From: Fluctibacter corallii | Lineage (GTDB): Bacteria > Pseudomonadota > Gammaproteobacteria > Enterobacterales > Alteromonadaceae | Length of the DNA: 64,000 nucleotides | Direction: 5' to 3' | Assembly (NCBI RefSeq): GCF_025751585.1 | Contig: NZ_JAOWKX010000001.1 | Span: forward strand, 259-64,258 | In this document: one piece after another, positions 1-64,000 of the stretch | Layout of the letters: the number at the start of each line of letters is the position of its first letter | How positions within the stretch are numbered: the first letter of the stretch is position 1 | Notes under the pieces: generated by a model | What the model was told of the DNA's origin: nothing | What the model saw: the letters and a program-made list of their open reading frames with translations, nothing else | Database searches by the model: none | Position numbers and translations under genes: made by a program

Positions 1-126
1 TCGGCTTCGGCTTCGGCTTCGGCTTCGGCTTCGGCTTCGGCTTCGGCTTCGGCTTCGGCTTCGGCTTCGGCTTCGGCTTCGGCTTCGGCTTCGGCTTCGG
101 CTTCGGCTTCGGCTTCGGCTTCGGCT
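1..126. repeat. Perfect hexamer tandem repeat inside fimV
   Basis: The unit TCGGCT is repeated 21 times without a mismatch and continues off the left edge. On the minus strand, in the fimV frame, it encodes alternating Ala-Glu. Because the unit is 6 bp, gain or loss of copies keeps the frame and only changes the length of the acidic Ala-Glu stretch. The array ends abruptly at 127, where less regular acidic codons begin. Confidence 0.97.
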
Positions 127-2504
127 TCTTCAGTGTTTTGTGATGGCTCTTCTACGTCAAGGGCTGCATCAATATTTTCGTCGATATTGTCGCGAATTGG
201 CGCTTCATCTACCTCTTGCGACTCTCCACCTTCTGCGTCTTGAGAAGCATCATCTTGGCTTTGATGCTGCTTTTCAGCATCGTCAACTAACGATGACTCG
301 GAGTCGCTTTGCTCATCAACTGTAACGGAGGGATCTTCGTTACTAGCAGGTTCAATGTCTTCTGCTATTGCATCAAAATCCGCATCTTGCTCGTCTCCGT
401 CTAAATCTGCTTCAAGTTCTGCAAGTAATTCATCCGCGAGGGCATCTTCGCTCTCATTACTCGTTTCAGCCTCTAATTCTTCAAGCAATTCGTCTGACAG
501 TTCATCAGCCATTGCATCTGCAATATCCTCTTGCTCGCTTGTTTCACCCTCTAGTTCAGCTAAAAGTTCATCAGCCAAGTCATCGGATGCATCGCCTGAG
601 ACATCAGCTAAATCTGCGTCATCTTCTGTTTGCGGTTCACTGTCTTGCTCGTTCTCAAACTCTGGCGCTAATTCTGCGAGTAGCTCGTCTGCCAAATCAT
701 CATTTTCATCAAGCGGCGTACCGTCATCTTCAAAGTCATCAGGGAGGTTGTCTAATTCCTGAATCGCATGTTGTTGCTCAGCATCCTGACTGTCGCCTTC
801 TTCATCTTCATCGTCGGGCAGCAAATCTCCCATTTGTTCAAGCTGCTCGATTTCATTAATCAGTTCGTCGGTAATGTTATCGAGTTCTTCATTTTGCGAC
901 GTAATTTCTGAATCTAGCTGCTGAAGCATGTCTTCACTCATCGCTTCATCTTCAGAAATATCTATATTTTCAGGCTCTGGAGGCGTGGGCTCTTCTAGCA
1001 ACTCATCAATGCTGATCTCCGGCTTATCATCCGAATCTAGTTCACTGATATCGACGGGGTCCTCACTGACTTCCTCAGGTGCATCGGTATCTGCGGGCGC
1101 TGATTCGTCCTCGCTCACAGTTTCACCCATCTCGTCTACCGCTTCGTCAAGGATACTATCGAGATCATCTTGTTCGAGCGTTTCATCCAATGCACCATCT
1201 GTTGTAGCGTCTTCCAATATTGCGTCGGTATCTAAATCTTCTGAATCGGGTAATTCTAAACTGTCGAGTTCATCATCAAGGTCGGCAGCCAGTGCGTCGT
1301 CATCCTCGAACAACGAGTCCAAATCACCTTGCTCAAGAACTGCATCAGCCTCCTCAAATGCATCATCGAAGGCTTCGTCCCCACCATCTTTATCGGTTTC
1401 TGGCACCAACATTTCATCGCTCAAATCATCGAAGGCCTCTAACTCTTCATCAAGGGCATCATCGAGGGATTCTTCCAACTCTTCAGACAGTACGTCGTCC
1501 AGAAGGTCATCTTCTCCAAATAAGTCTTCTTCTGCTTTTTTGGGGGGTTCATTGCTTTGTGCGGCTAACGCATCAGTGAGCTCATCCATTTCGTTGGATT
1601 GGGGGGCGGGCGGTGCCTTCGCCTCGGTCAGTGCAGGCTCAGTGGCGTCAGTTTTCTTTCGCTTAAGCAGCCACAACGTTAAGCCTACAAGTAGCGATAG
1701 GGTAAAGATAGTCGACGATATAATGATAAATAGTGGATCGGTCAGAAAATCAAAATTCGACTTTTCCATTTCTGCTTTACGACGGGCTTCTTGCTCCTGC
1801 GATAACGCCAACAGTTGATTTTGAATATCCAGCACTTGATCAATTTGTACTTTTAATTCATCGTCAACACGAGTGCGCAATGTGTCAATATCCTCATTGA
1901 CGTCGTCCAAACGGTCGTAAAGCTTTTTATTTTCGTCGAGTAAAGACTGTACGCTGTCAATAGACTGGGCGAATTGATCTCGGATTGATTGGAACTGTTT
2001 CTGCTGCTCAGTATCGATGGCCGTCAGCTTTTCTTCCAATTCTTGTTTGGTTTGGGTTAAATCTTCTTTGTTAACTAGCGGCTTGGGTGGATCGATCTTG
2101 GCTTTTCCTACCGATGCTTGTTTAGCAGGAAGGAATGTGAGGTCATCACGTTCAGCTCGTTCTTTTGCCGTTTGGGTGTCGACGCGGGCGATATAACGCT
2201 CTGAGGGCAGCCTTAGAATTGCCCCATTTCTGAGATAATTGAAGTTATTGTATTCGAAGGCATCAGGATTAAGCTCGTAAATCGCCTGCATGACCTGATA
2301 AATAGAAAGGCGATTATTTTGTCTGTATTTGGTCGCGATTCGCCACAAAGTGTCGTCAGAAGTAATAGGGCCATATGTCACGCCCGAGTATTGAGCCGTG
2401 GCATCTTTAGGTCCTTTTATCTGGACTTGTTGCGCGTTTGCCAGACTGGTTAAGGCAACACAAGCAATCGTGATCAGCCCAAAAAACACTTGCCGCAAAT
2501 TCAT
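1..2504 (-). CDS. fimV: FimV-type pilus/polar hub protein, 5' part (3' end outside window)
   Basis: FimV is an inner membrane, peptidoglycan-binding hub needed for type IV pilus assembly, twitching and polar organisation. About 834 codons are visible from an ATG at 2504. A signal peptide ends near Ala-Asn-Ala-Gln. A FimV-type LysM-like domain lies at about residues 40-105 (pattern SDDTLWRIATKYR), then a coiled coil at about 150-245. One membrane helix is at about 257-279, ending in Lys-Arg-Lys-Lys. Beyond it is a very long Asp/Glu-rich cytoplasmic region containing repeated LADELLAELE-like segments. The visible part ends in an (Ala-Glu)n tract encoded by the hexamer repeat. The C-terminal TPR/FimV domain must lie beyond the edge. 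Position next to asd and pdxB is common in Alteromonadales and Pseudomonas relatives. The LysM-TM-acidic architecture makes the call firm. Confidence 0.92.
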   Translation of the reverse strand, partial: MNLRQVFFGLITIACVALTSLANAQQVQIKGPKDATAQYSGVTYGPITSDDTLWRIATKYRQNNRLSIYQVMQAIYELNPDAFEYNNFNYLRNGAILRLPSERYIARVDTQTAKERAERDDLTFLPAKQASVGKAKIDPPKPLVNKEDLTQTKQELEEKLTAIDTEQQKQFQSIRDQFAQSIDSVQSLLDENKKLYDRLDDVNEDIDTLRTRVDDELKVQIDQVLDIQNQLLALSQEQEARRKAEMEKSNFDFLTDPLFIIISSTIFTLSLLVGLTLWLLKRKKTDATEPALTEAKAPPAPQSNEMDELTDALAAQSNEPPKKAEEDLFGEDDLLDDVLSEELEESLDDALDEELEAFDDLSDEMLVPETDKDGGDEAFDDAFEEADAVLEQGDLDSLFEDDDALAADLDDELDSLELPDSEDLDTDAILEDATTDGALDETLEQDDLDSILDEAVDEMGETVSEDESAPADTDAPEEVSEDPVDISELDSDDKPEISIDELLEEPTPPEPENIDISEDEAMSEDMLQQLDSEITSQNEELDNITDELINEIEQLEQMGDLLPDDEDEEGDSQDAEQQHAIQELDNLPDDFEDDGTPLDENDDLADELLAELAPEFENEQDSEPQTEDDADLADVSGDASDDLADELLAELEGETSEQEDIADAMADELSDELLEELEAETSNESEDALADELLAELEADLDGDEQDADFDAIAEDIEPASNEDPSVTVDEQSDSESSLVDDAEKQHQSQDDASQDAEGGESQEVDEAPIRDNIDENIDAALDVEEPSQNTEEAEAEAEAEAEAEAEAEAEAEAEAEAEAEAEAEAEAEAEAEA

Positions 2505-2910
2505 ATTGTTTCTTCGTCGCCCCAAAAGAATATATTGCTCTGCCTGTTCAAGCCACTGACACTAAGCAGCAGCGAAACAGAGCTTATCGTTATACGTTAC
2601 TTTGGTCCCGTCTGTTTATCATATCGTTCATTCGTTACGGGTGCCAAAAACTTGTCAAACTTAACCCAAGTTAAAAAACAAGCAAAACGCATTCCAAAAA
2701 TGTGATTATAAACCAAATAGTTAGGATTACTATAAACCACAAGATCTTTGTGGTCTAGGAGAGCAGCAGATATTCCTGTCGATAAGGATAATTCTTAAGC
2801 AAGTCAACCAGATAGACGCCGCTTTCCTTCCTCATCGTTCTTTATCGACCAGTTTAGAAAAAGTATGAAAAGAATAAGCGGGTAATGGTCACCTTACCCG
2901 CTTGATAGTA
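2505..2910. other. Intergenic region between asd and fimV
   Basis: No convincing gene is seen in these 406 bp. The region must contain the fimV leader and possibly a promoter. It holds a perfect 7-bp inverted repeat (ACCACAA-GATCT-TTGTGGT) at 2736-2754, a small TTAAC-CCAA-GTTAA repeat near 2660-2675, and the presumed asd terminator at 2876-2903. A short plus-strand open frame over 2490-2705 overlaps the fimV start and has no recognisable features, so I did not call it. Confidence 0.6.
2876..2903 (-). terminator. Stem-loop after asd
   Basis: A 10-bp perfect stem (AAGCGGGTAA / TTACCCGCTT) with an 8-base loop starts 8 bases after the asd stop. On the minus strand it is followed by a T-rich tract, as expected for a Rho-independent terminator separating asd from fimV. 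Confidence 0.75.
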
Positions 2911-3927
2911 TTAATAATAATCGCGAATCAGTGTCTCTGCGATTTGAATACTGTTGGTTGCCGCCCCTTTACGCACATTATCAGAAACAACCCACATATT
3001 GATGCCGTTAGGATGTGTAATATCTTTTCTAACACGCCCAACGTACACGTCATCTTTGCCGCTGGCGTCTCCAACTTGCGTTGGAAACGCTTCACGTTCG
3101 TCTTTAAACGTAATACCTGGTGCATCGCGCAATAGCGCTTTCACGTCTTCTATATCAATAGGCTGGCGAGTCTCGATATGTACTGCTTCACCATGACCGA
3201 AAAATACTGGCACACGAACTGCCGTTGCATTTACTAATATAGCGTCGTCTCCCATGATCTTTTGGGTTTCCCATGCCATTTTCATTTCTTCTTTGGTGTA
3301 ATCGTTATCTAAAAATACGTCTATTTGAGGGATCACATTAAACGCAATCTGACGGCTAAAGTTTTCAGTTTTCACTTCGCGGCCACTTAATAAGTCCGCT
3401 GTTTGCTTCGCCAGTTCTTCCATGGCTTCTTTACCTGCTCCAGACACCGACTGGTATGTAGCCACATTAATACGCTCAATCCCGACTGCGTCATGAATTG
3501 GCTTAAGCGCCACCAGCATTTGGATGGTTGAGCAGTTCGGGTTTGCAATAATATTGCGGTTTCTGAAATCAGCTAGAGCGTGAGCATTTACTTCTGGCAC
3601 AACTAGCGGAATATCGGGCTCATAGCGAAAATGAGAGGTATTATCGATAACCACACAGCCTGCTTCTGCGGCAATAGGTGCAAACTTTTCAGACACACTT
3701 CCTCCGGCGGAGAAGAACCCAAGCTGCGCTTGACTCCAGTCAAATTCGTCTGCATCAAGCACGGTAATTTCCTGGCCCTTAAACGTCACCTTACCACCTG
3801 CAGAACGTGCGCTTGCCAGTGGATATAATTTATTCACTGGGAAATTCCGCTCTTCTAGAATTTCAATCATGTGCTGACCAACCAAACCGGTCGCACCCAG
3901 TACGGCAACATCAAACGCTTGGGACAT
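2911..3927 (-). CDS. asd: Aspartate-semialdehyde dehydrogenase
   Basis: It reduces aspartyl phosphate to aspartate semialdehyde with NADPH, the branch point to lysine/diaminopimelate, threonine and methionine. The 338-residue protein has the N-terminal NADP-binding motif GATGLVGQ (residues 11-18). The catalytic Cys132 lies in NPNCST, and the likely acid/base His245 in FFGHGEAVHIE. Length and motifs fit the type II (Pseudomonas/Gram-positive-like) family. Retention of the Cys argues against the inactive-paralogue Usg assignment. The ATG at 3927 has AAGGAG about 10 bases upstream. It lies 45 bp downstream of pdxB in the same direction, probably one transcript. Confidence 0.93.
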   Translation of the reverse strand: MSQAFDVAVLGATGLVGQHMIEILEERNFPVNKLYPLASARSAGGKVTFKGQEITVLDADEFDWSQAQLGFFSAGGSVSEKFAPIAAEAGCVVIDNTSHFRYEPDIPLVVPEVNAHALADFRNRNIIANPNCSTIQMLVALKPIHDAVGIERINVATYQSVSGAGKEAMEELAKQTADLLSGREVKTENFSRQIAFNVIPQIDVFLDNDYTKEEMKMAWETQKIMGDDAILVNATAVRVPVFFGHGEAVHIETRQPIDIEDVKALLRDAPGITFKDEREAFPTQVGDASGKDDVYVGRVRKDITHPNGINMWVVSDNVRKGAATNSIQIAETLIRDYY

Positions 3928-3972
3928 TAACCTATTACTCCTTATTTTCGTATATTGAATTAGTGTAGATCT

Positions 3973-5103
3973 CTACCGCGAGAAACCAAGCTTGTAGAGT
4001 GCCTCTGATTCAGAAAAATTTCCAGCGTTAAGTGACACCGCTGAAAATTCTCTTCGCATAGCATAGTGTTTTCGAATATATCGAAAGCGCTCAGCATCCA
4101 TGGCATGCGCGGTGAACGCTTGATGATCCTGCTCAACGTTATAAATCTGATGTACGAGTTGAGCAACGCTGTTGTCAGATAGATGATTGTCCAACACGTC
4201 TGCCAACGTAAGGCAAGATGGGTTTGCCTCAGGAAGCAGTGCTTCTAAGGTCACGGTTTCAGGTAGAGAAAACTGCTGACACAATTGCTGATAAAGCATA
4301 GATGTGCCCCGCGCTTTGCCCTCTAACGTATGCCCAGCAATATGTGCGGTCGCGATTAAACAGTGGGGAATGAGAGAGGTGAGAATAGTGGGCTCATTCT
4401 CCCAAACATCTAACACCAAGTTAAGTGGGTGTCCTTGCTCCAAACGTGATAAAGCAGCTTGATTATCTAACACTTCGCCTCGACACGCATTAATCAGCAA
4501 CTGATCGTCTCGAAGGCTTTCTAGCACCGCTTCATTGACCATATGGTGCGTAGGGTGTGGCCCTTGGGTGACTAGCGGTGTGTGGAGGCTAATAATGTCA
4601 CAGGCCATTGCCTGCTTAAACGAGACAAACTCTCGCTTATCCCCTTTTGCCGCAAGTGGCGGATCGCACAGCACATAGTTCACACCGAGCGCGTCGAGTT
4701 TAGAGGCTAGTGCGGTGCCCACATGCCCTGCCCCAACGATTCCAACGGTGCGCTCTCGCACTGGCGTGGCAAACTTTTTCCGTGTCGCGTAAATCGCACT
4801 GATCACATATTCAGCAACCGCAATGGCGTTACATCCAGCCGCGGTAGAAAAAGGAATGCGTTGTTGTTCAAGAAAAGAAACATCAACGTGATTCGCGCCC
4901 GCCGTTGCCGTCCCGACAAACTGCAAGCAATTCGCTTTGCTAAGGAGTGCAGGTGTAACCGGTGTCGTCGACCTAACAAGCAGTACATCTACGTCGATAA
5001 GATGCTCGGGAGTAATACTTTGATGCGAGAATGCCTTTGCCTCACCCAATTTTGGAAAGAATGCATCAGCGTAAAGCATTGAGTCTTCATACAAAATTTT
5101 CAT
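3973..5103 (-). CDS. pdxB: Erythronate-4-phosphate dehydrogenase
   Basis: PdxB oxidises 4-phosphoerythronate in the DXP-dependent route to pyridoxal 5'-phosphate. The 376-residue protein is a D-2-hydroxyacid dehydrogenase with the Rossmann motif GIVGAGHVGTALA near residues 120-133. The Arg-Gly-Glu segment (NACRGEVLDN), ENEP and the catalytic His in IATAHIAGHTLEGK are all present. The C-terminal extension after about residue 290 is the PdxB-specific dimerisation domain, which separates it from GhrA/SerA-type enzymes. The ATG at 5103 follows a GAGATAAG ribosome binding site. The gene order pdxB-asd resembles pdxB-usg in E. coli. Confidence 0.93.
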   Translation of the reverse strand: MKILYEDSMLYADAFFPKLGEAKAFSHQSITPEHLIDVDVLLVRSTTPVTPALLSKANCLQFVGTATAGANHVDVSFLEQQRIPFSTAAGCNAIAVAEYVISAIYATRKKFATPVRERTVGIVGAGHVGTALASKLDALGVNYVLCDPPLAAKGDKREFVSFKQAMACDIISLHTPLVTQGPHPTHHMVNEAVLESLRDDQLLINACRGEVLDNQAALSRLEQGHPLNLVLDVWENEPTILTSLIPHCLIATAHIAGHTLEGKARGTSMLYQQLCQQFSLPETVTLEALLPEANPSCLTLADVLDNHLSDNSVAQLVHQIYNVEQDHQAFTAHAMDAERFRYIRKHYAMRREFSAVSLNAGNFSESEALYKLGFSR

Positions 5104-5175
5104 GACTTATCTCACTGAAAATGACACCTAAGTATGCCATACATGAATCAGAGAAACACCGACGATACACTCTGC

Positions 5176-6129
5176 CTAATCATGAAAATCCGATAAAAAC
5201 CGTAAATAATGTTCAGCGACATCATCAGCCGCTTCTATTTGTGGGTAATGCCCTACGTTTATTCCCGTATAATCACTGTCAGGCAACAATTCGGCAAAGC
5301 GTATCAACATGTGCTTACCTGAAATCGGATCCTGTAATCCGTTAATAAAGCCCTGCTTAACCTCGGTCTGTTGCATGGCATGTACCCACTCATCACGGTA
5401 TTCAGCGCGCTCATCAATATAACTTAACAGTGAAGGAAGTACATCTTTACCCTTATTCACACACAGCAATTGATACAACGTTGTAATATCCTGTTCATCA
5501 GGAGGCGTCGCGTTGCCAAATATTTTGGTAAAACTTCGCGCTAAACTCGCTTTTGTTAGAAAGGGAACTAACCAAACGCCGAACACGCTTTTAAGCACTT
5601 TTTGCGTCAGCAGTGGGCGGTGTGACTCACTGAACAAGCCGCCATTAAGATAGCAAACCGATTGTAGCGGCCAATCAAGGTTGCCATGATAATGCTGCGT
5701 AAGTAAAACTTGCGCCACTGAGTCACCATAATCATGGGCAAGAATATGATGAGGTTGAACACCGAGACTGCTTACCACCGCAGCTATTCTGCGGGCTTGC
5801 TCTGACAATCGATATTGATGCTCAAACGGCTTTTCCGACAGCCCAAAGCCAAGCATATCAACGGCAAGAAGCTGAAAACGTGTCGATAGATACGGCCATA
5901 TTTTGTGCCAATCCCAAGACGCACTAGGAAAGCCATGAATAAGCAATATGAGCGGCGCAGGGTTATCATGTGCACTTGGCTTTCCGTGATACCAATAAGC
6001 CAAGCGATGCCCGTCAACACGAATATAGGAGGCAGAACGACGATACCCGTCAATATCATGGGGTAACACGCGTAAAGATCGCCCCTGAATGTGTTGGGAG
6101 GCTTGCAATGTTTGGGCTTGGCACATCAT
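5176..6129 (-). CDS. Alpha/beta hydrolase (haloalkane dehalogenase/epoxide hydrolase-like)
   Basis: This is a 317-residue cytoplasmic alpha/beta hydrolase with no signal peptide. The oxyanion segment IHGFPSASWDW is at residues 64-74. The nucleophile elbow AHDYGDSVAQ puts Asp133 where serine hydrolases have Ser. A candidate acid is Asp267 (GLQDP) and the catalytic His is His294 (NVGHYPQIEA). An Asp nucleophile points to epoxide hydrolase or dehalogenase chemistry, but the substrate cannot be read from sequence. The ATG lies one base beyond the stop of the upstream class II aldolase gene, so the two are almost certainly co-translated. Together with the divergent Crp/Fnr gene they look like a small regulated catabolic or detoxification unit. 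Confidence 0.85.
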   Translation of the reverse strand: MMCQAQTLQASQHIQGRSLRVLPHDIDGYRRSASYIRVDGHRLAYWYHGKPSAHDNPAPLILLIHGFPSASWDWHKIWPYLSTRFQLLAVDMLGFGLSEKPFEHQYRLSEQARRIAAVVSSLGVQPHHILAHDYGDSVAQVLLTQHYHGNLDWPLQSVCYLNGGLFSESHRPLLTQKVLKSVFGVWLVPFLTKASLARSFTKIFGNATPPDEQDITTLYQLLCVNKGKDVLPSLLSYIDERAEYRDEWVHAMQQTEVKQGFINGLQDPISGKHMLIRFAELLPDSDYTGINVGHYPQIEAADDVAEHYLRFLSDFHD

Positions 6130-6130
6130 A

Positions 6131-6886
6131 TTACTGGTCGTATCCTGGGTTAATTCGGTTTAGCTTACGGAGAATACCTGGCCACGCAAGCCCGCCTCCC
6201 GCAGAGCGTGTCACCTGTTCAGCTTGTGCGCGAATTCCCTCTAAGATAGGCGTAGGAATACTGATTAGCGGTTGCCCTGTTGCTTGTGCTTTCAATTGAA
6301 TTTCACACGCCCTTTGCATGATAAACATAAATAGGAACGCATCGGGAATATTATCAGCGCAGGTTAATAATCCGTGATTACGTAAAATCATAAACTGCGT
6401 GTCACCCAGATCTTTCACCAGTCTCGTTTTTTCATCAGGATTCAAGGCAACGCCTTCGTAAGCATGGTACGACAACGAAGCCAAAGGAAACAATGACTGC
6501 TGGCTGTAAGGCATCAAGCCTTCCTCTAACGCAGACACAGCCACACCTTCGTTAGTATGCAAATGAATAACACACTTGGCATCTTCGCGCGCTTCATGCA
6601 CTGCGCTATGAATCGTAAATCCCGCCGGATTGATATCATAGTCCGATTCGACAACTTTATTGCCGTGTAAATCTACTTTGACCAAACTGGACGCTGTCAC
6701 TTCATCAAACATCATGCCGTACGGGTTAATCAGAAAGTGATGTTCTGGCCCCGGCACCCTAGCTGAAATGTGCGTAAAAATAAGGTCATCCCAACCATAA
6801 TGCGCCACCATTCTGTAGCACGCGGCTAAATCGACTCGTGTTTGCCATTCTTGTTCAGACATTGCGCTGTCATGATGTTTTGCCAT
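6131..6886 (-). CDS. Class II aldolase/adducin family protein
   Basis: The 251-residue protein belongs to the zinc-dependent class II aldolase/adducin fold (L-fuculose-phosphate aldolase/AraD-like). The metal-binding histidines are visible as His108 and His110 (VIHLHTNEG) and His171 (LRNHGLL), with a further His near residue 141 (SYHAYEG). The ATG at 6886 has an AGGG ribosome binding site 8 bases upstream. It is first in a two-gene operon with an Asp-nucleophile alpha/beta hydrolase and divergent from a Crp/Fnr regulator 107 bp away. Members of this fold act as aldolases, epimerases or decarboxylases, and nothing here fixes the substrate. Confidence 0.85.
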   Translation of the reverse strand: MAKHHDSAMSEQEWQTRVDLAACYRMVAHYGWDDLIFTHISARVPGPEHHFLINPYGMMFDEVTASSLVKVDLHGNKVVESDYDINPAGFTIHSAVHEAREDAKCVIHLHTNEGVAVSALEEGLMPYSQQSLFPLASLSYHAYEGVALNPDEKTRLVKDLGDTQFMILRNHGLLTCADNIPDAFLFMFIMQRACEIQLKAQATGQPLISIPTPILEGIRAQAEQVTRSAGGGLAWPGILRKLNRINPGYDQ

Positions 6887-6948
6887 TTCGTTTCCCTATT
6901 TGAATTGATTAACTTGTCATCACTTTACGGTGTCACGCCAGATTAAAC

Positions 6949-6964
6949 TGTCGTATATTTGACA
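6949..6964. promoter_or_regulatory. Candidate Crp/Fnr-type operator
   Basis: TGTCGTATATTTGACA is a TGTC-N8-GACA palindrome in the 107-bp divergent region between the aldolase operon and the Crp/Fnr gene, 29 bases before the regulator's ATG. Spacing and symmetry fit the Crp/Fnr family (compare TGTGA-N6-TCACA). Autoregulation and control of the neighbouring operon are inferred. Confidence 0.45.
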
Positions 6965-6993
6965 TTTAATACAAATAACTCAGAGATAAACGG

Positions 6994-7701
6994 ATGCAGA
7001 ATGCTTCTCCTAACATCCCACATATTCTGACACTTTTAAAACATAACGCGTGGTTTTCTTCTATCCCAGCCCATCTCGCAAACGCATTGATATCAGCGGG
7101 AAAACAACGCGCACTCCCCAAAGGTCAACGACTTCATGGCAAAGGCGAGGAAGCAGAAGGACTCTACTGCTTGTTAAAAGGCAGAATAAGAGTAAGCAAT
7201 GTCAATCGGGATGGGCGTGAAATGGTACTCACTTGGCTAGAACCTGGTAGCTGGTTTGGAGAAATATCGATGTTTGATAGCTTACCTCGCACCCATAATT
7301 CATTTGCTGACGAAACCTGCGATATTTTAGTGATTACCCAAACACGCTTTCATGACCTGCTGGAACAGCACCCTGCGCTGTATCCTTATTTTGCGCAATT
7401 GTTGTGCGCGCGCATTCGCGCTACATTTTCTCTCATTGATGAAAGCGGAGGCTTACCACTTAAAGGACGCTTAGCAAAGCGCCTTTTAATGTTGAGCAAT
7501 GGATTCACGCGCCAGCAAACACCGCAAGCCATCAAACCCATTCACATTTCTCAAGACGATCTCGCGCATATGCTTAATACAAGTAGACAAACCATCAATC
7601 AATTATTGGGCGAGTTAGAGCATGACAATGTGCTTTCTCGAGGGTATGGAAAAATAACGATTCTAGCACCAGAAACCCTTGTGAATTTTGCAGCGATGTA
7701 A
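6994..7701 (+). CDS. Crp/Fnr family transcriptional regulator
   Basis: The 235-residue protein has an N-terminal cyclic-nucleotide-binding-type beta barrel (about residues 20-130, with GKGEEAEGLYCLLKGRIRV and PGSWFGEISMFD) and a long dimerisation helix. A C-terminal winged helix-turn-helix is at about 180-225 (ISQDDLAHMLNTSRQTINQLLGELE). No N-terminal Cys cluster for an Fnr-type iron-sulfur centre is present. The cAMP-contacting Arg-Ser pair is not obvious either (the corresponding stretch reads DSLPRTHNSFA), so the ligand may not be cAMP. It is divergent from the aldolase/hydrolase operon, with a palindrome between them. A local regulatory role is inferred. Confidence 0.88.
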   Translation: MQNASPNIPHILTLLKHNAWFSSIPAHLANALISAGKQRALPKGQRLHGKGEEAEGLYCLLKGRIRVSNVNRDGREMVLTWLEPGSWFGEISMFDSLPRTHNSFADETCDILVITQTRFHDLLEQHPALYPYFAQLLCARIRATFSLIDESGGLPLKGRLAKRLLMLSNGFTRQQTPQAIKPIHISQDDLAHMLNTSRQTINQLLGELEHDNVLSRGYGKITILAPETLVNFAAM

Positions 7702-7724
7702 TTGGAAACAAGCGTTTGTAAAAT

Positions 7725-7755
7725 AATTACGCCCTCGTTTTGAGAGGGCGTAATT
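7725..7755. terminator. Hairpin between convergent Crp/Fnr and fabB genes
   Basis: A 12-bp perfect stem (AATTACGCCCTC / GAGGGCGTAATT) with a 7-base loop lies 24 bases after the regulator stop and 69 bases beyond the fabB stop. The flanks are A/T-rich but lack a strong T run, so it may work as a bidirectional terminator. Confidence 0.65.
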
Positions 7756-7823
7756 GCTTGGAAGCATGGTATGGAATAATTAACTACAACAAAAACGCGT
7801 TTATTCCCGCACGCGTGTTGGAA

Positions 7824-9035
7824 TTACTTGTACTTTTTAAATACCAATGTTGCATTCGTACCACCAAATCCAAAACTGTTTGACATCACGGTGTGAAGTT
7901 CAGCTTCACGCATTTCGGTGACAATGTCGAGGCCTTTTGCATCATCATCTAATGTCTCAACATTGATAGACGGTGCGATAAAGTCATTTTCCATCATGAG
8001 CAACGTATAAATCGCTTCATTAACTCCCGCAGCGCCTAATGCATGCCCCGTCATTGCTTTGGTCGCACTAATAGGCGGGCTTTCATCACCAAACACTTCA
8101 CGAATCGCACCTAGCTCTTTTACATCACCTACAGGCGTAGAAGTACCGTGAGAATTCAGGTAATCAATTTTTTCATCGATACCTTGCATTGCTTGCTGCA
8201 TACATCTGACCGCACCTTCGCCCGACGGCGCCACCATGTCGTAGCCATCAGACGTTGCGCCATAGCCTATAACTTCGCCGTAAATTTTCGCACCACGCGC
8301 CAATGCATGCTCAAGTTCTTCAACTACCACGATGCCACCGCCGCCAGAGCACACGAACCCATCACGGTCAGCATCGTAAGTGCGTGATGCCACCTCTGGC
8401 GTGTCATTGAATTTGCTCGACAACGCTCCCATGGCATCAAACTGAACGGCCAAACTCCAATGAAGCTCTTCGCCACCTCCAGCAAAAACAACATCTTGCT
8501 TACCCAATTGAATTAACTCAAGTGCATTTCCAATACAATGGGCACTGGTGGCACACGCCGATGCGATAGAGTAATTCACACCTTTAATTTTAAACGGCGT
8601 AGCTAAACACGCCGATACCGTGCTACTCATTGAGCGTGGCACCATGTAAGGCCCCACGCGCTTAACACCTTTTTCACGCAAAATATCGGCAGAGGCCACC
8701 TGATTTTCAGACGACGCACCGCCAGAGCCTGCAATGACGCCTGTTCGAGGGTTAGATACTTGCTCTTCAGACAACCCCGCATCTTCGATGGCTTGTTGCA
8801 TGGCAACATACGCATAGCCAGCAGCGTCGCCCATAAAACGCATGGCTTTTCTGTCGATAAGTTCTTTGAGGTTAATGTCTATTCCGCCCCAAACCTGACT
8901 TCTTAATCCCATTTCGGCAAACTGCTCAGAGCGCGAAATACCTGAACGTCCCGCTTTTAATGACGCCAGCACTTCTTCTTTGTTGTTACCTATACTGGAA
9001 ACGATACCCATTCCAGTGATCACAGCTCGTCTCAT
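7824..9035 (-). CDS. fabB: 3-oxoacyl-ACP synthase I (KAS I)
   Basis: FabB condenses malonyl-ACP with acyl-ACP and is required for elongating unsaturated intermediates in type II fatty acid synthesis. The 403-residue thiolase-fold enzyme shows the catalytic triad Cys161 (SACATSAHC), His296 ([11 protein letters not shown]) and His331 ([10 protein letters not shown]), with Lys326 nearby. The protein starts [16 protein letters not shown], as FabB does. The ATG at 9035 has an AAGAGGT ribosome binding site. As in E. coli it is divergent from mnmC. Confidence 0.96.
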
Positions 9036-9162
9036 ATCGACCTCTTTATATCTTTATTTGCCGCATATACTAATGATTTTCTGCGTAAAACTGGTCTGCT
9101 CTTTTGAGAATATACTGCCAGTGAATTACACTACGCTGGTTTTTCTCAATAGGTACTGACGT

Positions 9163-11187
9163 TTGACCATTTCTAGCGCGAATATTCAATTCAATGAACA
9201 AGGCACGCCCGTTGCCGTTGATTTTGACGATGTTTACTTTTCTAATGTCGACGGCTTGGCAGAGACCAATTATGTTTTTCTTAAAAACAATGGCTTACCG
9301 GAACGCTGGTTAAATTGTGAATCTCCTCAGTTCGTGATTGCTGAAACTGGATTTGGTACTGGGCTGAATTTTCTCGCCACAGTGGCGGCTTATCGTCACC
9401 TAAAAAAAGCGCACCCCAACCATACTCTACCGCAGCTTTATTACATTTCGACGGAAAAATACCCATTAACTAAAAAAAGTTTAGAAGAAGCCCTCGCAAG
9501 GTGGTCAGACTTTTCTGATATATCCTTACAACTATTACAACAATACCCTTCGTTTTTGCCTGGCTGTCATCGTATGTCATTTGATGACGATGCCATTGTT
9601 CTCGACCTATGGTTGGGAGACGTTCACGATACCCTACCCCAACTTTCAGTAAACCAGCATGGCTTAGTGAATGCGTGGTTTCTGGATGGATTTGCACCCA
9701 GTAAGAATCCCCAAATGTGGTCAGACACATTGTTTGAAAATATGGCCAGGCTCACCGCGCCGTTTGGCACATTTGCCACCTTCACCGCTGCGGGCTTTGT
9801 AAAACGCGGGCTAGCGGCAGTCGGATTCAACGTAGAAAAGCGTAAAGGGTTTGGCCGTAAGCGAGATATGCTTGCTGGCACCATGCCCGAAGGCCAATCA
9901 CGAAAAAACATTGAAAAAGCCTTTTATCGTCACGCAGCGAACGGCAATCTTCAGCAGGCGAACATTGCCATTGTCGGCGCAGGTTTAGCGGGGGCTAATG
10001 TGGCCTATGCGTTAGCGAGGAAAGGGCTAGCGTCGACCGTATTTGGCAAACAAAACGAAGTCGCAGACGCTGCATCAGGCAACACACAAGGTGGATTTTA
10101 CCCACAACTTGGCACAACATTTAGCATCGCTAGCGCGCTCCAAGCGCACGGTTTTGTGTACGCTAAACGCTTATACCAGCAGCTGTTACAACAACACGCG
10201 CATTTCCCACACCAGTGGTGTGGTGTATTACTGCCCGCTTACACAGAAGACGTTAGGGAAAAATATTCCAAACTCATTGGCAACCACACTTGGCCTATCG
10301 ATTTAGTGCGTCGCGTTGCCCCCCCAGAGGCTCAGGATATTGCAGGAATAGATATGCCCTACTGTGGATTATTTATAGAACAGGGAGGGTGGTTAAGCCC
10401 CAAAGGGCTTGTATCAGTGCTGATGTCAGAAGCTAAGCGCAAAGTAGGAACAGCGTTTAGCGGTAATGCTACGTTGGTCAATTTAGCGCGTGACGGCCAG
10501 CAGTGGAAGCTTCAATGGCAACATGGCGAAGAAACTCGCGCAGATATCGTAATTTTGGCCACTGGCGCAGAGTCACTGAATCTGCCTGTATTTAGTGAGC
10601 TTCCATTGGGTATTACGCGCGGACAGGTAGAGTTTATTCCTACCTCAGAGACACTCAGTGGTTTGAACACTGTATTATGCCATAAAGGCTATATGACGCC
10701 TAAATATGATGAGCGCCATGCGCTGGGAAGTACCTATTTTAAAGGGGACCCCCATTGCCAGTATCGATATGAAGAACAACAACATAACATAGCGACTCAT
10801 CAAACTGCGATGGCAAAGTGTGACTGGGTTGACGCACTAAAAGGAGACGCCACTGGTCGAGCGGCAACTCGGTGCAATGTGCCTGATCATATCCCACTCA
10901 TGGGTAGCTTATTTGATGCTGAAGAACAGAGAAATCAATATCAAACGATACACAAGACAGGATTTAAATCACACAACCATTCACGCTTTGGCATGGCGAA
11001 GAGTTTAGAAAACCTATACACATTGACTGCACTAGGTTCGCGAGGGTTAACAACGGCGCCGCTATTGGCTGAGGCGTTGGTGAGTCAAATAACCGCGAGC
11101 CCGATACCTTTGCCTGTTAATGTGTTAAACGCCTTATCACCGAATCGATTTCTTATTCGCGCACTCAGTAAAAATGAAGCGCAGTAG
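9163..11187 (+). CDS. mnmC: Bifunctional tRNA mnm5s2U34 biosynthesis protein MnmC
   Basis: MnmC completes 5-methylaminomethyl-2-thiouridine at tRNA wobble position 34. The C-terminal FAD domain removes the carboxymethyl group and the N-terminal domain methylates with SAM. In 674 residues, the methyltransferase half carries ETGFGTGLNFLAT (about 60-73) and WFLDGFAPSKNPQMW. The oxidase half opens with the FAD motif AIVGAGLAGANVAYAL near residue 267. The start is TTG at 9163: an in-frame TGA lies at 9157-9159 and AGG is 9 bases upstream, so no ATG start is possible. It is divergent from fabB, the classic arrangement. Confidence 0.95.
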   Translation: MTISSANIQFNEQGTPVAVDFDDVYFSNVDGLAETNYVFLKNNGLPERWLNCESPQFVIAETGFGTGLNFLATVAAYRHLKKAHPNHTLPQLYYISTEKYPLTKKSLEEALARWSDFSDISLQLLQQYPSFLPGCHRMSFDDDAIVLDLWLGDVHDTLPQLSVNQHGLVNAWFLDGFAPSKNPQMWSDTLFENMARLTAPFGTFATFTAAGFVKRGLAAVGFNVEKRKGFGRKRDMLAGTMPEGQSRKNIEKAFYRHAANGNLQQANIAIVGAGLAGANVAYALARKGLASTVFGKQNEVADAASGNTQGGFYPQLGTTFSIASALQAHGFVYAKRLYQQLLQQHAHFPHQWCGVLLPAYTEDVREKYSKLIGNHTWPIDLVRRVAPPEAQDIAGIDMPYCGLFIEQGGWLSPKGLVSVLMSEAKRKVGTAFSGNATLVNLARDGQQWKLQWQHGEETRADIVILATGAESLNLPVFSELPLGITRGQVEFIPTSETLSGLNTVLCHKGYMTPKYDERHALGSTYFKGDPHCQYRYEEQQHNIATHQTAMAKCDWVDALKGDATGRAATRCNVPDHIPLMGSLFDAEEQRNQYQTIHKTGFKSHNHSRFGMAKSLENLYTLTALGSRGLTTAPLLAEALVSQITASPIPLPVNVLNALSPNRFLIRALSKNEAQ

Positions 11188-11224
11188 CCATAGCATCAAC
11201 CCACTAGGCACATTGGTAAGTTCA

Positions 11225-11252
11225 GCTCAAGCAGGCGGCACCTTGCTTGAGC
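11225..11252. terminator. Hairpin between mnmC and FlgO-like gene
   Basis: A 9-bp stem (GCTCAAGCA / TGCTTGAGC) lies between the convergent ends of mnmC and the FlgO-like lipoprotein gene. There is no clear T run, so terminator function is only likely from position. Confidence 0.5.
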
Positions 11253-11262
11253 GAATGTTTAA

Positions 11263-12030
11263 TTAGCCTTGAATCAACTTCACACCATTGGCCGCATCAT
11301 CAATACTTGGTAGTAACGCATCCACCACATAAAATGGCACCAACATCTGCGCACTCGCCACAACGGCTTTATTCTTCAGACCTAACACGCGCGCATTAAT
11401 CAGATAGCCACCTTGGTGCCTCGTCATGGTGCCAGTTAATATGTAATTTATCGGCTCATTGTTGCTCAGCTCTAAAAAGTCACGCGACAGAAAAAAGTCA
11501 CCCACAGGCGTAACACGAATGTAATCTGTGGCTTTATAATCAATAACAGGAATACGAAATTTATGAAGCTCATGAATAAATGATTCTGCGAGCTGGAAAC
11601 CCAGAACATTGGTTTTTTGTAAATCACTGTCAATGAGCGCAAAATGCGTTACACCAATCGGCGTATTCTGGCTAACAAACGCCATATTGCCAATCAAATC
11701 TTGCGTCATGTTCTGAACATAGTCACCAATGTGTTTGTTCAACATTTCGCCATTGTATACCCCTTTGCCGCCACTGTAATTCGCGCCAGATTGCTTCGTT
11801 CCATTGCTATCAAGTTGCGCGCGAACAGGCACGTATTGTTCGTGCCAAGAGGTATCAGATGCCGACACTTGGGTACTCGTGCCACTCACATCCATAATAT
11901 TTAACGATGGAGCCGAGGCCGATTGACTATGCTTAGGCGCCTCTTTACCCCATAAGTCAGACCACCCCTGCGACGATGAACAGGCAGTTAGCCACGATAG
12001 TAGAATGATGAAGGTTGCATGCTTTTTCAT
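11263..12030 (-). CDS. FlgO-domain lipoprotein (downstream paralogue)
   Basis: The 255-residue protein starts with a lipoprotein signal peptide and lipobox (SWLTAC). The C-terminal half is a FlgO-type domain: a helix near GDYVQNMTQDLIGNMAFVSQNTPIGVTHFALID, a segment on full-length transfer to the outer membrane (LGFQLAESFIHELHKF), then YILTGTMTRHQGGYLINARVLGLKNKAVVASAQ. FlgO proteins of Vibrio are outer membrane flagellar lipoproteins, but no flagellar gene is near here. It is 10 bp downstream of a paralogue with the same domain and probably co-transcribed. The role in this organism is unknown. Confidence 0.8.
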   Translation of the reverse strand: MKKHATFIILLSWLTACSSSQGWSDLWGKEAPKHSQSASAPSLNIMDVSGTSTQVSASDTSWHEQYVPVRAQLDSNGTKQSGANYSGGKGVYNGEMLNKHIGDYVQNMTQDLIGNMAFVSQNTPIGVTHFALIDSDLQKTNVLGFQLAESFIHELHKFRIPVIDYKATDYIRVTPVGDFFLSRDFLELSNNEPINYILTGTMTRHQGGYLINARVLGLKNKAVVASAQMLVPFYVVDALLPSIDDAANGVKLIQG

Positions 12031-12040
12031 ATCAATTTTC

Positions 12041-12670
12041 CTACGAACCTGTTCTGTATATCATACCGTTACGCGTTGTCACCTTTTCCCGCTGCCAGAA
12101 AACCGTTGCAGGAAAAAACTTCGTCGCCGCTGCAACTACATCTTTACTTCTTACATGAATGACTCTGGCATTCACCACGGCACCTTCTTGTTGCTCCGTA
12201 ATTGTACCCGATACAAAGAAATCAACATCTTCGCCGCCTTTAAGATGGTCCAATTGACGAGAAAATACCCGATCAGAATCTGCATTCATGATGATGTCAT
12301 TCGCCATTTTGTAATCTTGCGCCACCATCCCCCTTCTTGCCGCTTCGGTTATCAGGCCTTGTTCAAGCTGATGCCCAAGTAACATCAGTGGATGTTGATG
12401 GTTAAGATCGACTTTCATGGTCGACACTGGCACAAACCCAGCTACGGCAAAGCGATACTGCGACGATACAGGCATGCCTGAAAACAACTCATCGGCTAAT
12501 TGCGCCGTATAGAATTCGATGTTACCTAATACATTGTCTTGCTGAACAGGCGCAGGCTCGCTTGATGATAGCCAAGTCGAGGAACTTGAACAGCCAGATA
12601 ATATAATCAGACAAGCTAATGCCCATCCGCCCCACGCAGCCGAATTTACATTTTGATGACGTATACCCAT
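12041..12670 (-). CDS. FlgO-domain lipoprotein (upstream paralogue)
   Basis: The 209-residue protein has a lipobox (ILSGC) after a hydrophobic segment, then a FlgO-like domain: ADELFSGMPVSSQYRFAVAGFVPV, LGHQLEQGLITEAARRG, FFVSGTITEQQEGAVVNARVIHVRSKDVVAAA. I chose the ATG at 12670, with GGGAAAG upstream, over a TTG 12 codons earlier, because this gives a normal lipoprotein signal peptide. It shares domain and order of motifs with the next gene, consistent with an old tandem duplication. A cell envelope or flagellum-associated role is inferred from the family only. Confidence 0.8.
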   Translation of the reverse strand: MGIRHQNVNSAAWGGWALACLIILSGCSSSSTWLSSSEPAPVQQDNVLGNIEFYTAQLADELFSGMPVSSQYRFAVAGFVPVSTMKVDLNHQHPLMLLGHQLEQGLITEAARRGMVAQDYKMANDIIMNADSDRVFSRQLDHLKGGEDVDFFVSGTITEQQEGAVVNARVIHVRSKDVVAAATKFFPATVFWQREKVTTRNGMIYRTGS

Positions 12671-12856
12671 AACACTTTCCCGTCTGAACCGACACGAAAC
12701 CGACAAACTTTTGTCGCGTAGCGTGACATTGCTTTGTAATTTGCAATACTTTTGCTAAAACTCTGCAAAATCCGCGCCAGAAAGCATGACAGGATGGGGG
12801 CATGGTACATAATAATGAGAGAAAGTGAAGCGAGCCGCAGACTAAGATTGAAAGAG

Positions 12857-12897
12857 CAGACTAGCGGCAATTGAATGCCGCAATTCAGCCTAGTCTG
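12857..12897 (-). terminator. Stem-loop after yfcL
   Basis: An 8-bp outer stem (CAGACTAG / CTAGTCTG) encloses an inner GC-rich pairing (CGGCA / TGCCG). It lies 14 bases beyond the yfcL stop and has no strong T run. Confidence 0.5.
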
Positions 12898-12910
12898 TAT
12901 AGTGACAACG

Positions 12911-13192
12911 CTATGATTGCGCCAAACGCTCCCACATAGATAAGGCCAATGCTTGATCGGCTTGTTCCAGTTCTTTTGCATCAAACGCGTTGTGTAAGCT
13001 GGCTCGCATACGTGCATCTAAGGCTGACATAGCATATTCCTTTGCTAAAAGCGCTTGGCTCACCACCAACGAAAAATGCCCATGAAGGTAACCGGAAAGG
13101 AATAGCTCCTCATCGGTTCCGTGCTCAACATAGCCCTCAAGTTTTCGTTCAATAATATCGACTTGCTGTTCAAATTCCGTCACTGTTTGCAT
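12911..13192 (-). CDS. yfcL: YfcL family protein
   Basis: This small acidic helical protein matches E. coli YfcL in length and in the pattern DEELFLSGYLHGHFSLVVSQ. Its function is not known. The ATG at 13192 has GAAG six bases upstream and lies just after the stop of the ATP-NAD kinase-like gene. An ATG four codons earlier (13204), overlapping that gene, is also possible. The setting near mnmC and epmC repeats the enterobacterial neighbourhood, which supports the assignment more than the short sequence alone. Confidence 0.82.
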   Translation of the reverse strand: MQTVTEFEQQVDIIERKLEGYVEHGTDEELFLSGYLHGHFSLVVSQALLAKEYAMSALDARMRASLHNAFDAKELEQADQALALSMWERLAQS

Positions 13193-13193
13193 A

Positions 13194-14339
13194 TTACACT
13201 TCATCTTCGTCTATATTGGCAATCTGATAAAACACTTCATCTTGATAGCCCGTTACAATTCGAGTTAAACCACTTAGCATTTGGTTCGTTTTTGCATTGC
13301 CACTATCGACAACCAAAGGTCGACCATTCAGCGCTTGAAGTTTAGATTTTGTGGCGACAATAATTATGTTGTCTTTGCCAATAGCGTCAATCACTCTGGG
13401 GCTTAACTGCTGATTTCCTCGCCCAAGCACATGCCCCTGCCCGCCAATCAGGGTGATCACTAATTTGCATGGATGTTGTGTGACATAGTCATACAATTGG
13501 GGTTCTGTCACGTCTTGACACACCCGCTCTTGTTCATGCACCACATCAACACCGAGTAACGTGTTGTCTAGGCCAAGCTGCTCCATGATCGCTTCAACCG
13601 TTGAGCCCGACCCCATGATGTAACTCATGTGTTCGTGTTCTTCCATGTCATGGATAACATGATCAGCAATATCTGAAAGCACTAATTCTTCACTTTCTTT
13701 GCCGCCATTTTTCACGGCTTGAATGTAACGCACCTCAACTGGAACGAGCATGTCACCGTACAAACGCGCGCGCACCTGCCCTTGTCGAAATGCCTCTTCG
13801 TCGATGTCTTTCACCTGCGCTTCATCGACACTGACAATCTCTCCGCGGATCAACATCGCTAATACGCGTCCTGCAGATTTGGGCGTAATGGCGTAAACGC
13901 CTGAGTGAATCTTGCACCCTGCGGGGATACCAACCACCGGCAAGGATGCACCAATGGCGTCGCATAGGTTTCTGGCTGTGCCGTCTCCACCAGCGAACAA
14001 TAAACAATCGATGTCGTATGCTTGTAATGCCTTAGCCGCAAGCTCAGTATCAGACGCTTCCGTTTGGCTTACAGTTGGAGAATACACACAGTGCACGTTA
14101 AAGCCCATACGGGTCGCCAAATCAAACCCCATTTCTCCGTGTGCGGTGTATATTTCTATTTGGTCTTTGAGCGGCAATAGTTCGTGTAAAGCAATCGCTG
14201 TTTTTTCATTCGCCTTTTTCTCCGCCCCCATTGCCAGGGCTTTTTCACGAATGGCTTTTCCATCGCTGCCTTTAAGTGCCAACGCGCCGCCAATGCCTGC
14301 AAAAGGATTAATGATTAGGCCCAGCTTAAATACACTCAT
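13194..14339 (-). CDS. ATP-NAD/AcoX-type kinase family protein
   Basis: The protein, about 381 residues, has the fold and motifs of the NAD kinase/diacylglycerol kinase superfamily. It starts FKLGLIINPFAGIGG, and the nucleotide-binding FAGGDGTARNLCDAIG carries the GGDGT signature. AcoX-type members are longer than NAD kinase proper, and this length fits them. The physiological substrate is unknown. I chose the ATG at 14339, preceded by TTGGA, which overlaps the last 14 bases of epmC and implies coupling. A longer version from 14399 would sit inside epmC in another frame and lacks conservation signals. yfcL follows immediately. Confidence 0.82.
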   Translation of the reverse strand: MSVFKLGLIINPFAGIGGALALKGSDGKAIREKALAMGAEKKANEKTAIALHELLPLKDQIEIYTAHGEMGFDLATRMGFNVHCVYSPTVSQTEASDTELAAKALQAYDIDCLLFAGGDGTARNLCDAIGASLPVVGIPAGCKIHSGVYAITPKSAGRVLAMLIRGEIVSVDEAQVKDIDEEAFRQGQVRARLYGDMLVPVEVRYIQAVKNGGKESEELVLSDIADHVIHDMEEHEHMSYIMGSGSTVEAIMEQLGLDNTLLGVDVVHEQERVCQDVTEPQLYDYVTQHPCKLVITLIGGQGHVLGRGNQQLSPRVIDAIGKDNIIIVATKSKLQALNGRPLVVDSGNAKTNQMLSGLTRIVTGYQDEVFYQIANIDEDEV

Positions 14340-14901
14340 CATATGCGTCCAATTGTTGCTTGAGATTAGGAAGATGTTTACCGAGTGGAGGCGTACCATA
14401 AAACAGGTGTAACGCCTGAATTAGCTGTTCAGCTCGCGGGGGAAACCCTGTTTCAATATAGTGTATAAGCTGCTCACGCACGTGTTTGGTAAAGGTCTCA
14501 CGATCGGGCTCTGCGCCATGCAAATTGTCGGTACTTACTCTGAATGTTTTGTTAGCAGCCAGCGACAATCCCCATTCAACAGCTTGAGGCTTGATTTCTA
14601 CTTTTTCAAACTCTGCCTGTTGCTGTGCGTTACGGCCGTCTGGGCAATACCAGTAACCATAATCTTCCAGCAAGCGCCGGGCTTTACCCGCGATGCACCA
14701 GTGAGCAATTTCGTGCAGTGCACTGGCATAGTAACCATGGGCAAAAATAATTCGGTGATAAGATATTCGCTCATCTGCTGGTAAGTAAATAGGTTCATCG
14801 TCTCCACGCACCAATCGCGTGTTCTCTGATTCAGAAAACGCGGCGTTAAATATGGATATCAAATCCTGAATTCGATGGCTATCTTGTTTATCTGCTACCA
14901 T
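14326..14901 (-). CDS. epmC: Elongation factor P hydroxylase
   Basis: EpmC (YfcM) hydroxylates the beta-lysylated lysine of elongation factor P, the last step of that modification. The 191-residue protein has the metal-binding motif HEIAHWCIAGKARR with His63, Glu64 and His67. The flanking family signatures FAHGYYASAL and DYGYWYCPDGR match closely. I use the ATG at 14901 rather than a GTG three codons earlier. It heads the operon epmC-ATP-NAD kinase-yfcL. Its partners epmA and epmB are not in the window. Confidence 0.93.
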   Translation of the reverse strand: MVADKQDSHRIQDLISIFNAAFSESENTRLVRGDDEPIYLPADERISYHRIIFAHGYYASALHEIAHWCIAGKARRLLEDYGYWYCPDGRNAQQQAEFEKVEIKPQAVEWGLSLAANKTFRVSTDNLHGAEPDRETFTKHVREQLIHYIETGFPPRAEQLIQALHLFYGTPPLGKHLPNLKQQLDAYDECI

Positions 14902-15157
14902 ACACTGCACTACAGTTACTAAGATTGATCAAAATGGGTGATTGGATGTCTATCGACATTTACGTTAACCAATCATTACCGAGATTGCCTTTTCAGCCCG
15001 TTGATGCGGCCTAAGTTGGGCGCGTATTCTAGCGTTTGCATTTCCATATGTAAAAGCGGGCATGTAAGATTGTATAGAAATTTTGTATGCTGTCATCGCA
15101 TACTGGCAAAACAACGCTGTGGCTTTCACTTTCATTAATACTGACAAGACGATCATT

Positions 15158-15856
15158 ATGACACGGACTCTTGATAAGATTGTGCATCACCTCCACGAAG
15201 CTAACGCGTTGCAAAACGTGATTAACCAATCACCACTGCAAAGCAAGTTAGTGGACGTACAGAAATGGCAATGCCATCGTTTAATAGACACTCACCAACC
15301 ATTTTGGGAAGACAAGCGATATAGCCCTGCAATGCAATTTTTTGTCAATGAATTGTATGGCCCGCAAGATTTTAGTCAGCGAGACGAAGAGCTTGCGAGA
15401 GTCGTTCCCAAAATGTCGACTTTATTGCCAGAAAAAGCGTTAGCGTCTCTTGAAACGGCGCTGCATTTAAATACGATGTCACTGGCACTTGACTGGAAGT
15501 TAACCCAACATCTTGGTGAACAAACCATTAATCGTGACACCTACGCCCACGCATACCGAGCTTGCAACAATGAAAAAGACCGGTTGCTACAACTGCAATT
15601 TATCGCAGAGTTAGGCTTAGCCTTGCAAGAAGTCATTAAAGTACCGGGCATTTCAACATTGTTAACCTTATCTAAACGGCCAGCAAAGGCAGCGGGTGTG
15701 TTAACGCTGCACCGATTCTTACACGAGGGATACCGCTCTTTCAAAAAACTTGGCAACGTTAAAGACTTCATCGGACCTGTTTTAGCGAAAGAGCACGCTA
15801 TCATGGAACACTTGTTTCATGAAACCACCAACCCACTCCCCGAGGTAGCCTTTTGA
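15158..15856 (+). CDS. FFLEELY-motif family protein of unknown function
   Basis: This is a 232-residue soluble, mostly helical protein. It contains a variant of the FFLEELY motif (AMQFFVNELYGPQDFSQRDEEL, residues about 60-80), which names a family found in marine gammaproteobacteria. The start is taken at the ATG at 15158; upstream codons in frame look non-coding. It is first in a tight three-gene unit: its TGA overlaps the TTG of the thioesterase gene, which in turn overlaps the retropepsin gene. The function is unknown. The link to an acyl-CoA/ACP thioesterase suggests lipid or acyl metabolism, but this is inference. Confidence 0.72.
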   Translation: MTRTLDKIVHHLHEANALQNVINQSPLQSKLVDVQKWQCHRLIDTHQPFWEDKRYSPAMQFFVNELYGPQDFSQRDEELARVVPKMSTLLPEKALASLETALHLNTMSLALDWKLTQHLGEQTINRDTYAHAYRACNNEKDRLLQLQFIAELGLALQEVIKVPGISTLLTLSKRPAKAAGVLTLHRFLHEGYRSFKKLGNVKDFIGPVLAKEHAIMEHLFHETTNPLPEVAF

Positions 15857-16380
15857 CTTTGCAGCACCAAACACCGTCTCAATCATTGCGTGAACCACAG
15901 GCTTCGATCCCCGATACCAATGAGCTGCAGTGGATATTGCCGCACCCTTTCCTTATGCCATGGACAGTCACCGAACCTGAGATTGATCATTATCAACACG
16001 TTAACAATGCGGAATACGTGAAGCAACTAGAGCGCGTGGCTTGGTCCCATTCCAATTCATTAGGTTTAACACTTGAAATGTACCGCGAATGCGATAGGGC
16101 GATGGCCATCCGTCGGCACGAGATTGATTATCTTGCCTCTGCGTATTTAGGTGATGAATTGTTATGTGCCACATGGATTGTTACTTGTGACAAAAAACTA
16201 AAACTGACCCGACAGTTTCAAATCATACGCAAGACAGATGGCTTGACGATACTCAAGGCGTCAACGCAATTTGTGTGTATTGCTATGAGCACAGGTAAGC
16301 CTAAAAAAATGCCAACACTGTTTGCAGACATCTACGGCAAGGCTGTAACGCCAGATTTGGCTCTAACTGAGACTACCTGA
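15853..16380 (+). CDS. Hotdog-fold acyl-CoA/acyl-ACP thioesterase
   Basis: The 175-residue protein has the 4HBT-type hotdog pattern: PWTVTEPEIDHYQHVNNAEYVKQLERVAW, in which D-x-x-x-HVNN-x-x-Y is the family signature. Then come IRRHEIDYLASAYLGDELLCATWI and a closing strand. The likely reaction is hydrolysis of a thioester of CoA or ACP, acyl chain unknown. The start is TTG at 15853 with GAGG 7 bases upstream, overlapping the previous stop by four bases. Its own stop overlaps the next ATG (TGATG), so translation is coupled through the operon. Confidence 0.85.
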   Translation: MTLQHQTPSQSLREPQASIPDTNELQWILPHPFLMPWTVTEPEIDHYQHVNNAEYVKQLERVAWSHSNSLGLTLEMYRECDRAMAIRRHEIDYLASAYLGDELLCATWIVTCDKKLKLTRQFQIIRKTDGLTILKASTQFVCIAMSTGKPKKMPTLFADIYGKAVTPDLALTETT

Positions 16381-17525
16381 TGCTAAGAGGCGTGTTCATT
16401 CTGCTTTTTGCAGCATCTGTTGGGTTAAACGTGGTGCTTTTAACAGGCGGGCGCCCATTTTCAGAACAACACCCCCTCAACCGTGAATTTGAAAGCCGCG
16501 AAGTCGACAACAGCGATGTCACGACACTCGCAAACACAAAAGCCCCAAACGCATTGCTGCCATCATCGACCTTGAATGTTGAACACCAAACACATTCCCT
16601 CGCATCGTCGGTTAAGGCTGAAATAGACTCGTGGCTGGCACAGGGAGATGTAGCGGCTGCGTTATTTACTGTACAACAAGCATTACGCATTGAACCTGAG
16701 AATGTCGCATTGCGCGTGCTGGAAGTAGAGCTAGAATCTCGAAGTGCGAGTGCTAGAGAAACTCTCCTTGCTTATTACGAATTGTTTGCGTTACCGCTGA
16801 ATGCTGCGCAAAAAAAAGACATAGAGCGTACTATCGACACCCTGTCTCGCAAGCACATTAAAGCATTGCAGTCGGTGTCTGCATGGGAGGTGTTGTCTAC
16901 TTTTTTGGAGCCACTGTGGCAAGAGGCGCCTGACAATGATCTGTATACACTCGCACTCGCCGAAGCGTATGCACATCAACACCTTTTTGCCCCAATGGAA
17001 AATATTTTGGCATCTCTTGCACCCAATAGCGCTGATGCTCGCCGAATCCGCGCCATGGCGTTACGCGAACAAGGCTTTTCCCACTCGCAGCAAAACACAA
17101 CCCACACCGATCACCCAAGTGAGATTGAAAGCGAATATACACGTTTACCGCTTCAGCGAATCGGTCGTCATTTTCGAGCGTCGCTACGAGTAAATAACGA
17201 ACCCGTCGAGCTTTTGTTAGATACTGGCGCATCGACATCGGTTATCAAAGCCTCGGTGTTTTATCAGTCGAATATCGGCCAGTACGCAAAACGCATTGGG
17301 TTGTATGACGTGAACACCGCTGGCGGCATGACAAGGGGCGAGCTTTACCATATTAAAACATTAAAGGTGGGTGACTATACATTGCCCGATACTGCCGTGA
17401 TGGTCATGCCGCTGGAACATTTTGATCAAGCCGACGGCCTATTGGGTATGAATGTTTTGGGGTTATTTGATTTCAAAATTGACCAACAACAAGATGCGCT
17501 TTACCTGTCGCGGCTGAATCATTAA
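16380..17525 (+). CDS. Membrane-anchored retropepsin-like aspartic protease with TPR-like middle
   Basis: The 381-residue protein begins with an N-terminal hydrophobic segment (about 4-22), an anchor or signal peptide. A helical TPR-like region spans about 75-235. The C-terminal retropepsin domain, about 255-378, carries the active-site motif LLLDTGASTSVIK with Asp281. A flap-like GGMTRGELYHI and a closing ADGLLGMNVLGLFDF are also visible. Such single-domain clan AA proteases act as dimers, here presumably in the periplasm. Substrates are unknown. Its ATG shares a base with the upstream stop. The coupling to a thioesterase and an FFLEELY protein is unusual. Confidence 0.82.
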   Translation: MLRGVFILLFAASVGLNVVLLTGGRPFSEQHPLNREFESREVDNSDVTTLANTKAPNALLPSSTLNVEHQTHSLASSVKAEIDSWLAQGDVAAALFTVQQALRIEPENVALRVLEVELESRSASARETLLAYYELFALPLNAAQKKDIERTIDTLSRKHIKALQSVSAWEVLSTFLEPLWQEAPDNDLYTLALAEAYAHQHLFAPMENILASLAPNSADARRIRAMALREQGFSHSQQNTTHTDHPSEIESEYTRLPLQRIGRHFRASLRVNNEPVELLLDTGASTSVIKASVFYQSNIGQYAKRIGLYDVNTAGGMTRGELYHIKTLKVGDYTLPDTAVMVMPLEHFDQADGLLGMNVLGLFDFKIDQQQDALYLSRLNH

Positions 17526-17558
17526 ACACTTACAGTACTTACGCTATAATTTGCCTAG

Positions 17559-18470
17559 CTAGCACCCACAGTCTTGCTTTTTGAACGCATCAGACAAATG
17601 CCGAAATTGCTCCCATAAATAACTCGCCACAGGGCCATGCTGACGAGAATAGTGACGAAATACCCGAATTTCTGCTTCTATTTTAGATTCAACATCAGAC
17701 AACACCACTTGTTGTAACAATCCGGTATCTATTTCTTTCATGCATTGTTGCTTACTGATTACCGCCCAGCCTGCACCATCGAGTAGCAAAGATTTAAGCG
17801 TGTAGATATCGCCAATTTTTATTTGCTGCATGCCTCGTACAAAAGTCAGTTTATCGCTATCAAAGGGCAAATCGCTTTCTTGTACATTCAAGCTCGGGTA
17901 GTGATTGAGTTGGCTGGCAAGGGTAATGTCTTTTGCATCAAACAGCGATGGAGACGCCAAAATAACAATTTCCATTTTGCCAATCGGCATGCTGTCAAAA
18001 TTGCCTGCGGCGTGAAAAAGGTGAAACCAAGGACCTATCCCCAATTGGGCTTCTTGTTTAATAATATTTTGCAACGCGCTAAATCTTGAGCCTCCTGACA
18101 CATTGAATCTCGTGCCGGGAAAGCTCCGAAAAGTCGACTTTAAACAGGCATTAATATGTTCATTAGAACAAAGTTGTTCATAAGAAATTGCAAAGGACGC
18201 TTCATTGCCACGAGCAAGCTCTTTCCCCAGTTGCGTCAACTGTTCGGCTTCTTGCAACAGCACTTGCGCTTCTTGAAAAAAAAGCTGGCCACGCTGTGTT
18301 AATCGAATACGATAATGAGCGCGATCTAAAATATCAAATCCGACTTGCTCTTCCAGCTTTTTTATCGCAATGGATACCGCGGGTTGCGTTTTATGTAATG
18401 CCGACGCGGCAGCATTAAGGGTTCCGTTGTCGATAATGGCTTTTAGCGTTCGCAGTTGATCTAATGTCAT
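17559..18470 (-). CDS. LysR family transcriptional regulator
   Basis: The 303-residue protein has an N-terminal LysR winged HTH (MTLDQLRTLKAIIDNGTLNAAASALHKTQPAVSIAIKKLEEQVG) and a C-terminal periplasmic-binding-type effector domain from about residue 90. Two cysteines close the protein (KKQDCGC). It is divergent from the RND efflux operon with a 160-bp gap, so regulation of that pump is the likely role. The inducer is unknown. Confidence 0.92.
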   Translation of the reverse strand: MTLDQLRTLKAIIDNGTLNAAASALHKTQPAVSIAIKKLEEQVGFDILDRAHYRIRLTQRGQLFFQEAQVLLQEAEQLTQLGKELARGNEASFAISYEQLCSNEHINACLKSTFRSFPGTRFNVSGGSRFSALQNIIKQEAQLGIGPWFHLFHAAGNFDSMPIGKMEIVILASPSLFDAKDITLASQLNHYPSLNVQESDLPFDSDKLTFVRGMQQIKIGDIYTLKSLLLDGAGWAVISKQQCMKEIDTGLLQQVVLSDVESKIEAEIRVFRHYSRQHGPVASYLWEQFRHLSDAFKKQDCGC

Positions 18471-18630
18471 AAAATTTATTTATTAAGACTAGAATAAAAA
18501 ATAAATATAATTTTATATGTCTTGAGATTATTCTTGCAAGCGTATTCTAAAATTCCGACGCGCACTATCTAAAAACGCGTTAATTATCTATGGTTTATAT
18601 ATCTTAGCGTTACTGAAATGGAGACTATGC

Positions 18631-19716
18631 ATGCGCATATTCACGTCGACCGGTTTATTTCTTTTGGGTATTTCATTGGTTAGCTTACTGAGCGGTTGTT
18701 CTTCTGAAGTGGAAGTTGAGCAAGAAGAGGTGATTCGCCCAGTAAAACTCTATCGAGTTCAAGATGCGCACGACGATATGTTGCGTTCATTTCCTGCGGT
18801 AGTAGAAGCAAATCAAGGCTCATTTCTCGCGTTTAGAGTAAGTGGAGAATTGGTTGAATTTCCTGTTCTTGCCGGACAAGAAGTAAAAAAAGGTGCGTTA
18901 CTTGCCAAACTGGATCCGGAAGATTTCGTGCTTCAAGTTGAAGACCGCAAAGCGCGCTATGAGCTTGCCAGAACTCAGTTAGAACGCATTGAAAGTTTGC
19001 GCCAAAAAGGCATTGCCAGCGAGAGCGAGTACGATCAAGCTAAGGCCAATGCGCAGGTAGCAGAAGCGGCCCTTAAAAAGGCACAAACCGACCTCCAATA
19101 CACCGAACTTCGTGCTCCCTTTGATGGCACAGTGGCACGGGTTTTCGTTAAAAACTTTGAGTCTATTCAAGCCAAGCAAAATATTCTGCGTCTTGAAAAC
19201 CGCGACTTGATGGACGTCACCATTCAGATTCCAGAAAAACTCGTGGCCCGCGTGAAAAAAGACAGTGGCTACAATCCCACCGTTGTATTTGATGGCTATC
19301 CCGATTTAGCCTACGAATTGTCTATCAAAGAATGGGACACCACCGCTGACAAGCGCACACTCACCTACCGTGTCGTATTCACGTTGCCTGTACCAGAAGA
19401 ATTTAATCTGCTTGCGGGGATGACAGGGTCTGTTTTTATTGATCTTAGCAAAGTCACTACCATTGATACTTCGTTCATACGCGTGCCAGTCGAGGCCGTA
19501 TTTTCAACACCAACCTCTGGTGAAAGCCGCGTATGGAAATACGACGCCGAGAGTCAGAGCGTTTCATCACAACCGGTTGTTGTGGGCGAACTTTTAGAAG
19601 GCATGATTGAAATTAAAGACGGCTTAAAAAGTGATGACGTCGTGGTCGCTGCGGGCGTTCACACCTTAGCAAACGGCATGAAAGTGCGCCCTTATATGCG
19701 TGAGAGAGGGCTGTAA
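18631..19716 (+). CDS. RND efflux periplasmic adaptor (membrane fusion protein)
   Basis: The 361-residue HlyD/AcrA-family lipoprotein has a signal peptide and lipobox LLSGC (Cys23). Biotinyl-lipoyl-like halves flank an alpha-hairpin (RARYELARTQLERIESLRQKGIASESEYDQAKANAQVAEAALKKAQTDL-type region, about 105-155). Then comes LRAPFDGTVARV and beta-barrel domains. It couples the inner membrane pump to an outer membrane channel. GGAG precedes the ATG and its stop lies two bases before the pump gene. The divergent LysR gene probably controls it. No TolC-like gene follows, so a channel encoded elsewhere must be used. Confidence 0.92.
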   Translation: MRIFTSTGLFLLGISLVSLLSGCSSEVEVEQEEVIRPVKLYRVQDAHDDMLRSFPAVVEANQGSFLAFRVSGELVEFPVLAGQEVKKGALLAKLDPEDFVLQVEDRKARYELARTQLERIESLRQKGIASESEYDQAKANAQVAEAALKKAQTDLQYTELRAPFDGTVARVFVKNFESIQAKQNILRLENRDLMDVTIQIPEKLVARVKKDSGYNPTVVFDGYPDLAYELSIKEWDTTADKRTLTYRVVFTLPVPEEFNLLAGMTGSVFIDLSKVTTIDTSFIRVPVEAVFSTPTSGESRVWKYDAESQSVSSQPVVVGELLEGMIEIKDGLKSDDVVVAAGVHTLANGMKVRPYMRERGL

Positions 19717-19718
19717 GC

Positions 19719-22700
19719 ATGACGGTAGCAGGATATGCGATTAAACATCGCGTGGTAAGCTGGATGGTAGCACTGCTTTTGCTGATTGGCGGAGGCGTGT
19801 CGTTTTTAAACCTTGGTCAACTTGAAGACCCCGAATTTACGCTAAAAACAGCTCTGGTGATGACAGCCTATCCGGGCGCATCTCCTCAACAAGTTGAAGA
19901 GGAAGTCACCTACCCCATTGAAAATGAAATCCAGCAACTTCCTTATGTTGATTTTGTGTCATCAATATCGTCAGCCGGCATGTCACAAATTACGGTAGAA
20001 ATGAAAAGCACCTACCGGAAAGAGCAACTTCAACAAATTTGGGATGAGCTAAGGCGTAAAATTAATGATCTCCAGCCAAGTTTACCTACAGGCGTGCATC
20101 CGCCCACTATCATGGACGACTTTGGCGATGTATTTGGTGTGTTATTCGCTATCACAGGTGAAGATTATAGTTACGAGGAACTCAAAGACTATGTTGACTT
20201 TTTACGCCGCGAATTGGTGCTGGTAGATGGAGTAGGCAAAGTCTCTGTGGCCGGTGAGCAGCAACAGCAAGTGATCGTCGAGCTCTCATCTCAAAAGCTG
20301 GCGACTTTGGGCATCCCAGCAAGTCGAATCTACCAATTGTTACAAAGCCAAAATACCGTATCAAACGCGGGACGTATAAAGGTGGGTTCAGAGAGCATTC
20401 GGCTTCACCCAACGGGTGAGTTTCAAGACGTTAAAGAACTCGAACAGTTAATTATTTCATCGACCGGCGAAGCAGAGTTAATTTATTTAGGCGACGTGGC
20501 GAAAGTATTTCGAGGGTATAAAGAAGTCCCCTCTAACATTACGCGTTTTAATGGCAAGCCTGCGCTTTTACTAGGGATATCCTTTTCCAGTGGTGTTAAC
20601 GTCGTTGAAGTCGGCGAACGCCTGACTTCTCACATGGCATCATTGGAATACCAACGTCCTGTCGGTATCGATATCAACACCGTGTATCATCAACCCAAAG
20701 AAGTTGACTCGTCTGTTCAAGGGTTTTTAATGTCACTGCTTCAGGCTGTCGGCATTGTAATCATTGTGCTATTGATTTTTATGGGCTTTAGAAGCGGCCT
20801 GTTGATTGGCTTGGTTTTACTGTTAACCGTATTAGGCACCTTCATTTTTATGGATTTGCTCAATATCGACTTACAGCGTATCTCGCTCGGTGCGTTAATC
20901 ATTGCGCTGGGAATGTTGGTAGACAACGCCATAGTGGTTACCGAAGGCATACTCATCGGCTTAAAACGCGGACGCTCTACATTGCAAGCCGCTATAGATA
21001 TTGTTGAGCAAACCAAATGGCCGCTATTGGGTGCTACCGTAATCGGTATTACTGCATTTGCCCCTATCGGACTAAGCTCTGATGCGTCAGGCGAATTTGC
21101 TGGTAGTCTGTTTTATGTGTTGTTAATTTCTCTGTTTTTAAGCTGGATTACTGCCATCACGCTTACACCATTTTTTGCCTCTTTACTGTTCAATGAGAAA
21201 GACCAAAAAGCGGAGAGTGACGACAATCCTTATCAAGGGATAATCTTTGATGTGTACAACAAACTGTTGTCGATGTCGTTGAAATACAGAAAAACCACCA
21301 TTGTATTAATGTTTATCGCGCTTGTGGGTGCAATGGCCGACTTTTCAAGTATTAAACAATCGTTCTTCCCCGCATCAAACACGCCTATGTTTTATATTGA
21401 TTACTGGCGCTTTCAAGGATCAGATATTCGTCAAACCAAAGAAGATGTCGAACGCATTGAAGCATACCTTCTTGACAAGAACGAAGTTGTCGGGGTAACG
21501 AGTACAATTGGTCAAGGCGCGCCGCGACTAATGCTGACCTACAGCCCGCAGCGCCGATACGCGTCGTATGCCCAGCTTATTGTGCGTGTTGAAAACCGTG
21601 AACAACTCGCGCCTTTGATTGCGCAAGTAAGAACCTTTGCCAACGAAGAGATGTTGCAAGCCGATGTAAAAATCAAGCCGGTTGAAATTGGCCCATCTAA
21701 CGACGCCAAGATCGAAGCACGTTTTAGCGGCCCAGATCCTGAAGTCTTGCGTCAACTGGCAGAAAAAGCCAAAGATGCCATGCGTCAGGATCCTAAAGCA
21801 CACAATATTCGCGACAATTGGCGCGAACGTAGTAAGCTGATTCGCCCAGAGTTCAACGAGCACGTGGCTCGCCGCTTAGGAATTACTAAAGAAGATCTTG
21901 ACCAACGTTTGTTAACGAGCTTGTCTGGGTTACAAGTTGGCTTGTACAGAGATGGTACACAGATGCTGCCCATCCTTGTGCGTTCGCCAGAACAAGAGCG
22001 CTTACATGTAGAAAATCTTCAAGACTTACAGATCTTTAGCCCTGTCATGGGCACCTATGTTCCAATCTCGCAGATTGTCGATAGTTTCGATGTGGAATGG
22101 GAAGACGGGCTAATTATGCGACGAGACCGTAAGCGCACCATCACCGTAATGGCAGACCATGACATTCTCGGAGATGAAACAGCCGCGAAGTTGTTCCAGC
22201 GCATTCGTCCTTCAGTGGAAGCCATTGAACTTCCTCATGGGTATGAGTTTAGTTGGGGCGGCGAATATGAATCATCTACCGATGCTCAAACAGCTATTTT
22301 TGGCTCTCTTCCGCTTGGGTATTTGGCCATGTTTATGATCACAATCTTGTTGTTCAACTCCTTAAAACAACCTTTGGTGATATGGGCAACCGTGCCGTTA
22401 GCCGTAATTGGCGTATATGCAGGTTTAACGTTAATGAACAGCCCATTTAGTTTTATGGCACTGCTGGGGATGCTAAGCCTATCAGGCATGTTGATAAAAA
22501 ATGGGATCGTACTGGTGGATCAGATCAATATTGAAATGCGCTCAGACAAAGACCATTATCAAGCAGTCTTTGATTCAGCGGTAAGCCGTGTGAGACCAGT
22601 ATCAATGGCTGCTATTACCACCATATTAGGCATGATACCGTTACTATTTGATGTGTTTTTCAATCCAATGGCCGTAACGATAATGTTTGGATTAGGGTTT

Positions 22701-22793
22701 GCGACAGTACTCACCTTAATTGTCGTGCCGGTGCTATACACCATGCTCTATGATATTCCGACACCCGACGGTGCTAAAAGCGAGCCGAAATAG
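19719..22793 (+). CDS. RND family efflux permease
   Basis: The 1024-residue inner membrane proton antiporter is of the AcrB/HAE type. It has the first helix, two large periplasmic loops, and two sets of membrane helices at about 335-530 and 855-1015. In helix 4 the proton-relay motif reads ALGMLVDNAIVV with Asp402-Asn403, one acidic residue where AcrB has two. This variant is common in pumps of environmental proteobacteria. Helix 10-11 segments (MLSLSGMLIKNGIVLVDQIN) are intact. Substrate range cannot be deduced. It is co-transcribed with the adaptor gene. Confidence 0.93.
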   Translation: MTVAGYAIKHRVVSWMVALLLLIGGGVSFLNLGQLEDPEFTLKTALVMTAYPGASPQQVEEEVTYPIENEIQQLPYVDFVSSISSAGMSQITVEMKSTYRKEQLQQIWDELRRKINDLQPSLPTGVHPPTIMDDFGDVFGVLFAITGEDYSYEELKDYVDFLRRELVLVDGVGKVSVAGEQQQQVIVELSSQKLATLGIPASRIYQLLQSQNTVSNAGRIKVGSESIRLHPTGEFQDVKELEQLIISSTGEAELIYLGDVAKVFRGYKEVPSNITRFNGKPALLLGISFSSGVNVVEVGERLTSHMASLEYQRPVGIDINTVYHQPKEVDSSVQGFLMSLLQAVGIVIIVLLIFMGFRSGLLIGLVLLLTVLGTFIFMDLLNIDLQRISLGALIIALGMLVDNAIVVTEGILIGLKRGRSTLQAAIDIVEQTKWPLLGATVIGITAFAPIGLSSDASGEFAGSLFYVLLISLFLSWITAITLTPFFASLLFNEKDQKAESDDNPYQGIIFDVYNKLLSMSLKYRKTTIVLMFIALVGAMADFSSIKQSFFPASNTPMFYIDYWRFQGSDIRQTKEDVERIEAYLLDKNEVVGVTSTIGQGAPRLMLTYSPQRRYASYAQLIVRVENREQLAPLIAQVRTFANEEMLQADVKIKPVEIGPSNDAKIEARFSGPDPEVLRQLAEKAKDAMRQDPKAHNIRDNWRERSKLIRPEFNEHVARRLGITKEDLDQRLLTSLSGLQVGLYRDGTQMLPILVRSPEQERLHVENLQDLQIFSPVMGTYVPISQIVDSFDVEWEDGLIMRRDRKRTITVMADHDILGDETAAKLFQRIRPSVEAIELPHGYEFSWGGEYESSTDAQTAIFGSLPLGYLAMFMITILLFNSLKQPLVIWATVPLAVIGVYAGLTLMNSPFSFMALLGMLSLSGMLIKNGIVLVDQINIEMRSDKDHYQAVFDSAVSRVRPVSMAAITTILGMIPLLFDVFFNPMAVTIMFGLGFATVLTLIVVPVLYTMLYDIPTPDGAKSEPK

Positions 22794-22800
22794 GCTCGCT
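22779..22800. terminator. Bidirectional hairpin at end of RND operon
   Basis: An 8-bp stem (AGCGAGCC / GGCTCGCT) with a 6-base loop overlaps the stop of the RND gene and the stop of the convergent gene. A/T-rich sequence follows on the plus strand. The hairpin probably serves both genes. Confidence 0.6.
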
Positions 22801-23677
22801 ATAAATCAATTATAATGTCACGCGATTGAGGTGAATAAGCCTCAATCGCATCAAAAACGGCAAAATCCTGAACAATCAAGTCAACGCCTTGGGTATTTCG
22901 GTTACCACTTTTGCTGCTCATCGCGCACAATAACATCCAATTGGTTGGGCTTTCTGCCGACCAAATAAAACACTCACGAAAGCCACTTTTTAACAACGCA
23001 TACCCTTGCTCATCCCGATAAAAACCAGATTGCCTGGTAATGTCTAACCCTTTAAAAAATTGATTCACTCGCTGCTGAGTTTGCCTCATTGGAATCGTCG
23101 CGGCGACTGCCTCTCCTACCTTGGATACACTCAACGCACCGAAACGGTTGGGGGCAATAGAAAATCGACGTTGGTATGTATCAAACTTATCGGGTTCACC
23201 GTAGCGCTGTACCAGCTTAGTAAAGACACTGTGTTTAATCGGCTCAATAGACAGATAAGCACTGGCAAATGCATAATTCACTTCTGATGACGTAACAAAG
23301 CCTTTGTCAGTATCAAAATGAAGGGTCACCCGCTGCACAAGCTGACTGTCTTGATAGGGCTGAAAAAACAATGTTTCAACTTTGCGACTGCGGCTTCCAC
23401 CTGAGATATATTGCACTTCGCCACCTTGCGCATGTAACGCCATAACTCCCGTCATGACATTGTCACCCACAGCAATCTCTCTAACCTGAAAATGAGAAGT
23501 AAAGCCTAGTTGGTTTTCCGTTGAAAAGCGCTTTAGTCCGGGCAGACTTTTCACAGCACTCATGTCGCTCGCCGCCTTTTCGCGCTCAACGTCTTGGGCG
23601 TGAACGAATAAGCAAGAGCTCGCAACCCACAGCCCTATCACCCCAGCTAACATTGAAACTTGTCCTTCTCGCTTCAC
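22799..23677 (-). CDS. Secreted protein of unknown function
   Basis: I do not recognise a family for this 292-residue protein. It has a signal peptide (LAGVIGLWVASSCLFVHAQ, cleavage likely at VHA-QD). The mature part is mixed alpha/beta, with one likely disulfide pair (CFIW and LLCAM, in the C-terminal third). The start is GTG at 23677, with AAGGAG six bases upstream; an ATG one base off would hit a stop at once. It is convergent with the RND operon, sharing a terminator hairpin, and is monocistronic by position. A periplasmic location is inferred. Confidence 0.72.
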   Translation of the reverse strand: MKREGQVSMLAGVIGLWVASSCLFVHAQDVEREKAASDMSAVKSLPGLKRFSTENQLGFTSHFQVREIAVGDNVMTGVMALHAQGGEVQYISGGSRSRKVETLFFQPYQDSQLVQRVTLHFDTDKGFVTSSEVNYAFASAYLSIEPIKHSVFTKLVQRYGEPDKFDTYQRRFSIAPNRFGALSVSKVGEAVAATIPMRQTQQRVNQFFKGLDITRQSGFYRDEQGYALLKSGFRECFIWSAESPTNWMLLCAMSSKSGNRNTQGVDLIVQDFAVFDAIEAYSPQSRDIIIDL

Positions 23678-23975
23678 ATATGTCTCCTTGGTTTATGGTA
23701 GGGAAATATTACCACGCTGATTTTATCAAATGGTGTCTTATTCAGCGCGCCCGTACCCCGCCCACTTTTGAACGTATAACACATTAAAAGATAACAAAAC
23801 TTTATACCACGTCCAGCGTATTTGTGATCATTCGTTAGAAAAGATAACGATGTAAATCAAAGAACTTATCAACACGAAACTAGCAACCTTTCGCGTTTTT
23901 TTATGCTCAGAAGGCAGCCATACAACTGTCATTGTATGGCTGTTTGCGTCAGGAGACTAAAGACGATTTAGCAGC
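23678..23975. other. Intergenic region upstream of the secreted unknown
   Basis: No gene is seen in these roughly 300 bp. There is an 11-bp perfect hairpin (CAGCCATACAA / TTGTATGGCTG) at 23915-23942, 33 bases beyond the MFS gene stop, probably that gene's terminator although no T run follows. The rest should hold the promoter of the GTG-started secreted protein. Confidence 0.55.
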
Positions 23976-25163
23976 TTAGCATGCACTTGCTCGCTGCTCC
24001 ATTGATTGACGAGAAATGCAAAGTAGCACTAACGCAGATAAACACGCCGCAGCAAAACTCACCATAAAGCTCAGGTAAGCACCTTTGCCATCTTGCCACA
24101 TAAGCCCCGCGCTGTAGTTTCCAATCGCGCCCCCCACACCGAATGCCAAACTGACATATAGTGCTTGCCCACGGCTATGGAACTGTTTGGAGAAGAAGTG
24201 GTGAATGAAGTGCACAGAAGCGGCGTGAGTCAATCCGAAACTAAACGCATGTAGTACTTGAGATAGCACCACAATTACGACCGAATCGGGATAATGCGCC
24301 AATGCCAACCAGCGAATGGCCGTAAGCAGCAGGCTTGCTACGAGTACCCACTTTACTCCCATTATCGAAATGAGTCGCCCAGCGAGTAAGAAAATTACCA
24401 CCTCAGCGGCAACGCCCAGCGCGACTAACCAGCCCGTTTGCTGACCGGAATAGCCTAAGTCCAGCATATATAATGCAAAAAAGCCGTAGTACGTGCCAAA
24501 GCTTACCTGCAGTAACAGCGCTGATACGATAAAAGCGAAAAACACCGGTGACTTGGCTTCACGCCAAATGCTGCCCAACTCTTGTGCGTTTGGGCGTTCT
24601 ACTTTAGGCTCTTTTAACGTTAATGTGGAAAGAAATAGCGCAGACAATACGACAGCACTCACGACAACCGGTGCCTCAGAAGAAAACACGTCAATTGATT
24701 GCCCAGCCACAATGGTCAAGCAAATAAAGCCGATACTTCCCCATAATCGAATCTGGCTGTATTTGGTGGCGTTACTATTGACGGTATTCATGGTTAATAC
24801 CTCAAGCTGAGGTAACACGGCAGTCCAGAACATCATCATGAGTGCAAAAGGAACAGTAATTCCCCAGAAGCCGTCAAAGAAAAACACCAAACAAAAGGTA
24901 CACGCCGTTAATAAACAGCCAAAACGCAGTACATTTAAGCCTTTTCCCGACTTATCAGCCATTGACGCCCACAAGTTCGGGCCCAAAATTCTGGCAATGG
25001 TTATAATGGCGAAAAGTTCGCCGATTTCAGCGGAGCTAAACCCTCGCCCATCAAGAAATACACCCAAATAAGGAACAAGTACGCCTAACTGACCAAAATA
25101 CAAAAAGTAGGTGATAGCGAGCAACACAAAATTTGTGCGCTGCCCGGTTACAGCAGAAGTCAC
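23976..25163 (-). CDS. MFS transporter (HcaT/nucleoside-symporter-like)
   Basis: The 395-residue inner membrane protein has about 12 hydrophobic helices. It starts FVLLAITYFLYFGQLGVLVPYLGVFLDGRGFSSAEIGELFAI, typical of the MFS_1-like group that contains E. coli HcaT. The loop after helix 2 (LWASMADKSGKGLNVLRFG) is a degenerate MFS motif A. The substrate is unknown. The start is GTG at 25163, eight bases after the aroC stop, so it belongs to the aroC transcript. Confidence 0.85.
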   Translation of the reverse strand: MTSAVTGQRTNFVLLAITYFLYFGQLGVLVPYLGVFLDGRGFSSAEIGELFAIITIARILGPNLWASMADKSGKGLNVLRFGCLLTACTFCLVFFFDGFWGITVPFALMMMFWTAVLPQLEVLTMNTVNSNATKYSQIRLWGSIGFICLTIVAGQSIDVFSSEAPVVVSAVVLSALFLSTLTLKEPKVERPNAQELGSIWREAKSPVFFAFIVSALLLQVSFGTYYGFFALYMLDLGYSGQQTGWLVALGVAAEVVIFLLAGRLISIMGVKWVLVASLLLTAIRWLALAHYPDSVVIVVLSQVLHAFSFGLTHAASVHFIHHFFSKQFHSRGQALYVSLAFGVGGAIGNYSAGLMWQDGKGAYLSFMVSFAAACLSALVLLCISRQSMEQRASAC

Positions 25164-25171
25164 TATTAGTG

Positions 25172-26269
25172 CTACTTTTGAGCAGGAATGACTGGCGTGA
25201 TAGATTGCACCCCAGCATTCTGCGCTCGGTGTCTAAGAAGATGATCCATCAACACTATCGCCATCATGGCTTCAGCAATCGGCACAGCACGAATGCCTAC
25301 ACAGGGATCGTGTCTGCCTTTGGTGATGACCTCTGCGGCCTCACCCTTAACATCAATGGTGTTGCCTGGCACTGTAATACTTGAGGTCGGCTTAAGCGCC
25401 ATGCTTACAAGAATGTCTTGCCCTGTGGAAATACCACCCAATACGCCACCCGCATGATTAGAGGCAAAGCCGTCTGGTGTAAGTTCATCACGATGTGCAC
25501 TGCCTTTTTGTTCAACCACGTCAAATCCGTCACCGACTTCAACGCCTTTTACGGCATTAATGCCCATCATGGCATGCGCCAAGTCAGCATCAAGACGATC
25601 AAACACAGGCTCACCTAAACCAACAGGAACGTGTTTCGCCACCACTGACACTTTTGCGCCAATAGAATCGCCCTCTTTCTTTAGGTTGCGCATGTATTCG
25701 TCCAGTGCTTCAAGCTTTGATGCGTCGGGGCAAAAGAAAGGATTTGTATTGGTTACAGCGTGGTCAACGGTGTCAATTTTCACAGGGCCTAATTGGGATA
25801 AATAGCCGTGAATTTCAATACCATGCACTTGCTTTAAATATTTTTTAGCAATACCACCTGCGGCAACACGAATAGCGGTTTCTCGCGCTGATGAACGGCC
25901 GCCTCCACGATAATCACGAAGCCCATACTTTTGTTGATAGGTGTAATCAGCGTGACCTGGACGGAAGGTATCTTTAATCTTCGAATAATCTTTACTGCGC
26001 TGATCAGTATTGTTAATCAATAAACCAATACTGGTGCCCGTCGTTTTGCCTTCAAACACGCCTGATAAAATTTTCACTTCATCTTCTTCACGACGTGCAG
26101 TGGTATAGCGCGACGTACCGGGCTTTCTTCTGTCTAAATCAACCTGTAGATCCGCCTCAGAAATCTCTAATCCCGGAGGGCAGCCATCCACAACACCGCC
26201 AATCGCGACACCGTGGCTTTCCCCAAAAGTTGTAACTGTAAATAATTTTCCGAATGTATTGCCAGCCAT
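25172..26269 (-). CDS. aroC: Chorismate synthase
   Basis: AroC makes chorismate from 5-enolpyruvylshikimate 3-phosphate, using reduced FMN. The 365-residue protein shows all three family signatures: [18 protein letters not shown] (residues 16-33), [30 protein letters not shown] (about 107-136) and [17 protein letters not shown] near 325. The gene order prmB-aroC matches E. coli, and smrB lies just beyond, divergent. Confidence 0.97.
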
Positions 26270-26322
26270 GACGTTTATTTTCCTCTTACTACTTGAAAAC
26301 GTTAACGATGATTAACGTTGTA

Positions 26323-27240
26323 TTACTCGCCAAAGTAGGCTGTTAATGTTTCGCGCTGAACAGCGAATACGCCGTGTCCACCATGCTTGAACTCAACCCA
26401 TTCAAGCTCAAGCCCAGGATATTTATGCTCCATATGCACCTGACTGTTCCCCACTTCGACAAACAGCCAGCCCTTAGGATTTAATACCTCTGGCGCTTCT
26501 TTAAGAATTGTATCGACTAAATCTAAGCCATCATCACCGGCGGCGAGCCCTAATTCAGGCTCATGATGAAATTCATCGGGTAAATCAGCCATATCCTCGG
26601 CGTCAACGTAGGGAGGATTCGATACTATAAGGTCGTACTTATGCCCCTTTACACTATTGAATAGATCCGACTGAATGGGAAAAACTCGCTCATGCATTGC
26701 GTGCTCGTCGATATTGATTTCAGCCACTGATAACGCATCATCAGAAATATCAACCGCATCCACCTGCGCCGACTCAAAGGCGTGGGCCAACGCAATGGCA
26801 ATACAACCGCTGCCAGTACACAAATCTAAGATATGTTGAGGTTCGTCTGTTATCCATCCGCCAAAGCGCAGCTCTATTAGCTCTGCGAAGGGCGAACGTG
26901 GCACCAATACACGCTCATCGACGTAGAATGGATATCCGCAAAACCATGCCTGATTGGTTAAATAAGCAATCGGTAACCGTTCTTCAACACGGCGCTTTAC
27001 CATGGTTGCGATTAATGTTTTTTCATCGGTCGTTAATGCTGCACCAAACATTTGCTCGTTGCTTTGCTGAGGTAAATGCAGTAACTGCAACACCAAGCTC
27101 ACGGCTTCATCCCACGCATTGTCAGTACCATGACCATAATACAACCCAGCTTCATTAAATCGACTGACAGACCAACGCACCCAATCCAGTAGCGTGGATA
27201 ATTCTTGTATCGGTTGTTCAATTTCAAGCGAGTGTGTCAT
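26323..27240 (-). CDS. prmB: 50S ribosomal protein L3 glutamine methyltransferase
   Basis: PrmB methylates the conserved glutamine of ribosomal protein L3. The 305-residue protein has an N-terminal helical domain. The SAM-binding segment is [16 protein letters not shown] (residues 137-152) and the NPPY substrate-glutamine motif is at 208-211. The related release-factor methylase PrmC shares NPPY. The aroC/smrB context and the N-terminus ([18 protein letters not shown]) identify PrmB. It is divergent from smrB. Confidence 0.95.
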
Positions 27241-27398
27241 GGACTTTTATTGCTCCTAAGGCAAGTTTGATGATGGAAATATAGCGTAACTTCTTGGTAG
27301 AGACTATCCAGGTTTGATAAACTCCGCCACAGAGAAACCGCGCAGGCAACCAACTAAGACAGCTGTCTCGAACTTTTAAGTAGACGTATTATTTTACT

Positions 27399-28019
27399 AT
27401 GAAAAAATTGAATCATTCTTTTCTGCAAAAAATGGCATCTTCAGGAGAAGATGAAACCGATGCGAATCGTTCTGCAGACGATGATTCAATGTTCCGAGAA
27501 GCGTTTAGTGACATTGTGCCAATCGAGCAAGACAAAATACCGCCTCCGCGCAAGATGAGCAAGCAAAAATCCACCGTTTTGCAAAAAAACTCGGCCTTCA
27601 ACAAAGAACAAAATCAACTGCGCCAAGCAGCCGCATCATTTCATTTTTCAGATGGGTTCGAAGCCCATTTCGATATGAATGGGCCACTGAAATACGTGAA
27701 GCCCGGTGCAGACAGCCATGAAGTGAAGCGTTTACGTCGTGGAGAGTATCCGCCAGACCTGATACTCGATTTACACGGCTATAAACGTGACGATGCCAAA
27801 CTAGAGATTGCAGCGTTAATTGAAACCGCGCGAAAAGAGCATATTCATTGCGTGTGTATTGTTCATGGTATTGGTAGCTTTGTGTTGAAAAAAACCGTGC
27901 CAAACTGGCTTGTGCAGCACCCATCCGTTTTGGGTTTTCACCAAGCTCCTCTTGAGTGGGGTGGTCAAGGCGCGCTACTTGTTCTCATTGAGCAACAACA
28001 GAACTTGGGCAAGTTTTAG
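27399..28019 (+). CDS. smrB: Ribosome rescue factor SmrB (Smr-domain endonuclease)
   Basis: SmrB cleaves mRNA between collided ribosomes. The 206-residue protein has a disordered charged N-terminus and a C-terminal Smr domain from about residue 120. It carries the signature LDLHGYKRDDAKLEIAALI, then VCIVHGIGSFVLKKTVPNWL. The usual divergent position next to prmB supports the identification. Confidence 0.93.
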   Translation: MKKLNHSFLQKMASSGEDETDANRSADDDSMFREAFSDIVPIEQDKIPPPRKMSKQKSTVLQKNSAFNKEQNQLRQAAASFHFSDGFEAHFDMNGPLKYVKPGADSHEVKRLRRGEYPPDLILDLHGYKRDDAKLEIAALIETARKEHIHCVCIVHGIGSFVLKKTVPNWLVQHPSVLGFHQAPLEWGGQGALLVLIEQQQNLGKF

Positions 28020-28039
28020 AACTACTCCTGTAGCAGTTC
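28019..28039 (+). terminator. Stem-loop after smrB
   Basis: GAACTACT / AGCAGTTC form an 8-bp stem with one mismatch directly at the smrB stop, followed by TTCTATTT. Confidence 0.45.
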
Positions 28040-28152
28040 TTCTATTTATCTCTACATATCAATGACGTGCTACTTTCCTAGACAGCAGTTCATTCCCTCG
28101 CTATAACTTAAACCAGTTAAGCCTTTTACGTAAATCTACAGCACTTGGAGAA

Positions 28153-29454
28153 ATGGTGGAGCCTAAGGACAAACCATGCATTCTTTGCGTTGACGACGAG
28201 GAAGAAATTCGATTATCGCTGAAACGGTGTTTGCGTAAACTAGATGCAAATATCCACTTGGCTCCCGATGCCAAGCAGGCATTAGACTTTCTCTCTCAGC
28301 ACGATGTTGATGTTATTATTTCAGACATGCGCATGCCTGGAGCTTCCGGAGCTGAGTTGTTTCAGCATGTGGTCACTCATTATCCCGATACATATCGCAT
28401 TATGCTAACTGGATTTGCCGACATTGAATCAACGATTCAAGCCATCAACTTAGGGCGCGTACACCGTTTTATCTCTAAACCATGGGACAACCAACAACTT
28501 GAAGAAGACGTAAAAGGCGGTATTGAATATGCCCGCGTTAAACGTGAAAACATTCGGCTCACGGCGTTAGTCACAAAACAAAATGCTGCGCTAACAAGCA
28601 TGAATCAAGATTTGGAAAAGCAAGTGAAAGTGAGAACGAAACAAATTCGTGCCGCACTTGCAAAAATTCATAAAGAGCAGGATGTGATGCACCAAATGCT
28701 GTTCAACTTTATCAACGTTGATCCTTATATTGATTCGCTTTTTGCCAAGAGTGTGAAACGCCTTGCGAACCGTATTGGTGAGAAAATGCAATTGAGCGAA
28801 AAATATATCGATGCGCTGAAAACGGCAGCGTTAATGTCTGAAGTCGGATTATTAGGCGTCGACAACCGTATTTTGATGCAACCTTTTCATAAGTTGAATG
28901 CCGCACAGCGAGAAGCGTACCTGCAACAAGTAACCTATGTAGATTTAATTCTCTCACCCGCCACCCACCTCAATGACGTGAAAGACATGATTATGAGTCA
29001 ATATGAACATGTTGATGGAAGCGGGTTTCCGAATAAGCTTGTGGCTGACTCCATTCCTTTAGGTTCTCGGATTATCGCTATCGCACGTGACTTTTGGCGC
29101 TATGTCGGTGGTAAATTAACAGGAAGCAAAATGGAGTTCGAAGAGGCGAAAAAGATGCTAATGCGTTACAAAGGAACCCGCTACGATCCTCTTGTACTCA
29201 ATGCATTGATGCAAATAAAATCTTTTGACAGCGCAAATGCCATGGAACAAAAACTATCAACTAAAGATCTTAAACCCGGCATGATTCTTAAGGCAAACCT
29301 ATATACAGACAATCACTTTCTATTGTTGTCGGCAGGACACGAGCTGACCACATCAACGATTCAAAAGCTGAAACAGTTTGAAGTTAAACAGCGCAAATCG
29401 TTGTTTCTCGCCATCGACGAAACTGACAATACAGCTGCCCAAGGAGAACTGTAG
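28153..29454 (+). CDS. Response regulator with degenerate HD-GYP output domain (HnoD-like)
   Basis: The 433-residue protein has a receiver domain (about 8-125) with phospho-acceptor Asp58, acidic pair Asp14-Asp15 and Lys109. A coiled coil at about 130-180 leads to an HD-GYP-like domain (about 185-360) and a C-terminal extension. The catalytic residues of HD-GYP are lost: the HD pair reads Ser229-Glu230 (AALMSEVGLLG), and the HHE-GYP stretch reads QYEHVDGSGFP. So it should not hydrolyse cyclic-di-GMP. In Shewanella and Vibrio NO-signalling networks, a receiver/degenerate HD-GYP protein (HnoD) modulates an EAL phosphodiesterase. The convergent H-NOX/kinase pair here makes that the best guess. 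The ATG is only two bases from GGAG; the next codon, GTG, has better spacing. Confidence 0.82.
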   Translation: MVEPKDKPCILCVDDEEEIRLSLKRCLRKLDANIHLAPDAKQALDFLSQHDVDVIISDMRMPGASGAELFQHVVTHYPDTYRIMLTGFADIESTIQAINLGRVHRFISKPWDNQQLEEDVKGGIEYARVKRENIRLTALVTKQNAALTSMNQDLEKQVKVRTKQIRAALAKIHKEQDVMHQMLFNFINVDPYIDSLFAKSVKRLANRIGEKMQLSEKYIDALKTAALMSEVGLLGVDNRILMQPFHKLNAAQREAYLQQVTYVDLILSPATHLNDVKDMIMSQYEHVDGSGFPNKLVADSIPLGSRIIAIARDFWRYVGGKLTGSKMEFEEAKKMLMRYKGTRYDPLVLNALMQIKSFDSANAMEQKLSTKDLKPGMILKANLYTDNHFLLLSAGHELTTSTIQKLKQFEVKQRKSLFLAIDETDNTAAQGEL

Positions 29455-29595
29455 GCGGTTTCACTGAATCTCTTTTTGGACTCGCTAAATGCTAATGGGA
29501 ATTTATCCACATTGAAAAATACTGCGGTTAGCCTCCAAGTTTTCGCCTGCCAGTTCACTCTCTGCCTTGTCACCAAACACAACAAGTACCTATGT

Positions 29596-31110
29596 TTAAC
29601 TATCAACGTCGCTATCGATTGGAAGAATAACTGAAAATTCAGTGCCTTCTCCTAACTTAGATGAAACACTAATAATGCCATGGTGAGACTCTACCATAGC
29701 ATAGGAAATGCTTAGCCCAAGCCCAGTTCCTACCCCCACAGGTTTAGTGGTATAAAAGGGAGTGAACAGTTTATTAAGGGTCTCCTCCGACATTCCTATT
29801 CCTGTATCTTTGATAGCCACTTCAATCCAGCTATTCGTATTTTGACCTGCGTGTAATCCTGTTGGAGGCTCGTTCAATACTGAACTATGAATATGTAAAG
29901 TTCCACCATCGGGCATGGCCTGAGCGGCGTTAACAAGCAAGTTTACAAATATCTGTTGTAGCTGGCCTGCATTGCCTTTAATTAAAGGCAATGTTTCTGG
30001 TAAGCGATTGTCGATTTCGTGATGATACTTAAATGCATTTTTTGTGACCTGCAATGACTTATCAATCACGTCACGCAAATTCACCCACGCATGTTTCGCA
30101 TCGCCAGCATGTGAAAAACTTTTCAAACTATCTACAATCGCCTTTATGCGCGACAAACCCTCAATATTTGCCTGTGTCAGCGCGTCAATATCCTGCTTCA
30201 TCTCATCGAATTGAATAGAAGCAATTGCATCACGGATATTTTCAATTGTGAGGTGATTCTCACTATCAATAATCGCTTCAATGATTTTGCTAATATCATC
30301 AAAATATTCACTAAGCACACCAAGGTTTGCGCGCAAATATCCTATTGGATTATTGATTTCATGGGCAATACCCGCCGCTAATTGTCCTAGCGACGCCATT
30401 TTTTCCGATTGAATCAAACGAGCTCTGGCCTCAGTTAACTCACTCACCGTCTTTTTGAGCGCATCATTTTGCTGGCGTAACTCAAATTCTCCTATTCTCC
30501 GCTTCAAACCGCTGAACATTTGCCTTCTGGTGATTTCAAGTGCATCCGTCATGCCTTGTAACATCGACGCTTCTCGATTGAAATGAAGAAAGAGCCAATA
30601 ACGCGTATCAAAAAATTCAAATAAACAATAATAAAACAGCCCATGATTGACTCGCTTCGTGTGCCAACATTTGTCAGAAGGGGGCGCATTCAGAATGAAT
30701 GAAAGGGTGTCTGCTGATAATGAGCGAATAGCAGGCGTAGATTGTTCAACCTCACTATTTAACTCATGTTCAAACCACAGCACTTCGTCTGCCTGACTAT
30801 ATTTTGTGAGCAGTACCGACATGTCATCCATGAATTGTGCAATAGTGGATTCAGACAGGTTGATTTCTGCCGCCTGCCCTAAAAATGCCATTTCTTGTTG
30901 CTTCTTCTGCGAAGCTTCTAGTGAATAATGTAGCTTTCGATTTTCGGTGCTTTGACTAACTATCTCTTTGTGTAAATCGGTCTCTGAAAGCTGAGAGACA
31001 GTATGGCTTTGCGCGTTTCTCTTATTACCAGCCATTTCTAGAGCAGTTTCAGAGCGCTTCTTTCCCAGAGTATTTGAACGGCTTCTTGAGGGTGCTTCGT
31101 GCTTAGTCAT
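29596..31110 (-). CDS. Soluble sensor histidine kinase paired with H-NOX protein (HnoK-like)
   Basis: The kinase of about 504 residues has no membrane helix. It has a basic low-complexity N-terminus (1-55), a coiled coil and a roughly 130-residue region of unknown fold (about 80-205). A signalling helix (QQNDALKKTVSELTEARARLIQ) is followed by HisKA with phospho-His near residue 250 (GIAHEINNP). HATPase_c has N box NLLVNAAQAMPDGG, G1 DTGIGMSEE and G2 GVGTGLGLSIS. The ATG at 31110 shares its A with the TGA of the H-NOX gene (TGATG), so the two proteins are made together and probably form a complex. The convergent response regulator, about 140 bp away, is the likely phosphotransfer partner. Confidence 0.9.
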   Translation of the reverse strand: MTKHEAPSRSRSNTLGKKRSETALEMAGNKRNAQSHTVSQLSETDLHKEIVSQSTENRKLHYSLEASQKKQQEMAFLGQAAEINLSESTIAQFMDDMSVLLTKYSQADEVLWFEHELNSEVEQSTPAIRSLSADTLSFILNAPPSDKCWHTKRVNHGLFYYCLFEFFDTRYWLFLHFNREASMLQGMTDALEITRRQMFSGLKRRIGEFELRQQNDALKKTVSELTEARARLIQSEKMASLGQLAAGIAHEINNPIGYLRANLGVLSEYFDDISKIIEAIIDSENHLTIENIRDAIASIQFDEMKQDIDALTQANIEGLSRIKAIVDSLKSFSHAGDAKHAWVNLRDVIDKSLQVTKNAFKYHHEIDNRLPETLPLIKGNAGQLQQIFVNLLVNAAQAMPDGGTLHIHSSVLNEPPTGLHAGQNTNSWIEVAIKDTGIGMSEETLNKLFTPFYTTKPVGVGTGLGLSISYAMVESHHGIISVSSKLGEGTEFSVILPIDSDVDS

Positions 31111-31652
31111 CAAGGCAACTTCACGATTTCTATTTGGCAGTCATCATCCCCTTCATGGACACACTGCAAATGATTAATTTCAATCGCCTCACGAAAATAA
31201 TCACTGGCTCCCAATAAAATACCTTCACACAGAAAACATAGGTGTCTTGGTGAGGTATACCGAAAGACAAGCTTTTGAGACGTCTGCTGCAAAAATACAA
31301 AATGTGGAAGTTGAAGGTGAGAATCAATTCGTTGAGCGTTTGGGTAAACCGTATTTTCTACGCTGAGAATAAATGAAAATAGATCCGTGTCACTATTGTT
31401 CCCACTAGCAGGCAACGAATGGAGTGTAGAAAACAGCTTGCGGCCAAAACCAACTAAGACATCTTCTGGCGTATCATCCCGCAGAGCAACGACACTAGAA
31501 ATAATATCGTAAAATACGCGGTCTTTAATAACGCCAGTATGTATGTCTTCGGTTACAGGTAGATTTGCTACTTCAGCACTTTGTTGCCAAACCACGCGCC
31601 CCCATTTAGAAACAATATATTTTTCTAATTCAACGAGTATCATCCCCTTCAT
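31110..31652 (-). CDS. H-NOX family sensor protein with Tyr in place of the heme-ligating His
   Basis: The 180-residue protein aligns end to end with bacterial H-NOX sensors: MKGMILVELEKYIV at the start, then the heme-propionate-contacting YxSxR motif (Tyr132, Ser134, Arg136). It then reads LCFLCEGILLGASDYF. In H-NOX proteins of this length the proximal heme ligand is His at 102-103 in the pattern I-H-x-x-V. Here residue 103 is Tyr (SVENTVYPNAQR), by ungapped alignment to the conserved LPH segment. Cys139, His161, Cys164 and Cys172 are all present, matching the zinc-binding set described in Vibrio/Shewanella relatives. So it could bind heme through Tyr, or work without heme as a redox sensor. 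It is translationally coupled to the histidine kinase. The family call is firm; the ligand is unknown. Confidence 0.88.
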   Translation of the reverse strand: MKGMILVELEKYIVSKWGRVVWQQSAEVANLPVTEDIHTGVIKDRVFYDIISSVVALRDDTPEDVLVGFGRKLFSTLHSLPASGNNSDTDLFSFILSVENTVYPNAQRIDSHLQLPHFVFLQQTSQKLVFRYTSPRHLCFLCEGILLGASDYFREAIEINHLQCVHEGDDDCQIEIVKLP

Positions 31653-31780
31653 TGTGCTCTCCTATATGACACAATGAAGTGTAGCCTATCACACCAACTA
31701 TTCGCACTGAGGCAAAATAGATTTTACGATATGTCGCTTATTGGTATATCAACAGGTGATTGGCACAGCGTGTCTGCTGG

Positions 31781-31903
31781 CTACAGGTTGTTATTGGTGT
31801 TGTGTATAAACAGATAGACGTAATAAGCGCAAATACCAATCACAACCAACAATCCAAGCAATGAACCCCAAGCCACAGGATCTTTAAATAATAATTCCAG
31901 CAT
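31781..31903 (-). CDS. DUF3149-type small membrane protein
   Basis: The 40-residue protein begins MLELLFKDPVAWGSLLGLLVV, followed by one membrane helix and a short polar tail. The pattern of a start helix, Trp, and a single transmembrane segment ending YYVYLFIHN resembles the DUF3149 family. The ATG at 31903 has an excellent ribosome binding site, GGAG eight bases upstream. A longer frame upstream of this start lacks a site and is not used. The function is unknown. Confidence 0.7.
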   Translation of the reverse strand: MLELLFKDPVAWGSLLGLLVVIGICAYYVYLFIHNTNNNL

Positions 31904-32198
31904 TATGATTGCTCCTACAATTAACCCGATATGTGTGTATGAGGTTAGTGTAGAAGCTCGTATGAAAAGGATAATGATCCAGATCAACAAGGCGGTAAAC
32001 TATAGAATAATCGGACATGGAAAGTTGTTTTAGTTGCTTCTCACATCGGCATCCATCCGCAACCCTTGAGGTGGTCGAATAGATAACACGATATTTGGAG
32101 GCGTTGACAATTAAGTAGCCAAACGCGTACAAGACTACCTTGCCAATTCGACTACGCTATTTCATTTACCTCGCATATAGCCAGACATTGTGAAACGC
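31904..32198. other. Intergenic region without recognised gene
   Basis: These 295 bp separate the DUF3149 microprotein from the end of the SLT lipoprotein gene, both on the minus strand. I see no terminator with a T run and no convincing open frame. A promoter for the small gene is presumably here. Confidence 0.5.
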
Positions 32199-32840
32199 TT
32201 AGCCAAACAAGCCGAAGAACCACCCACCTTTTAGGTCGTCTTCACATTGTTTGAGCTGCTTTGCATATCGATAGGAGCGCTGATTGACTTTTTTAGCAAC
32301 TGATTTTAGCCACTTCTTACGGTTATAGGTTTTACGCTTAAACCCGCCCCACCCTTCGTGGTAATTAAGATATTGAGAATAAGCGTCCCATTTTGATATA
32401 CCGTTAATTTTATAGGTTTTTGAAATGAACCATCCCATAAAATCAATCGCATCATCAAAATCATCACGATCAGCCCATGAGTTTCCGGTTTCTCTGACGT
32501 AGTCAGCCCAAGTAGGCGTTTTTGCTTGTGAATAACCGTATGCCGAGCTAACACGGCCCCAAGGAATAAGCCCAAAAAAAATATAATCTCGCGGCGGAAG
32601 TGCATCGGCTCTAAACGAACTTTCTTGATACATCATCGCCATTGGCACGTGTATCGGCACGCCCCACTTGTCGCGCATATCTGCTGCCGCGTCATACCAG
32701 TCCGATTTTTCTTCAAAGATATCACATAAGTTCGCAGCATTTTTAGGCGGTGTTACTGTACAAGCATTCAAAAAAAAGAGAACAAAAATAAGAGTTGTAA
32801 AATTTTTACCACTTTTTATATTTTTTTTGAACTTTTCCAT
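32199..32840 (-). CDS. SLT-type transglycosylase lipoprotein
   Basis: The 213-residue lipoprotein has a signal peptide ending in the lipobox FLNAC and an SLT/goose-lysozyme-like domain. The catalytic Glu is expected in MAMMYQESSFRADALPP. AYGYSQAKTPTWADYV and YLNYHEGWGGFKRKTY complete the fold pattern. Such enzymes cleave the peptidoglycan MurNAc-GlcNAc bond from the outer membrane. The gene is very A/T-rich at its 5' end. It is monocistronic by position, separated from gshA by a strong hairpin. Confidence 0.82.
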   Translation of the reverse strand: MEKFKKNIKSGKNFTTLIFVLFFLNACTVTPPKNAANLCDIFEEKSDWYDAAADMRDKWGVPIHVPMAMMYQESSFRADALPPRDYIFFGLIPWGRVSSAYGYSQAKTPTWADYVRETGNSWADRDDFDDAIDFMGWFISKTYKINGISKWDAYSQYLNYHEGWGGFKRKTYNRKKWLKSVAKKVNQRSYRYAKQLKQCEDDLKGGWFFGLFG

Positions 32841-32899
32841 AATCTACTGCTCTTAATTTATGTGTTCTAGTTAAAGTGTATTTTCCCTGGTAGTAACTT

Positions 32900-32925
32900 A
32901 AGGCCTGACGTTTTTGTCAGGCCTT
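32900..32925. terminator. Strong hairpin at gshA 3' end
   Basis: A 10-bp perfect stem (AAGGCCTGAC / GTCAGGCCTT) with a 6-base loop starts 4 bases after the gshA stop. The T run (seven T) is on the plus strand and the minus strand has an A run before the stem. It probably terminates gshA and insulates the SLT gene promoter. Confidence 0.75.
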
Positions 32926-32928
32926 TTT

Positions 32929-34557
32929 TTATGCGCAACCTTGCTGAATAATTGTTTTCAGTGAATCGGTTGAGTAATGCGCTAGGTCTGCAAAGTACTC
33001 CTGAAGGAATGTTTCAAAACTTAATTTATCGTTGCTTTCTATATCTTTTTGAGCATTAATCGACTGAGTAGCCATGTGAACAAAGTCAGATTCGTGTGTT
33101 AATTCGTAAGCCTCTGTTAAAAAGCGCGCACGATACTCTTCCGCCATTTCTCGGCCAAGAATACCATTATCTTTATTCTGAACCTTCAACAAATTGAGCA
33201 ATCGTCCACTTGGCGTGTTACTGGGATCCACAAATTTGAGCCACTGACGCTCAAGCGCTTCAGAAAACGTAGTTGTCTCATTCACTTCGTCAAGGATTTT
33301 TGCGATCGACCGAAAAGATTCAAACACTTCTTCTGCCCACTGCTTCATCTCAATTGACGTTTTATCTTTAGATAAAGTCAATGAGGGCGCTCGTCCTTCT
33401 ATTACAACTTTCTTTAAGTTGTCTTCAGTTTCTTGATAAGACTCCCGTGTAAACGCGGAGCTCGGCGCTATCAAGCAATAGACCATAAAAATGTCGAGAA
33501 AATAAAAGTGATCGGGTGAGATACCTACGTCACTGAATGGGTCTACATCCAGTGCTCTAACTTCAATATAGTTGACCCCGCGAGCCTCTAGCGCATCGGT
33601 AGGCTTTTCTAGCGACTGGGTGGGCTGCTTAGGACGTACTGGCGAATACAGCTCGTTTTCTATTTGAAGTACATTCGCATTAAGTTGCTGATACTCGCCA
33701 TTTTCAGGTGCAAACTTTTGATAGGCTTGAGACGGTGAGCTCTTTGCAGCCCTTAATGAGGCAATATACGAATTCACGTCATTGTAGCAAATCATTAACC
33801 CAGACTGGGCTGAGTTGGTGTATCCCAAGTCGCTCATTCTAAGCGATGTTGCATAGGGCAGATAAATAGTGCCATTGCCCAATGATTCAAAAGGTAACGA
33901 TGTTTTTTTGCCTTTCACGAATGAACCACAAAGCGCGGGCGAAGCACCAAATAGATAAGGGATCATCCAACACAATCTGCGGTAATTTCGAATCATTCCA
34001 AAATAAGCAGCAGAAATGGAGTCTTTATCCACTGTACCAGTATGGGTTTTCTCAAGCCATGCCGTCCAGAAACTATCTGGTAACGAAAAATTGAAATGTA
34101 CGCCAGATATCGCTTGCATCATACTACCGTAACGGTTCTTTAACCCCTTTCGGTACAATGTTTTCATTTTTCCAACGTTTGAATTGCCATATTTAGCAAG
34201 TGGGATACTGTCTTCGTTCTCAATGAAGCAGGGCATACTCATAGGCCACAAGCGTTCCTGACCAATGTTTTTTGCAACAAACCGATGAATATCTCTAAGC
34301 TGTGAAAGTGTTGTTTCGGGCTTTCTCTCTGGGGGAGTAATAAACTCAAGCAATGACTCAGAAAAGTCTGTCGTGATTAGGTCATGAGTCAGCGCAGCCC
34401 CAAGTGTTTGCGGGTGCGGTGTTAAGGCCAAAGAGCCATTCTCATTAATACGTAATGTTTCCCGCTCTACTCCGTGACGAATGTCTGTCAGCGTAGATTT
34501 CACTGAGGCGTCTTTTAAAACATCTAAACGCCCTTCAAAGGTTAAAGTTCTTGTCAA
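32929..34557 (-). CDS. gshA: Glutamate-cysteine ligase
   Basis: GshA makes gamma-glutamylcysteine, the first step of glutathione synthesis. The 542-residue protein fits class I (proteobacterial) GshA. It has RHGVERETLRIN near residue 28, FSESLLEFITPP, SGVHFNFSLPDSFW, and YIEVRALDVDPFSDVGI with the Arg/Glu residues that bind substrate. The start is TTG at 34557 with AGGA six bases upstream; no ATG is available in frame nearby. It is last before a strong terminator. Confidence 0.95.
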   Translation of the reverse strand: MTRTLTFEGRLDVLKDASVKSTLTDIRHGVERETLRINENGSLALTPHPQTLGAALTHDLITTDFSESLLEFITPPERKPETTLSQLRDIHRFVAKNIGQERLWPMSMPCFIENEDSIPLAKYGNSNVGKMKTLYRKGLKNRYGSMMQAISGVHFNFSLPDSFWTAWLEKTHTGTVDKDSISAAYFGMIRNYRRLCWMIPYLFGASPALCGSFVKGKKTSLPFESLGNGTIYLPYATSLRMSDLGYTNSAQSGLMICYNDVNSYIASLRAAKSSPSQAYQKFAPENGEYQQLNANVLQIENELYSPVRPKQPTQSLEKPTDALEARGVNYIEVRALDVDPFSDVGISPDHFYFLDIFMVYCLIAPSSAFTRESYQETEDNLKKVVIEGRAPSLTLSKDKTSIEMKQWAEEVFESFRSIAKILDEVNETTTFSEALERQWLKFVDPSNTPSGRLLNLLKVQNKDNGILGREMAEEYRARFLTEAYELTHESDFVHMATQSINAQKDIESNDKLSFETFLQEYFADLAHYSTDSLKTIIQQGCA

Positions 34558-34748
34558 AATGAATCCTAATGCTTGAGCAAAGCCTTTTATTGGGGAACTT
34601 AAAAATACTTTTCAAGCCCCCAACATAACTATAATGTGATTTTTATCAAAAGACCGAAGTAGATTGCACTTTAATTCAGTTTTTAATAAAAACTACGTTA
34701 CCTTGCAGCATCATATACTAATCAAAAGATGATGTAGACAGCAAAGTC

Positions 34749-37625
34749 TTATTCACTTACGACGTTCATCTTAACGATAGGCCTATCTAACGCGTTAAGC
34801 GCACTTTCTAGTCTATTCGCATCGCCGACAACAATTATTTGCATCGTATTTACATCTAGCAGCTCGCTCGCAAGGAGGTTCAACTCACGCTTAGAAATAG
34901 ATTCGATAATTTGTAGTTGCGACTGACGATAACTTGTATCAAGACCGTAAACCAATAAATGGCGCAAAAACTGTGCCTTACTGGCAGGCGTTTCGTATTG
35001 AAGCGCTTCAGATTGCGTGTAAGCAGCTCGTAATGTGTCTAGTTCATCTTCCGACATTCCCAACCGCTGATAGGTTTCAATCTCTGCTAGCATTTCTTGG
35101 ATACCCTCTACAGTATTTTGCGCATTCAAATTAGAAGAAGCTACAAATTGTCCCAACGTCACCCCACCAATAAATGCCGTAGAAGCTCCATATGTATATC
35201 CCTTGTCCTCACGCAAATTCATATTAATGCGACTGTTGAACATACCTCCTAACGGGAAATTCATTAGTTTAGCTTTGAATTGTTTATCTGTAGCGTCATA
35301 CGGTAGGCTTCTTTTTAGTATCTTTACTACAGATTGGGCTGCACCGGGTTTATCAACCAAATAGATGCTTGGTTGGGTATTTTCCGGGAAAGGCTGATAA
35401 GGCGCGATATCATAAGATTTGCCTGACCAACTCGATAAAAAATCGACTTTTTCCAACAAGGCTTTCTTAGGCACATTTCCGACTACAACCATGCTGCCTT
35501 TAGAAGGCGAATAATAAGACGTGTAAAATGATTTTACATCTTCCAACGTTATATTTTGAATCGTGTTTATCGTGCCCATATCAGGCAGTCCAATTCTATT
35601 ATCAGCACCATAAAGCACAGTCTTGCTAGCGATAGACATCAACGCATTAGGCTGTTTATATTGCTGTTGTAGAGATTGTAAAATTTGGTATTTAACGCGG
35701 TTAAAATCAACCTCTTCAAATTTAGGAGAAAATAGTTTTTCTTTTAATATTAATAGTGTTTCATCTAAGTGTTTAGTAAGTGAAACTAATGTTATTTCGG
35801 TAAATCTTCCGTTTGCAGTAAATGAGATTGAACTTCCTAGTAGTGCTAGCTGATTAGCAATTTCTTCTGTAGAAAAACGCTCTGTCGTTTCATTCATCAA
35901 TGACGCAGTAATAGAAGCCAAGCCCGCTTTATCTATCGGATCTAATAGAGGGCCTCCCTCCATGCTCAAGGTAAGTGTCACCGTAGGTGTTTCAGATGTA
36001 AAGTGGCCTATTACTTCTATACCATTGCTCATCTGATGTCGCCATACTTCAGGGACCTGAACGGCGGGATTGATAGTCGCAGCAGGCATAACAGAGCGAT
36101 CAAAGTTATCAACAATATTTTGGGGTGCCACGAACTCAGATACAGTTTCGACCTGACTCAAATCCCTCTCAGGCGATGCGTAATTCGTTGGAGAAGCCGC
36201 AAGTTGAGTTTGACCAGTGGGTACTATGCTTAAAACAACACGAGGTTGGTTTTTGATGTATCGGTTGTAGACTCTGGTAACGTCTTTCTTAGTGACATTA
36301 CTGTAGCGATTGATGTCAAAGTCGACTAAATCTGGTTCACCACCAAGAAACTCGTTTGAAGCCAATGTAGACACCTTGCCAGCAACACTCTGCAAGCCAA
36401 ATACCGTCGCGGCCTCTATTTGTGCCTTTGTTCTCTGTAGGTCCTCGTCTAATACACCACGTGATTCAAATTCATTAAGCGTCTTATCAATCATCGCATA
36501 CAGTTCAGATAATGATCGCACCTTACTAGGATTTGCCAACGCAATTAACTGGAACTCACAAGCCAACTCCCTGCAAGGGTGTGAGACTACCGCTTGAACA
36601 GCGCGATTAGGCTTCACTAAGTTTTTATAGAACAGAGACGTCTTTCCTTCTCCAAGTATATGTGACAACACATCCAGTGCGGCCTCATCTTCATGTCGAA
36701 CATGAACGGTCGGAAAGGTGACTTGAAGAAGCGGTAAATGCACTTCGTCCTCCAGAGTCACAAAGCGGGTCTCTGGCAACGTAACGGGATTTTTTTCTTG
36801 ATCGTAGACATGCTCTCCAGAAGGAATCGATCCAAAATACTTATTTACCCACTTCAATACAGTAAGTTCATCAAAATCGCCGCCTATAGTTAGGATCGCA
36901 TTGTTGGGGCCATACCAGCGTGTAAAGAAAGCCTTGAGATCATTGACATTGACGCGATCTAAATCTTCTACATAGCCAATTACAGGCCATGAGTATGGAT
37001 GTTCATTGGGATATAACGCTTCAGAGTTTACTTCATCTCGTAAGCCATAGGGTTGATTGTCAATGCGCTGAGCACGCTCGTTTTTGACAGTCTCACGCTG
37101 TACTTCGAATTTTTCCTGAGTGACTGAATCCAGCAAAAAGCCCATACGATCTGCTTCTAACCAAAGCACTTTCTCCAACTGATTTGCAGGGATTGTTTGG
37201 TAATAGTTTGTACGATCAGAATTAGTGGTTCCATTCAAATTTCCTCCAGCCTCAGTAATAATCTGGAAGTGCATGTCATCACCTACATGCTTTGAACCCT
37301 GAAACATCATGTGTTCAAAAAAATGAGCAAAACCCGACTTACCTACATCTTCGCGTGCTGATCCAACATGATAGGTCACATCTACGTGCACTAATGGATC
37401 AGAATCGTCCTCATGTAATATGACTGTCAATCCATTGCTTAACTGATACTTTTTGTACGGGATAAAAACCCCTTCCTCGTTTTTAGACTTCTCACTGATT
37501 AACACAATACCTTCAGGTAAACTGCCAGAGGCAGTGCTTTTCAGCGAGACGTGATTATTCGAGCAACCCGCTAAGTTAAAGGCAATTAACGTAGCAGCTA
37601 TAAACTGACAATATATTCGGCGCAC
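34749..37625 (-). CDS. M16 family zinc metalloprotease lipoprotein (two-half pitrilysin type)
   Basis: The 958-residue secreted lipoprotein has lipobox NLAGC (Cys21). It holds two M16 halves. The N-terminal half has the inverted zinc motif HFFEH (His101, Glu104, His105) in SGFAHFFEHMMFQGS and the distal Glu region (ETVKNERAQR). The C-terminal half, after about residue 520, lacks the motif, as usual. The start is GTG at 37625, preceded by AAGGAA. Such proteins degrade peptides in the periplasm. It stands alone, 191 bp upstream of gshA. Confidence 0.92.
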   Translation of the reverse strand: MRRIYCQFIAATLIAFNLAGCSNNHVSLKSTASGSLPEGIVLISEKSKNEEGVFIPYKKYQLSNGLTVILHEDDSDPLVHVDVTYHVGSAREDVGKSGFAHFFEHMMFQGSKHVGDDMHFQIITEAGGNLNGTTNSDRTNYYQTIPANQLEKVLWLEADRMGFLLDSVTQEKFEVQRETVKNERAQRIDNQPYGLRDEVNSEALYPNEHPYSWPVIGYVEDLDRVNVNDLKAFFTRWYGPNNAILTIGGDFDELTVLKWVNKYFGSIPSGEHVYDQEKNPVTLPETRFVTLEDEVHLPLLQVTFPTVHVRHEDEAALDVLSHILGEGKTSLFYKNLVKPNRAVQAVVSHPCRELACEFQLIALANPSKVRSLSELYAMIDKTLNEFESRGVLDEDLQRTKAQIEAATVFGLQSVAGKVSTLASNEFLGGEPDLVDFDINRYSNVTKKDVTRVYNRYIKNQPRVVLSIVPTGQTQLAASPTNYASPERDLSQVETVSEFVAPQNIVDNFDRSVMPAATINPAVQVPEVWRHQMSNGIEVIGHFTSETPTVTLTLSMEGGPLLDPIDKAGLASITASLMNETTERFSTEEIANQLALLGSSISFTANGRFTEITLVSLTKHLDETLLILKEKLFSPKFEEVDFNRVKYQILQSLQQQYKQPNALMSIASKTVLYGADNRIGLPDMGTINTIQNITLEDVKSFYTSYYSPSKGSMVVVGNVPKKALLEKVDFLSSWSGKSYDIAPYQPFPENTQPSIYLVDKPGAAQSVVKILKRSLPYDATDKQFKAKLMNFPLGGMFNSRINMNLREDKGYTYGASTAFIGGVTLGQFVASSNLNAQNTVEGIQEMLAEIETYQRLGMSEDELDTLRAAYTQSEALQYETPASKAQFLRHLLVYGLDTSYRQSQLQIIESISKRELNLLASELLDVNTMQIIVVGDANRLESALNALDRPIVKMNVVSE

Positions 37626-37763
37626 TTTCAGGTTCTTCCTTTTTTCTGTTATAAAACTAGTCTACCTTGTTGATTAGAATAAAGTAACTGTACTAAAGGC
37701 TGAATAACAGCTCACATTCTGGGCTTACATGGGCAAAACAGATGCAGTATAGATGGGAAAACT

Positions 37764-38309
37764 ATGCAAGATTATCAATCAATTCCATTAATAGATTTAA
37801 AATTTGGCATTTCTCAACTCGGGGGAAATGAAGCATTGTATCAATCGCTTTTATCTCGTTTTGTCACAGAATATGAATCGGTACCAGATAAAATCAAAGC
37901 AACCCTTGATAAAAATGACCGTGAATCCTGTCGTGTCCAGGTTCATACACTAAAAGGGGTTGCGGGAAATATGGGACTTTCCCGATTGCACAAAGCCTGC
38001 ACCGAAGCACAATCAGCAATTAAAAATGACGACGACATGGCTGAGCCTGTCGAGTGTGTATTAAACTGTTTCAATTTGTCTGTTAAAGCCATTTCTGAAT
38101 ATCAATCTACACATTCTGAATCGTCAGAATCGCAAGTGCACCTAACTACGTTAAAGCAGAAACTTCAAAATAATGAGTTCGTCGCCACTGAATATGTTAA
38201 AGTTGCGCTCTCTGAATGTCAGTTATCTGACTCAAAAAAGCAAGAGCTGATTCAGGTCATAAGTGACCTCGAATATGACAAAGCCCTGAATTTATTGAAC
38301 GACTTATAA
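37764..38309 (+). CDS. Hpt-domain phosphotransfer protein
   Basis: The 181-residue protein has an N-terminal Hpt four-helix domain with phospho-His61 in VQVHTLKGVAGNMGLSRLHKAC. A second helical part (about 120-181) resembles the region that follows Hpt in hybrid kinases. It is therefore a stand-alone phosphorelay intermediate or a fragment of a lost hybrid kinase. GGGA precedes the ATG at a good distance. The partner is not in the window unless the kinase at 29.6-31.1 kb uses it, which is speculation. Confidence 0.85.
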   Translation: MQDYQSIPLIDLKFGISQLGGNEALYQSLLSRFVTEYESVPDKIKATLDKNDRESCRVQVHTLKGVAGNMGLSRLHKACTEAQSAIKNDDDMAEPVECVLNCFNLSVKAISEYQSTHSESSESQVHLTTLKQKLQNNEFVATEYVKVALSECQLSDSKKQELIQVISDLEYDKALNLLNDL

Positions 38310-38321
38310 AGAACCCAATCA

Positions 38322-39032
38322 TTGACAACGCTTAGCCATGACGACCTCGTATACAAGCACGAGGATTTTATCGTCATTAATAAACCCAACAACATTTCCG
38401 TGAATCAAGAGCAAGGTTCAGACAGCGCCTCTCTTTTAATGTTAGCGCAGACTGTATTTGGTATTGAAAAGCTCTATCTTGTTCATCGATTAGATAAAGT
38501 CACGTCAGGGTTGCTGATTTTCGCGCGCTCTTCATCTGCTGCTGCAACATTCTCTGAACTATTTGCGTCACGTAGCATCGAAAAATATTATGTTGCCCTA
38601 AGCCACAGCAAGCCGAAAAAAAAGCAAGGGTTAATTGTGGGTGACATGGAGCGGTCTCGGGATGGCCAATGGAAACTCATGCCATCAAAAAGTAACCCCG
38701 CAATTACCCAGTTTTTTAGTACGAGCTTTTCACCAGGGATTCGCTTTTTTATATTAAAGCCAAGAACAGGCAAGACCCATCAATTACGTGTAGCCCTCAA
38801 AAGTATCAGTAGCCCTATTACGGGAGACTCACTGTATAAAGGAACCACCAGCGATAGAACCTACTTACACGCTTTCGCGATAAGGTTCAATTACCGTGGA
38901 GAAAATATCGAACTAAGTTGCCCACCGAAAATGGGTGAATATTTTGTCAATTCAAGATGTTCAGAACTGTTAATTGAGCATGCTTCTCCTTGGTTACTGG
39001 CATGGCCCACACTTCCAAATACTCAAAAGTAG
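38322..39032 (+). CDS. RluA-family pseudouridine synthase
   Basis: The 236-residue protein has the RluA catalytic motif LVHRLDKVTSGLLIFA, with the nucleophilic Asp in HRLDK. It also shows PRTGKTHQLRVAL and GDSLYKG. It lacks an S4 domain, like the short TruC/RluA and TIGR01621-type enzymes. The RNA target is unknown. The start is TTG at 38322; the frame is closed by a stop shortly upstream and no in-frame ATG is near. It lies 12 bases after the Hpt gene and just before the ketopantoate reductase-like gene, probably one transcript. Confidence 0.85.
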   Translation: MTTLSHDDLVYKHEDFIVINKPNNISVNQEQGSDSASLLMLAQTVFGIEKLYLVHRLDKVTSGLLIFARSSSAAATFSELFASRSIEKYYVALSHSKPKKKQGLIVGDMERSRDGQWKLMPSKSNPAITQFFSTSFSPGIRFFILKPRTGKTHQLRVALKSISSPITGDSLYKGTTSDRTYLHAFAIRFNYRGENIELSCPPKMGEYFVNSRCSELLIEHASPWLLAWPTLPNTQK

Positions 39033-39045
39033 TCGCTTTGCAACG

Positions 39046-39942
39046 ATGAAGCATGTAGCAATTATTGGCAACGGTGCTATTGGTAATGTGTTGGCTTATC
39101 AGCTCCAACAAGCGGGGTACTCCTTTGACGTTGTCCTAAGAAAACACACGTCATTGACGTTAACGGTAGCCAACAATCACCAGCAGCAATCGCTAAAAAT
39201 ACATAGTATCGCGCCCTCAAAACTTAGGGTGGCTGATGTGGTTATCTTTCCACTCAAAGCCTATCAATTGATAGATGCCGTTAACATGTATTTGCCGTTT
39301 ATATCGACCAACACCCCAATCATTTTGCTCAACAATGGCTTGGGGCCGCAACAACAGCTTGCTAACCATATCACCAACCCACTTATTGCAGCGACAACAA
39401 GTTATGGAGCTTATAAAGCATCGCCAACACACTGTATGCTTACAGGGCAAGGTGAAACACACGCAGGCCTTATTAACACACCAGGTTGTGCTACTGACGC
39501 CGTTATTTCTTTGATAAATGACACACTCCCCCCTTGTACTTGGCATCATGACATTACGCCGTTTTTATGGAGAAAAGTAGCGATAAATGCAGTGATCAAC
39601 CCACTAACGGCTGTTAACAACATCAAAAATGGTGCATTAATGGCACCTGTGTATCAATCAACAATTACTGATATATGTGAAGAAGTCGGCTTGGTTATGC
39701 GTGAAAATCAACTACCAATCACTACGCATGAGTTGATTACAAATGTATATAAGGTGATTCAAAATACTGCCGACAATTACTCATCAATGAATAGAGATAT
39801 TGCTGAAAAGCGTAAAACTGAGATCGAGTTCATCAACGGATTCATTGTTAAAGAAGGGAAGAAACGTGGAATTGACACACCTATCAATAAGGCACTCTGG
39901 CATCAGGTGTTGGCGCTTGAACACGCAAACCAACACCAATAA
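39046..39942 (+). CDS. Ketopantoate reductase-like protein (ApbA/PanE family)
   Basis: The 298-residue protein begins MKHVAIIGNGAIGNVLAYQLQQAG, a Rossmann NADP site. It continues with ILLNNGLGPQQQL and the C-terminal ApbA/PanE helical domain, including KVAINAVINPLTAVNN with the catalytic Lys. The likely reaction is reduction of 2-dehydropantoate to pantoate in coenzyme A synthesis. Paralogues with other 2-oxoacid substrates exist, so the symbol panE is probable but not certain. I use the ATG at 39046, 13 bases after the previous stop. Confidence 0.85.
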   Translation: MKHVAIIGNGAIGNVLAYQLQQAGYSFDVVLRKHTSLTLTVANNHQQQSLKIHSIAPSKLRVADVVIFPLKAYQLIDAVNMYLPFISTNTPIILLNNGLGPQQQLANHITNPLIAATTSYGAYKASPTHCMLTGQGETHAGLINTPGCATDAVISLINDTLPPCTWHHDITPFLWRKVAINAVINPLTAVNNIKNGALMAPVYQSTITDICEEVGLVMRENQLPITTHELITNVYKVIQNTADNYSSMNRDIAEKRKTEIEFINGFIVKEGKKRGIDTPINKALWHQVLALEHANQHQ

Positions 39943-39965
39943 GGTCTAGCTATCTACATGCAGAA

Positions 39966-40334
<369 letters not shown>

Positions 40335-40347
40335 TTATTGCTAAATC

Positions 40348-41184
40348 TTATTCTTGATCGTAAATAGTAGGAATCGGCACACGTTTATGCTGTGTTTTGA
40401 GATAGATAGACAAAAGTTTATCTTCTATGTCTTGCTCAACAGGCTTATTTTCCAAAAAGTCATCTATTTGATCGTAGGTAATACCAAGTGCTTCTTCATC
40501 CGCTTTTTGCGGAGATAAAGACTCTAAATCCGCCGTAGGCGCTTTGGTCACAATGCTATTTGGTGCGCCAAGATAAGTTGCTATCTGACGGACTTGTCTT
40601 TTATTCAATCCGAATAACGGTGCCAAATCACACGCTCCATCACCATACTTGGTATAAAATCCCGTAATATTCTCTGCCGAGTGGTCGGTTCCCAACACCA
40701 ACCCATCCATTAAGCCAGCAATATCATACTGAATAACCATACGCGTTCTGGCTTTTACATTCCCTTTTACAAAATCTTGTTTGTTTGCATCATCGACTAG
40801 TAATCCAGCAGAAGCCATTTCATTTATGGTTTCAGCATGAATTGCATCTGCGCCAGGCTTTACATTCACCGATACTGCATGAGAAGGTTGAATGAAGTCG
40901 ATTGATAACTGGGCATCTGACTCATCTGCCTGCACATCGTATGGCAGCCTGACTGCTACGAATTGATAGACGTCATTAGATTCTTCAGATAACTGCTCGA
41001 CTGCTAACTGCGCTAATCTGCCTAGCGTGCATGAATCAATCCCTCCACTGATTCCCAATACGAGTGTTTTCAGACCTGATACTTTTAGTTGGTGCTTGAT
41101 AAAACCTACACGTCGCTCCACCTCAGCTTTTGGGTCAATAGAGGGTAAAACCTTCATTTCTTCAATCACGGTTTGCTTTAGCAT
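40348..41184 (-). CDS. nadE: Ammonia-dependent NAD+ synthetase
   Basis: NadE amidates nicotinate adenine dinucleotide to NAD+. The 278-residue protein has the PP-loop [18 protein letters not shown], and [34 protein letters not shown] is characteristic. Length matches the short ammonia-dependent type without a glutaminase domain. The ATG at 41184 with GAG 7 bases upstream is preferred to a TTG four codons earlier. A palindrome in the upstream region may be an operator. Confidence 0.94.
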
Positions 41185-41263
41185 ATGTCTACTCAATTAT
41201 TGATTTTCACTCTATGATAATTAATTTAGAGTAAAAATACTTCACTTTTAGTGCTTTAATATC

Positions 41264-41278
41264 ACTTAGTCACTAAGT
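41264..41278. promoter_or_regulatory. Palindrome upstream of nadE
   Basis: ACTTAGTCACTAAGT is a perfect 7-1-7 palindrome about 80 bases upstream of the nadE start, in the divergent region with the FimT-like gene. The core TTAGTCAC recurs at 41350-41357, and a related TTAGTG lies near 41248. A repressor of NAD genes is a possible binder, but no regulator gene is nearby. Confidence 0.35.
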
Positions 41279-41420
41279 ATTAAAATCACAACCAGTACTT
41301 GTTTTCGCATACTTTCCATTGCATTGTAATTAGTTATAGTGAGTAGTGTTTAGTCACCTATGATGGATGTTTGAACCTGCAAAGCATTTCCTCAATAATT
41401 AATGAATGATGTGAAAAAGT

Positions 41421-41990
41421 GTGAAGAAGATTAACCCCTCTCCTGTTTCTCTCGCTCTAGGATTTACCCTTCTAGAGTTAATGATTGGCGTTGCAATACT
41501 CGCCATTGTCATGCTTTTTGCCATTCCCAGTGCTCAGCGCATCATTATTCAAAACCGCATTGTCGCCGACTTGAACGAAACCAGTGCCGTTATTCAATAT
41601 GCCAGAGCCTACGCAATAGATAATCAAATAGACACTGTGGTTTGCCCGTCTGCAGATTTTTCTGAGTGTGGAAATGACTGGAACAATCCGATTATTGTTT
41701 TCAATGACGACGATGGTAACAATACAAGAGGGGTAAACGAGGAGTTATTGGCTTCCACCAGTAACCGTTCAATCACAAATATATTATCAGGCCCCGCTGC
41801 TAACATTGTTTTTCAGGGAAATGGTGCGGTAAGTAGCCCCGCAACACTGCAAATATGTCATCAAAACAGAGAAGACGAGTATGCAAGGGCACTTACTATT
41901 AGTTTGCAAGGAAGGGTCAGAGTCAGCAGAGATGACGACAACGATGGCGTGCACGAAGATGGAGCCGGCACATCTCTTGATTGTGGCTAG
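41421..41990 (+). CDS. GspH/FimT family type IV pseudopilin
   Basis: The 189-residue minor pilin has a prepilin peptidase site (LALG, then FTLLELMIGVAILAIV; Glu5 after cleavage) and a GspH/FimT C-terminal domain. Four to five cysteines are in the mature part. It is probably the FimT/FimU component that primes pilus assembly with PilV, PilW and PilX, whose genes lie at 52-54 kb. The start is GTG at 41421; ATG codons just upstream are out of frame or end at once. Its stop is followed one base later by the end of a convergent small gene. Confidence 0.85.
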   Translation: MKKINPSPVSLALGFTLLELMIGVAILAIVMLFAIPSAQRIIIQNRIVADLNETSAVIQYARAYAIDNQIDTVVCPSADFSECGNDWNNPIIVFNDDDGNNTRGVNEELLASTSNRSITNILSGPAANIVFQGNGAVSSPATLQICHQNREDEYARALTISLQGRVRVSRDDDNDGVHEDGAGTSLDCG

Positions 41991-41991
41991 T

Positions 41992-42252
41992 TCAGCTGTA
42001 GCCTTTTTCAATAGAAATGAGCTTCATCTGAAACTTTTCCAAATGCTCACTTTTTTCATAATCAAAATGGTATTGGTTATGAAACCCAAACCTCAATTTA
42101 ACCTGCGCATCTTCGAGAAAAATGGTATATCCATCTAAGTCGGTAAATGCCTTCACTCCCTCAAGAATATGCTCTTCGCCTTGTTTTTCTCCGTGTTTAC
42201 ATATTTTGTCAAAAACAGATAGAACAAATTTATTATCTAATTCGTTTTTCAT
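41992..42252 (-). CDS. DUF3081-like small protein
   Basis: The 86-residue soluble protein begins MKNELDNKFVLSVFDKICKHGE and ends with FHNQYHFDYEKSEHLEKFQMKL. The pattern resembles the small DUF3081 family of marine gammaproteobacteria; I am moderately sure. The function is unknown. The ATG at 42252 has GGAG five bases upstream, so a longer frame starting at 42339 is rejected. It is convergent and almost touching the pseudopilin gene. Confidence 0.68.
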   Translation of the reverse strand: MKNELDNKFVLSVFDKICKHGEKQGEEHILEGVKAFTDLDGYTIFLEDAQVKLRFGFHNQYHFDYEKSEHLEKFQMKLISIEKGYS

Positions 42253-42289
42253 CACTACTCCATACTTAATTAAACGAAAGCGTACTACT

Positions 42290-42898
42290 CTAAAAGTTAT
42301 AACGTAATCCAATGAACGCAGAATTGGCAGAAAACCCATTTTCCCCAGATACGTGTTCGGCCTCAGTTCTGATCATTATTTGAGGAGTAATAAAAAAGTC
42401 AAAGCCTAGGCCAACAATACCTCCCATTACGGTATCATCGTATTCACATTGCAGAAATGAGACATCGTTAATATCAATCAAAGGGTTAGCGTTAAGTGGC
42501 TGACACGAGGATGTGGCAAAAGACTGTCCCTGGACATCTGCAACCAAAGCACCAATTCGATAAAATAGCTCTCCAGATTCACCTCTCGCTTTTCCCAAAA
42601 GCGCAATCCCTGCAGATGTATATTCAGCACTTTCACGCAATTGCGTATAAGAATACGTTATCGGAGAACTCAATGTATTAAATTCCTCAGGAGAGGCATG
42701 CTGGAATGATGCTTCAACATACCATTGCCAGTGAAATTGATAGCCGACCCCAAATTTGAGTGCGCCTCCTTCTGCCGCCCCCTCTCGTAAACTAATCTCT
42801 GAGTAGCCCGCGTTTATTGTCGTGTAAAACCCGTCTGAATAAGCAGAAAAGCTAATAAGTAAATGAATTATGGCTATTTTTAGCGTGCGCAATGTCAT
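42290..42898 (-). CDS. Outer membrane beta-barrel protein
   Basis: The protein of about 202 residues has a signal peptide (LKIAIIHLLISFSAYS) and alternating hydrophobic strands through to a terminal GLRYNF ending in Phe, the usual barrel insertion signal. It has one likely disulfide (SSCQPLN / FLQCEYD). It resembles OmpA-like/OmpW-sized 8-stranded barrels (start pattern DGFYTTINAGYSEISL). I use ATG at 42898; a TTG five codons earlier is possible. The function is unknown. DUF3081-like gene follows at 38 bp. Confidence 0.78.
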   Translation of the reverse strand: MTLRTLKIAIIHLLISFSAYSDGFYTTINAGYSEISLREGAAEGGALKFGVGYQFHWQWYVEASFQHASPEEFNTLSSPITYSYTQLRESAEYTSAGIALLGKARGESGELFYRIGALVADVQGQSFATSSCQPLNANPLIDINDVSFLQCEYDDTVMGGIVGLGFDFFITPQIMIRTEAEHVSGENGFSANSAFIGLRYNF

Positions 42899-43370
42899 GG
42901 CTCTGTGGCTCAAGTTTGATTTAACTATAGCGTTGAGCAGATAGTTAATCTAGACATCTGCGTAAAAACTGTACTTTAGCCGAGATAGAAAACAGCAACC
43001 TCTTAGATGTACGTAGGTACCTCTTTGTCTGTTCCAGATATATCGTGCCAAGTTTTAATTCACCCACCACCACTCTGTATATTTTTTAATCACACATAAC
43101 AATTTCACATACAGAACCAACACCATAAAAAGTGTACATTAGGTTAATTTTAAAACAGAGCGAAAACAAAATATGAGCAAGTTAGGCTCAGTTGAGTACA
43201 TATCGTACAACATGAGGCCAATTCTTAAATTAAGTTAACCCTTTGTTTTTAAAAAATTTAAATGAGCTAGGACGCCATATCGCGTGAATAGAAATGCAGA
43301 ATTGACGTAAAATTTTGATCTATTCCAAAAATTATGTAGTATATAACCATACAACTGGTCAGATGAGCGG
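42899..43370. other. Intergenic region upstream of fadE
   Basis: In these 472 bp I see no gene. The sequence is A/T-rich. A small GTAC-GTAG-GTAC repeat lies near 43012. A possible sigma-70 promoter (TTGATC about 43316, TAGTAT about 43338) precedes fadE, with a FadR-like half site just before its start. Confidence 0.5.
43353..43369 (+). promoter_or_regulatory. Candidate FadR-type site before fadE
   Basis: AACTGGTCAGATGAGCG matches the left half of the FadR consensus (AACTGGTCNGACCAGTT) exactly through AACTGGTCAGA. The right half is degenerate. It ends one base before the fadE ATG, just downstream of the likely promoter, where a repressor would act. A partial match only. Confidence 0.4.
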
Positions 43371-45623
43371 ATGAGTAATATGAGTATCAGAACTAGCCTT
43401 AAGAAAGTACTTCCACCTATTTCGGTGACAGAGCAAGAAGCGCTCGACGCCGGAGATGTGTGGATTGAATCTTCAATCTATCAGGGTAAACCTGATATGC
43501 AGGCGCTTAGAGATATTCCACTAGCGACATTATCAGCAGACGAGCAAGCCTTTCTTGACGGCCCTGTGAAAGAATTAATGGGCATGATCGACGATTTCGA
43601 TCTGCAAAACGGTAAGCATATCCCAGACGAAATACTTGAATTCTTGAAAGTGAACAAGTTTTTCTCACTAATTATTCCGAAAAAATTCGGTGGTTTAGAG
43701 TTCACGCCTTACGCTAACTCAACTATCGTTGCCACCATTGCCACAAAAAGCGGCGCTATTGCAGTCACCGTGATGGTTCCAAACTCTCTAGGTCCAGGCG
43801 AGCTGCTAATGCACTATGGCACGGAAGAACAACAAAATTATTGGTTACCTAAATTGTCAGTCGGCCAAGACATTCCTTGTTTCGCACTTACCAGCCCAGA
43901 AGCTGGTTCAGATGCGGGCGCAATCCCTGACGCAGGTATTGTGACAAAAGGTATGTTCGATGGTGAAGAAGTACTTGGAATTCGTGTAAGCTGGGACAAG
44001 CGTTACATTACACTTGCGCCTATCGCAACAGTACTTGGCCTTGCATTCAAAGTTTTCGATCCGGAAGGTTTGCTAGGTGGCGAAAAAGAACTAGGTATAA
44101 CCTGTGCGTTGATTCCTAAGTCTCACCCTGGCGTTGAACTTGGTAACCGTCATGACCCAATGGGCGTGCGTTTCTATAACGGTACAACGCGTGGTACTGA
44201 TGTATTTATTCCTATGGATTTCATTATCGGTGGGCAGAAGAACATCGGTCGTGGGTGGCAGATGCTAGTGAGCTGCTTAGGAGCCGGTCGTGGTATTTCA
44301 CTTCCAGCAATGGGCGTTGCATCAGCACAGAGCGCATTTAAATCTACAGCGGAATACTCATTTGTACGCGAACAGTTTGGTGTTCCAATTGGCCGTTTTG
44401 AAGGTATTCAAGACAAGCTTGCAGACATTGCTGGCAAAACGTTTGTTCTAGAAGCAATGCGTGTACTTACCACAGAAGGATTAGGTTTAGGCCTTAAACC
44501 GTCTGTCATCACAGCAATGGCAAAATATCATATGACAGAGCTGGGTCGCGACGTACTCAACTCTGCAATGGATGTACAAGCGGGTAAAGCCATTCAGCGT
44601 GGTCCACAAAATACACTTGCCAATGGATATTCAGCCCTTCCTATCGCCATTACGGTAGAAGGCGCAAATATTCTAACTCGTAGCTTAATGATCTTCGGTC
44701 AAGGTGCGATGCGCTGTCATCCACACCTTAAAGAAATGGTCGACCTGATCCATAGCAATGACTCAGGTGCAGATGGCGAGTTCAACAAGGTACTTGGCAA
44801 AACGGTTAAGTTCAGTGTCGCTAACGCGTTCCGCTCGATGTCTAAGAGCTATTTACCATTCATGAGAAGTGCAGGCGCAGCGATTCCAGAAGTGAAAAAG
44901 TACGAAAAACGTATGAATACACTTTCTGCGAAACTTGCACCTTTAGCTGACCTATCGCTATTAGTGCTAGGCGGAAACTTAAAGAAAGCAGAGCTTCTAT
45001 CTGCTCGCTTGGGTGACATTATGAGTTACCTATATGCGTCAATGGCCGTGGTACGTTTTTACGAGCAACGCGTAGAGAATCGTTCAGAAGCGCGTCCTTA
45101 TTTTGAGTACGCAATCGAGTGGTGTTTACAGCAAGGTGAAAAAGCGTTGGTAGATTTCATCAACAACTTCCCTAATGGTGCAACTCGTGGCTTGATGAGA
45201 TTACTGACTAATACGTATACCTCATCAGTACCTGGCATTTCTGATGACTTGGTACGTGAATTATCAGAAGCGACCATGCAACAAACCAGCATCAAACGAC
45301 AGCTAACGCATTTGGTGCATGTGGTTGAAGGCGATGGAAACTTCATTAATGAACGCGCATTTGATGCTAAACACGCATGTATGCCAGTACTTAAAAAGGT
45401 TCAGAAGCTAATGCGCTCTAATCCTGTAGTACCTGCATTATCGTTTGAAAACGTAGTGACTACGCTTCACGGTCAGAATCTACTGACTGACGAAGAAAAG
45501 GCACTTGTGCTCGATTACAACGATAAACGCAAACTGGCTGTTCGAGTAGACGAGTTCACATTTGATCTCGAATTAGTAGATGCTCAAGGTGCGCCTATCA
45601 AGCAAGAAAGCGCAGCGGCGTAA
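43371..45623 (+). CDS. fadE: Acyl-CoA dehydrogenase FadE
   Basis: FadE carries out the first oxidation of fatty acid beta-oxidation, acyl-CoA to trans-2-enoyl-CoA, with FAD. The 750-residue protein has the acyl-CoA dehydrogenase core (about 75-480: FALTSPEAGSDAG, FIIGGQKNIGRGWQMLVSCLGAGRGISLP, REQFGVPIGRFEGIQDKLA). The FadE-specific C-terminal DUF1974-like domain is at about 490-740. It lacks the N-terminal membrane segment of E. coli FadE, so it may be peripheral. Two ATGs (43371 and 43380) could serve. It is followed by a strong terminator and is a single-gene transcript. Confidence 0.94.
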   Translation: MSNMSIRTSLKKVLPPISVTEQEALDAGDVWIESSIYQGKPDMQALRDIPLATLSADEQAFLDGPVKELMGMIDDFDLQNGKHIPDEILEFLKVNKFFSLIIPKKFGGLEFTPYANSTIVATIATKSGAIAVTVMVPNSLGPGELLMHYGTEEQQNYWLPKLSVGQDIPCFALTSPEAGSDAGAIPDAGIVTKGMFDGEEVLGIRVSWDKRYITLAPIATVLGLAFKVFDPEGLLGGEKELGITCALIPKSHPGVELGNRHDPMGVRFYNGTTRGTDVFIPMDFIIGGQKNIGRGWQMLVSCLGAGRGISLPAMGVASAQSAFKSTAEYSFVREQFGVPIGRFEGIQDKLADIAGKTFVLEAMRVLTTEGLGLGLKPSVITAMAKYHMTELGRDVLNSAMDVQAGKAIQRGPQNTLANGYSALPIAITVEGANILTRSLMIFGQGAMRCHPHLKEMVDLIHSNDSGADGEFNKVLGKTVKFSVANAFRSMSKSYLPFMRSAGAAIPEVKKYEKRMNTLSAKLAPLADLSLLVLGGNLKKAELLSARLGDIMSYLYASMAVVRFYEQRVENRSEARPYFEYAIEWCLQQGEKALVDFINNFPNGATRGLMRLLTNTYTSSVPGISDDLVRELSEATMQQTSIKRQLTHLVHVVEGDGNFINERAFDAKHACMPVLKKVQKLMRSNPVVPALSFENVVTTLHGQNLLTDEEKALVLDYNDKRKLAVRVDEFTFDLELVDAQGAPIKQESAAA

Positions 45624-45648
45624 GTATTACGAATTTTAATTACTAATA

Positions 45649-45677
45649 AGCGGAGCATCTATGCTCCGCTTTTTTTA
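45649..45677 (+). terminator. Rho-independent terminator of fadE
   Basis: A 10-bp stem AGCGGAGCAT / ATGCTCCGCT with a very small loop is followed by eight T, 26 bases after the fadE stop. Confidence 0.9.
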
Positions 45678-45817
45678 TCCCATCAATACGTGGTCATGGC
45701 TAATTTTTGCTTTGTTCACTACCTGTCAATTTACCGTTCAGTTGCATTTAATGTTTCCTCTATACCATAGCGCGTAGTCTAAACATGCTTATAACTTAAT
45801 CAATTGAGGTAAATGTT

Positions 45818-46228
45818 ATGAAATATGCACTAACCCTGTTCTCACTGTTGATGGTGAGTTTTACAAGTTCTGCCAATGTAAGCATTATCACGCATGCTGA
45901 AAATACACTCACGCTGTCAAATGACGTGATTGAACGGATATTTCTGGGTAAACAGAAGACCTTGCCTTCGGGCCATACTATTGTCCCTATCACAATGGAA
46001 GAAGCCCTGGAGGATCAGCAGACATTTAACAGCACTGTGCTTAATAAGTCATCCAGCCAGCTAAAAGCATATTGGTCGAAGCTCATTTTTACGGGAAAAG
46101 GTACGCCACCCAAAGCAGTATCGACGAAAGATGAAATGCTCGAACTTATCTCTACAAACCCTAATATGATTGGATATGTAGTAGGAGCCGTAGAAAACCA
46201 TAATGTTAATGTGGTGGCTACTTACTAA
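45818..46228 (+). CDS. PstS-like periplasmic substrate-binding domain protein
   Basis: The 136-residue protein has a signal peptide (ALTLFSLLMVSFTSSANV). The mature domain reads VIERIFLGKQKTLPSGHTIVPI, QQTFNSTVLNKSSSQLKAYWSKLIFTGKGTPPKAV and NMIGYV. This pattern belongs to the phosphate-ABC-type PBP-like superfamily, common as stand-alone secreted proteins in Alteromonadales. There are no transporter genes beside it, so the ligand and role are unknown. A TTGAGGT ribosome binding site supports the start. Confidence 0.8.
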   Translation: MKYALTLFSLLMVSFTSSANVSIITHAENTLTLSNDVIERIFLGKQKTLPSGHTIVPITMEEALEDQQTFNSTVLNKSSSQLKAYWSKLIFTGKGTPPKAVSTKDEMLELISTNPNMIGYVVGAVENHNVNVVATY

Positions 46229-46366
46229 TAATCGTAGGCAGGGATGCTTTTTATACCAAATGTGGTGCTTCAATACTTGGCAAATACTTTCAAAAAGCGA
46301 TAACATCAATGATCCAAGATTTATTACGCTAATATTCATTGCTAGCAACAAAACGACAGAAGCCTT

Positions 46367-47158
46367 ATGCCAAATAATTTCGATGGTGACTTTCCGCCAA
46401 TAAAGCTAGATCAGGAAGACAGAGACGCATATCAAAAAGCGCGAACTCAATCAAAAATAAAAAGTACTTCAACTGACGATACCCCCTCTGCTCCAGCACC
46501 AAAAAGCAATGGTTTTTTGGTGTCCATCGCATTGCTAGTGGCACTGGGGTCTTCTGGTGCATGTTATTGGTTGTACACCCAAAATGCCGCATTGAATAAG
46601 CAAGTAATCGGTTCAGAACAGCGCATTGAGGATCTAGAACAGCGCCTTTCAGCTACTGGGGAGGAAATGGATCAATCAGCTGTGGCTATGCAAGTAAAAG
46701 TGTCTGAACTATCAGAAAAATCGGAAGAATTATGGCGTCAGATGGACAAGTTATGGGCATCAGCATGGCGACGTAACCAAAGTGATATCAAAGAGTTAGC
46801 AACAAATGTGCAAGCGCTTGAGAATAATCTAAATGGACGCACTAACGATTTAGCGAGCGACATAGCAACCAATAACACTAACTTTACGGTGTTACAGGAA
46901 CAGTTAAATAAACAACGCCAAACCTTTGAGGACATTGATCGTCAAATCGCTTCATTAGCTAAGCAAGATAGCGGTGTGGAACGTCAGTTTGGCGATATAA
47001 AGGCCAAACTTATTGCTGTGGATCAGGTAACGAGTGCAATCAGTCGTCGTTTAGGAGAACTTGAAAAGTGGCAGAATCAGCAAAAGTCAAAAAGCCCAGT
47101 AAGTGCTAATGTGCCTGTAGCCACTACATCTTTACCTTCGACAAAGCCGAATAATTAA
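46367..47158 (+). CDS. Single-pass membrane protein with long periplasmic coiled coil
   Basis: I do not recognise a named family. The 263-residue protein has a 48-residue charged cytoplasmic N-terminus and one membrane helix (about 50-70, FLVSIALLVALGSSGACYWLYT). A long coiled coil follows (about 75-240), with heptads such as IEDLEQRLSATGEEMDQ and RQIASLAKQDSGVERQF. The tail is Ser/Pro/Thr-rich. The architecture resembles small envelope organisers. It is followed three bases later by another unknown gene. Confidence 0.72.
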   Translation: MPNNFDGDFPPIKLDQEDRDAYQKARTQSKIKSTSTDDTPSAPAPKSNGFLVSIALLVALGSSGACYWLYTQNAALNKQVIGSEQRIEDLEQRLSATGEEMDQSAVAMQVKVSELSEKSEELWRQMDKLWASAWRRNQSDIKELATNVQALENNLNGRTNDLASDIATNNTNFTVLQEQLNKQRQTFEDIDRQIASLAKQDSGVERQFGDIKAKLIAVDQVTSAISRRLGELEKWQNQQKSKSPVSANVPVATTSLPSTKPNN

Positions 47159-47161
47159 CAC

Positions 47162-47674
47162 ATGCAAAGCATTGTCAGAACCTTGTCGGCTATTGATATC
47201 TTATCAGAGGAAATGGCCGACGAGATTTCTAGCGAAAATACTTGTACCTCAGATCCCACAAATATCAGTCATACTTATATCAAAACACTTTCGCAAGTCA
47301 CTGATAAATTAACATTACTGCAATCTCTGACTGCCGAAATGAAAGACAAAGAGTTACATTCTGTAACCCATTCCAGCGTAGTCGGGCAATATCTGACATC
47401 ACACAAGCTCCTGCAAATTCATATAAAACTTCTTTCTTGCATTAAAAGCTTTTATTCCGCTTGGAAAAAAGCGGAGCAGTTATCATATGAAGAATATGAC
47501 GTGGCGTCAGATGAAAAGCTCACGTTATTTCAAACCACTGCGCATAAAGCACGTAACACGTATAAAGCCGTTGCTGAGCCACTTGGTGAAGTCGAATGTG
47601 ATCGTTTTGTTAGAGTGTATGGGTTGTGTGAAGCGTTGTGGGGCTATACCGCCATTCGTGATAAATCGCAGTAA
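47162..47674 (+). CDS. Unknown soluble helical protein
   Basis: The 170-residue protein is predominantly helical and has no signal peptide or membrane segment. I do not recognise a family. Its ATG is three bases after the stop of the coiled-coil membrane protein, so the two are co-transcribed and may act together. Its stop directly abuts the stop of pilE on the other strand (47674/47675), leaving no room for a terminator. Confidence 0.65.
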   Translation: MQSIVRTLSAIDILSEEMADEISSENTCTSDPTNISHTYIKTLSQVTDKLTLLQSLTAEMKDKELHSVTHSSVVGQYLTSHKLLQIHIKLLSCIKSFYSAWKKAEQLSYEEYDVASDEKLTLFQTTAHKARNTYKAVAEPLGEVECDRFVRVYGLCEALWGYTAIRDKSQ

Positions 47675-48145
47675 CTAACAACTCCAACAGTATTCACTGT
47701 TAGACAGTCCGCCGCTATTGTCTTGGTCCCACGCTTTCCTACCATCGCTGAAGTAGAACAAGTCACCTTCATCTCCCTGCACAGTGCCACTAACTGGCTC
47801 GGCGACGAGGACATAAGACTGCCCGTTAACGGCAACGCTTTGGATTTTTAAATCATAGCGTTTGTTTGCTATTGGTTCTGACGCGGGGGAGTAAGATTGA
47901 AATATAGCAGGCGCCCCTGTAGACCCTCCGCCTGTAGCGGCACCAGCATACGAATTGGTTGTCGCCATGTGCCTCTCCATTGCTGCCGCTAATGCCATTA
48001 AATCAGCTTGAGCAGTACTTCTATAACCTTGTTTCAGAACGCCTTGATAAGCTGGGTAGGCAATACTCGTCAGAATTCCTACTATGGCGATTGTTATCAT
48101 AAGTTCAATAAGGGAAAACCCGTTACTTCGAGCAACAGATAACAT
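47675..48145 (-). CDS. pilE: Type IV pilin PilE-like minor pilin
   Basis: The 156-residue protein has the prepilin site RSNG, then FSLIELMITIAIVGILTSIAYPAYQ (Glu5 present). The family-typical YRSTAQADLMALAAAMERHMA follows, and a C-terminal disulfide loop closes the protein (CWSC at the very end). It is last in the pilV-pilW-pilX-pilY1-pilE operon, two bases after pilY1. PilE of this type is a minor pilin that works with PilY1 in pilus assembly and adhesion. The major pilin is presumably elsewhere. Confidence 0.9.
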   Translation of the reverse strand: MLSVARSNGFSLIELMITIAIVGILTSIAYPAYQGVLKQGYRSTAQADLMALAAAMERHMATTNSYAGAATGGGSTGAPAIFQSYSPASEPIANKRYDLKIQSVAVNGQSYVLVAEPVSGTVQGDEGDLFYFSDGRKAWDQDNSGGLSNSEYCWSC

Positions 48146-48147
48146 GG

Positions 48148-51100
48148 TTATTGCCTCTCAACTTCGGTTGTCCAACTTTCCTTTCTCACACGCTCAAAAA
48201 CACCGTAAATATTCTGCGCTAAACACTCAAAGTTTGTTCCGCAGTTTTCAGGGTTGCCATCTTCATCAACTTCAATTACGGCAGAGGTACATTCCGTTCC
48301 AAGACAGACAACTGGTTTGATAATATCTTCGATGAGTATTTTAGTTTCTGGGGCTATCCCTGTTTGTTGTAAATCTGCAAAGCGATCTTGGTGCTCAGTT
48401 TGGTTATCACCGTCTAAATCAGTCACAGCATTTCCGTTGATTAACTCAACAAGATATGCCCTACTTTTTCCCGCTGGAGGCGCACAAGCGCTCTGGCTCG
48501 CAGTTGATGGCACATAAGTCGTAAAGAATAGTTTGTAATTAATGATAAGCGGTGATGCTAGCACTTTTTCTCCACCACTGCCCAAACGAATGTGCCACCC
48601 CGATTTTGTGGCAAATGCCTCGGCTTCAAGCTCTCGTGTCGAGCTATCGCTATCAGTTAAAAGGTGATTGGTAGCATCATAGACATCTGCGAATCCTAGC
48701 GATGAAGTGGGCAATGAATATTCGCCATTTGTATTGATATTAAATACACCATTATCTTTAATCATGAAAAAATGATCTTGAATGACAGCATTAAGGGGAT
48801 GTGCCCTATAACCTGAGCCAAGCGCTACAGCATAATAGTGTTCATTAGCCAAGCTTATCTCTGACACATCTGGTCCATAAAAGAACCTACGGTTATTCTC
48901 TTCACCTGCACCGGAAAAATCAGCAAGCAAGCCTCCTTTGACTAAGGTACTTGTTCCGTTTCCATTATAAATATCCAGTCTAAACAGTTGTGCGCCCATA
49001 TCTGCGACATACATATGATCGGCATACCCATCTCCTTCACGGTCAATCACCGAGATTCTTGCGGGAACACTATAATTCATATCAGTTAAAACAAGATCAG
49101 CATTCGCACTACTTGCTGACCATAGCAATTGACCGCTATCAGCATCCACCATAAACACGGCGTTACCCTCTGAGTCCTGCGTGCGGGTTAAATAGTTATC
49201 TTGGTCTTCATCGTATCCGCCACCAAAGATCAGAACAGTTTTACTGCTTCCGCCGATATTAACCTTTGTTAAAGTAGGACGAGACCAGCTTTGACCTAGC
49301 TTTTCAAATCCGGGAGAACCGCCTTCGATTTTAAACAGCAAGCTTGGATTTGTTTTACTGGTGATGTCAAAAGCATAGTAGTTGCGCCCCCCTCTACGCA
49401 TGCCAACGTAAAGGATTTTTTGCGTACCTGTATCGCGGTAAACTAGGTCGCCATCTAGACCGTATATATGTGAAAATGTTGAGCCATCTTGATAGAAGTC
49501 GTAAAGATTTCTTAGGAGCTCTTTCGGGATAATAGCAAAATTCTCTTCTCCCGTTTCTGCATCAAACGAATGCAAAAAGCCTTGGTTAGTCGCCACGAGT
49601 ATGGCGCTATCATTGGCTGAGTAATTGATAATCACAGGTTGAGAATGAATAGGATCTCCCATTTGCGTTCTCGCATCGTCAGTATATCCATCACCATCAT
49701 CATCTTTTACATCAATGCCTCTTGCCCACTTCAATAGTTGGGTACGAACCGTTTCTTTATCAGCCACACTGTCTATCGCCAAATCTATGGTGGAAATTGC
49801 GCTGTTTGACTCATGCAAATTATTTGCAGATGTAACAATGCTTCCGGGATCGCTGAACATATAAATTCGTCGACTTACGTCTAGAAGACTAGCTGCGCCG
49901 CCCTCTCTCACATCGTTGCCGTCAGCTAGAACAGACCAGTAACTATGGGAGTTTTCAGAGAAGAAACCCGATCCACTATCAACCGCTGGGTTTCCATTTT
50001 TATCCAGAATAACATCGCCGTTTATTTTGTATTTCTTTAAATTACCTGGCCAGATAGTGCCTTCTGCGGGCTTAAATAACGCGAAATATAGCTCATTTTT
50101 GTGGGTTAATCGGTTTAATTGGTTGACTGCAACACCCGGTGAAACGAAAGTTGCATTTACATCTTTCACCGTTTTTAGAATTTGTTGAAATGCCGTGACC
50201 AAGTCAGTACTGTTGTCGGCTTGATAGAAACCACCGCCACCTTGAAGCGCTAATTGATTTAAGAAGTTGTTCGCCGTTGAGTTTGCAGCGAACCCAATGG
50301 TATGAGTAACGACACGTGCATCAATCACTGTATCGCCCGTATCACTCACATTCTTAACGAGATCTAAACCACATTTTTCTCCACCACTCCCTGAACAAGA
50401 CGTGTTAAGCAGCGCCTCAATCTTAGATACACTGTGATTGTTATTCGCTTCACCGTCAGATAACAACACAATATGGTTATTTGTTTGGCACTGGAGGTCT
50501 GTAACAGGCGAGATATATTTGGCTCCGCTAGGTATATATTCGCCAATACAGTAACTGCCACTTAAATTGTCTTCTGAACATCCGGGAGGAAGTACCGAAT
50601 CGGCGCCAACATACGACAGTCGATTACTCACACGGGTGTTTCGTCTAACAGTAGAGCTCACTGAAGAATCGCCACGCTTAGTACCATAGTCGACATTTCT
50701 ACCACCATAGTAATTCACCGCTTCGTACAGTGTATCAACAATAGGGGTGTAACCACTTGCTGCTAATTCGTCAACTTTACTAATCAAATGTTCTCGTACA
50801 GTAGATGTAGTTCCAGGACTCGCATCACCCTGATATTTTATCGTTAGTTGCGCTGCCCCTGAGGGTTTACCTTTGTACGTATAGCCGCCTCGAAAACCAG
50901 AGAAGTCAGACAAAACAAATGCCATATCATTCCCTGATGTCCAGCCGGACCGGTTAACCAGCGATTGGACAATAGAGGATACATCAGGGCTTTGATATGT
51001 ATTGTTTTTATACCAGCTAGGAATGCCCGACCAATTGACTCCCGCTGTTTTTGGCTTGTTTCGAAGTAAATATCGAGAATACGGATGGAAGTCATTGGGA

Positions 51101-52224
51101 TCATCTTCATTAACACCACGAATAACCATTGAAGCACTGCCACCTGTATAATGTTGGTAGGCTGTTAAACTTAAGTGAGCACTAACAATTGTTACACCTT
51201 TAGGCACCGCGATATTTTTGAAACGGATGCCAATGTATCGGTTATTATTGTCATTCAACGTCAGCTCGCTACCCGTTGAATCGTAGCCATCCCAACGCTC
51301 TTCAGCATTGTCTTTTTGTGTATTTACCTGATATGAAAGTTCACCAGTCACACAACCTGTCGCAGTAGACTCATCATACGACACCACTAACTGCGGTGCC
51401 CAGCCAGAACCTTCATCATGAGAAAATGCTTTTCTGTCGCTGGCACTGCTTGTACTCGATCCCTCTAAAATAAGCCCCAACGCATTACCACCACACCAAT
51501 CATTCTGATCCACAATTTCTTGGATAACACTGATTAAAGAAGGCGTAGAAATCGTTTCTTCGGACAGCGGAAAATCATTATTTGACGTCCAATCAACAAA
51601 CGCTGTCGTCTTAGTTCTATCACTAATATCATTACTCGTTGCCTGAAAAGCCTGCGCATTAGCAGACAACTCCCCACTTATCTTAATGTTGCTCGACGCT
51701 GAATTAAGAATATGAGATGTAAACCGAATATACGCGTTGGTAATAACCGCGCCTTTAGGAATATTGACACCTTCAAACCGTAAACCCGTTGTGACATTGT
51801 CGGTTCCTGCAGTTAACACCAATCCATCATCGTTCAACGTAACAACACCAGAACGTTCTGACGCATCATTATTAGATGCTCCGACTGGAATTACGAGCTC
51901 GGGTTGAACAGCATCGTCTATCGGCCGAATAGGGTATAGCACAGGCCCACCGAGATCAGAGAAACGCATTAAGCCCGCATTAATATTAGTCGCTGACTGC
52001 AATGTTTCTTTAAGCGCTTTTTGAACTCTAAGCATGCGAGATTCGGTTCCGCCATCTTTACCCGCCATACTGCCCGATGTATCCATTATAAAAAGTACAT
52101 TTGGATCGTAGGTAGCCGTTTCATTCCCCGTTCCCAAATATATTTCTAAATCATCAGCAAAGCCTACATTACAAAGCAAAAGCGTAGATAGTAATATTGA
52201 GAAAGAATACTGTAGAAATTTCAT
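48148..52224 (-). CDS. pilY1: PilY1-like type IV pilus assembly/adhesin protein
   Basis: The 1358-residue secreted protein sits at the pilus tip or outer membrane and promotes pilus extension and adhesion. It has a signal peptide (FSILLSTLLLCNVGFADD). An N-terminal von Willebrand A-like domain carries the MIDAS motif DTSGS (residues 48-52). The C-terminal PilY1 beta-propeller contains calcium-loop motifs such as DDDGDGYTDDA. I chose the ATG at 52224, with GAGG upstream, over a frame reaching into pilX. The gene lies 13 bp after pilX. Confidence 0.92.
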   Translation of the reverse strand: MKFLQYSFSILLSTLLLCNVGFADDLEIYLGTGNETATYDPNVLFIMDTSGSMAGKDGGTESRMLRVQKALKETLQSATNINAGLMRFSDLGGPVLYPIRPIDDAVQPELVIPVGASNNDASERSGVVTLNDDGLVLTAGTDNVTTGLRFEGVNIPKGAVITNAYIRFTSHILNSASSNIKISGELSANAQAFQATSNDISDRTKTTAFVDWTSNNDFPLSEETISTPSLISVIQEIVDQNDWCGGNALGLILEGSSTSSASDRKAFSHDEGSGWAPQLVVSYDESTATGCVTGELSYQVNTQKDNAEERWDGYDSTGSELTLNDNNNRYIGIRFKNIAVPKGVTIVSAHLSLTAYQHYTGGSASMVIRGVNEDDPNDFHPYSRYLLRNKPKTAGVNWSGIPSWYKNNTYQSPDVSSIVQSLVNRSGWTSGNDMAFVLSDFSGFRGGYTYKGKPSGAAQLTIKYQGDASPGTTSTVREHLISKVDELAASGYTPIVDTLYEAVNYYGGRNVDYGTKRGDSSVSSTVRRNTRVSNRLSYVGADSVLPPGCSEDNLSGSYCIGEYIPSGAKYISPVTDLQCQTNNHIVLLSDGEANNNHSVSKIEALLNTSCSGSGGEKCGLDLVKNVSDTGDTVIDARVVTHTIGFAANSTANNFLNQLALQGGGGFYQADNSTDLVTAFQQILKTVKDVNATFVSPGVAVNQLNRLTHKNELYFALFKPAEGTIWPGNLKKYKINGDVILDKNGNPAVDSGSGFFSENSHSYWSVLADGNDVREGGAASLLDVSRRIYMFSDPGSIVTSANNLHESNSAISTIDLAIDSVADKETVRTQLLKWARGIDVKDDDGDGYTDDARTQMGDPIHSQPVIINYSANDSAILVATNQGFLHSFDAETGEENFAIIPKELLRNLYDFYQDGSTFSHIYGLDGDLVYRDTGTQKILYVGMRRGGRNYYAFDITSKTNPSLLFKIEGGSPGFEKLGQSWSRPTLTKVNIGGSSKTVLIFGGGYDEDQDNYLTRTQDSEGNAVFMVDADSGQLLWSASSANADLVLTDMNYSVPARISVIDREGDGYADHMYVADMGAQLFRLDIYNGNGTSTLVKGGLLADFSGAGEENNRRFFYGPDVSEISLANEHYYAVALGSGYRAHPLNAVIQDHFFMIKDNGVFNINTNGEYSLPTSSLGFADVYDATNHLLTDSDSSTRELEAEAFATKSGWHIRLGSGGEKVLASPLIINYKLFFTTYVPSTASQSACAPPAGKSRAYLVELINGNAVTDLDGDNQTEHQDRFADLQQTGIAPETKILIEDIIKPVVCLGTECTSAVIEVDEDGNPENCGTNFECLAQNIYGVFERVRKESWTTEVERQ

Positions 52225-52237
52225 TACACTTTCCTCA

Positions 52238-52801
52238 CTAATTTGATGCCGGGGCAAATACAGCCACATTGAGTGAATTGGCCACCGCAAACGCCGAGCC
52301 GCTGACCTGCCCGCACCCACGAACCATAAAGACGTGGCAATTCACATTGCTTCCACCGATGACGTTACTTGAACCTAAACACGACTTTTCTCTTACAAAT
52401 GCGGTTTTAGACCAACTGTTAATATCCGGATTAGACTGAAATTTACCCGCACCATTGTGTTGAGCACCTTGATTCAATCCCCCTTCGGTTACGCGTCGTT
52501 GAGTCCAATTCACATTATCAAAGCAACTCAAATCTTGGTTTACTAAATCTATTTGGGCCCCTTGCCTTGCCTCTGACAACGGATCTAATAAATTTGGATT
52601 GGTTAGTAACACTTTGTCTTCTGCTTCGAATACCACACCTGCAATAGCAGCTTCCGCTGCATCAAATGCCAATGATTTATTCTCCATAGATACGGCCATC
52701 TTATTCTGCATTAAACTGCTCGATACTGATGCAACACCAAGAATTGTCATGCTCATCAAAACAAGTAGAGCGAACACCATTACCATTCCATACTGCTTCA
52801 T
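52238..52801 (-). CDS. pilX: Minor pilin PilX
   Basis: The 187-residue protein has a short leader and hydrophobic N-terminal helix (YGMVMVFALLVLMSMTILGVASVSSSLMQNKMAVSMENKSLAFDAAEAAI). This is the PilX pattern in which Glu5 is not conserved. Cysteines occur in the C-terminal half (CFDN, CLGS, CHVF, CGQV). Its start overlaps the pilW stop (ATGA-like), so translation is coupled. Confidence 0.88.
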   Translation of the reverse strand: MKQYGMVMVFALLVLMSMTILGVASVSSSLMQNKMAVSMENKSLAFDAAEAAIAGVVFEAEDKVLLTNPNLLDPLSEARQGAQIDLVNQDLSCFDNVNWTQRRVTEGGLNQGAQHNGAGKFQSNPDINSWSKTAFVREKSCLGSSNVIGGSNVNCHVFMVRGCGQVSGSAFAVANSLNVAVFAPASN

Positions 52802-53664
52802 AACTTTCTACTTCTCACAAAATTCTTCACGTTTCTGAGCGCAAATGTACCTTCGAATTTCTTGTACAAACGCTTTTCACTCGGCGTAAAGGCGGCTTCA
52901 TTTAACAACGTAAAGCTAGGAACTGGATCCAACGTTATTTCAACTTCTCCTTTCACCAAAATTGCAATACGAATGGCAACCACCTGCGCCCCATTCGTTA
53001 AAACGTTTGGTAACAAGTCAGCAGTAACAAAGCGCGAAGGTCTGCCCGTATCATCAGCATTAATAGCCGCAGAACTCACACCATATTCAACCTGAAAGCT
53101 TTCTACGCCGTCTAGAAGTGTGAATGCTTTATCCCCATTGGTTCCAACAGCTGCGCGTAGGCCTCGAAGCACGCGGCCATCAAAACCACGACACTTCAGA
53201 TTCGTTCCATCAACAAAATAATGATTTACAACAAAAAATTCCTCATTGGCGCCATACCCAAGTTTATAGCCCCTGCAATCTCTGTCTGACTGCATTGCAA
53301 TTACCAGTTCATCATTGGTGCCATTCGCGCCTTGAACAACGCCTAAATCCATTGCATTCACAAAGTCTCCAGCTTGAATGATCGGACGATTTTGTAAAAA
53401 CGCTGCTTCGTTGACGATATCAACGCTTCGCTCTAAATTTGGCGATAGGCTGTCATAGCGCCCTGCAATCAAGACATCTTCTCGCAGCCTCCCCATAATA
53501 AACCGACCATTTTCTTGCACTGATGCCATGGCGCGATTAAGCCTTTCAGTTAAATTATTACTTACCATAATTTGAACCACAGCAATTGAAATGACTAACC
53601 CCAACGTTAGGGTGATCATAATTTCGATTAGCGTAAAGCCACGCTGTGACGAATAACTATTCAT
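52798..53664 (-). CDS. pilW: Minor pilin PilW
   Basis: The 288-residue minor pilin has prepilin site QRG, then FTLIEIMITLTLGLVISIAVVQIMV. A PilW C-terminal region includes DRDCRGYKLGYGANEEFFVVNHYFVDGTNLKCRG. Its start is coupled to pilV (TAATG overlap). It primes pilus assembly with PilV, PilX and a FimT/FimU-type pilin. Confidence 0.9.
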   Translation of the reverse strand: MNSYSSQRGFTLIEIMITLTLGLVISIAVVQIMVSNNLTERLNRAMASVQENGRFIMGRLREDVLIAGRYDSLSPNLERSVDIVNEAAFLQNRPIIQAGDFVNAMDLGVVQGANGTNDELVIAMQSDRDCRGYKLGYGANEEFFVVNHYFVDGTNLKCRGFDGRVLRGLRAAVGTNGDKAFTLLDGVESFQVEYGVSSAAINADDTGRPSRFVTADLLPNVLTNGAQVVAIRIAILVKGEVEITLDPVPSFTLLNEAAFTPSEKRLYKKFEGTFALRNVKNFVRSRKL

Positions 53665-54311
53665 TACAGAATCAACTCCAATCGAACACAGTCATGAGCC
53701 TCAGTAAGGCCAGTGTTACATTCGCTATCTAACACGGTATTTTGATTTTGCCATTGTTTTATCGGCCACAAGATTTTGATATCGTGCCGAGATCCGGGAC
53801 TGCATAGATCTGCATCTCCCACAGCGTTATCTGTGCATGAAAGTGACACTAGCGCATTCGGGTTGTTCGCCACCGCTGCGCATGACATTTCATAGGCATC
53901 CAACGTCGCCATTTCTACAGGTGTACAATCACCATTTCGACAATTAGGAATCGACGCTGGGCGGTTGACACAGTAACAAGCATGAGGTGAGCCGCCATCA
54001 GGACATGACAAGTTTTTGAAATTGTAAATAGTGTCATCGTAGTAGGCATTATCGACAATCATGCCATCGCCGACTTGAGACATATAAGCATTTGCTCTTA
54101 ACCTCTCACTGAACTGCTGCAAGACCAATACTGACTGAGAGCGATTTAGCGCGTCAGAGTTCGAGAAAGATCCAATAAACTGAAGTGACGCAACCCCCAA
54201 TAAACCGATTGAAAGAATGAAAAGTGTAATCAGCACTTCCACCATGCCAACGCCGCGAGCGCGTATGACTGTGGGTAAAATAAAAACAGGTTGCAACTGT
54301 GCTTCTCTCAA
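53664..54311 (-). CDS. pilV: Minor pilin PilV
   Basis: The minor pilin of about 215 residues has a prepilin peptidase site after ARG, giving mature VGMVEVLITLFILSIGLLGVASLQ with Glu5 in place. The C-terminal part is Cys-rich. No ATG lies in frame. I place the start at a TTG (54311), preceded by GGAG five bases upstream, rather than a TTG eight codons earlier. It is the first gene of the operon pilV-pilW-pilX-pilY1-pilE. Confidence 0.87.
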   Translation of the reverse strand: MREAQLQPVFILPTVIRARGVGMVEVLITLFILSIGLLGVASLQFIGSFSNSDALNRSQSVLVLQQFSERLRANAYMSQVGDGMIVDNAYYDDTIYNFKNLSCPDGGSPHACYCVNRPASIPNCRNGDCTPVEMATLDAYEMSCAAVANNPNALVSLSCTDNAVGDADLCSPGSRHDIKILWPIKQWQNQNTVLDSECNTGLTEAHDCVRLELIL

Positions 54312-54732
54312 AACGACTCCAGCGGTAAAAATCAATTTCGCCTATGGTGAAAAGTGTAGACTAATGGAACCTAGATGCTCTGCTACACTTCTTGACACCC
54401 TAACCTTACACCAAGGACTTTGAATGATGGTTATGCGTGATTGAGAAAAGGTATAAAATTTTTGACGATGTTGTCAGTACTGAAAACGTCAAAGAAGTAC
54501 AGATTTTATGACGTTTCCCCGTACCGACGTAAGATATGGAATAGAGAGACAGTTAGTTATCTCGCAGGATATACGTAATTGCGAATTATATTTCATACCC
54601 AAGACTCGTTTCGTTATTTGTCTCAAGGTACTAAATCACCTCTTATCAATTCGCTCATTTAGGCTAAATAAAAAAAAGCCCTTGAGATGCAACACCTCAG
54701 GGGCCTTTCTGTACGTTTTTATGTGCTATCGC
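54312..54732. other. Intergenic region between pilV and der
   Basis: These 421 bp should hold the minor pilin operon promoter (minus strand) and the der terminator. Two spaced inverted repeats are visible: AAGTGTAG / CTACACTT at 54352-54390 and TTTGACG / CGTCAAA at 54461-54493. No convincing gene is seen. Confidence 0.55.
54670..54704 (-). terminator. Rho-independent terminator of der
   Basis: A 9-bp stem with one mismatch (54678-54686 with 54696-54704) is followed on the minus strand by an eight-T run (54670-54677), about 30 bases after the der stop. Confidence 0.85.
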
Positions 54733-56181
54733 TTATTTTGTTTTTTTATGAAAAGCCATCAAGCGTTTGCGTTTTCTTTGTTGAGATAACGTTAACTGAT
54801 TTTTTTTACCTTCATATGGATTAGCACCTTCACGAAACTCGATTCTAATTGGTGTTCCCATCGTCTCTAACGACTTACGATAGTAGTTCATCATATAGCG
54901 TTTATAGGAATCGGGTAAGTCATCAACTTGGTTACCATGGATAACAATCACAGGCGGGTTGTATCCCCCAGCATGTGCATATTTCATCTTTACGCGACGT
55001 CCTCTCACTAGCGGCGGCTGATGATCTTCTTGTGCCATTTCCATAATTTTCGTAAGCAGAGAAGTATTTATACGCTTCGTTGCAGAGGCATACGCTTCTT
55101 GTACAGATTCAAATAAATGACCCACACCCGTTCCATGAAGGGCTGAAATAAAGTGAAGACGAGCGAAGTCAACAAAGCCCAATCGACGATCAAGCTCACG
55201 CTTGATGTCTTCTTTCACGTCTTTATCAAGGCCATCCCATTTATTTACGGCAATCACGAGTGAACGACCTGCATTCAGTACGAAACCTAATAAGCTCAAA
55301 TCCTGATCCGCAATTCCCTCTCTTGCGTCAATAGTGAGAAGTACCACATTGGCTTCTTCAATTGCCTGAAGGGTCTTAACAATAGAGAATTTTTCCACCG
55401 CGTCAGATACTTTTTTGCGCTTACGTACCCCCGCAGTATCAATGAGTACATACTCTCGGCCATCGCGCTCCATCGGAATAAAAATACTGTCTCTTGTGGT
55501 CCCTGGCATGTCATACACAACGACACGCTCTTCTCCCAATATACGATTAGTTAGTGTTGACTTACCTACATTGGGTTTACCCACAATGGCTAATTTAATC
55601 GGCAGACTTTGCAAGCGAGCTAACTGTGCTTCTGCGTCTTCTTCATCGTCATTTCGTGTGTTTTCCGTTGCACGCATATCAGGGAAGTTGTCTTCTATTT
55701 TTGACAACGACAACTCTAATAGCTGCGAAACACCTCTTCCGTGTGCCGCGGCAATCTGGTGAATTTCGCCTAAACCAAGCGAGAAAAACTCTGCGCTTTC
55801 GCTGTCGCCGTCTATACCGTCAACTTTATTCGCAACGACATATACTGTCTTTTGCTGCTTGCGTAAATAATTGGCAATGCCTTGATCTGCAGGCGTCAAA
55901 CCAGCCCGTGCATCTACCAAAAACAACACGACATCGGCTTCTTCAACAGCCAGCAGTGATTGCTCCGCCATAGCAGCATCAATGCCTTCCTCATCACCTG
56001 TTATGCCCCCAGTGTCTACAACAATAAATTGCAATCCATCATATTTTGCCTGACCGTACTTGCGGTCTCGTGTTAAGCCTGGGTAATCAGCTACCAGCGC
56101 ATCTCGAGTATTCGTTAAACGATTGAAAAGCGTGGATTTACCCACATTAGGTCTGCCAACTAAGGCAACAACAGGTAACAT
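54733..56181 (-). CDS. der: Ribosome-assembly GTPase Der (EngA)
   Basis: The 482-residue GTPase for 50S subunit maturation has two tandem G domains. The first P loop, GRPNVGKST, is at residues 9-17 with DTGGI; the second, GKPNVGKST, is near 205, with [13 protein letters not shown]-terminal KH-like domain ends in basic residues ([18 protein letters not shown]). It is 107 bp downstream of bamB, behind that gene's terminator. Confidence 0.97.
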
Positions 56182-56207
56182 ATTGAAATTTCCGATATAT
56201 TAAAAAT

Positions 56208-56240
56208 AACGGTTTGATTTGTCAGACAAATCAAACCGTT
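56208..56240 (-). terminator. Terminator of bamB
   Basis: A long 15-bp perfect stem (AACGGTTTGATTTGT and its complement) with a 3-base loop is followed on the minus strand by ATTTTTAAT. It lies 48 bases beyond the bamB stop and 26 bases ahead of der. Confidence 0.75.
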
Positions 56241-56288
56241 TATATTTCATAGTGTAGCGTATTCGTCATAAATGACGATTCACATTGC

Positions 56289-57530
56289 CTAAGGCATTTT
56301 AATCGACACTACCTCACCAGAACGGGTCATAGTGTAGACAGTATTTTCATCTGCCACAGGTTCTGCGAATATGCTTTCATCTTCATCATCTCCGCCGACA
56401 TCTAGACGAGCAACAATGTCGCCTGATTCCTGACTTAGCCAATGCAAAAATCCGAACTTATCGCCGAGTACAATATAATCGCCAACTGGCTCAGCACCGG
56501 TAAGCGTTCGCCCTTTAAGGCCTCTTTGACTCCACAGCTCTACGCCATTTCTGCGATCCAAACCGTAAATATTACTGTTCAAGTCCACAACAAAAAGTTG
56601 GTTGCCAGCGAGCGTCAAACGTCTGTATGACTTGTATTCACGATTCCAAATAACACGCCCACTACGTAACTCTACAGCGGCCAATGTGCCTTCATAAGAG
56701 ATTACAAATACCACACCATTGACCACCAACGGACGGCTATCTATATCTGCAATACGATCTAACTCTGTAGCGCCTGACGGTTTAGCAACAGCTTGCTCCC
56801 ATACAGTTTGGCCGCTATCAATAATATTAACCGCTAGCTTGCCTGACGCCGTGCCTACGATTGCCCCACCATTTGATATTGTAGGTGAAGATATACCTCT
56901 AAGGCTTAACGCTGGCACATCTGATTCGTACTGCCACAACTGCTCTCCTGAACTGGCATCTAGTGCAACTAACATTCCGGAGCCAGTGTTTACCACGACC
57001 ACCCCTTCATCGACAGCAGGTTCAGCAATCACCTCTCCAGCAACGCTTTGCTTCCATTTAAGTTCGCCTGTAGATGCATCTAGCGCAAATACTTCGCCAT
57101 TTTCGGTGCCGAAGAAAAGCGTGTCATAGGCCACTGTCATGCCACCAGAGATCTTTGCACTGATGCCGCCATCCCACAGCCCACTCAACCAACTAAAATA
57201 ACCATCGTTACTTTTTTGGGCAAAGCTTTTACGCCATAACGTTTCGCCAGTATGCTTATCAAATGCTTTTACAACACCGTGGCGACTCGCCGCAAACACT
57301 TTGTTATACGCAACAGCAGGACGCAACCGTGAAAAGTAATGGTCAACACCGTTACCTACATTTTCTGCCCATTGAACCTGAGGTTCAAACTGAGCCGTAA
57401 TAGGCGCAAGTTCACGAATTTCGACATCTTCATCATCGTTAAACCAACCTGATACCGTCGAACAAGCAGTTAATCCCATGCATACACTAAGGATTGTCGC
57501 GCGCTTGGCACGAGTGAATAGATTAGCCAT
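56289..57530 (-). CDS. bamB: Outer membrane protein assembly factor BamB
   Basis: BamB is a lipoprotein of the BAM complex that folds outer membrane proteins. The 413-residue protein has lipobox GLTAC (Cys23) and an eight-bladed PQQ-type propeller with repeats such as VFALDASTGELKWKQSV, LVALDASSGEQLWQY and IYGLDRRNGVELWSQRG. Its start overlaps the yfgM stop by eight bases, so it is coupled to yfgM. Confidence 0.95.
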   Translation of the reverse strand: MANLFTRAKRATILSVCMGLTACSTVSGWFNDDEDVEIRELAPITAQFEPQVQWAENVGNGVDHYFSRLRPAVAYNKVFAASRHGVVKAFDKHTGETLWRKSFAQKSNDGYFSWLSGLWDGGISAKISGGMTVAYDTLFFGTENGEVFALDASTGELKWKQSVAGEVIAEPAVDEGVVVVNTGSGMLVALDASSGEQLWQYESDVPALSLRGISSPTISNGGAIVGTASGKLAVNIIDSGQTVWEQAVAKPSGATELDRIADIDSRPLVVNGVVFVISYEGTLAAVELRSGRVIWNREYKSYRRLTLAGNQLFVVDLNSNIYGLDRRNGVELWSQRGLKGRTLTGAEPVGDYIVLGDKFGFLHWLSQESGDIVARLDVGGDDEDESIFAEPVADENTVYTMTRSGEVVSIKMP

Positions 57531-58143
57531 TTATTGAAGCCAAATTATCTAATTTCATCTTAAGCAAGTAATTACCCGCATTGTCTTCTAGTGCTGCACT
57601 GTAGGCAGCTCTGGCTTTGTCTGTCAGAGATTGAGCCAAATAAATATCACCTTTAAGCTCCTGGACTTGGGCACCAAAAGATTCACTACTCACAGCCTCA
57701 GCGGCTTTCATTGCTGCATCAAGTTTATCTTGCTGTAGATAAATACGCGCCAAACGCAAGTTAGCGATATCTTTTATTGATACTTCAGAGGCGTTACTGG
57801 CAACAAAATCTAAATGTTGAATCGCTTCTTCAAAGTTTTCAGCATCAATTGACGCCTTTGATAGTTGTAGTGCTGCAAGCACGGAATAACCGCTCTCTTT
57901 ATTTGCAGAGATAAATTCAGCCACTTTTACGTCAGTTGCATCATCAACACCTACAGATGTCGTAACCAATTCATACTCGGTGGATGCTTTTTCCATATTG
58001 GCAACCTGTTGCTCACCGTAGTAGCGCCAGCCCCACAATCCTCCAAGACCCAGCACCGCACCAATCACAATTGCCGCACCGTTATCTTTCCAGAATTTCT
58101 TAATCGCTTCTACCTGTTGTTCTTCTGTAGCGAATTGTTCCAT
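57523..58143 (-). CDS. yfgM: YfgM family ancillary SecYEG translocon subunit
   Basis: The 206-residue inner membrane protein begins MEQFATEEQQVEAIKKFWKDNG, then one membrane helix (AAIVIGAVLGLGGLWGWRYY) and a periplasmic TPR-like domain. It associates with SecYEG and PpiD and links to envelope stress. I chose the ATG at 58143, with GAGG upstream, over an ATG inside hisS. It lies between hisS and bamB as usual. Confidence 0.92.
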   Translation of the reverse strand: MEQFATEEQQVEAIKKFWKDNGAAIVIGAVLGLGGLWGWRYYGEQQVANMEKASTEYELVTTSVGVDDATDVKVAEFISANKESGYSVLAALQLSKASIDAENFEEAIQHLDFVASNASEVSIKDIANLRLARIYLQQDKLDAAMKAAEAVSSESFGAQVQELKGDIYLAQSLTDKARAAYSAALEDNAGNYLLKMKLDNLASING

Positions 58144-58190
58144 GTTGTTATCCTCGTACAACCAGCCCTGCCAATATGAGGGCGATATAA

Positions 58191-59468
58191 TCATTTAAAA
58201 TAGGTACGTAAAGCCGCTAGTAACGCTTCTCGGGTAAGCGTTTCCTGCTCTTTGTCTTCTCGCATATGTTTAAGCCCAACACAGTTTTGCTGTGCTTCGC
58301 TTTCTCCAATAATCAGAGACAATACTGCACCGCTCTTATCTGCTCGCTTCATTTGCTTCTTGAAGTTTCCACCGCCGCAATGACGTTGAATACGTAGTGT
58401 TGGCATCTCATCTCTAAGCATCTCTGCTACATCTGTTGCATACGCTTCAGCTAGGTCACCCATCGCTGTAACATACAAATCGATAGGCGCAGGAACGTCA
58501 GACGTTAGCTCTAGTGTTTGCAATAACAATACTAAACGCTCGATCCCCATTGCAAACCCTACCGCAGGAGATGATTTTCCACCTAGCTGTTCAACAAGAC
58601 CATCGTAGCGGCCACCGGCACATACCGTTCCTTGTGAACCAAGGCTGTCAGTAACCCACTCAAATACAGTGCGATTATAATAATCTAAGCCACGCACCAG
58701 AGTGGGGTTGACCCGATATTTGATACCTGATTTATCTAATCGTTCACACAACCCTTCAAAATGCTGTTTTGACTCGTCATCAAGGTAATCGAATAGGCTT
58801 GGCGCCTCTTTTAAAATCGCCTGCACACTAGCATCTTTACTATCCAAAACACGAAGCGGGTTGCTTTCTAAACGACGTAAACTGTCTTCATCAAGTACGG
58901 ACTTATGTTCTGTGAGAAAAGCAACTAACGCGTCACGGTAGTTTGCGCGCGCTTCGTTTGTGCCAAGTGAATTAATTTCCAACGTGACATGTTCTGCAAT
59001 ACCGAATACTTTCCAAAGTCGAGCTGACAACTGAATGACTTCAGCATCAATATCTGGCCCTTCCAACCCAAATGTTTCCACGCCAAATTGATGAAACTGG
59101 CGGTATCGTCCTTTTTGTGGTTTTTCATGTCTAAACATTGGTCCCATATACCACAAGCGTTGTTGTTGGTTATAGATGAGCCCATGCTCATTTCCCGCTC
59201 TTACACAACTTGCAGTATTTTCTGGACGCAGCGTTAAGCTATCACCATTTCTATCGTCAAAGGTATACATTTCCTTCTCAACGATATCTGTTACTTCACC
59301 AATAGAGCGCTTGAATAAATCAGTACTTTCAACGATCGGCGTTCGAATTTCCTGATAGCCGTAACTGGCCACAACAGAACGAATTTTATCTTCTACCCAC
59401 TGCCAGATTCCAGTTTGGTCTGGCAGACAGTCATTCATACCTCGAATTGCCTGAATTTGCTTTGCCAC
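58191..59468 (-). CDS. hisS: Histidyl-tRNA synthetase
   Basis: The 425-residue class II synthetase has the typical start [15 protein letters not shown], motif 2 ([24 protein letters not shown]) and the His signature [15 protein letters not shown]. Motif 3 is GFAMGIERL, and a C-terminal anticodon-binding domain follows. The start is GTG at 59468, which matches the conserved N-terminus. It follows the ispG terminator. Confidence 0.97.
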
Positions 59469-59522
59469 GAATGTGATTCTCTTTTCTTCTGACTCAAAAA
59501 AAGCCAGTAACTAAAACTGAAT

Positions 59523-59546
59523 AAAGCCCCGTATTATAGGGGCTTT
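59523..59546 (-). terminator. Terminator between ispG and hisS
   Basis: An 8-bp stem (AAAGCCCC / GGGGCTTT) with an 8-base loop lies 58 bases beyond the ispG stop and 54 bases before the hisS start. It is followed on the minus strand by ATTCAGTTTTAG. It would partly separate hisS-yfgM-bamB from the upstream genes. Confidence 0.6.
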
Positions 59547-59604
59547 AGTATGAAACGTAAATTGCTGAAGTTTTGATAGCTTGTACCAAGCTGACAAACA
59601 CATA

Positions 59605-60723
59605 CTAGCTAACGTCTTTAACATTTATTTTATTATTGCTATCAAGTATCGATGCCTTGGCTCGAATTCGCGTCTCCAATTGTGAGACCAGATCATCGTT
59701 TGGTAAACGCTCTTTCTGACGCTGGCCGTCTAAATAGAAACCACTCATATTTCTTGCCCCCGTCAGGCCTAGATCAGATACTTCAGCTTCACCAGGTCCG
59801 TTTACCACACACCCGATAATCGATACATCCATTGGCGTTAATACGTCTTCCAATCTTTGCTCCAGCGCATTAACTGTGCCAATGACATCGAACTCTTGTC
59901 TTGAGCAGCTCGGACAAGCAATAAAATTAATGCCTCTAGATCGTATACGCAGAGATTTCAGAATGTCGAAACCGACTTTAATTTCTTCAACCGGATCAGC
60001 GGCTAGAGAAATGCGAATCGTGTCACCGATACCCTCGGCGAGCAACATACCTAAACCAACAGAGCTTTTCACAGCTCCCGCTCTTAGGCCGCCAGCCTCG
60101 GTAATACCCAAATGCAAAGGCTGATCAATTTTTGTAGCAAGTAAACGGTATGCACCAACAGCTAAAAACACATCAGATGCCTTAACGCTCACTTTAAACT
60201 GATCAAAATTAAGTGAATCTAGAATATCAACATGACGCATAGCTGACTCAACCAAGGCTTCTGGTGTTGGCTCTCCATACTTTTCCTGTAGGTCTTTTTC
60301 GAGGGAGCCGCCATTAACGCCAATACGGATTGGAATATTTTTATCTTTTGCACTATCGACGACAGCTCTAACCCGTTCGAGGTTTCCAATATTACCTGGA
60401 TTAATACGTAAACAATCTGCGCCATATTCAGCGACTTTAAGCGCAATTCTATAATCAAAATGAATGTCTGCCACCAGAGGTACATTCACCTGTTGCTTTA
60501 TAAGCTTAAAGGCTTCAGCAGCATCCATTGTAGGCACTGACACTCGCACGATTTCTCCACCTACGCCTTCAATGCGTTTAATCTGTGCGACAGTTGCTTC
60601 AACATCCGTTGTAGGCGTATTGGTCATTGACTGCACAGCAATGGGTGCACCATCACCTATAGGTACATTGCCAACGTGGATACGTGTAGATTTTCGACGT
60701 TTAATTGGAGACTCAGAAAACAT
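59605..60723 (-). CDS. ispG: 4-hydroxy-3-methylbut-2-enyl diphosphate synthase
   Basis: IspG makes HMBDP from MEcPP in the MEP isoprenoid pathway, using a 4Fe-4S cluster. The 372-residue protein has an N-terminal TIM barrel ([22 protein letters not shown]). The C-terminal cluster cysteines are in [11 protein letters not shown] and [18 protein letters not shown]. The gene lies 15 bp after rodZ, as in related genomes. Confidence 0.97.
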
Positions 60724-60738
60724 GGTCCATCCGTAAAA

Positions 60739-61806
60739 TTATTCAGAAAAAGGTAAAGTAAAACGAGCGGTTCTGCCTGCTTTGAATTCAGACATATCGA
60801 CTTGAACGCCATTATAACGTATTTTCACTACCTCCGGAGCGCCCAGAGTAACATCAAAAGGAGGAACACCAGTTATGGGCATAATACGCCCTTCTGCCTT
60901 GATGCCATACGCAATCGCTTCTCCTGTCGCGTCGACCAGATTCATCCAGCAGTCACCCGAAAACTCGAAAACCAACTCGACGTTTTCAACATCAGGTGTC
61001 GCAAGCTCTTGCTGAGACAATGCCATCTCTGACTGCGTATTACGTTCAGTGTTAATACTTGACGCTGCATCATTGTTTTGAACATCAGATGTCGGCGCAA
61101 TGGGTTCTTCGGAAAGTGAAAATGCCTCTTCTTGAACTGCCTCTGAACTCGCATTCGTTGGCAACCCTGCTTGAGAAGACAAGTTCGTCTTTTCTTGAGG
61201 AACAACAAAATTATTCACCTGAGAATCTGTTTCTGTAACGCTATGAAGTTGAGCGTTAGCTTCCGCATCAGAGGGTGGCTCGTCAACTATCATGCCTCGA
61301 CTCATTAATTGAGCATCAACATTTTGCTGCCTATCACTGTCGGCCCCGTCTGTCAGCGACTCTGAAAGTTCTGTTGTTGTGGAAGAAACCGAACTTGACG
61401 TATTTTGCCACCACCACATTACAACGAGCGCGATCACAATGATACCCACTAAGTACGTCACTAGCATAAGACGATCATCGTTTGCCTGCTTGGCGACTCG
61501 TCGAGAAAAACTTTGTAATTTCGCAGGCTCTTTTGAATTGCTAGCAACATTATCGAATGCTTGAAGAACAGCCTCTTCCGATACCCCAACGTGCTTGGCA
61601 TACAATCGCAAATAGCCTTTAGTAAACGTCAAGGAAATAGACGGATCGTAGTCATCTTGCTCAAGACGCCCAATGCTAACCTCTTTTAAATGCAAACGCT
61701 CGGCAATATCTTGCTTTGACAAACCAGCTCGCTCTCTTGCCTCGCGCAACATTTTGCCAGGGCTTACCTCTTCTGGCTCTTGTACTTTTTCGTGTTCTTC
61801 ACTCAT
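60739..61806 (-). CDS. rodZ: Cytoskeletal protein RodZ
   Basis: RodZ links MreB to the membrane and keeps rod shape. The 355-residue protein has a cytoplasmic HTH domain (about 15-80, GKMLREARERAGLSKQDIAERLHL), one membrane helix at 113-134 (VTYLVGIIVIALVVMWWW) and a long Ser/Thr/Glu linker. The periplasmic C-terminal DUF4115 domain contains FSGDCWMNLVDATGEAIAYG. It lies between pilF and ispG, the conserved order. Confidence 0.95.
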   Translation of the reverse strand: MSEEHEKVQEPEEVSPGKMLREARERAGLSKQDIAERLHLKEVSIGRLEQDDYDPSISLTFTKGYLRLYAKHVGVSEEAVLQAFDNVASNSKEPAKLQSFSRRVAKQANDDRLMLVTYLVGIIVIALVVMWWWQNTSSSVSSTTTELSESLTDGADSDRQQNVDAQLMSRGMIVDEPPSDAEANAQLHSVTETDSQVNNFVVPQEKTNLSSQAGLPTNASSEAVQEEAFSLSEEPIAPTSDVQNNDAASSINTERNTQSEMALSQQELATPDVENVELVFEFSGDCWMNLVDATGEAIAYGIKAEGRIMPITGVPPFDVTLGAPEVVKIRYNGVQVDMSEFKAGRTARFTLPFSE

Positions 61807-61829
61807 TTAACTACTCAATTCCTTACGGA

Positions 61830-62861
61830 TTAATTCAGTGGGGCTTCTATGAACAACTTTGTTCCAATGGGTATAGACGTTACATCATGCAAGTCGTTCC
61901 ATTCAATCAACTTTTGTAATCGCACGTTATACTTGATTGAAATTCGATACAGATTTTCACCTTCGGCAAGAATATGTACTCCTCTTTCATCTACTAACAA
62001 TTCACGTTCACGATTATCTGCCTTGCTATTGGGCTCTGATTGGCTTTCCTTGGCGTCTCTATCGACACGACTTACATCAACAAATGGCGAACCTGATGCT
62101 CTACGCTCTAGGTAATCTTGGGCATTCGGATGCCCCGGATACATATCAACTAAAATGGCACCGTAATCCTTCGATGCTTTTTGATTACCTAACGCTTCTT
62201 CAATTTTAATGAGTAGCCACAATACATCAGGTGATACCCGCGCAATGCTTTCATATCGGCGCAAAGTTCGACGCGCCGCCTCCCACTGCTGATCGCTCGC
62301 TTGCAATTGCGCAAGTAACATAAGCGTTTTAGCTCTACTTGGCTGATGTTGCAAGGCTTTTTCTAGATATTGAATTGCTTCGTCGACCAAGCCCTGGTTT
62401 TGGCTACACAGTGCTAGGTTTTCATAGGTCTCTGCAGCGGAATTATATCGGTCATTACTCACTGCTTTTAAAAAATAATCTTTTGCTTCTTCGAACTGAC
62501 CTTGCTGACATAAAAATGCGCCATATGTATTGGCAATATCAGGATTGTTGCCATCAAACTTCATAGCCGTTTTGTAGGATGAATCTGCCAACTCTACTTC
62601 ACCTACCACTTGGTAGTAGTAAGCAATACTATAATGCGCCTCTGCTAATCTCGGCGCATACTCCAACGCTTTATCCAAATTAAACTTGGCTTGCTTATAG
62701 TTACCATTTTTTAAATAGGTAAGGCCCAAAGATATACGCGTTTTCGCAGCCTCTAAAGCATCAAATGGCGTAGAAGAGTTATGTCCATCGGCGTGATATT
62801 GCGTCGCGCAGCCGCCGATGGAAAGAAGTACTGATAAAAGAATTGCAGTTAATAATCTCAT
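61830..62861 (-). CDS. pilF: PilF/PilW-type TPR lipoprotein with C-terminal LysM domain
   Basis: PilF is the outer membrane pilotin needed to assemble the PilQ secretin of type IV pili. The protein of about 343 residues has lipobox SIGGC and about six TPRs (about 40-240; GLTYLKNGNYKQAKFNLDKALEYAPR). Unlike the usual PilF of about 250 residues, it adds a linker. It then has a LysM-type domain (about 293-340: HILAEGENLYRISIKYNVRLQKLIEWNDL, IPIGTKLFI), which should bind peptidoglycan. I prefer the ATG at 62861, which gives a clean lipoprotein signal; a TTG four codons upstream is possible. Its place between rlmN and rodZ is conserved. Confidence 0.88.
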   Translation of the reverse strand: MRLLTAILLSVLLSIGGCATQYHADGHNSSTPFDALEAAKTRISLGLTYLKNGNYKQAKFNLDKALEYAPRLAEAHYSIAYYYQVVGEVELADSSYKTAMKFDGNNPDIANTYGAFLCQQGQFEEAKDYFLKAVSNDRYNSAAETYENLALCSQNQGLVDEAIQYLEKALQHQPSRAKTLMLLAQLQASDQQWEAARRTLRRYESIARVSPDVLWLLIKIEEALGNQKASKDYGAILVDMYPGHPNAQDYLERRASGSPFVDVSRVDRDAKESQSEPNSKADNRERELLVDERGVHILAEGENLYRISIKYNVRLQKLIEWNDLHDVTSIPIGTKLFIEAPLN

Positions 62862-62882
62862 AAGGCCAATCAAAGTTATTGT

Positions 62883-64000
62883 TTAATTAGCCATTTTTAC
62901 CGAAATTTGCTCTCCCTTCATCTGTTTTTTTAACATTCTTTTCGTTCTATCAACAACATCGCCTACTAATTGTCCGCAGGCCGCGTCGATATCGTCCCCC
63001 CTGGTTTTTCTCACAACCGTAGTAAAACCGTAGTCCATAAGCACTTTGGAGAAGCGATCAATTCGCGAATTACTCGAACAAGTATACGGGGACCCTGGAT
63101 AGGGGTTGAATGGAATTAAATTTATTTTACTCGGGGTATCTTTTAACACTTTTGCCAATTCGTGGGCTTGATCAGTACTGTCATTAATACCATTTAACAT
63201 GACGTACTCAACCGTTACCCTTCCTTGATTAGCATTCGATTTCGCTAAATAACGACGTACACCCGCCAAAAACTCTTCGATTGGATACTTTTTGTTAATT
63301 GGAACAATCTCGTCCCTTAATGTATTGGTAGGCGCATGAAGAGAAATAGCAAGCGCTACATCGATTTGGTCTCCTAGCATATCTAAGGCGGGTACTACAC
63401 CCGATGTACTCAACGTGACACGTCGCTTTGACAAGCCAAAGCCAAAATCATCCAACATGATATTCATTGCTGGCACAACGTTCTTTAAATTGAGCAGTGG
63501 TTCGCCCATTCCCATCATCACGACATTCGTAATTGGTCTTTTACCAGTGTCATTCGACAAACCGATTGCTGTAGCGACACGCCACACTTGCCCAATAATT
63601 TCGCCTACCGCCAGATTGCGATTAAAGCCTTGTTGAGCAGTTGAACAAAACGTACATTCCAATGCACAGCCAACTTGCGAAGACACACACAAGGTTGCTC
63701 GGTCACTTTCAGGTATCCAGACCGTTTCAACTTCCTGACCTCCTTCAAGTCTCAATGCAAACTTTATTGTGCCATCCGTTGCGTTTTGCTGGTACGCTAT
63801 TTCTGGTGCACGAATTTCACACTTGGCTTTTAATTTAGCTCTCAAGCCTTTATTCAGGTTTGTCATTTCGTCAAAGTCAGAAACGCCCTGCTGATAAATC
63901 CATTTCATTAACTGGTCGGCACGAAATGGCTTCTCATCAATCGATGCAAAAAATGCTCTTAGTCCCTTGCGATCGAAATCTAACAAGTTAACTTTTTTAG
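62883..64000 (-). CDS. rlmN: 23S rRNA/tRNA adenine C2 methyltransferase RlmN (5' end outside window)
   Basis: RlmN is a radical SAM enzyme that methylates A2503 of 23S rRNA and A37 of some tRNAs. The cluster motif CALECTFC (CX3CX2C) is present. The second catalytic cysteine lies near the C-terminus ([12 protein letters not shown]). The typical N-terminus continues upstream of the TTG at 63986 as Lys-Lys-Val-Asn, to the edge, so the true start is just beyond 64000. It heads the pilF-rodZ-ispG cluster. Confidence 0.95.

Follow-up and report, generated by a model that had tools for sequence, protein, structure and literature searches.

According to the accessible part of the work on Vibrio cholerae H-NOX (PMC7108781), the Cys174-Cys182 and Cys149-Cys177 pairs form and the zinc site rearranges when the heme-free protein is oxidised, and in this oxidised state it inhibits its kinase HnoK. 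The same source calls the proximal heme His "absolutely conserved" in its published survey of 598 sequences. For Caulobacter H-NOX, the sections available (PMC12329717) report that the NO form is non-inhibitory and that oxidation inhibits HnoK; hypochlorite oxidised all thiols and also changed the heme, while diamide spared the heme and activated partly. Group 5 H-NOX form a large group in which, in the excerpts at hand of a later review from the V. cholerae work (PMC8738867), fewer than 10% keep the proximal His, most have Pro in its place and no Cys is conserved; loss of the proximal His is therefore not new in itself. On the output side, the available portion of PMC6335343 presents HnoD as a degenerate member of the HD-GYP proteins and as a suppressor of the phosphodiesterase HnoB. 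Here we describe an H-NOX in which an intact zinc set and a missing proximal His occur in one protein, a combination that we found in no listing. In the open-licence literature we found no account of a zinc-type H-NOX lacking the proximal His, and no paper matching H105Y or H103G.

An H-NOX homologue with Tyr at the proximal heme position

The window, the 64,000-nucleotide stretch of DNA analysed here, encodes a 180-residue protein (Table 1) that scores 86.7 bits with the HNOB Pfam profile, against a curated cut-off of 25.5, and has the H-NOX fold. The protein is an HNOB family member by descent and fold, in agreement with the preliminary description, which had assigned it to the bacterial H-NOX sensors; profile, fold and gene neighbourhood together identify it as an H-NOX homologue. 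The host genome (4.1 Mb, 99.96% complete) holds this single HNOB copy.

Table 1. Positions of the H-NOX gene, its key residues and the coupled genes in the window
Feature	Position	Strand	Basis
H-NOX (HNOB) homologue, 180 aa, Tyr103	31110..31652	-	Pfam profile
Predicted helix F, residues 91-109, contains Tyr103	31326..31382	-	helix prediction and consensus comparison
Tyr103, codon TAC, in the position of the proximal heme His	31344..31346	-	alignment
YTSPR, residues 132-136, kept YxSxR heme-propionate motif	31245..31259	-	alignment
Cys139, predicted zinc ligand	31236..31238	-	alignment
Cys142, fourth Cys and only other one; CxxC with Cys139	31227..31229	-	sequence
His161, predicted zinc ligand	31170..31172	-	alignment
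Cys164, predicted zinc ligand	31161..31163	-	alignment
Cys172, predicted zinc ligand	31137..31139	-	alignment
HnoK-type histidine kinase, 505 residues, HisKA and HATPase_c	29596..31113	-	domain matches
Predicted phospho-acceptor His of the kinase H-box (AHEINNP)	30361..30363	-	sequence
Response regulator, receiver and HD-GYP-type domain, HnoD-like, convergent	28153..29454	+	NCBIfam NosR family

The TAC codon for Tyr103 falls on the site of the proximal heme His of Shewanella oneidensis H-NOX. A heme-based H-NOX NO sensor has this His on helix F; with Tyr there, and the proximal His as the defining feature, the window protein does not belong to that class. The YxSxR residues are all present (Y132, S134 and R136), as had been claimed, and the zinc set, defined for zinc-type H-NOX (groups 2/3 of PMC7108781) as three Cys and a His or Gln at positions 139, 161, 164 and 172, reads CHCC and is intact, as was also proposed at the outset. 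The protein contains exactly four Cys, at 139, 142, 164 and 172. Besides YxSxR it keeps Pro116, Gly3, Gly70 and Gly144, and it has lost the consensus residues Tyr42, Glu46, Glu105 and Val106.

Comparison with 27 relatives, using as consensus the columns that reach at least 60% among 93 zinc-type rows, revealed that these losses are unevenly spread along the protein. In the helix-F stretch (residues 96-110) the window protein keeps 0 of 8 consensus positions, against 4-8 in the relatives, and in residues 1-66 it keeps 7 of 19 (relatives 14-19). Retention is 5 of 7 in residues 67-95 (relatives 6-7), 4 of 6 in residues 111-131 (relatives 4-6) and 13 of 18 in the zinc-bearing end, residues 132-180 (relatives 12-16). 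The change is more than a single substitution: the whole helix-F consensus is gone and the zinc end is conserved normally.

Rarity and descent of the Tyr103 protein

Among the matches listed, 354 H-NOX rows were scored at position 103: 350 have His, one has Asp, two have a gap and the window protein alone has Tyr. The preliminary description had placed Tyr103 at the proximal His position, and the alignment bears this out, with His in 350 of the 352 listed rows that have a residue there. Full zinc sets (three Cys and His or Gln) occur in 244 of the listed rows, and 243 of these have His103; the remaining one, the only zinc-intact row lacking His, is the window protein. The rows came from the 174 of 395 family genomes that gave a match, with at least one H-NOX locus each (second or third copies in some of these genomes lie outside the set), from 16 loci of a GTDB scan and 29 loci of an order-level search, and from 157 proteins of two profile searches, the second contributing 120 of 488. 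Identical sequences count as one row, the 395 family and 394 order genomes are each drawn from a larger group, and the rows are related by descent, so the counts are not independent events.

Close relatives were sought in several ways. A protein search with the single sequence returned the query itself as the sole match among 77 candidates, and a pattern scan with the window protein through the GTDB r220 genomes found no relative. Scanning GTDB r220 with an alignment gave the 16 loci, at most 34% identical and none a close relative, and the best non-self match in the 394 genomes of the order-level search was 33% identical. The genus is represented by one genome in the data set examined. The "functional branch" of the H-NOX family first envisaged thus stands, so far, at one sequence from one genome, with no second His-less zinc-type row among the 354 matches listed.

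The proximal His has been lost naturally a second time, to Asp103, in a clade that has no zinc set (locus L077, 1495-2031, plus strand; locus L191, 4961-5500). No kinase frame lies beside the L077 gene, whose neighbours, named from a reading of the frames, are a parC-like frame and, opposite, metabolic genes.

In a 47-row tree, which took in 18 of the 27 clade relatives, the window row joins these 18 (16 zinc-intact, 18 of 18 with His; support 97/93). A larger tree, reduced from 187 to 182 rows by omitting those shorter than 150 residues, places it with all 27, of which 25 are zinc-intact and all have His (SH-aLRT 96). Since His is found in all clade relatives, the loss of the heme His is derived. 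No end branch in the 182-row tree is longer than that of the window row (2.56, median 0.14; in the 47-row tree it measures about 2.5 changes per site), and the exact place of the row is therefore unsure. A zinc-type H-NOX, known here from one genome, thus lost the heme ligand along a single long branch and shows no visible decay. Two relatives in the clade, L052 (NHCS) and L076 (HLSC), have lost zinc residues and kept His; set against the window protein, they indicate that heme and zinc ligands were lost separately, in both directions. Outside the clade, L067 (CCCS) and L157 (GISF) likewise lost zinc residues and kept the heme His, the mirror of the window protein.

The kinase, the regulator and their neighbourhood

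The coupled kinase that had been predicted is present: an ATG of a HisKA/HATPase_c frame, at 31110, shares one base with the stop codon of H-NOX. Beyond it lies a regulator that scores 434.9 with the NCBIfam NosR family, against a cut-off of 400. The window thus has the H-NOX/HnoK cassette, an adjacent kinase and a nearby regulator, and the cassette recurs: of 10 relatives examined, all 10 have a kinase match beside H-NOX and 7 have the regulator. The HD motif of catalytic HD-GYP phosphodiesterases is a His and Asp pair. In the window regulator this pair is Ser-Glu, which sets it apart from the catalytic enzymes, and in the alignment of the window with those 7 relatives all 8 regulators lack the His and 7 of the 8 lack the Asp. 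The window regulator resembles HnoD in missing the HD pair. NCBIfam calls the HnoK-adjacent regulator of the window and the 7 relatives a c-di-GMP phosphodiesterase; with the His replaced in all 8, that name is likely wrong for this clade.

The kinase was compared with 25 of the 27 relatives (L126, taken without flanking sequence, and L038, which gave a short downstream frame only, were left out). Its catalytic part has a median identity of 48% (the 25 relatives 46-60%) and the H-box is kept; the end branch of the kinase core is 1.43, against a median of 0.23, the third longest of 33 rows. Given this long branch, the whole cassette, and not the sensor alone, may have sped up. The N-terminal, probable input part is only 19% identical, against 22-44% in the relatives, and has the longest branch. 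The sensor and the probable receiver part of the kinase thus changed in concert, and since the kinase input part has diverged too, the output logic may differ from that of known HnoK systems.

The window and L193 have the same gene order (M16 peptidase, gshA, transglycosylase, H-NOX, HnoK and convergent regulator), and L196 has it from gshA onward, as far as the fetched piece reaches; a search of 13-14 kb in each of the remaining 8 relatives did not find the flanking genes. The glutathione synthesis gene gshA (32929-34557, minus strand) lies two genes upstream of the cassette. It is also present beside the His-bearing genes of L193 and L196, so this neighbourhood is not specific to the Tyr variant. 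Identities for window-L193, window-L196 and L193-L196, respectively, are 31, 34 and 70% for H-NOX, 38, 35 and 50% for HnoK, 46, 44 and 53% for the regulator, 61, 62 and 62% for gshA, and 81, 70 and 66% for the transglycosylase. Of the three cassette genes, H-NOX has the highest identity between L193 and L196 and the lowest against the window.

A promoter scan found 8 candidates, with 6.7 expected. No FIST domain, as would mark NosP as a replacement NO sensor, was found in the host genome, which has one NnrS; the organism may therefore still meet NO. Elsewhere in the window, a 1390-residue open frame (48148-52320, minus strand) has a weak von Willebrand A-type Pfam match and no NCBIfam match at E 1e-10.

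A proposed zinc-thiol switch, its alternatives and known systems

We put at about even the chance that the window H-NOX is a heme-independent zinc-thiol redox sensor regulating the adjacent HnoK-type kinase. It likely senses oxidation rather than nitric oxide and would pass the signal to the kinase; its mode of action probably resembles the redox mode of zinc-type H-NOX. The effect of oxidation on V. cholerae and Caulobacter H-NOX gives published precedents for this reading. In the reduced state zinc, whose binding we infer together with the absence of a functional heme, would be held by Cys139, His161, Cys164 and Cys172. Oxidants would lead to disulfides, probably Cys164-Cys172 and Cys139-Cys142. 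The altered zinc end would let the two subdomains turn about a Gly hinge, with Gly70 and Gly144 probably corresponding to Gly81 and Gly154 of V. cholerae H-NOX. This turn would change HnoK autophosphorylation and phosphorylation of the HnoD-like regulator, so that the putative chain, including the direction of kinase control, runs from oxidant through disulfides and turn to HnoK activity and HnoD-like output. Among 109 zinc-intact rows, 29 (the window included) have Cys142, 19 have Cys141 and 2 have Cys167, and the other 59 have no Cys at any of these positions. In Caulobacter, according to the available text, the strongest oxidant altered the heme as well, and activity through the thiols alone was partial, which counts against the reading we favour. 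So do the kept YxSxR, Pro116 and Gly3, the restriction to a single genome, the long branch of the kinase core, the diverged kinase input part, and a fourth Cys that sits at 142 and not at the V. cholerae position.

An H-NOX that is blind to signals, locked in one kinase-regulating shape by the loss of the Fe-His bond, or that answers to a ligand other than heme gases and oxidants, with zinc purely structural, is unlikely. The divergence of both the sensor and the kinase input part would suit such a protein, as would Ile at residue 42, which is Tyr in 347 of 353 rows among the matches listed. In its favour, too, the S. oneidensis H103G mutant, whose structure is in the PDB (2kil), reportedly mimics the kinase-inhibitory state. 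Group 5 H-NOX, mostly His-less and with no conserved Cys, are described in the excerpts of PMC8738867 as having an unknown trigger. Against it, the zinc set and the CxxC were kept over the long branch of the window protein, in a clade where, as L052 and L076 demonstrate, zinc is dispensable.

In a second alternative, which we hold to be distinctly improbable, Tyr103 would coordinate an Fe(III) heme anchored through YxSxR, and the protein would sense redox state or heme, with a response to NO unlike that of a His-ligated ferrous protein. Residue 103 is Tyr rather than aliphatic and lies within predicted helix F. The kept YxSxR, Pro116 and Gly3 suggest that the pocket may still hold a porphyrin, and a Tyr-ligated or loosely held heme may be compatible with YxSxR and Pro116; the rest of the helix-F consensus is nevertheless gone, and Tyr appears in no second zinc-type row among the 354 matches listed. 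The preliminary description had left the choice between a Tyr-ligated ferric heme and a heme-free thiol sensor; with the helix-F consensus lost (0 of 8) and the zinc part kept (13 of 18), the heme-free option is the better supported and the Tyr-ligated heme falls behind.

Decay of the gene, with selection relaxed once the pathway had lost its use, is very unlikely. It would account for the longest end branch in the tree, and damaged copies do exist elsewhere in the family; yet the H-NOX frame is open, its stop overlaps the start of an open kinase frame, and the zinc end and, by identity, the kinase core are conserved normally. The genes of three relatives were each put through 2000 runs of simulated neutral drift, down to 33% identity. 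About 6 stops arose in each; the frame stayed open in 3, 3 and 0 of the 2000 runs, and the three zinc Cys all survived in 43, 50 and 44 of them. Drift to this identity thus almost never leaves the frame open, which argues against decay. The probable damaged copies seen in the same family are one H-NOX match interrupted by two TAG stops (G218:C33:20231-20701), one split over two frames (G180:C50:1364-1839) and a partial one (G072:C180:11454-11699).

An ordinary heme NO sensor with another proximal His is extremely unlikely: the candidates, His112 and His117, are no more than 14 residues from position 103, but both are outside predicted helix F, the pairwise alignment is ungapped there, and the S. 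oneidensis counterpart of His117 coexists with His103.

For the zinc-thiol sensor we favour, a broader history is possible, at somewhat less than even chance: on one lineage, likely within the Alteromonadaceae, an NO sensor would have evolved jointly with the input domain of the partner kinase into a dedicated heme-free zinc-thiol redox switch, discarding the heme ligand and the helix-F motif and keeping the zinc switch. That would mean that selection can maintain the redox activity described in vitro as a function in its own right. In a zinc-type H-NOX without the heme ligand, oxidant control of the kinase could not run via a His-ligated heme, and such a natural His-less protein would make the physiological role of the zinc switch directly testable.

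Among known systems, S. oneidensis H-NOX (SO2144; PDB 4u99 and 2kii; acting with HnoK) is about 28% identical to the window protein and binds zinc via the same four residues; it has His103, whereas the window protein has Tyr103 and a lost helix-F consensus. V. cholerae H-NOX, on the available portion of its description, shares the zinc-type Cys set and a proposed heme-independent redox route to HnoK, but keeps the proximal His, absent here, and can carry heme. Its Cys174-Cys182 pair is equivalent to Cys164-Cys172; its fourth Cys, Cys177, is equivalent to position 167, and Cys142 would have to stand in for it. Caulobacter crescentus H-NOX, in the sections available, is like our proposal in being kinase-coupled with an inhibitory state that comes from oxidation and not from NO, and differs in binding heme and NO, whereas the window protein has no heme ligand. 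Group 5 H-NOX (Paracoccus denitrificans type), as far as the excerpts of PMC8738867 describe them, mostly miss the proximal His, as here; they have mostly Pro and no conserved Cys, and the Tyr and full zinc set, with its three Cys, place the window protein outside that group. The H-NOX domain of the sGC alpha subunit, in the accessible text of PMC6839917, is a natural H-NOX domain that binds no heme, as proposed for the window protein, and differs from it in being part of a fused enzyme subunit.
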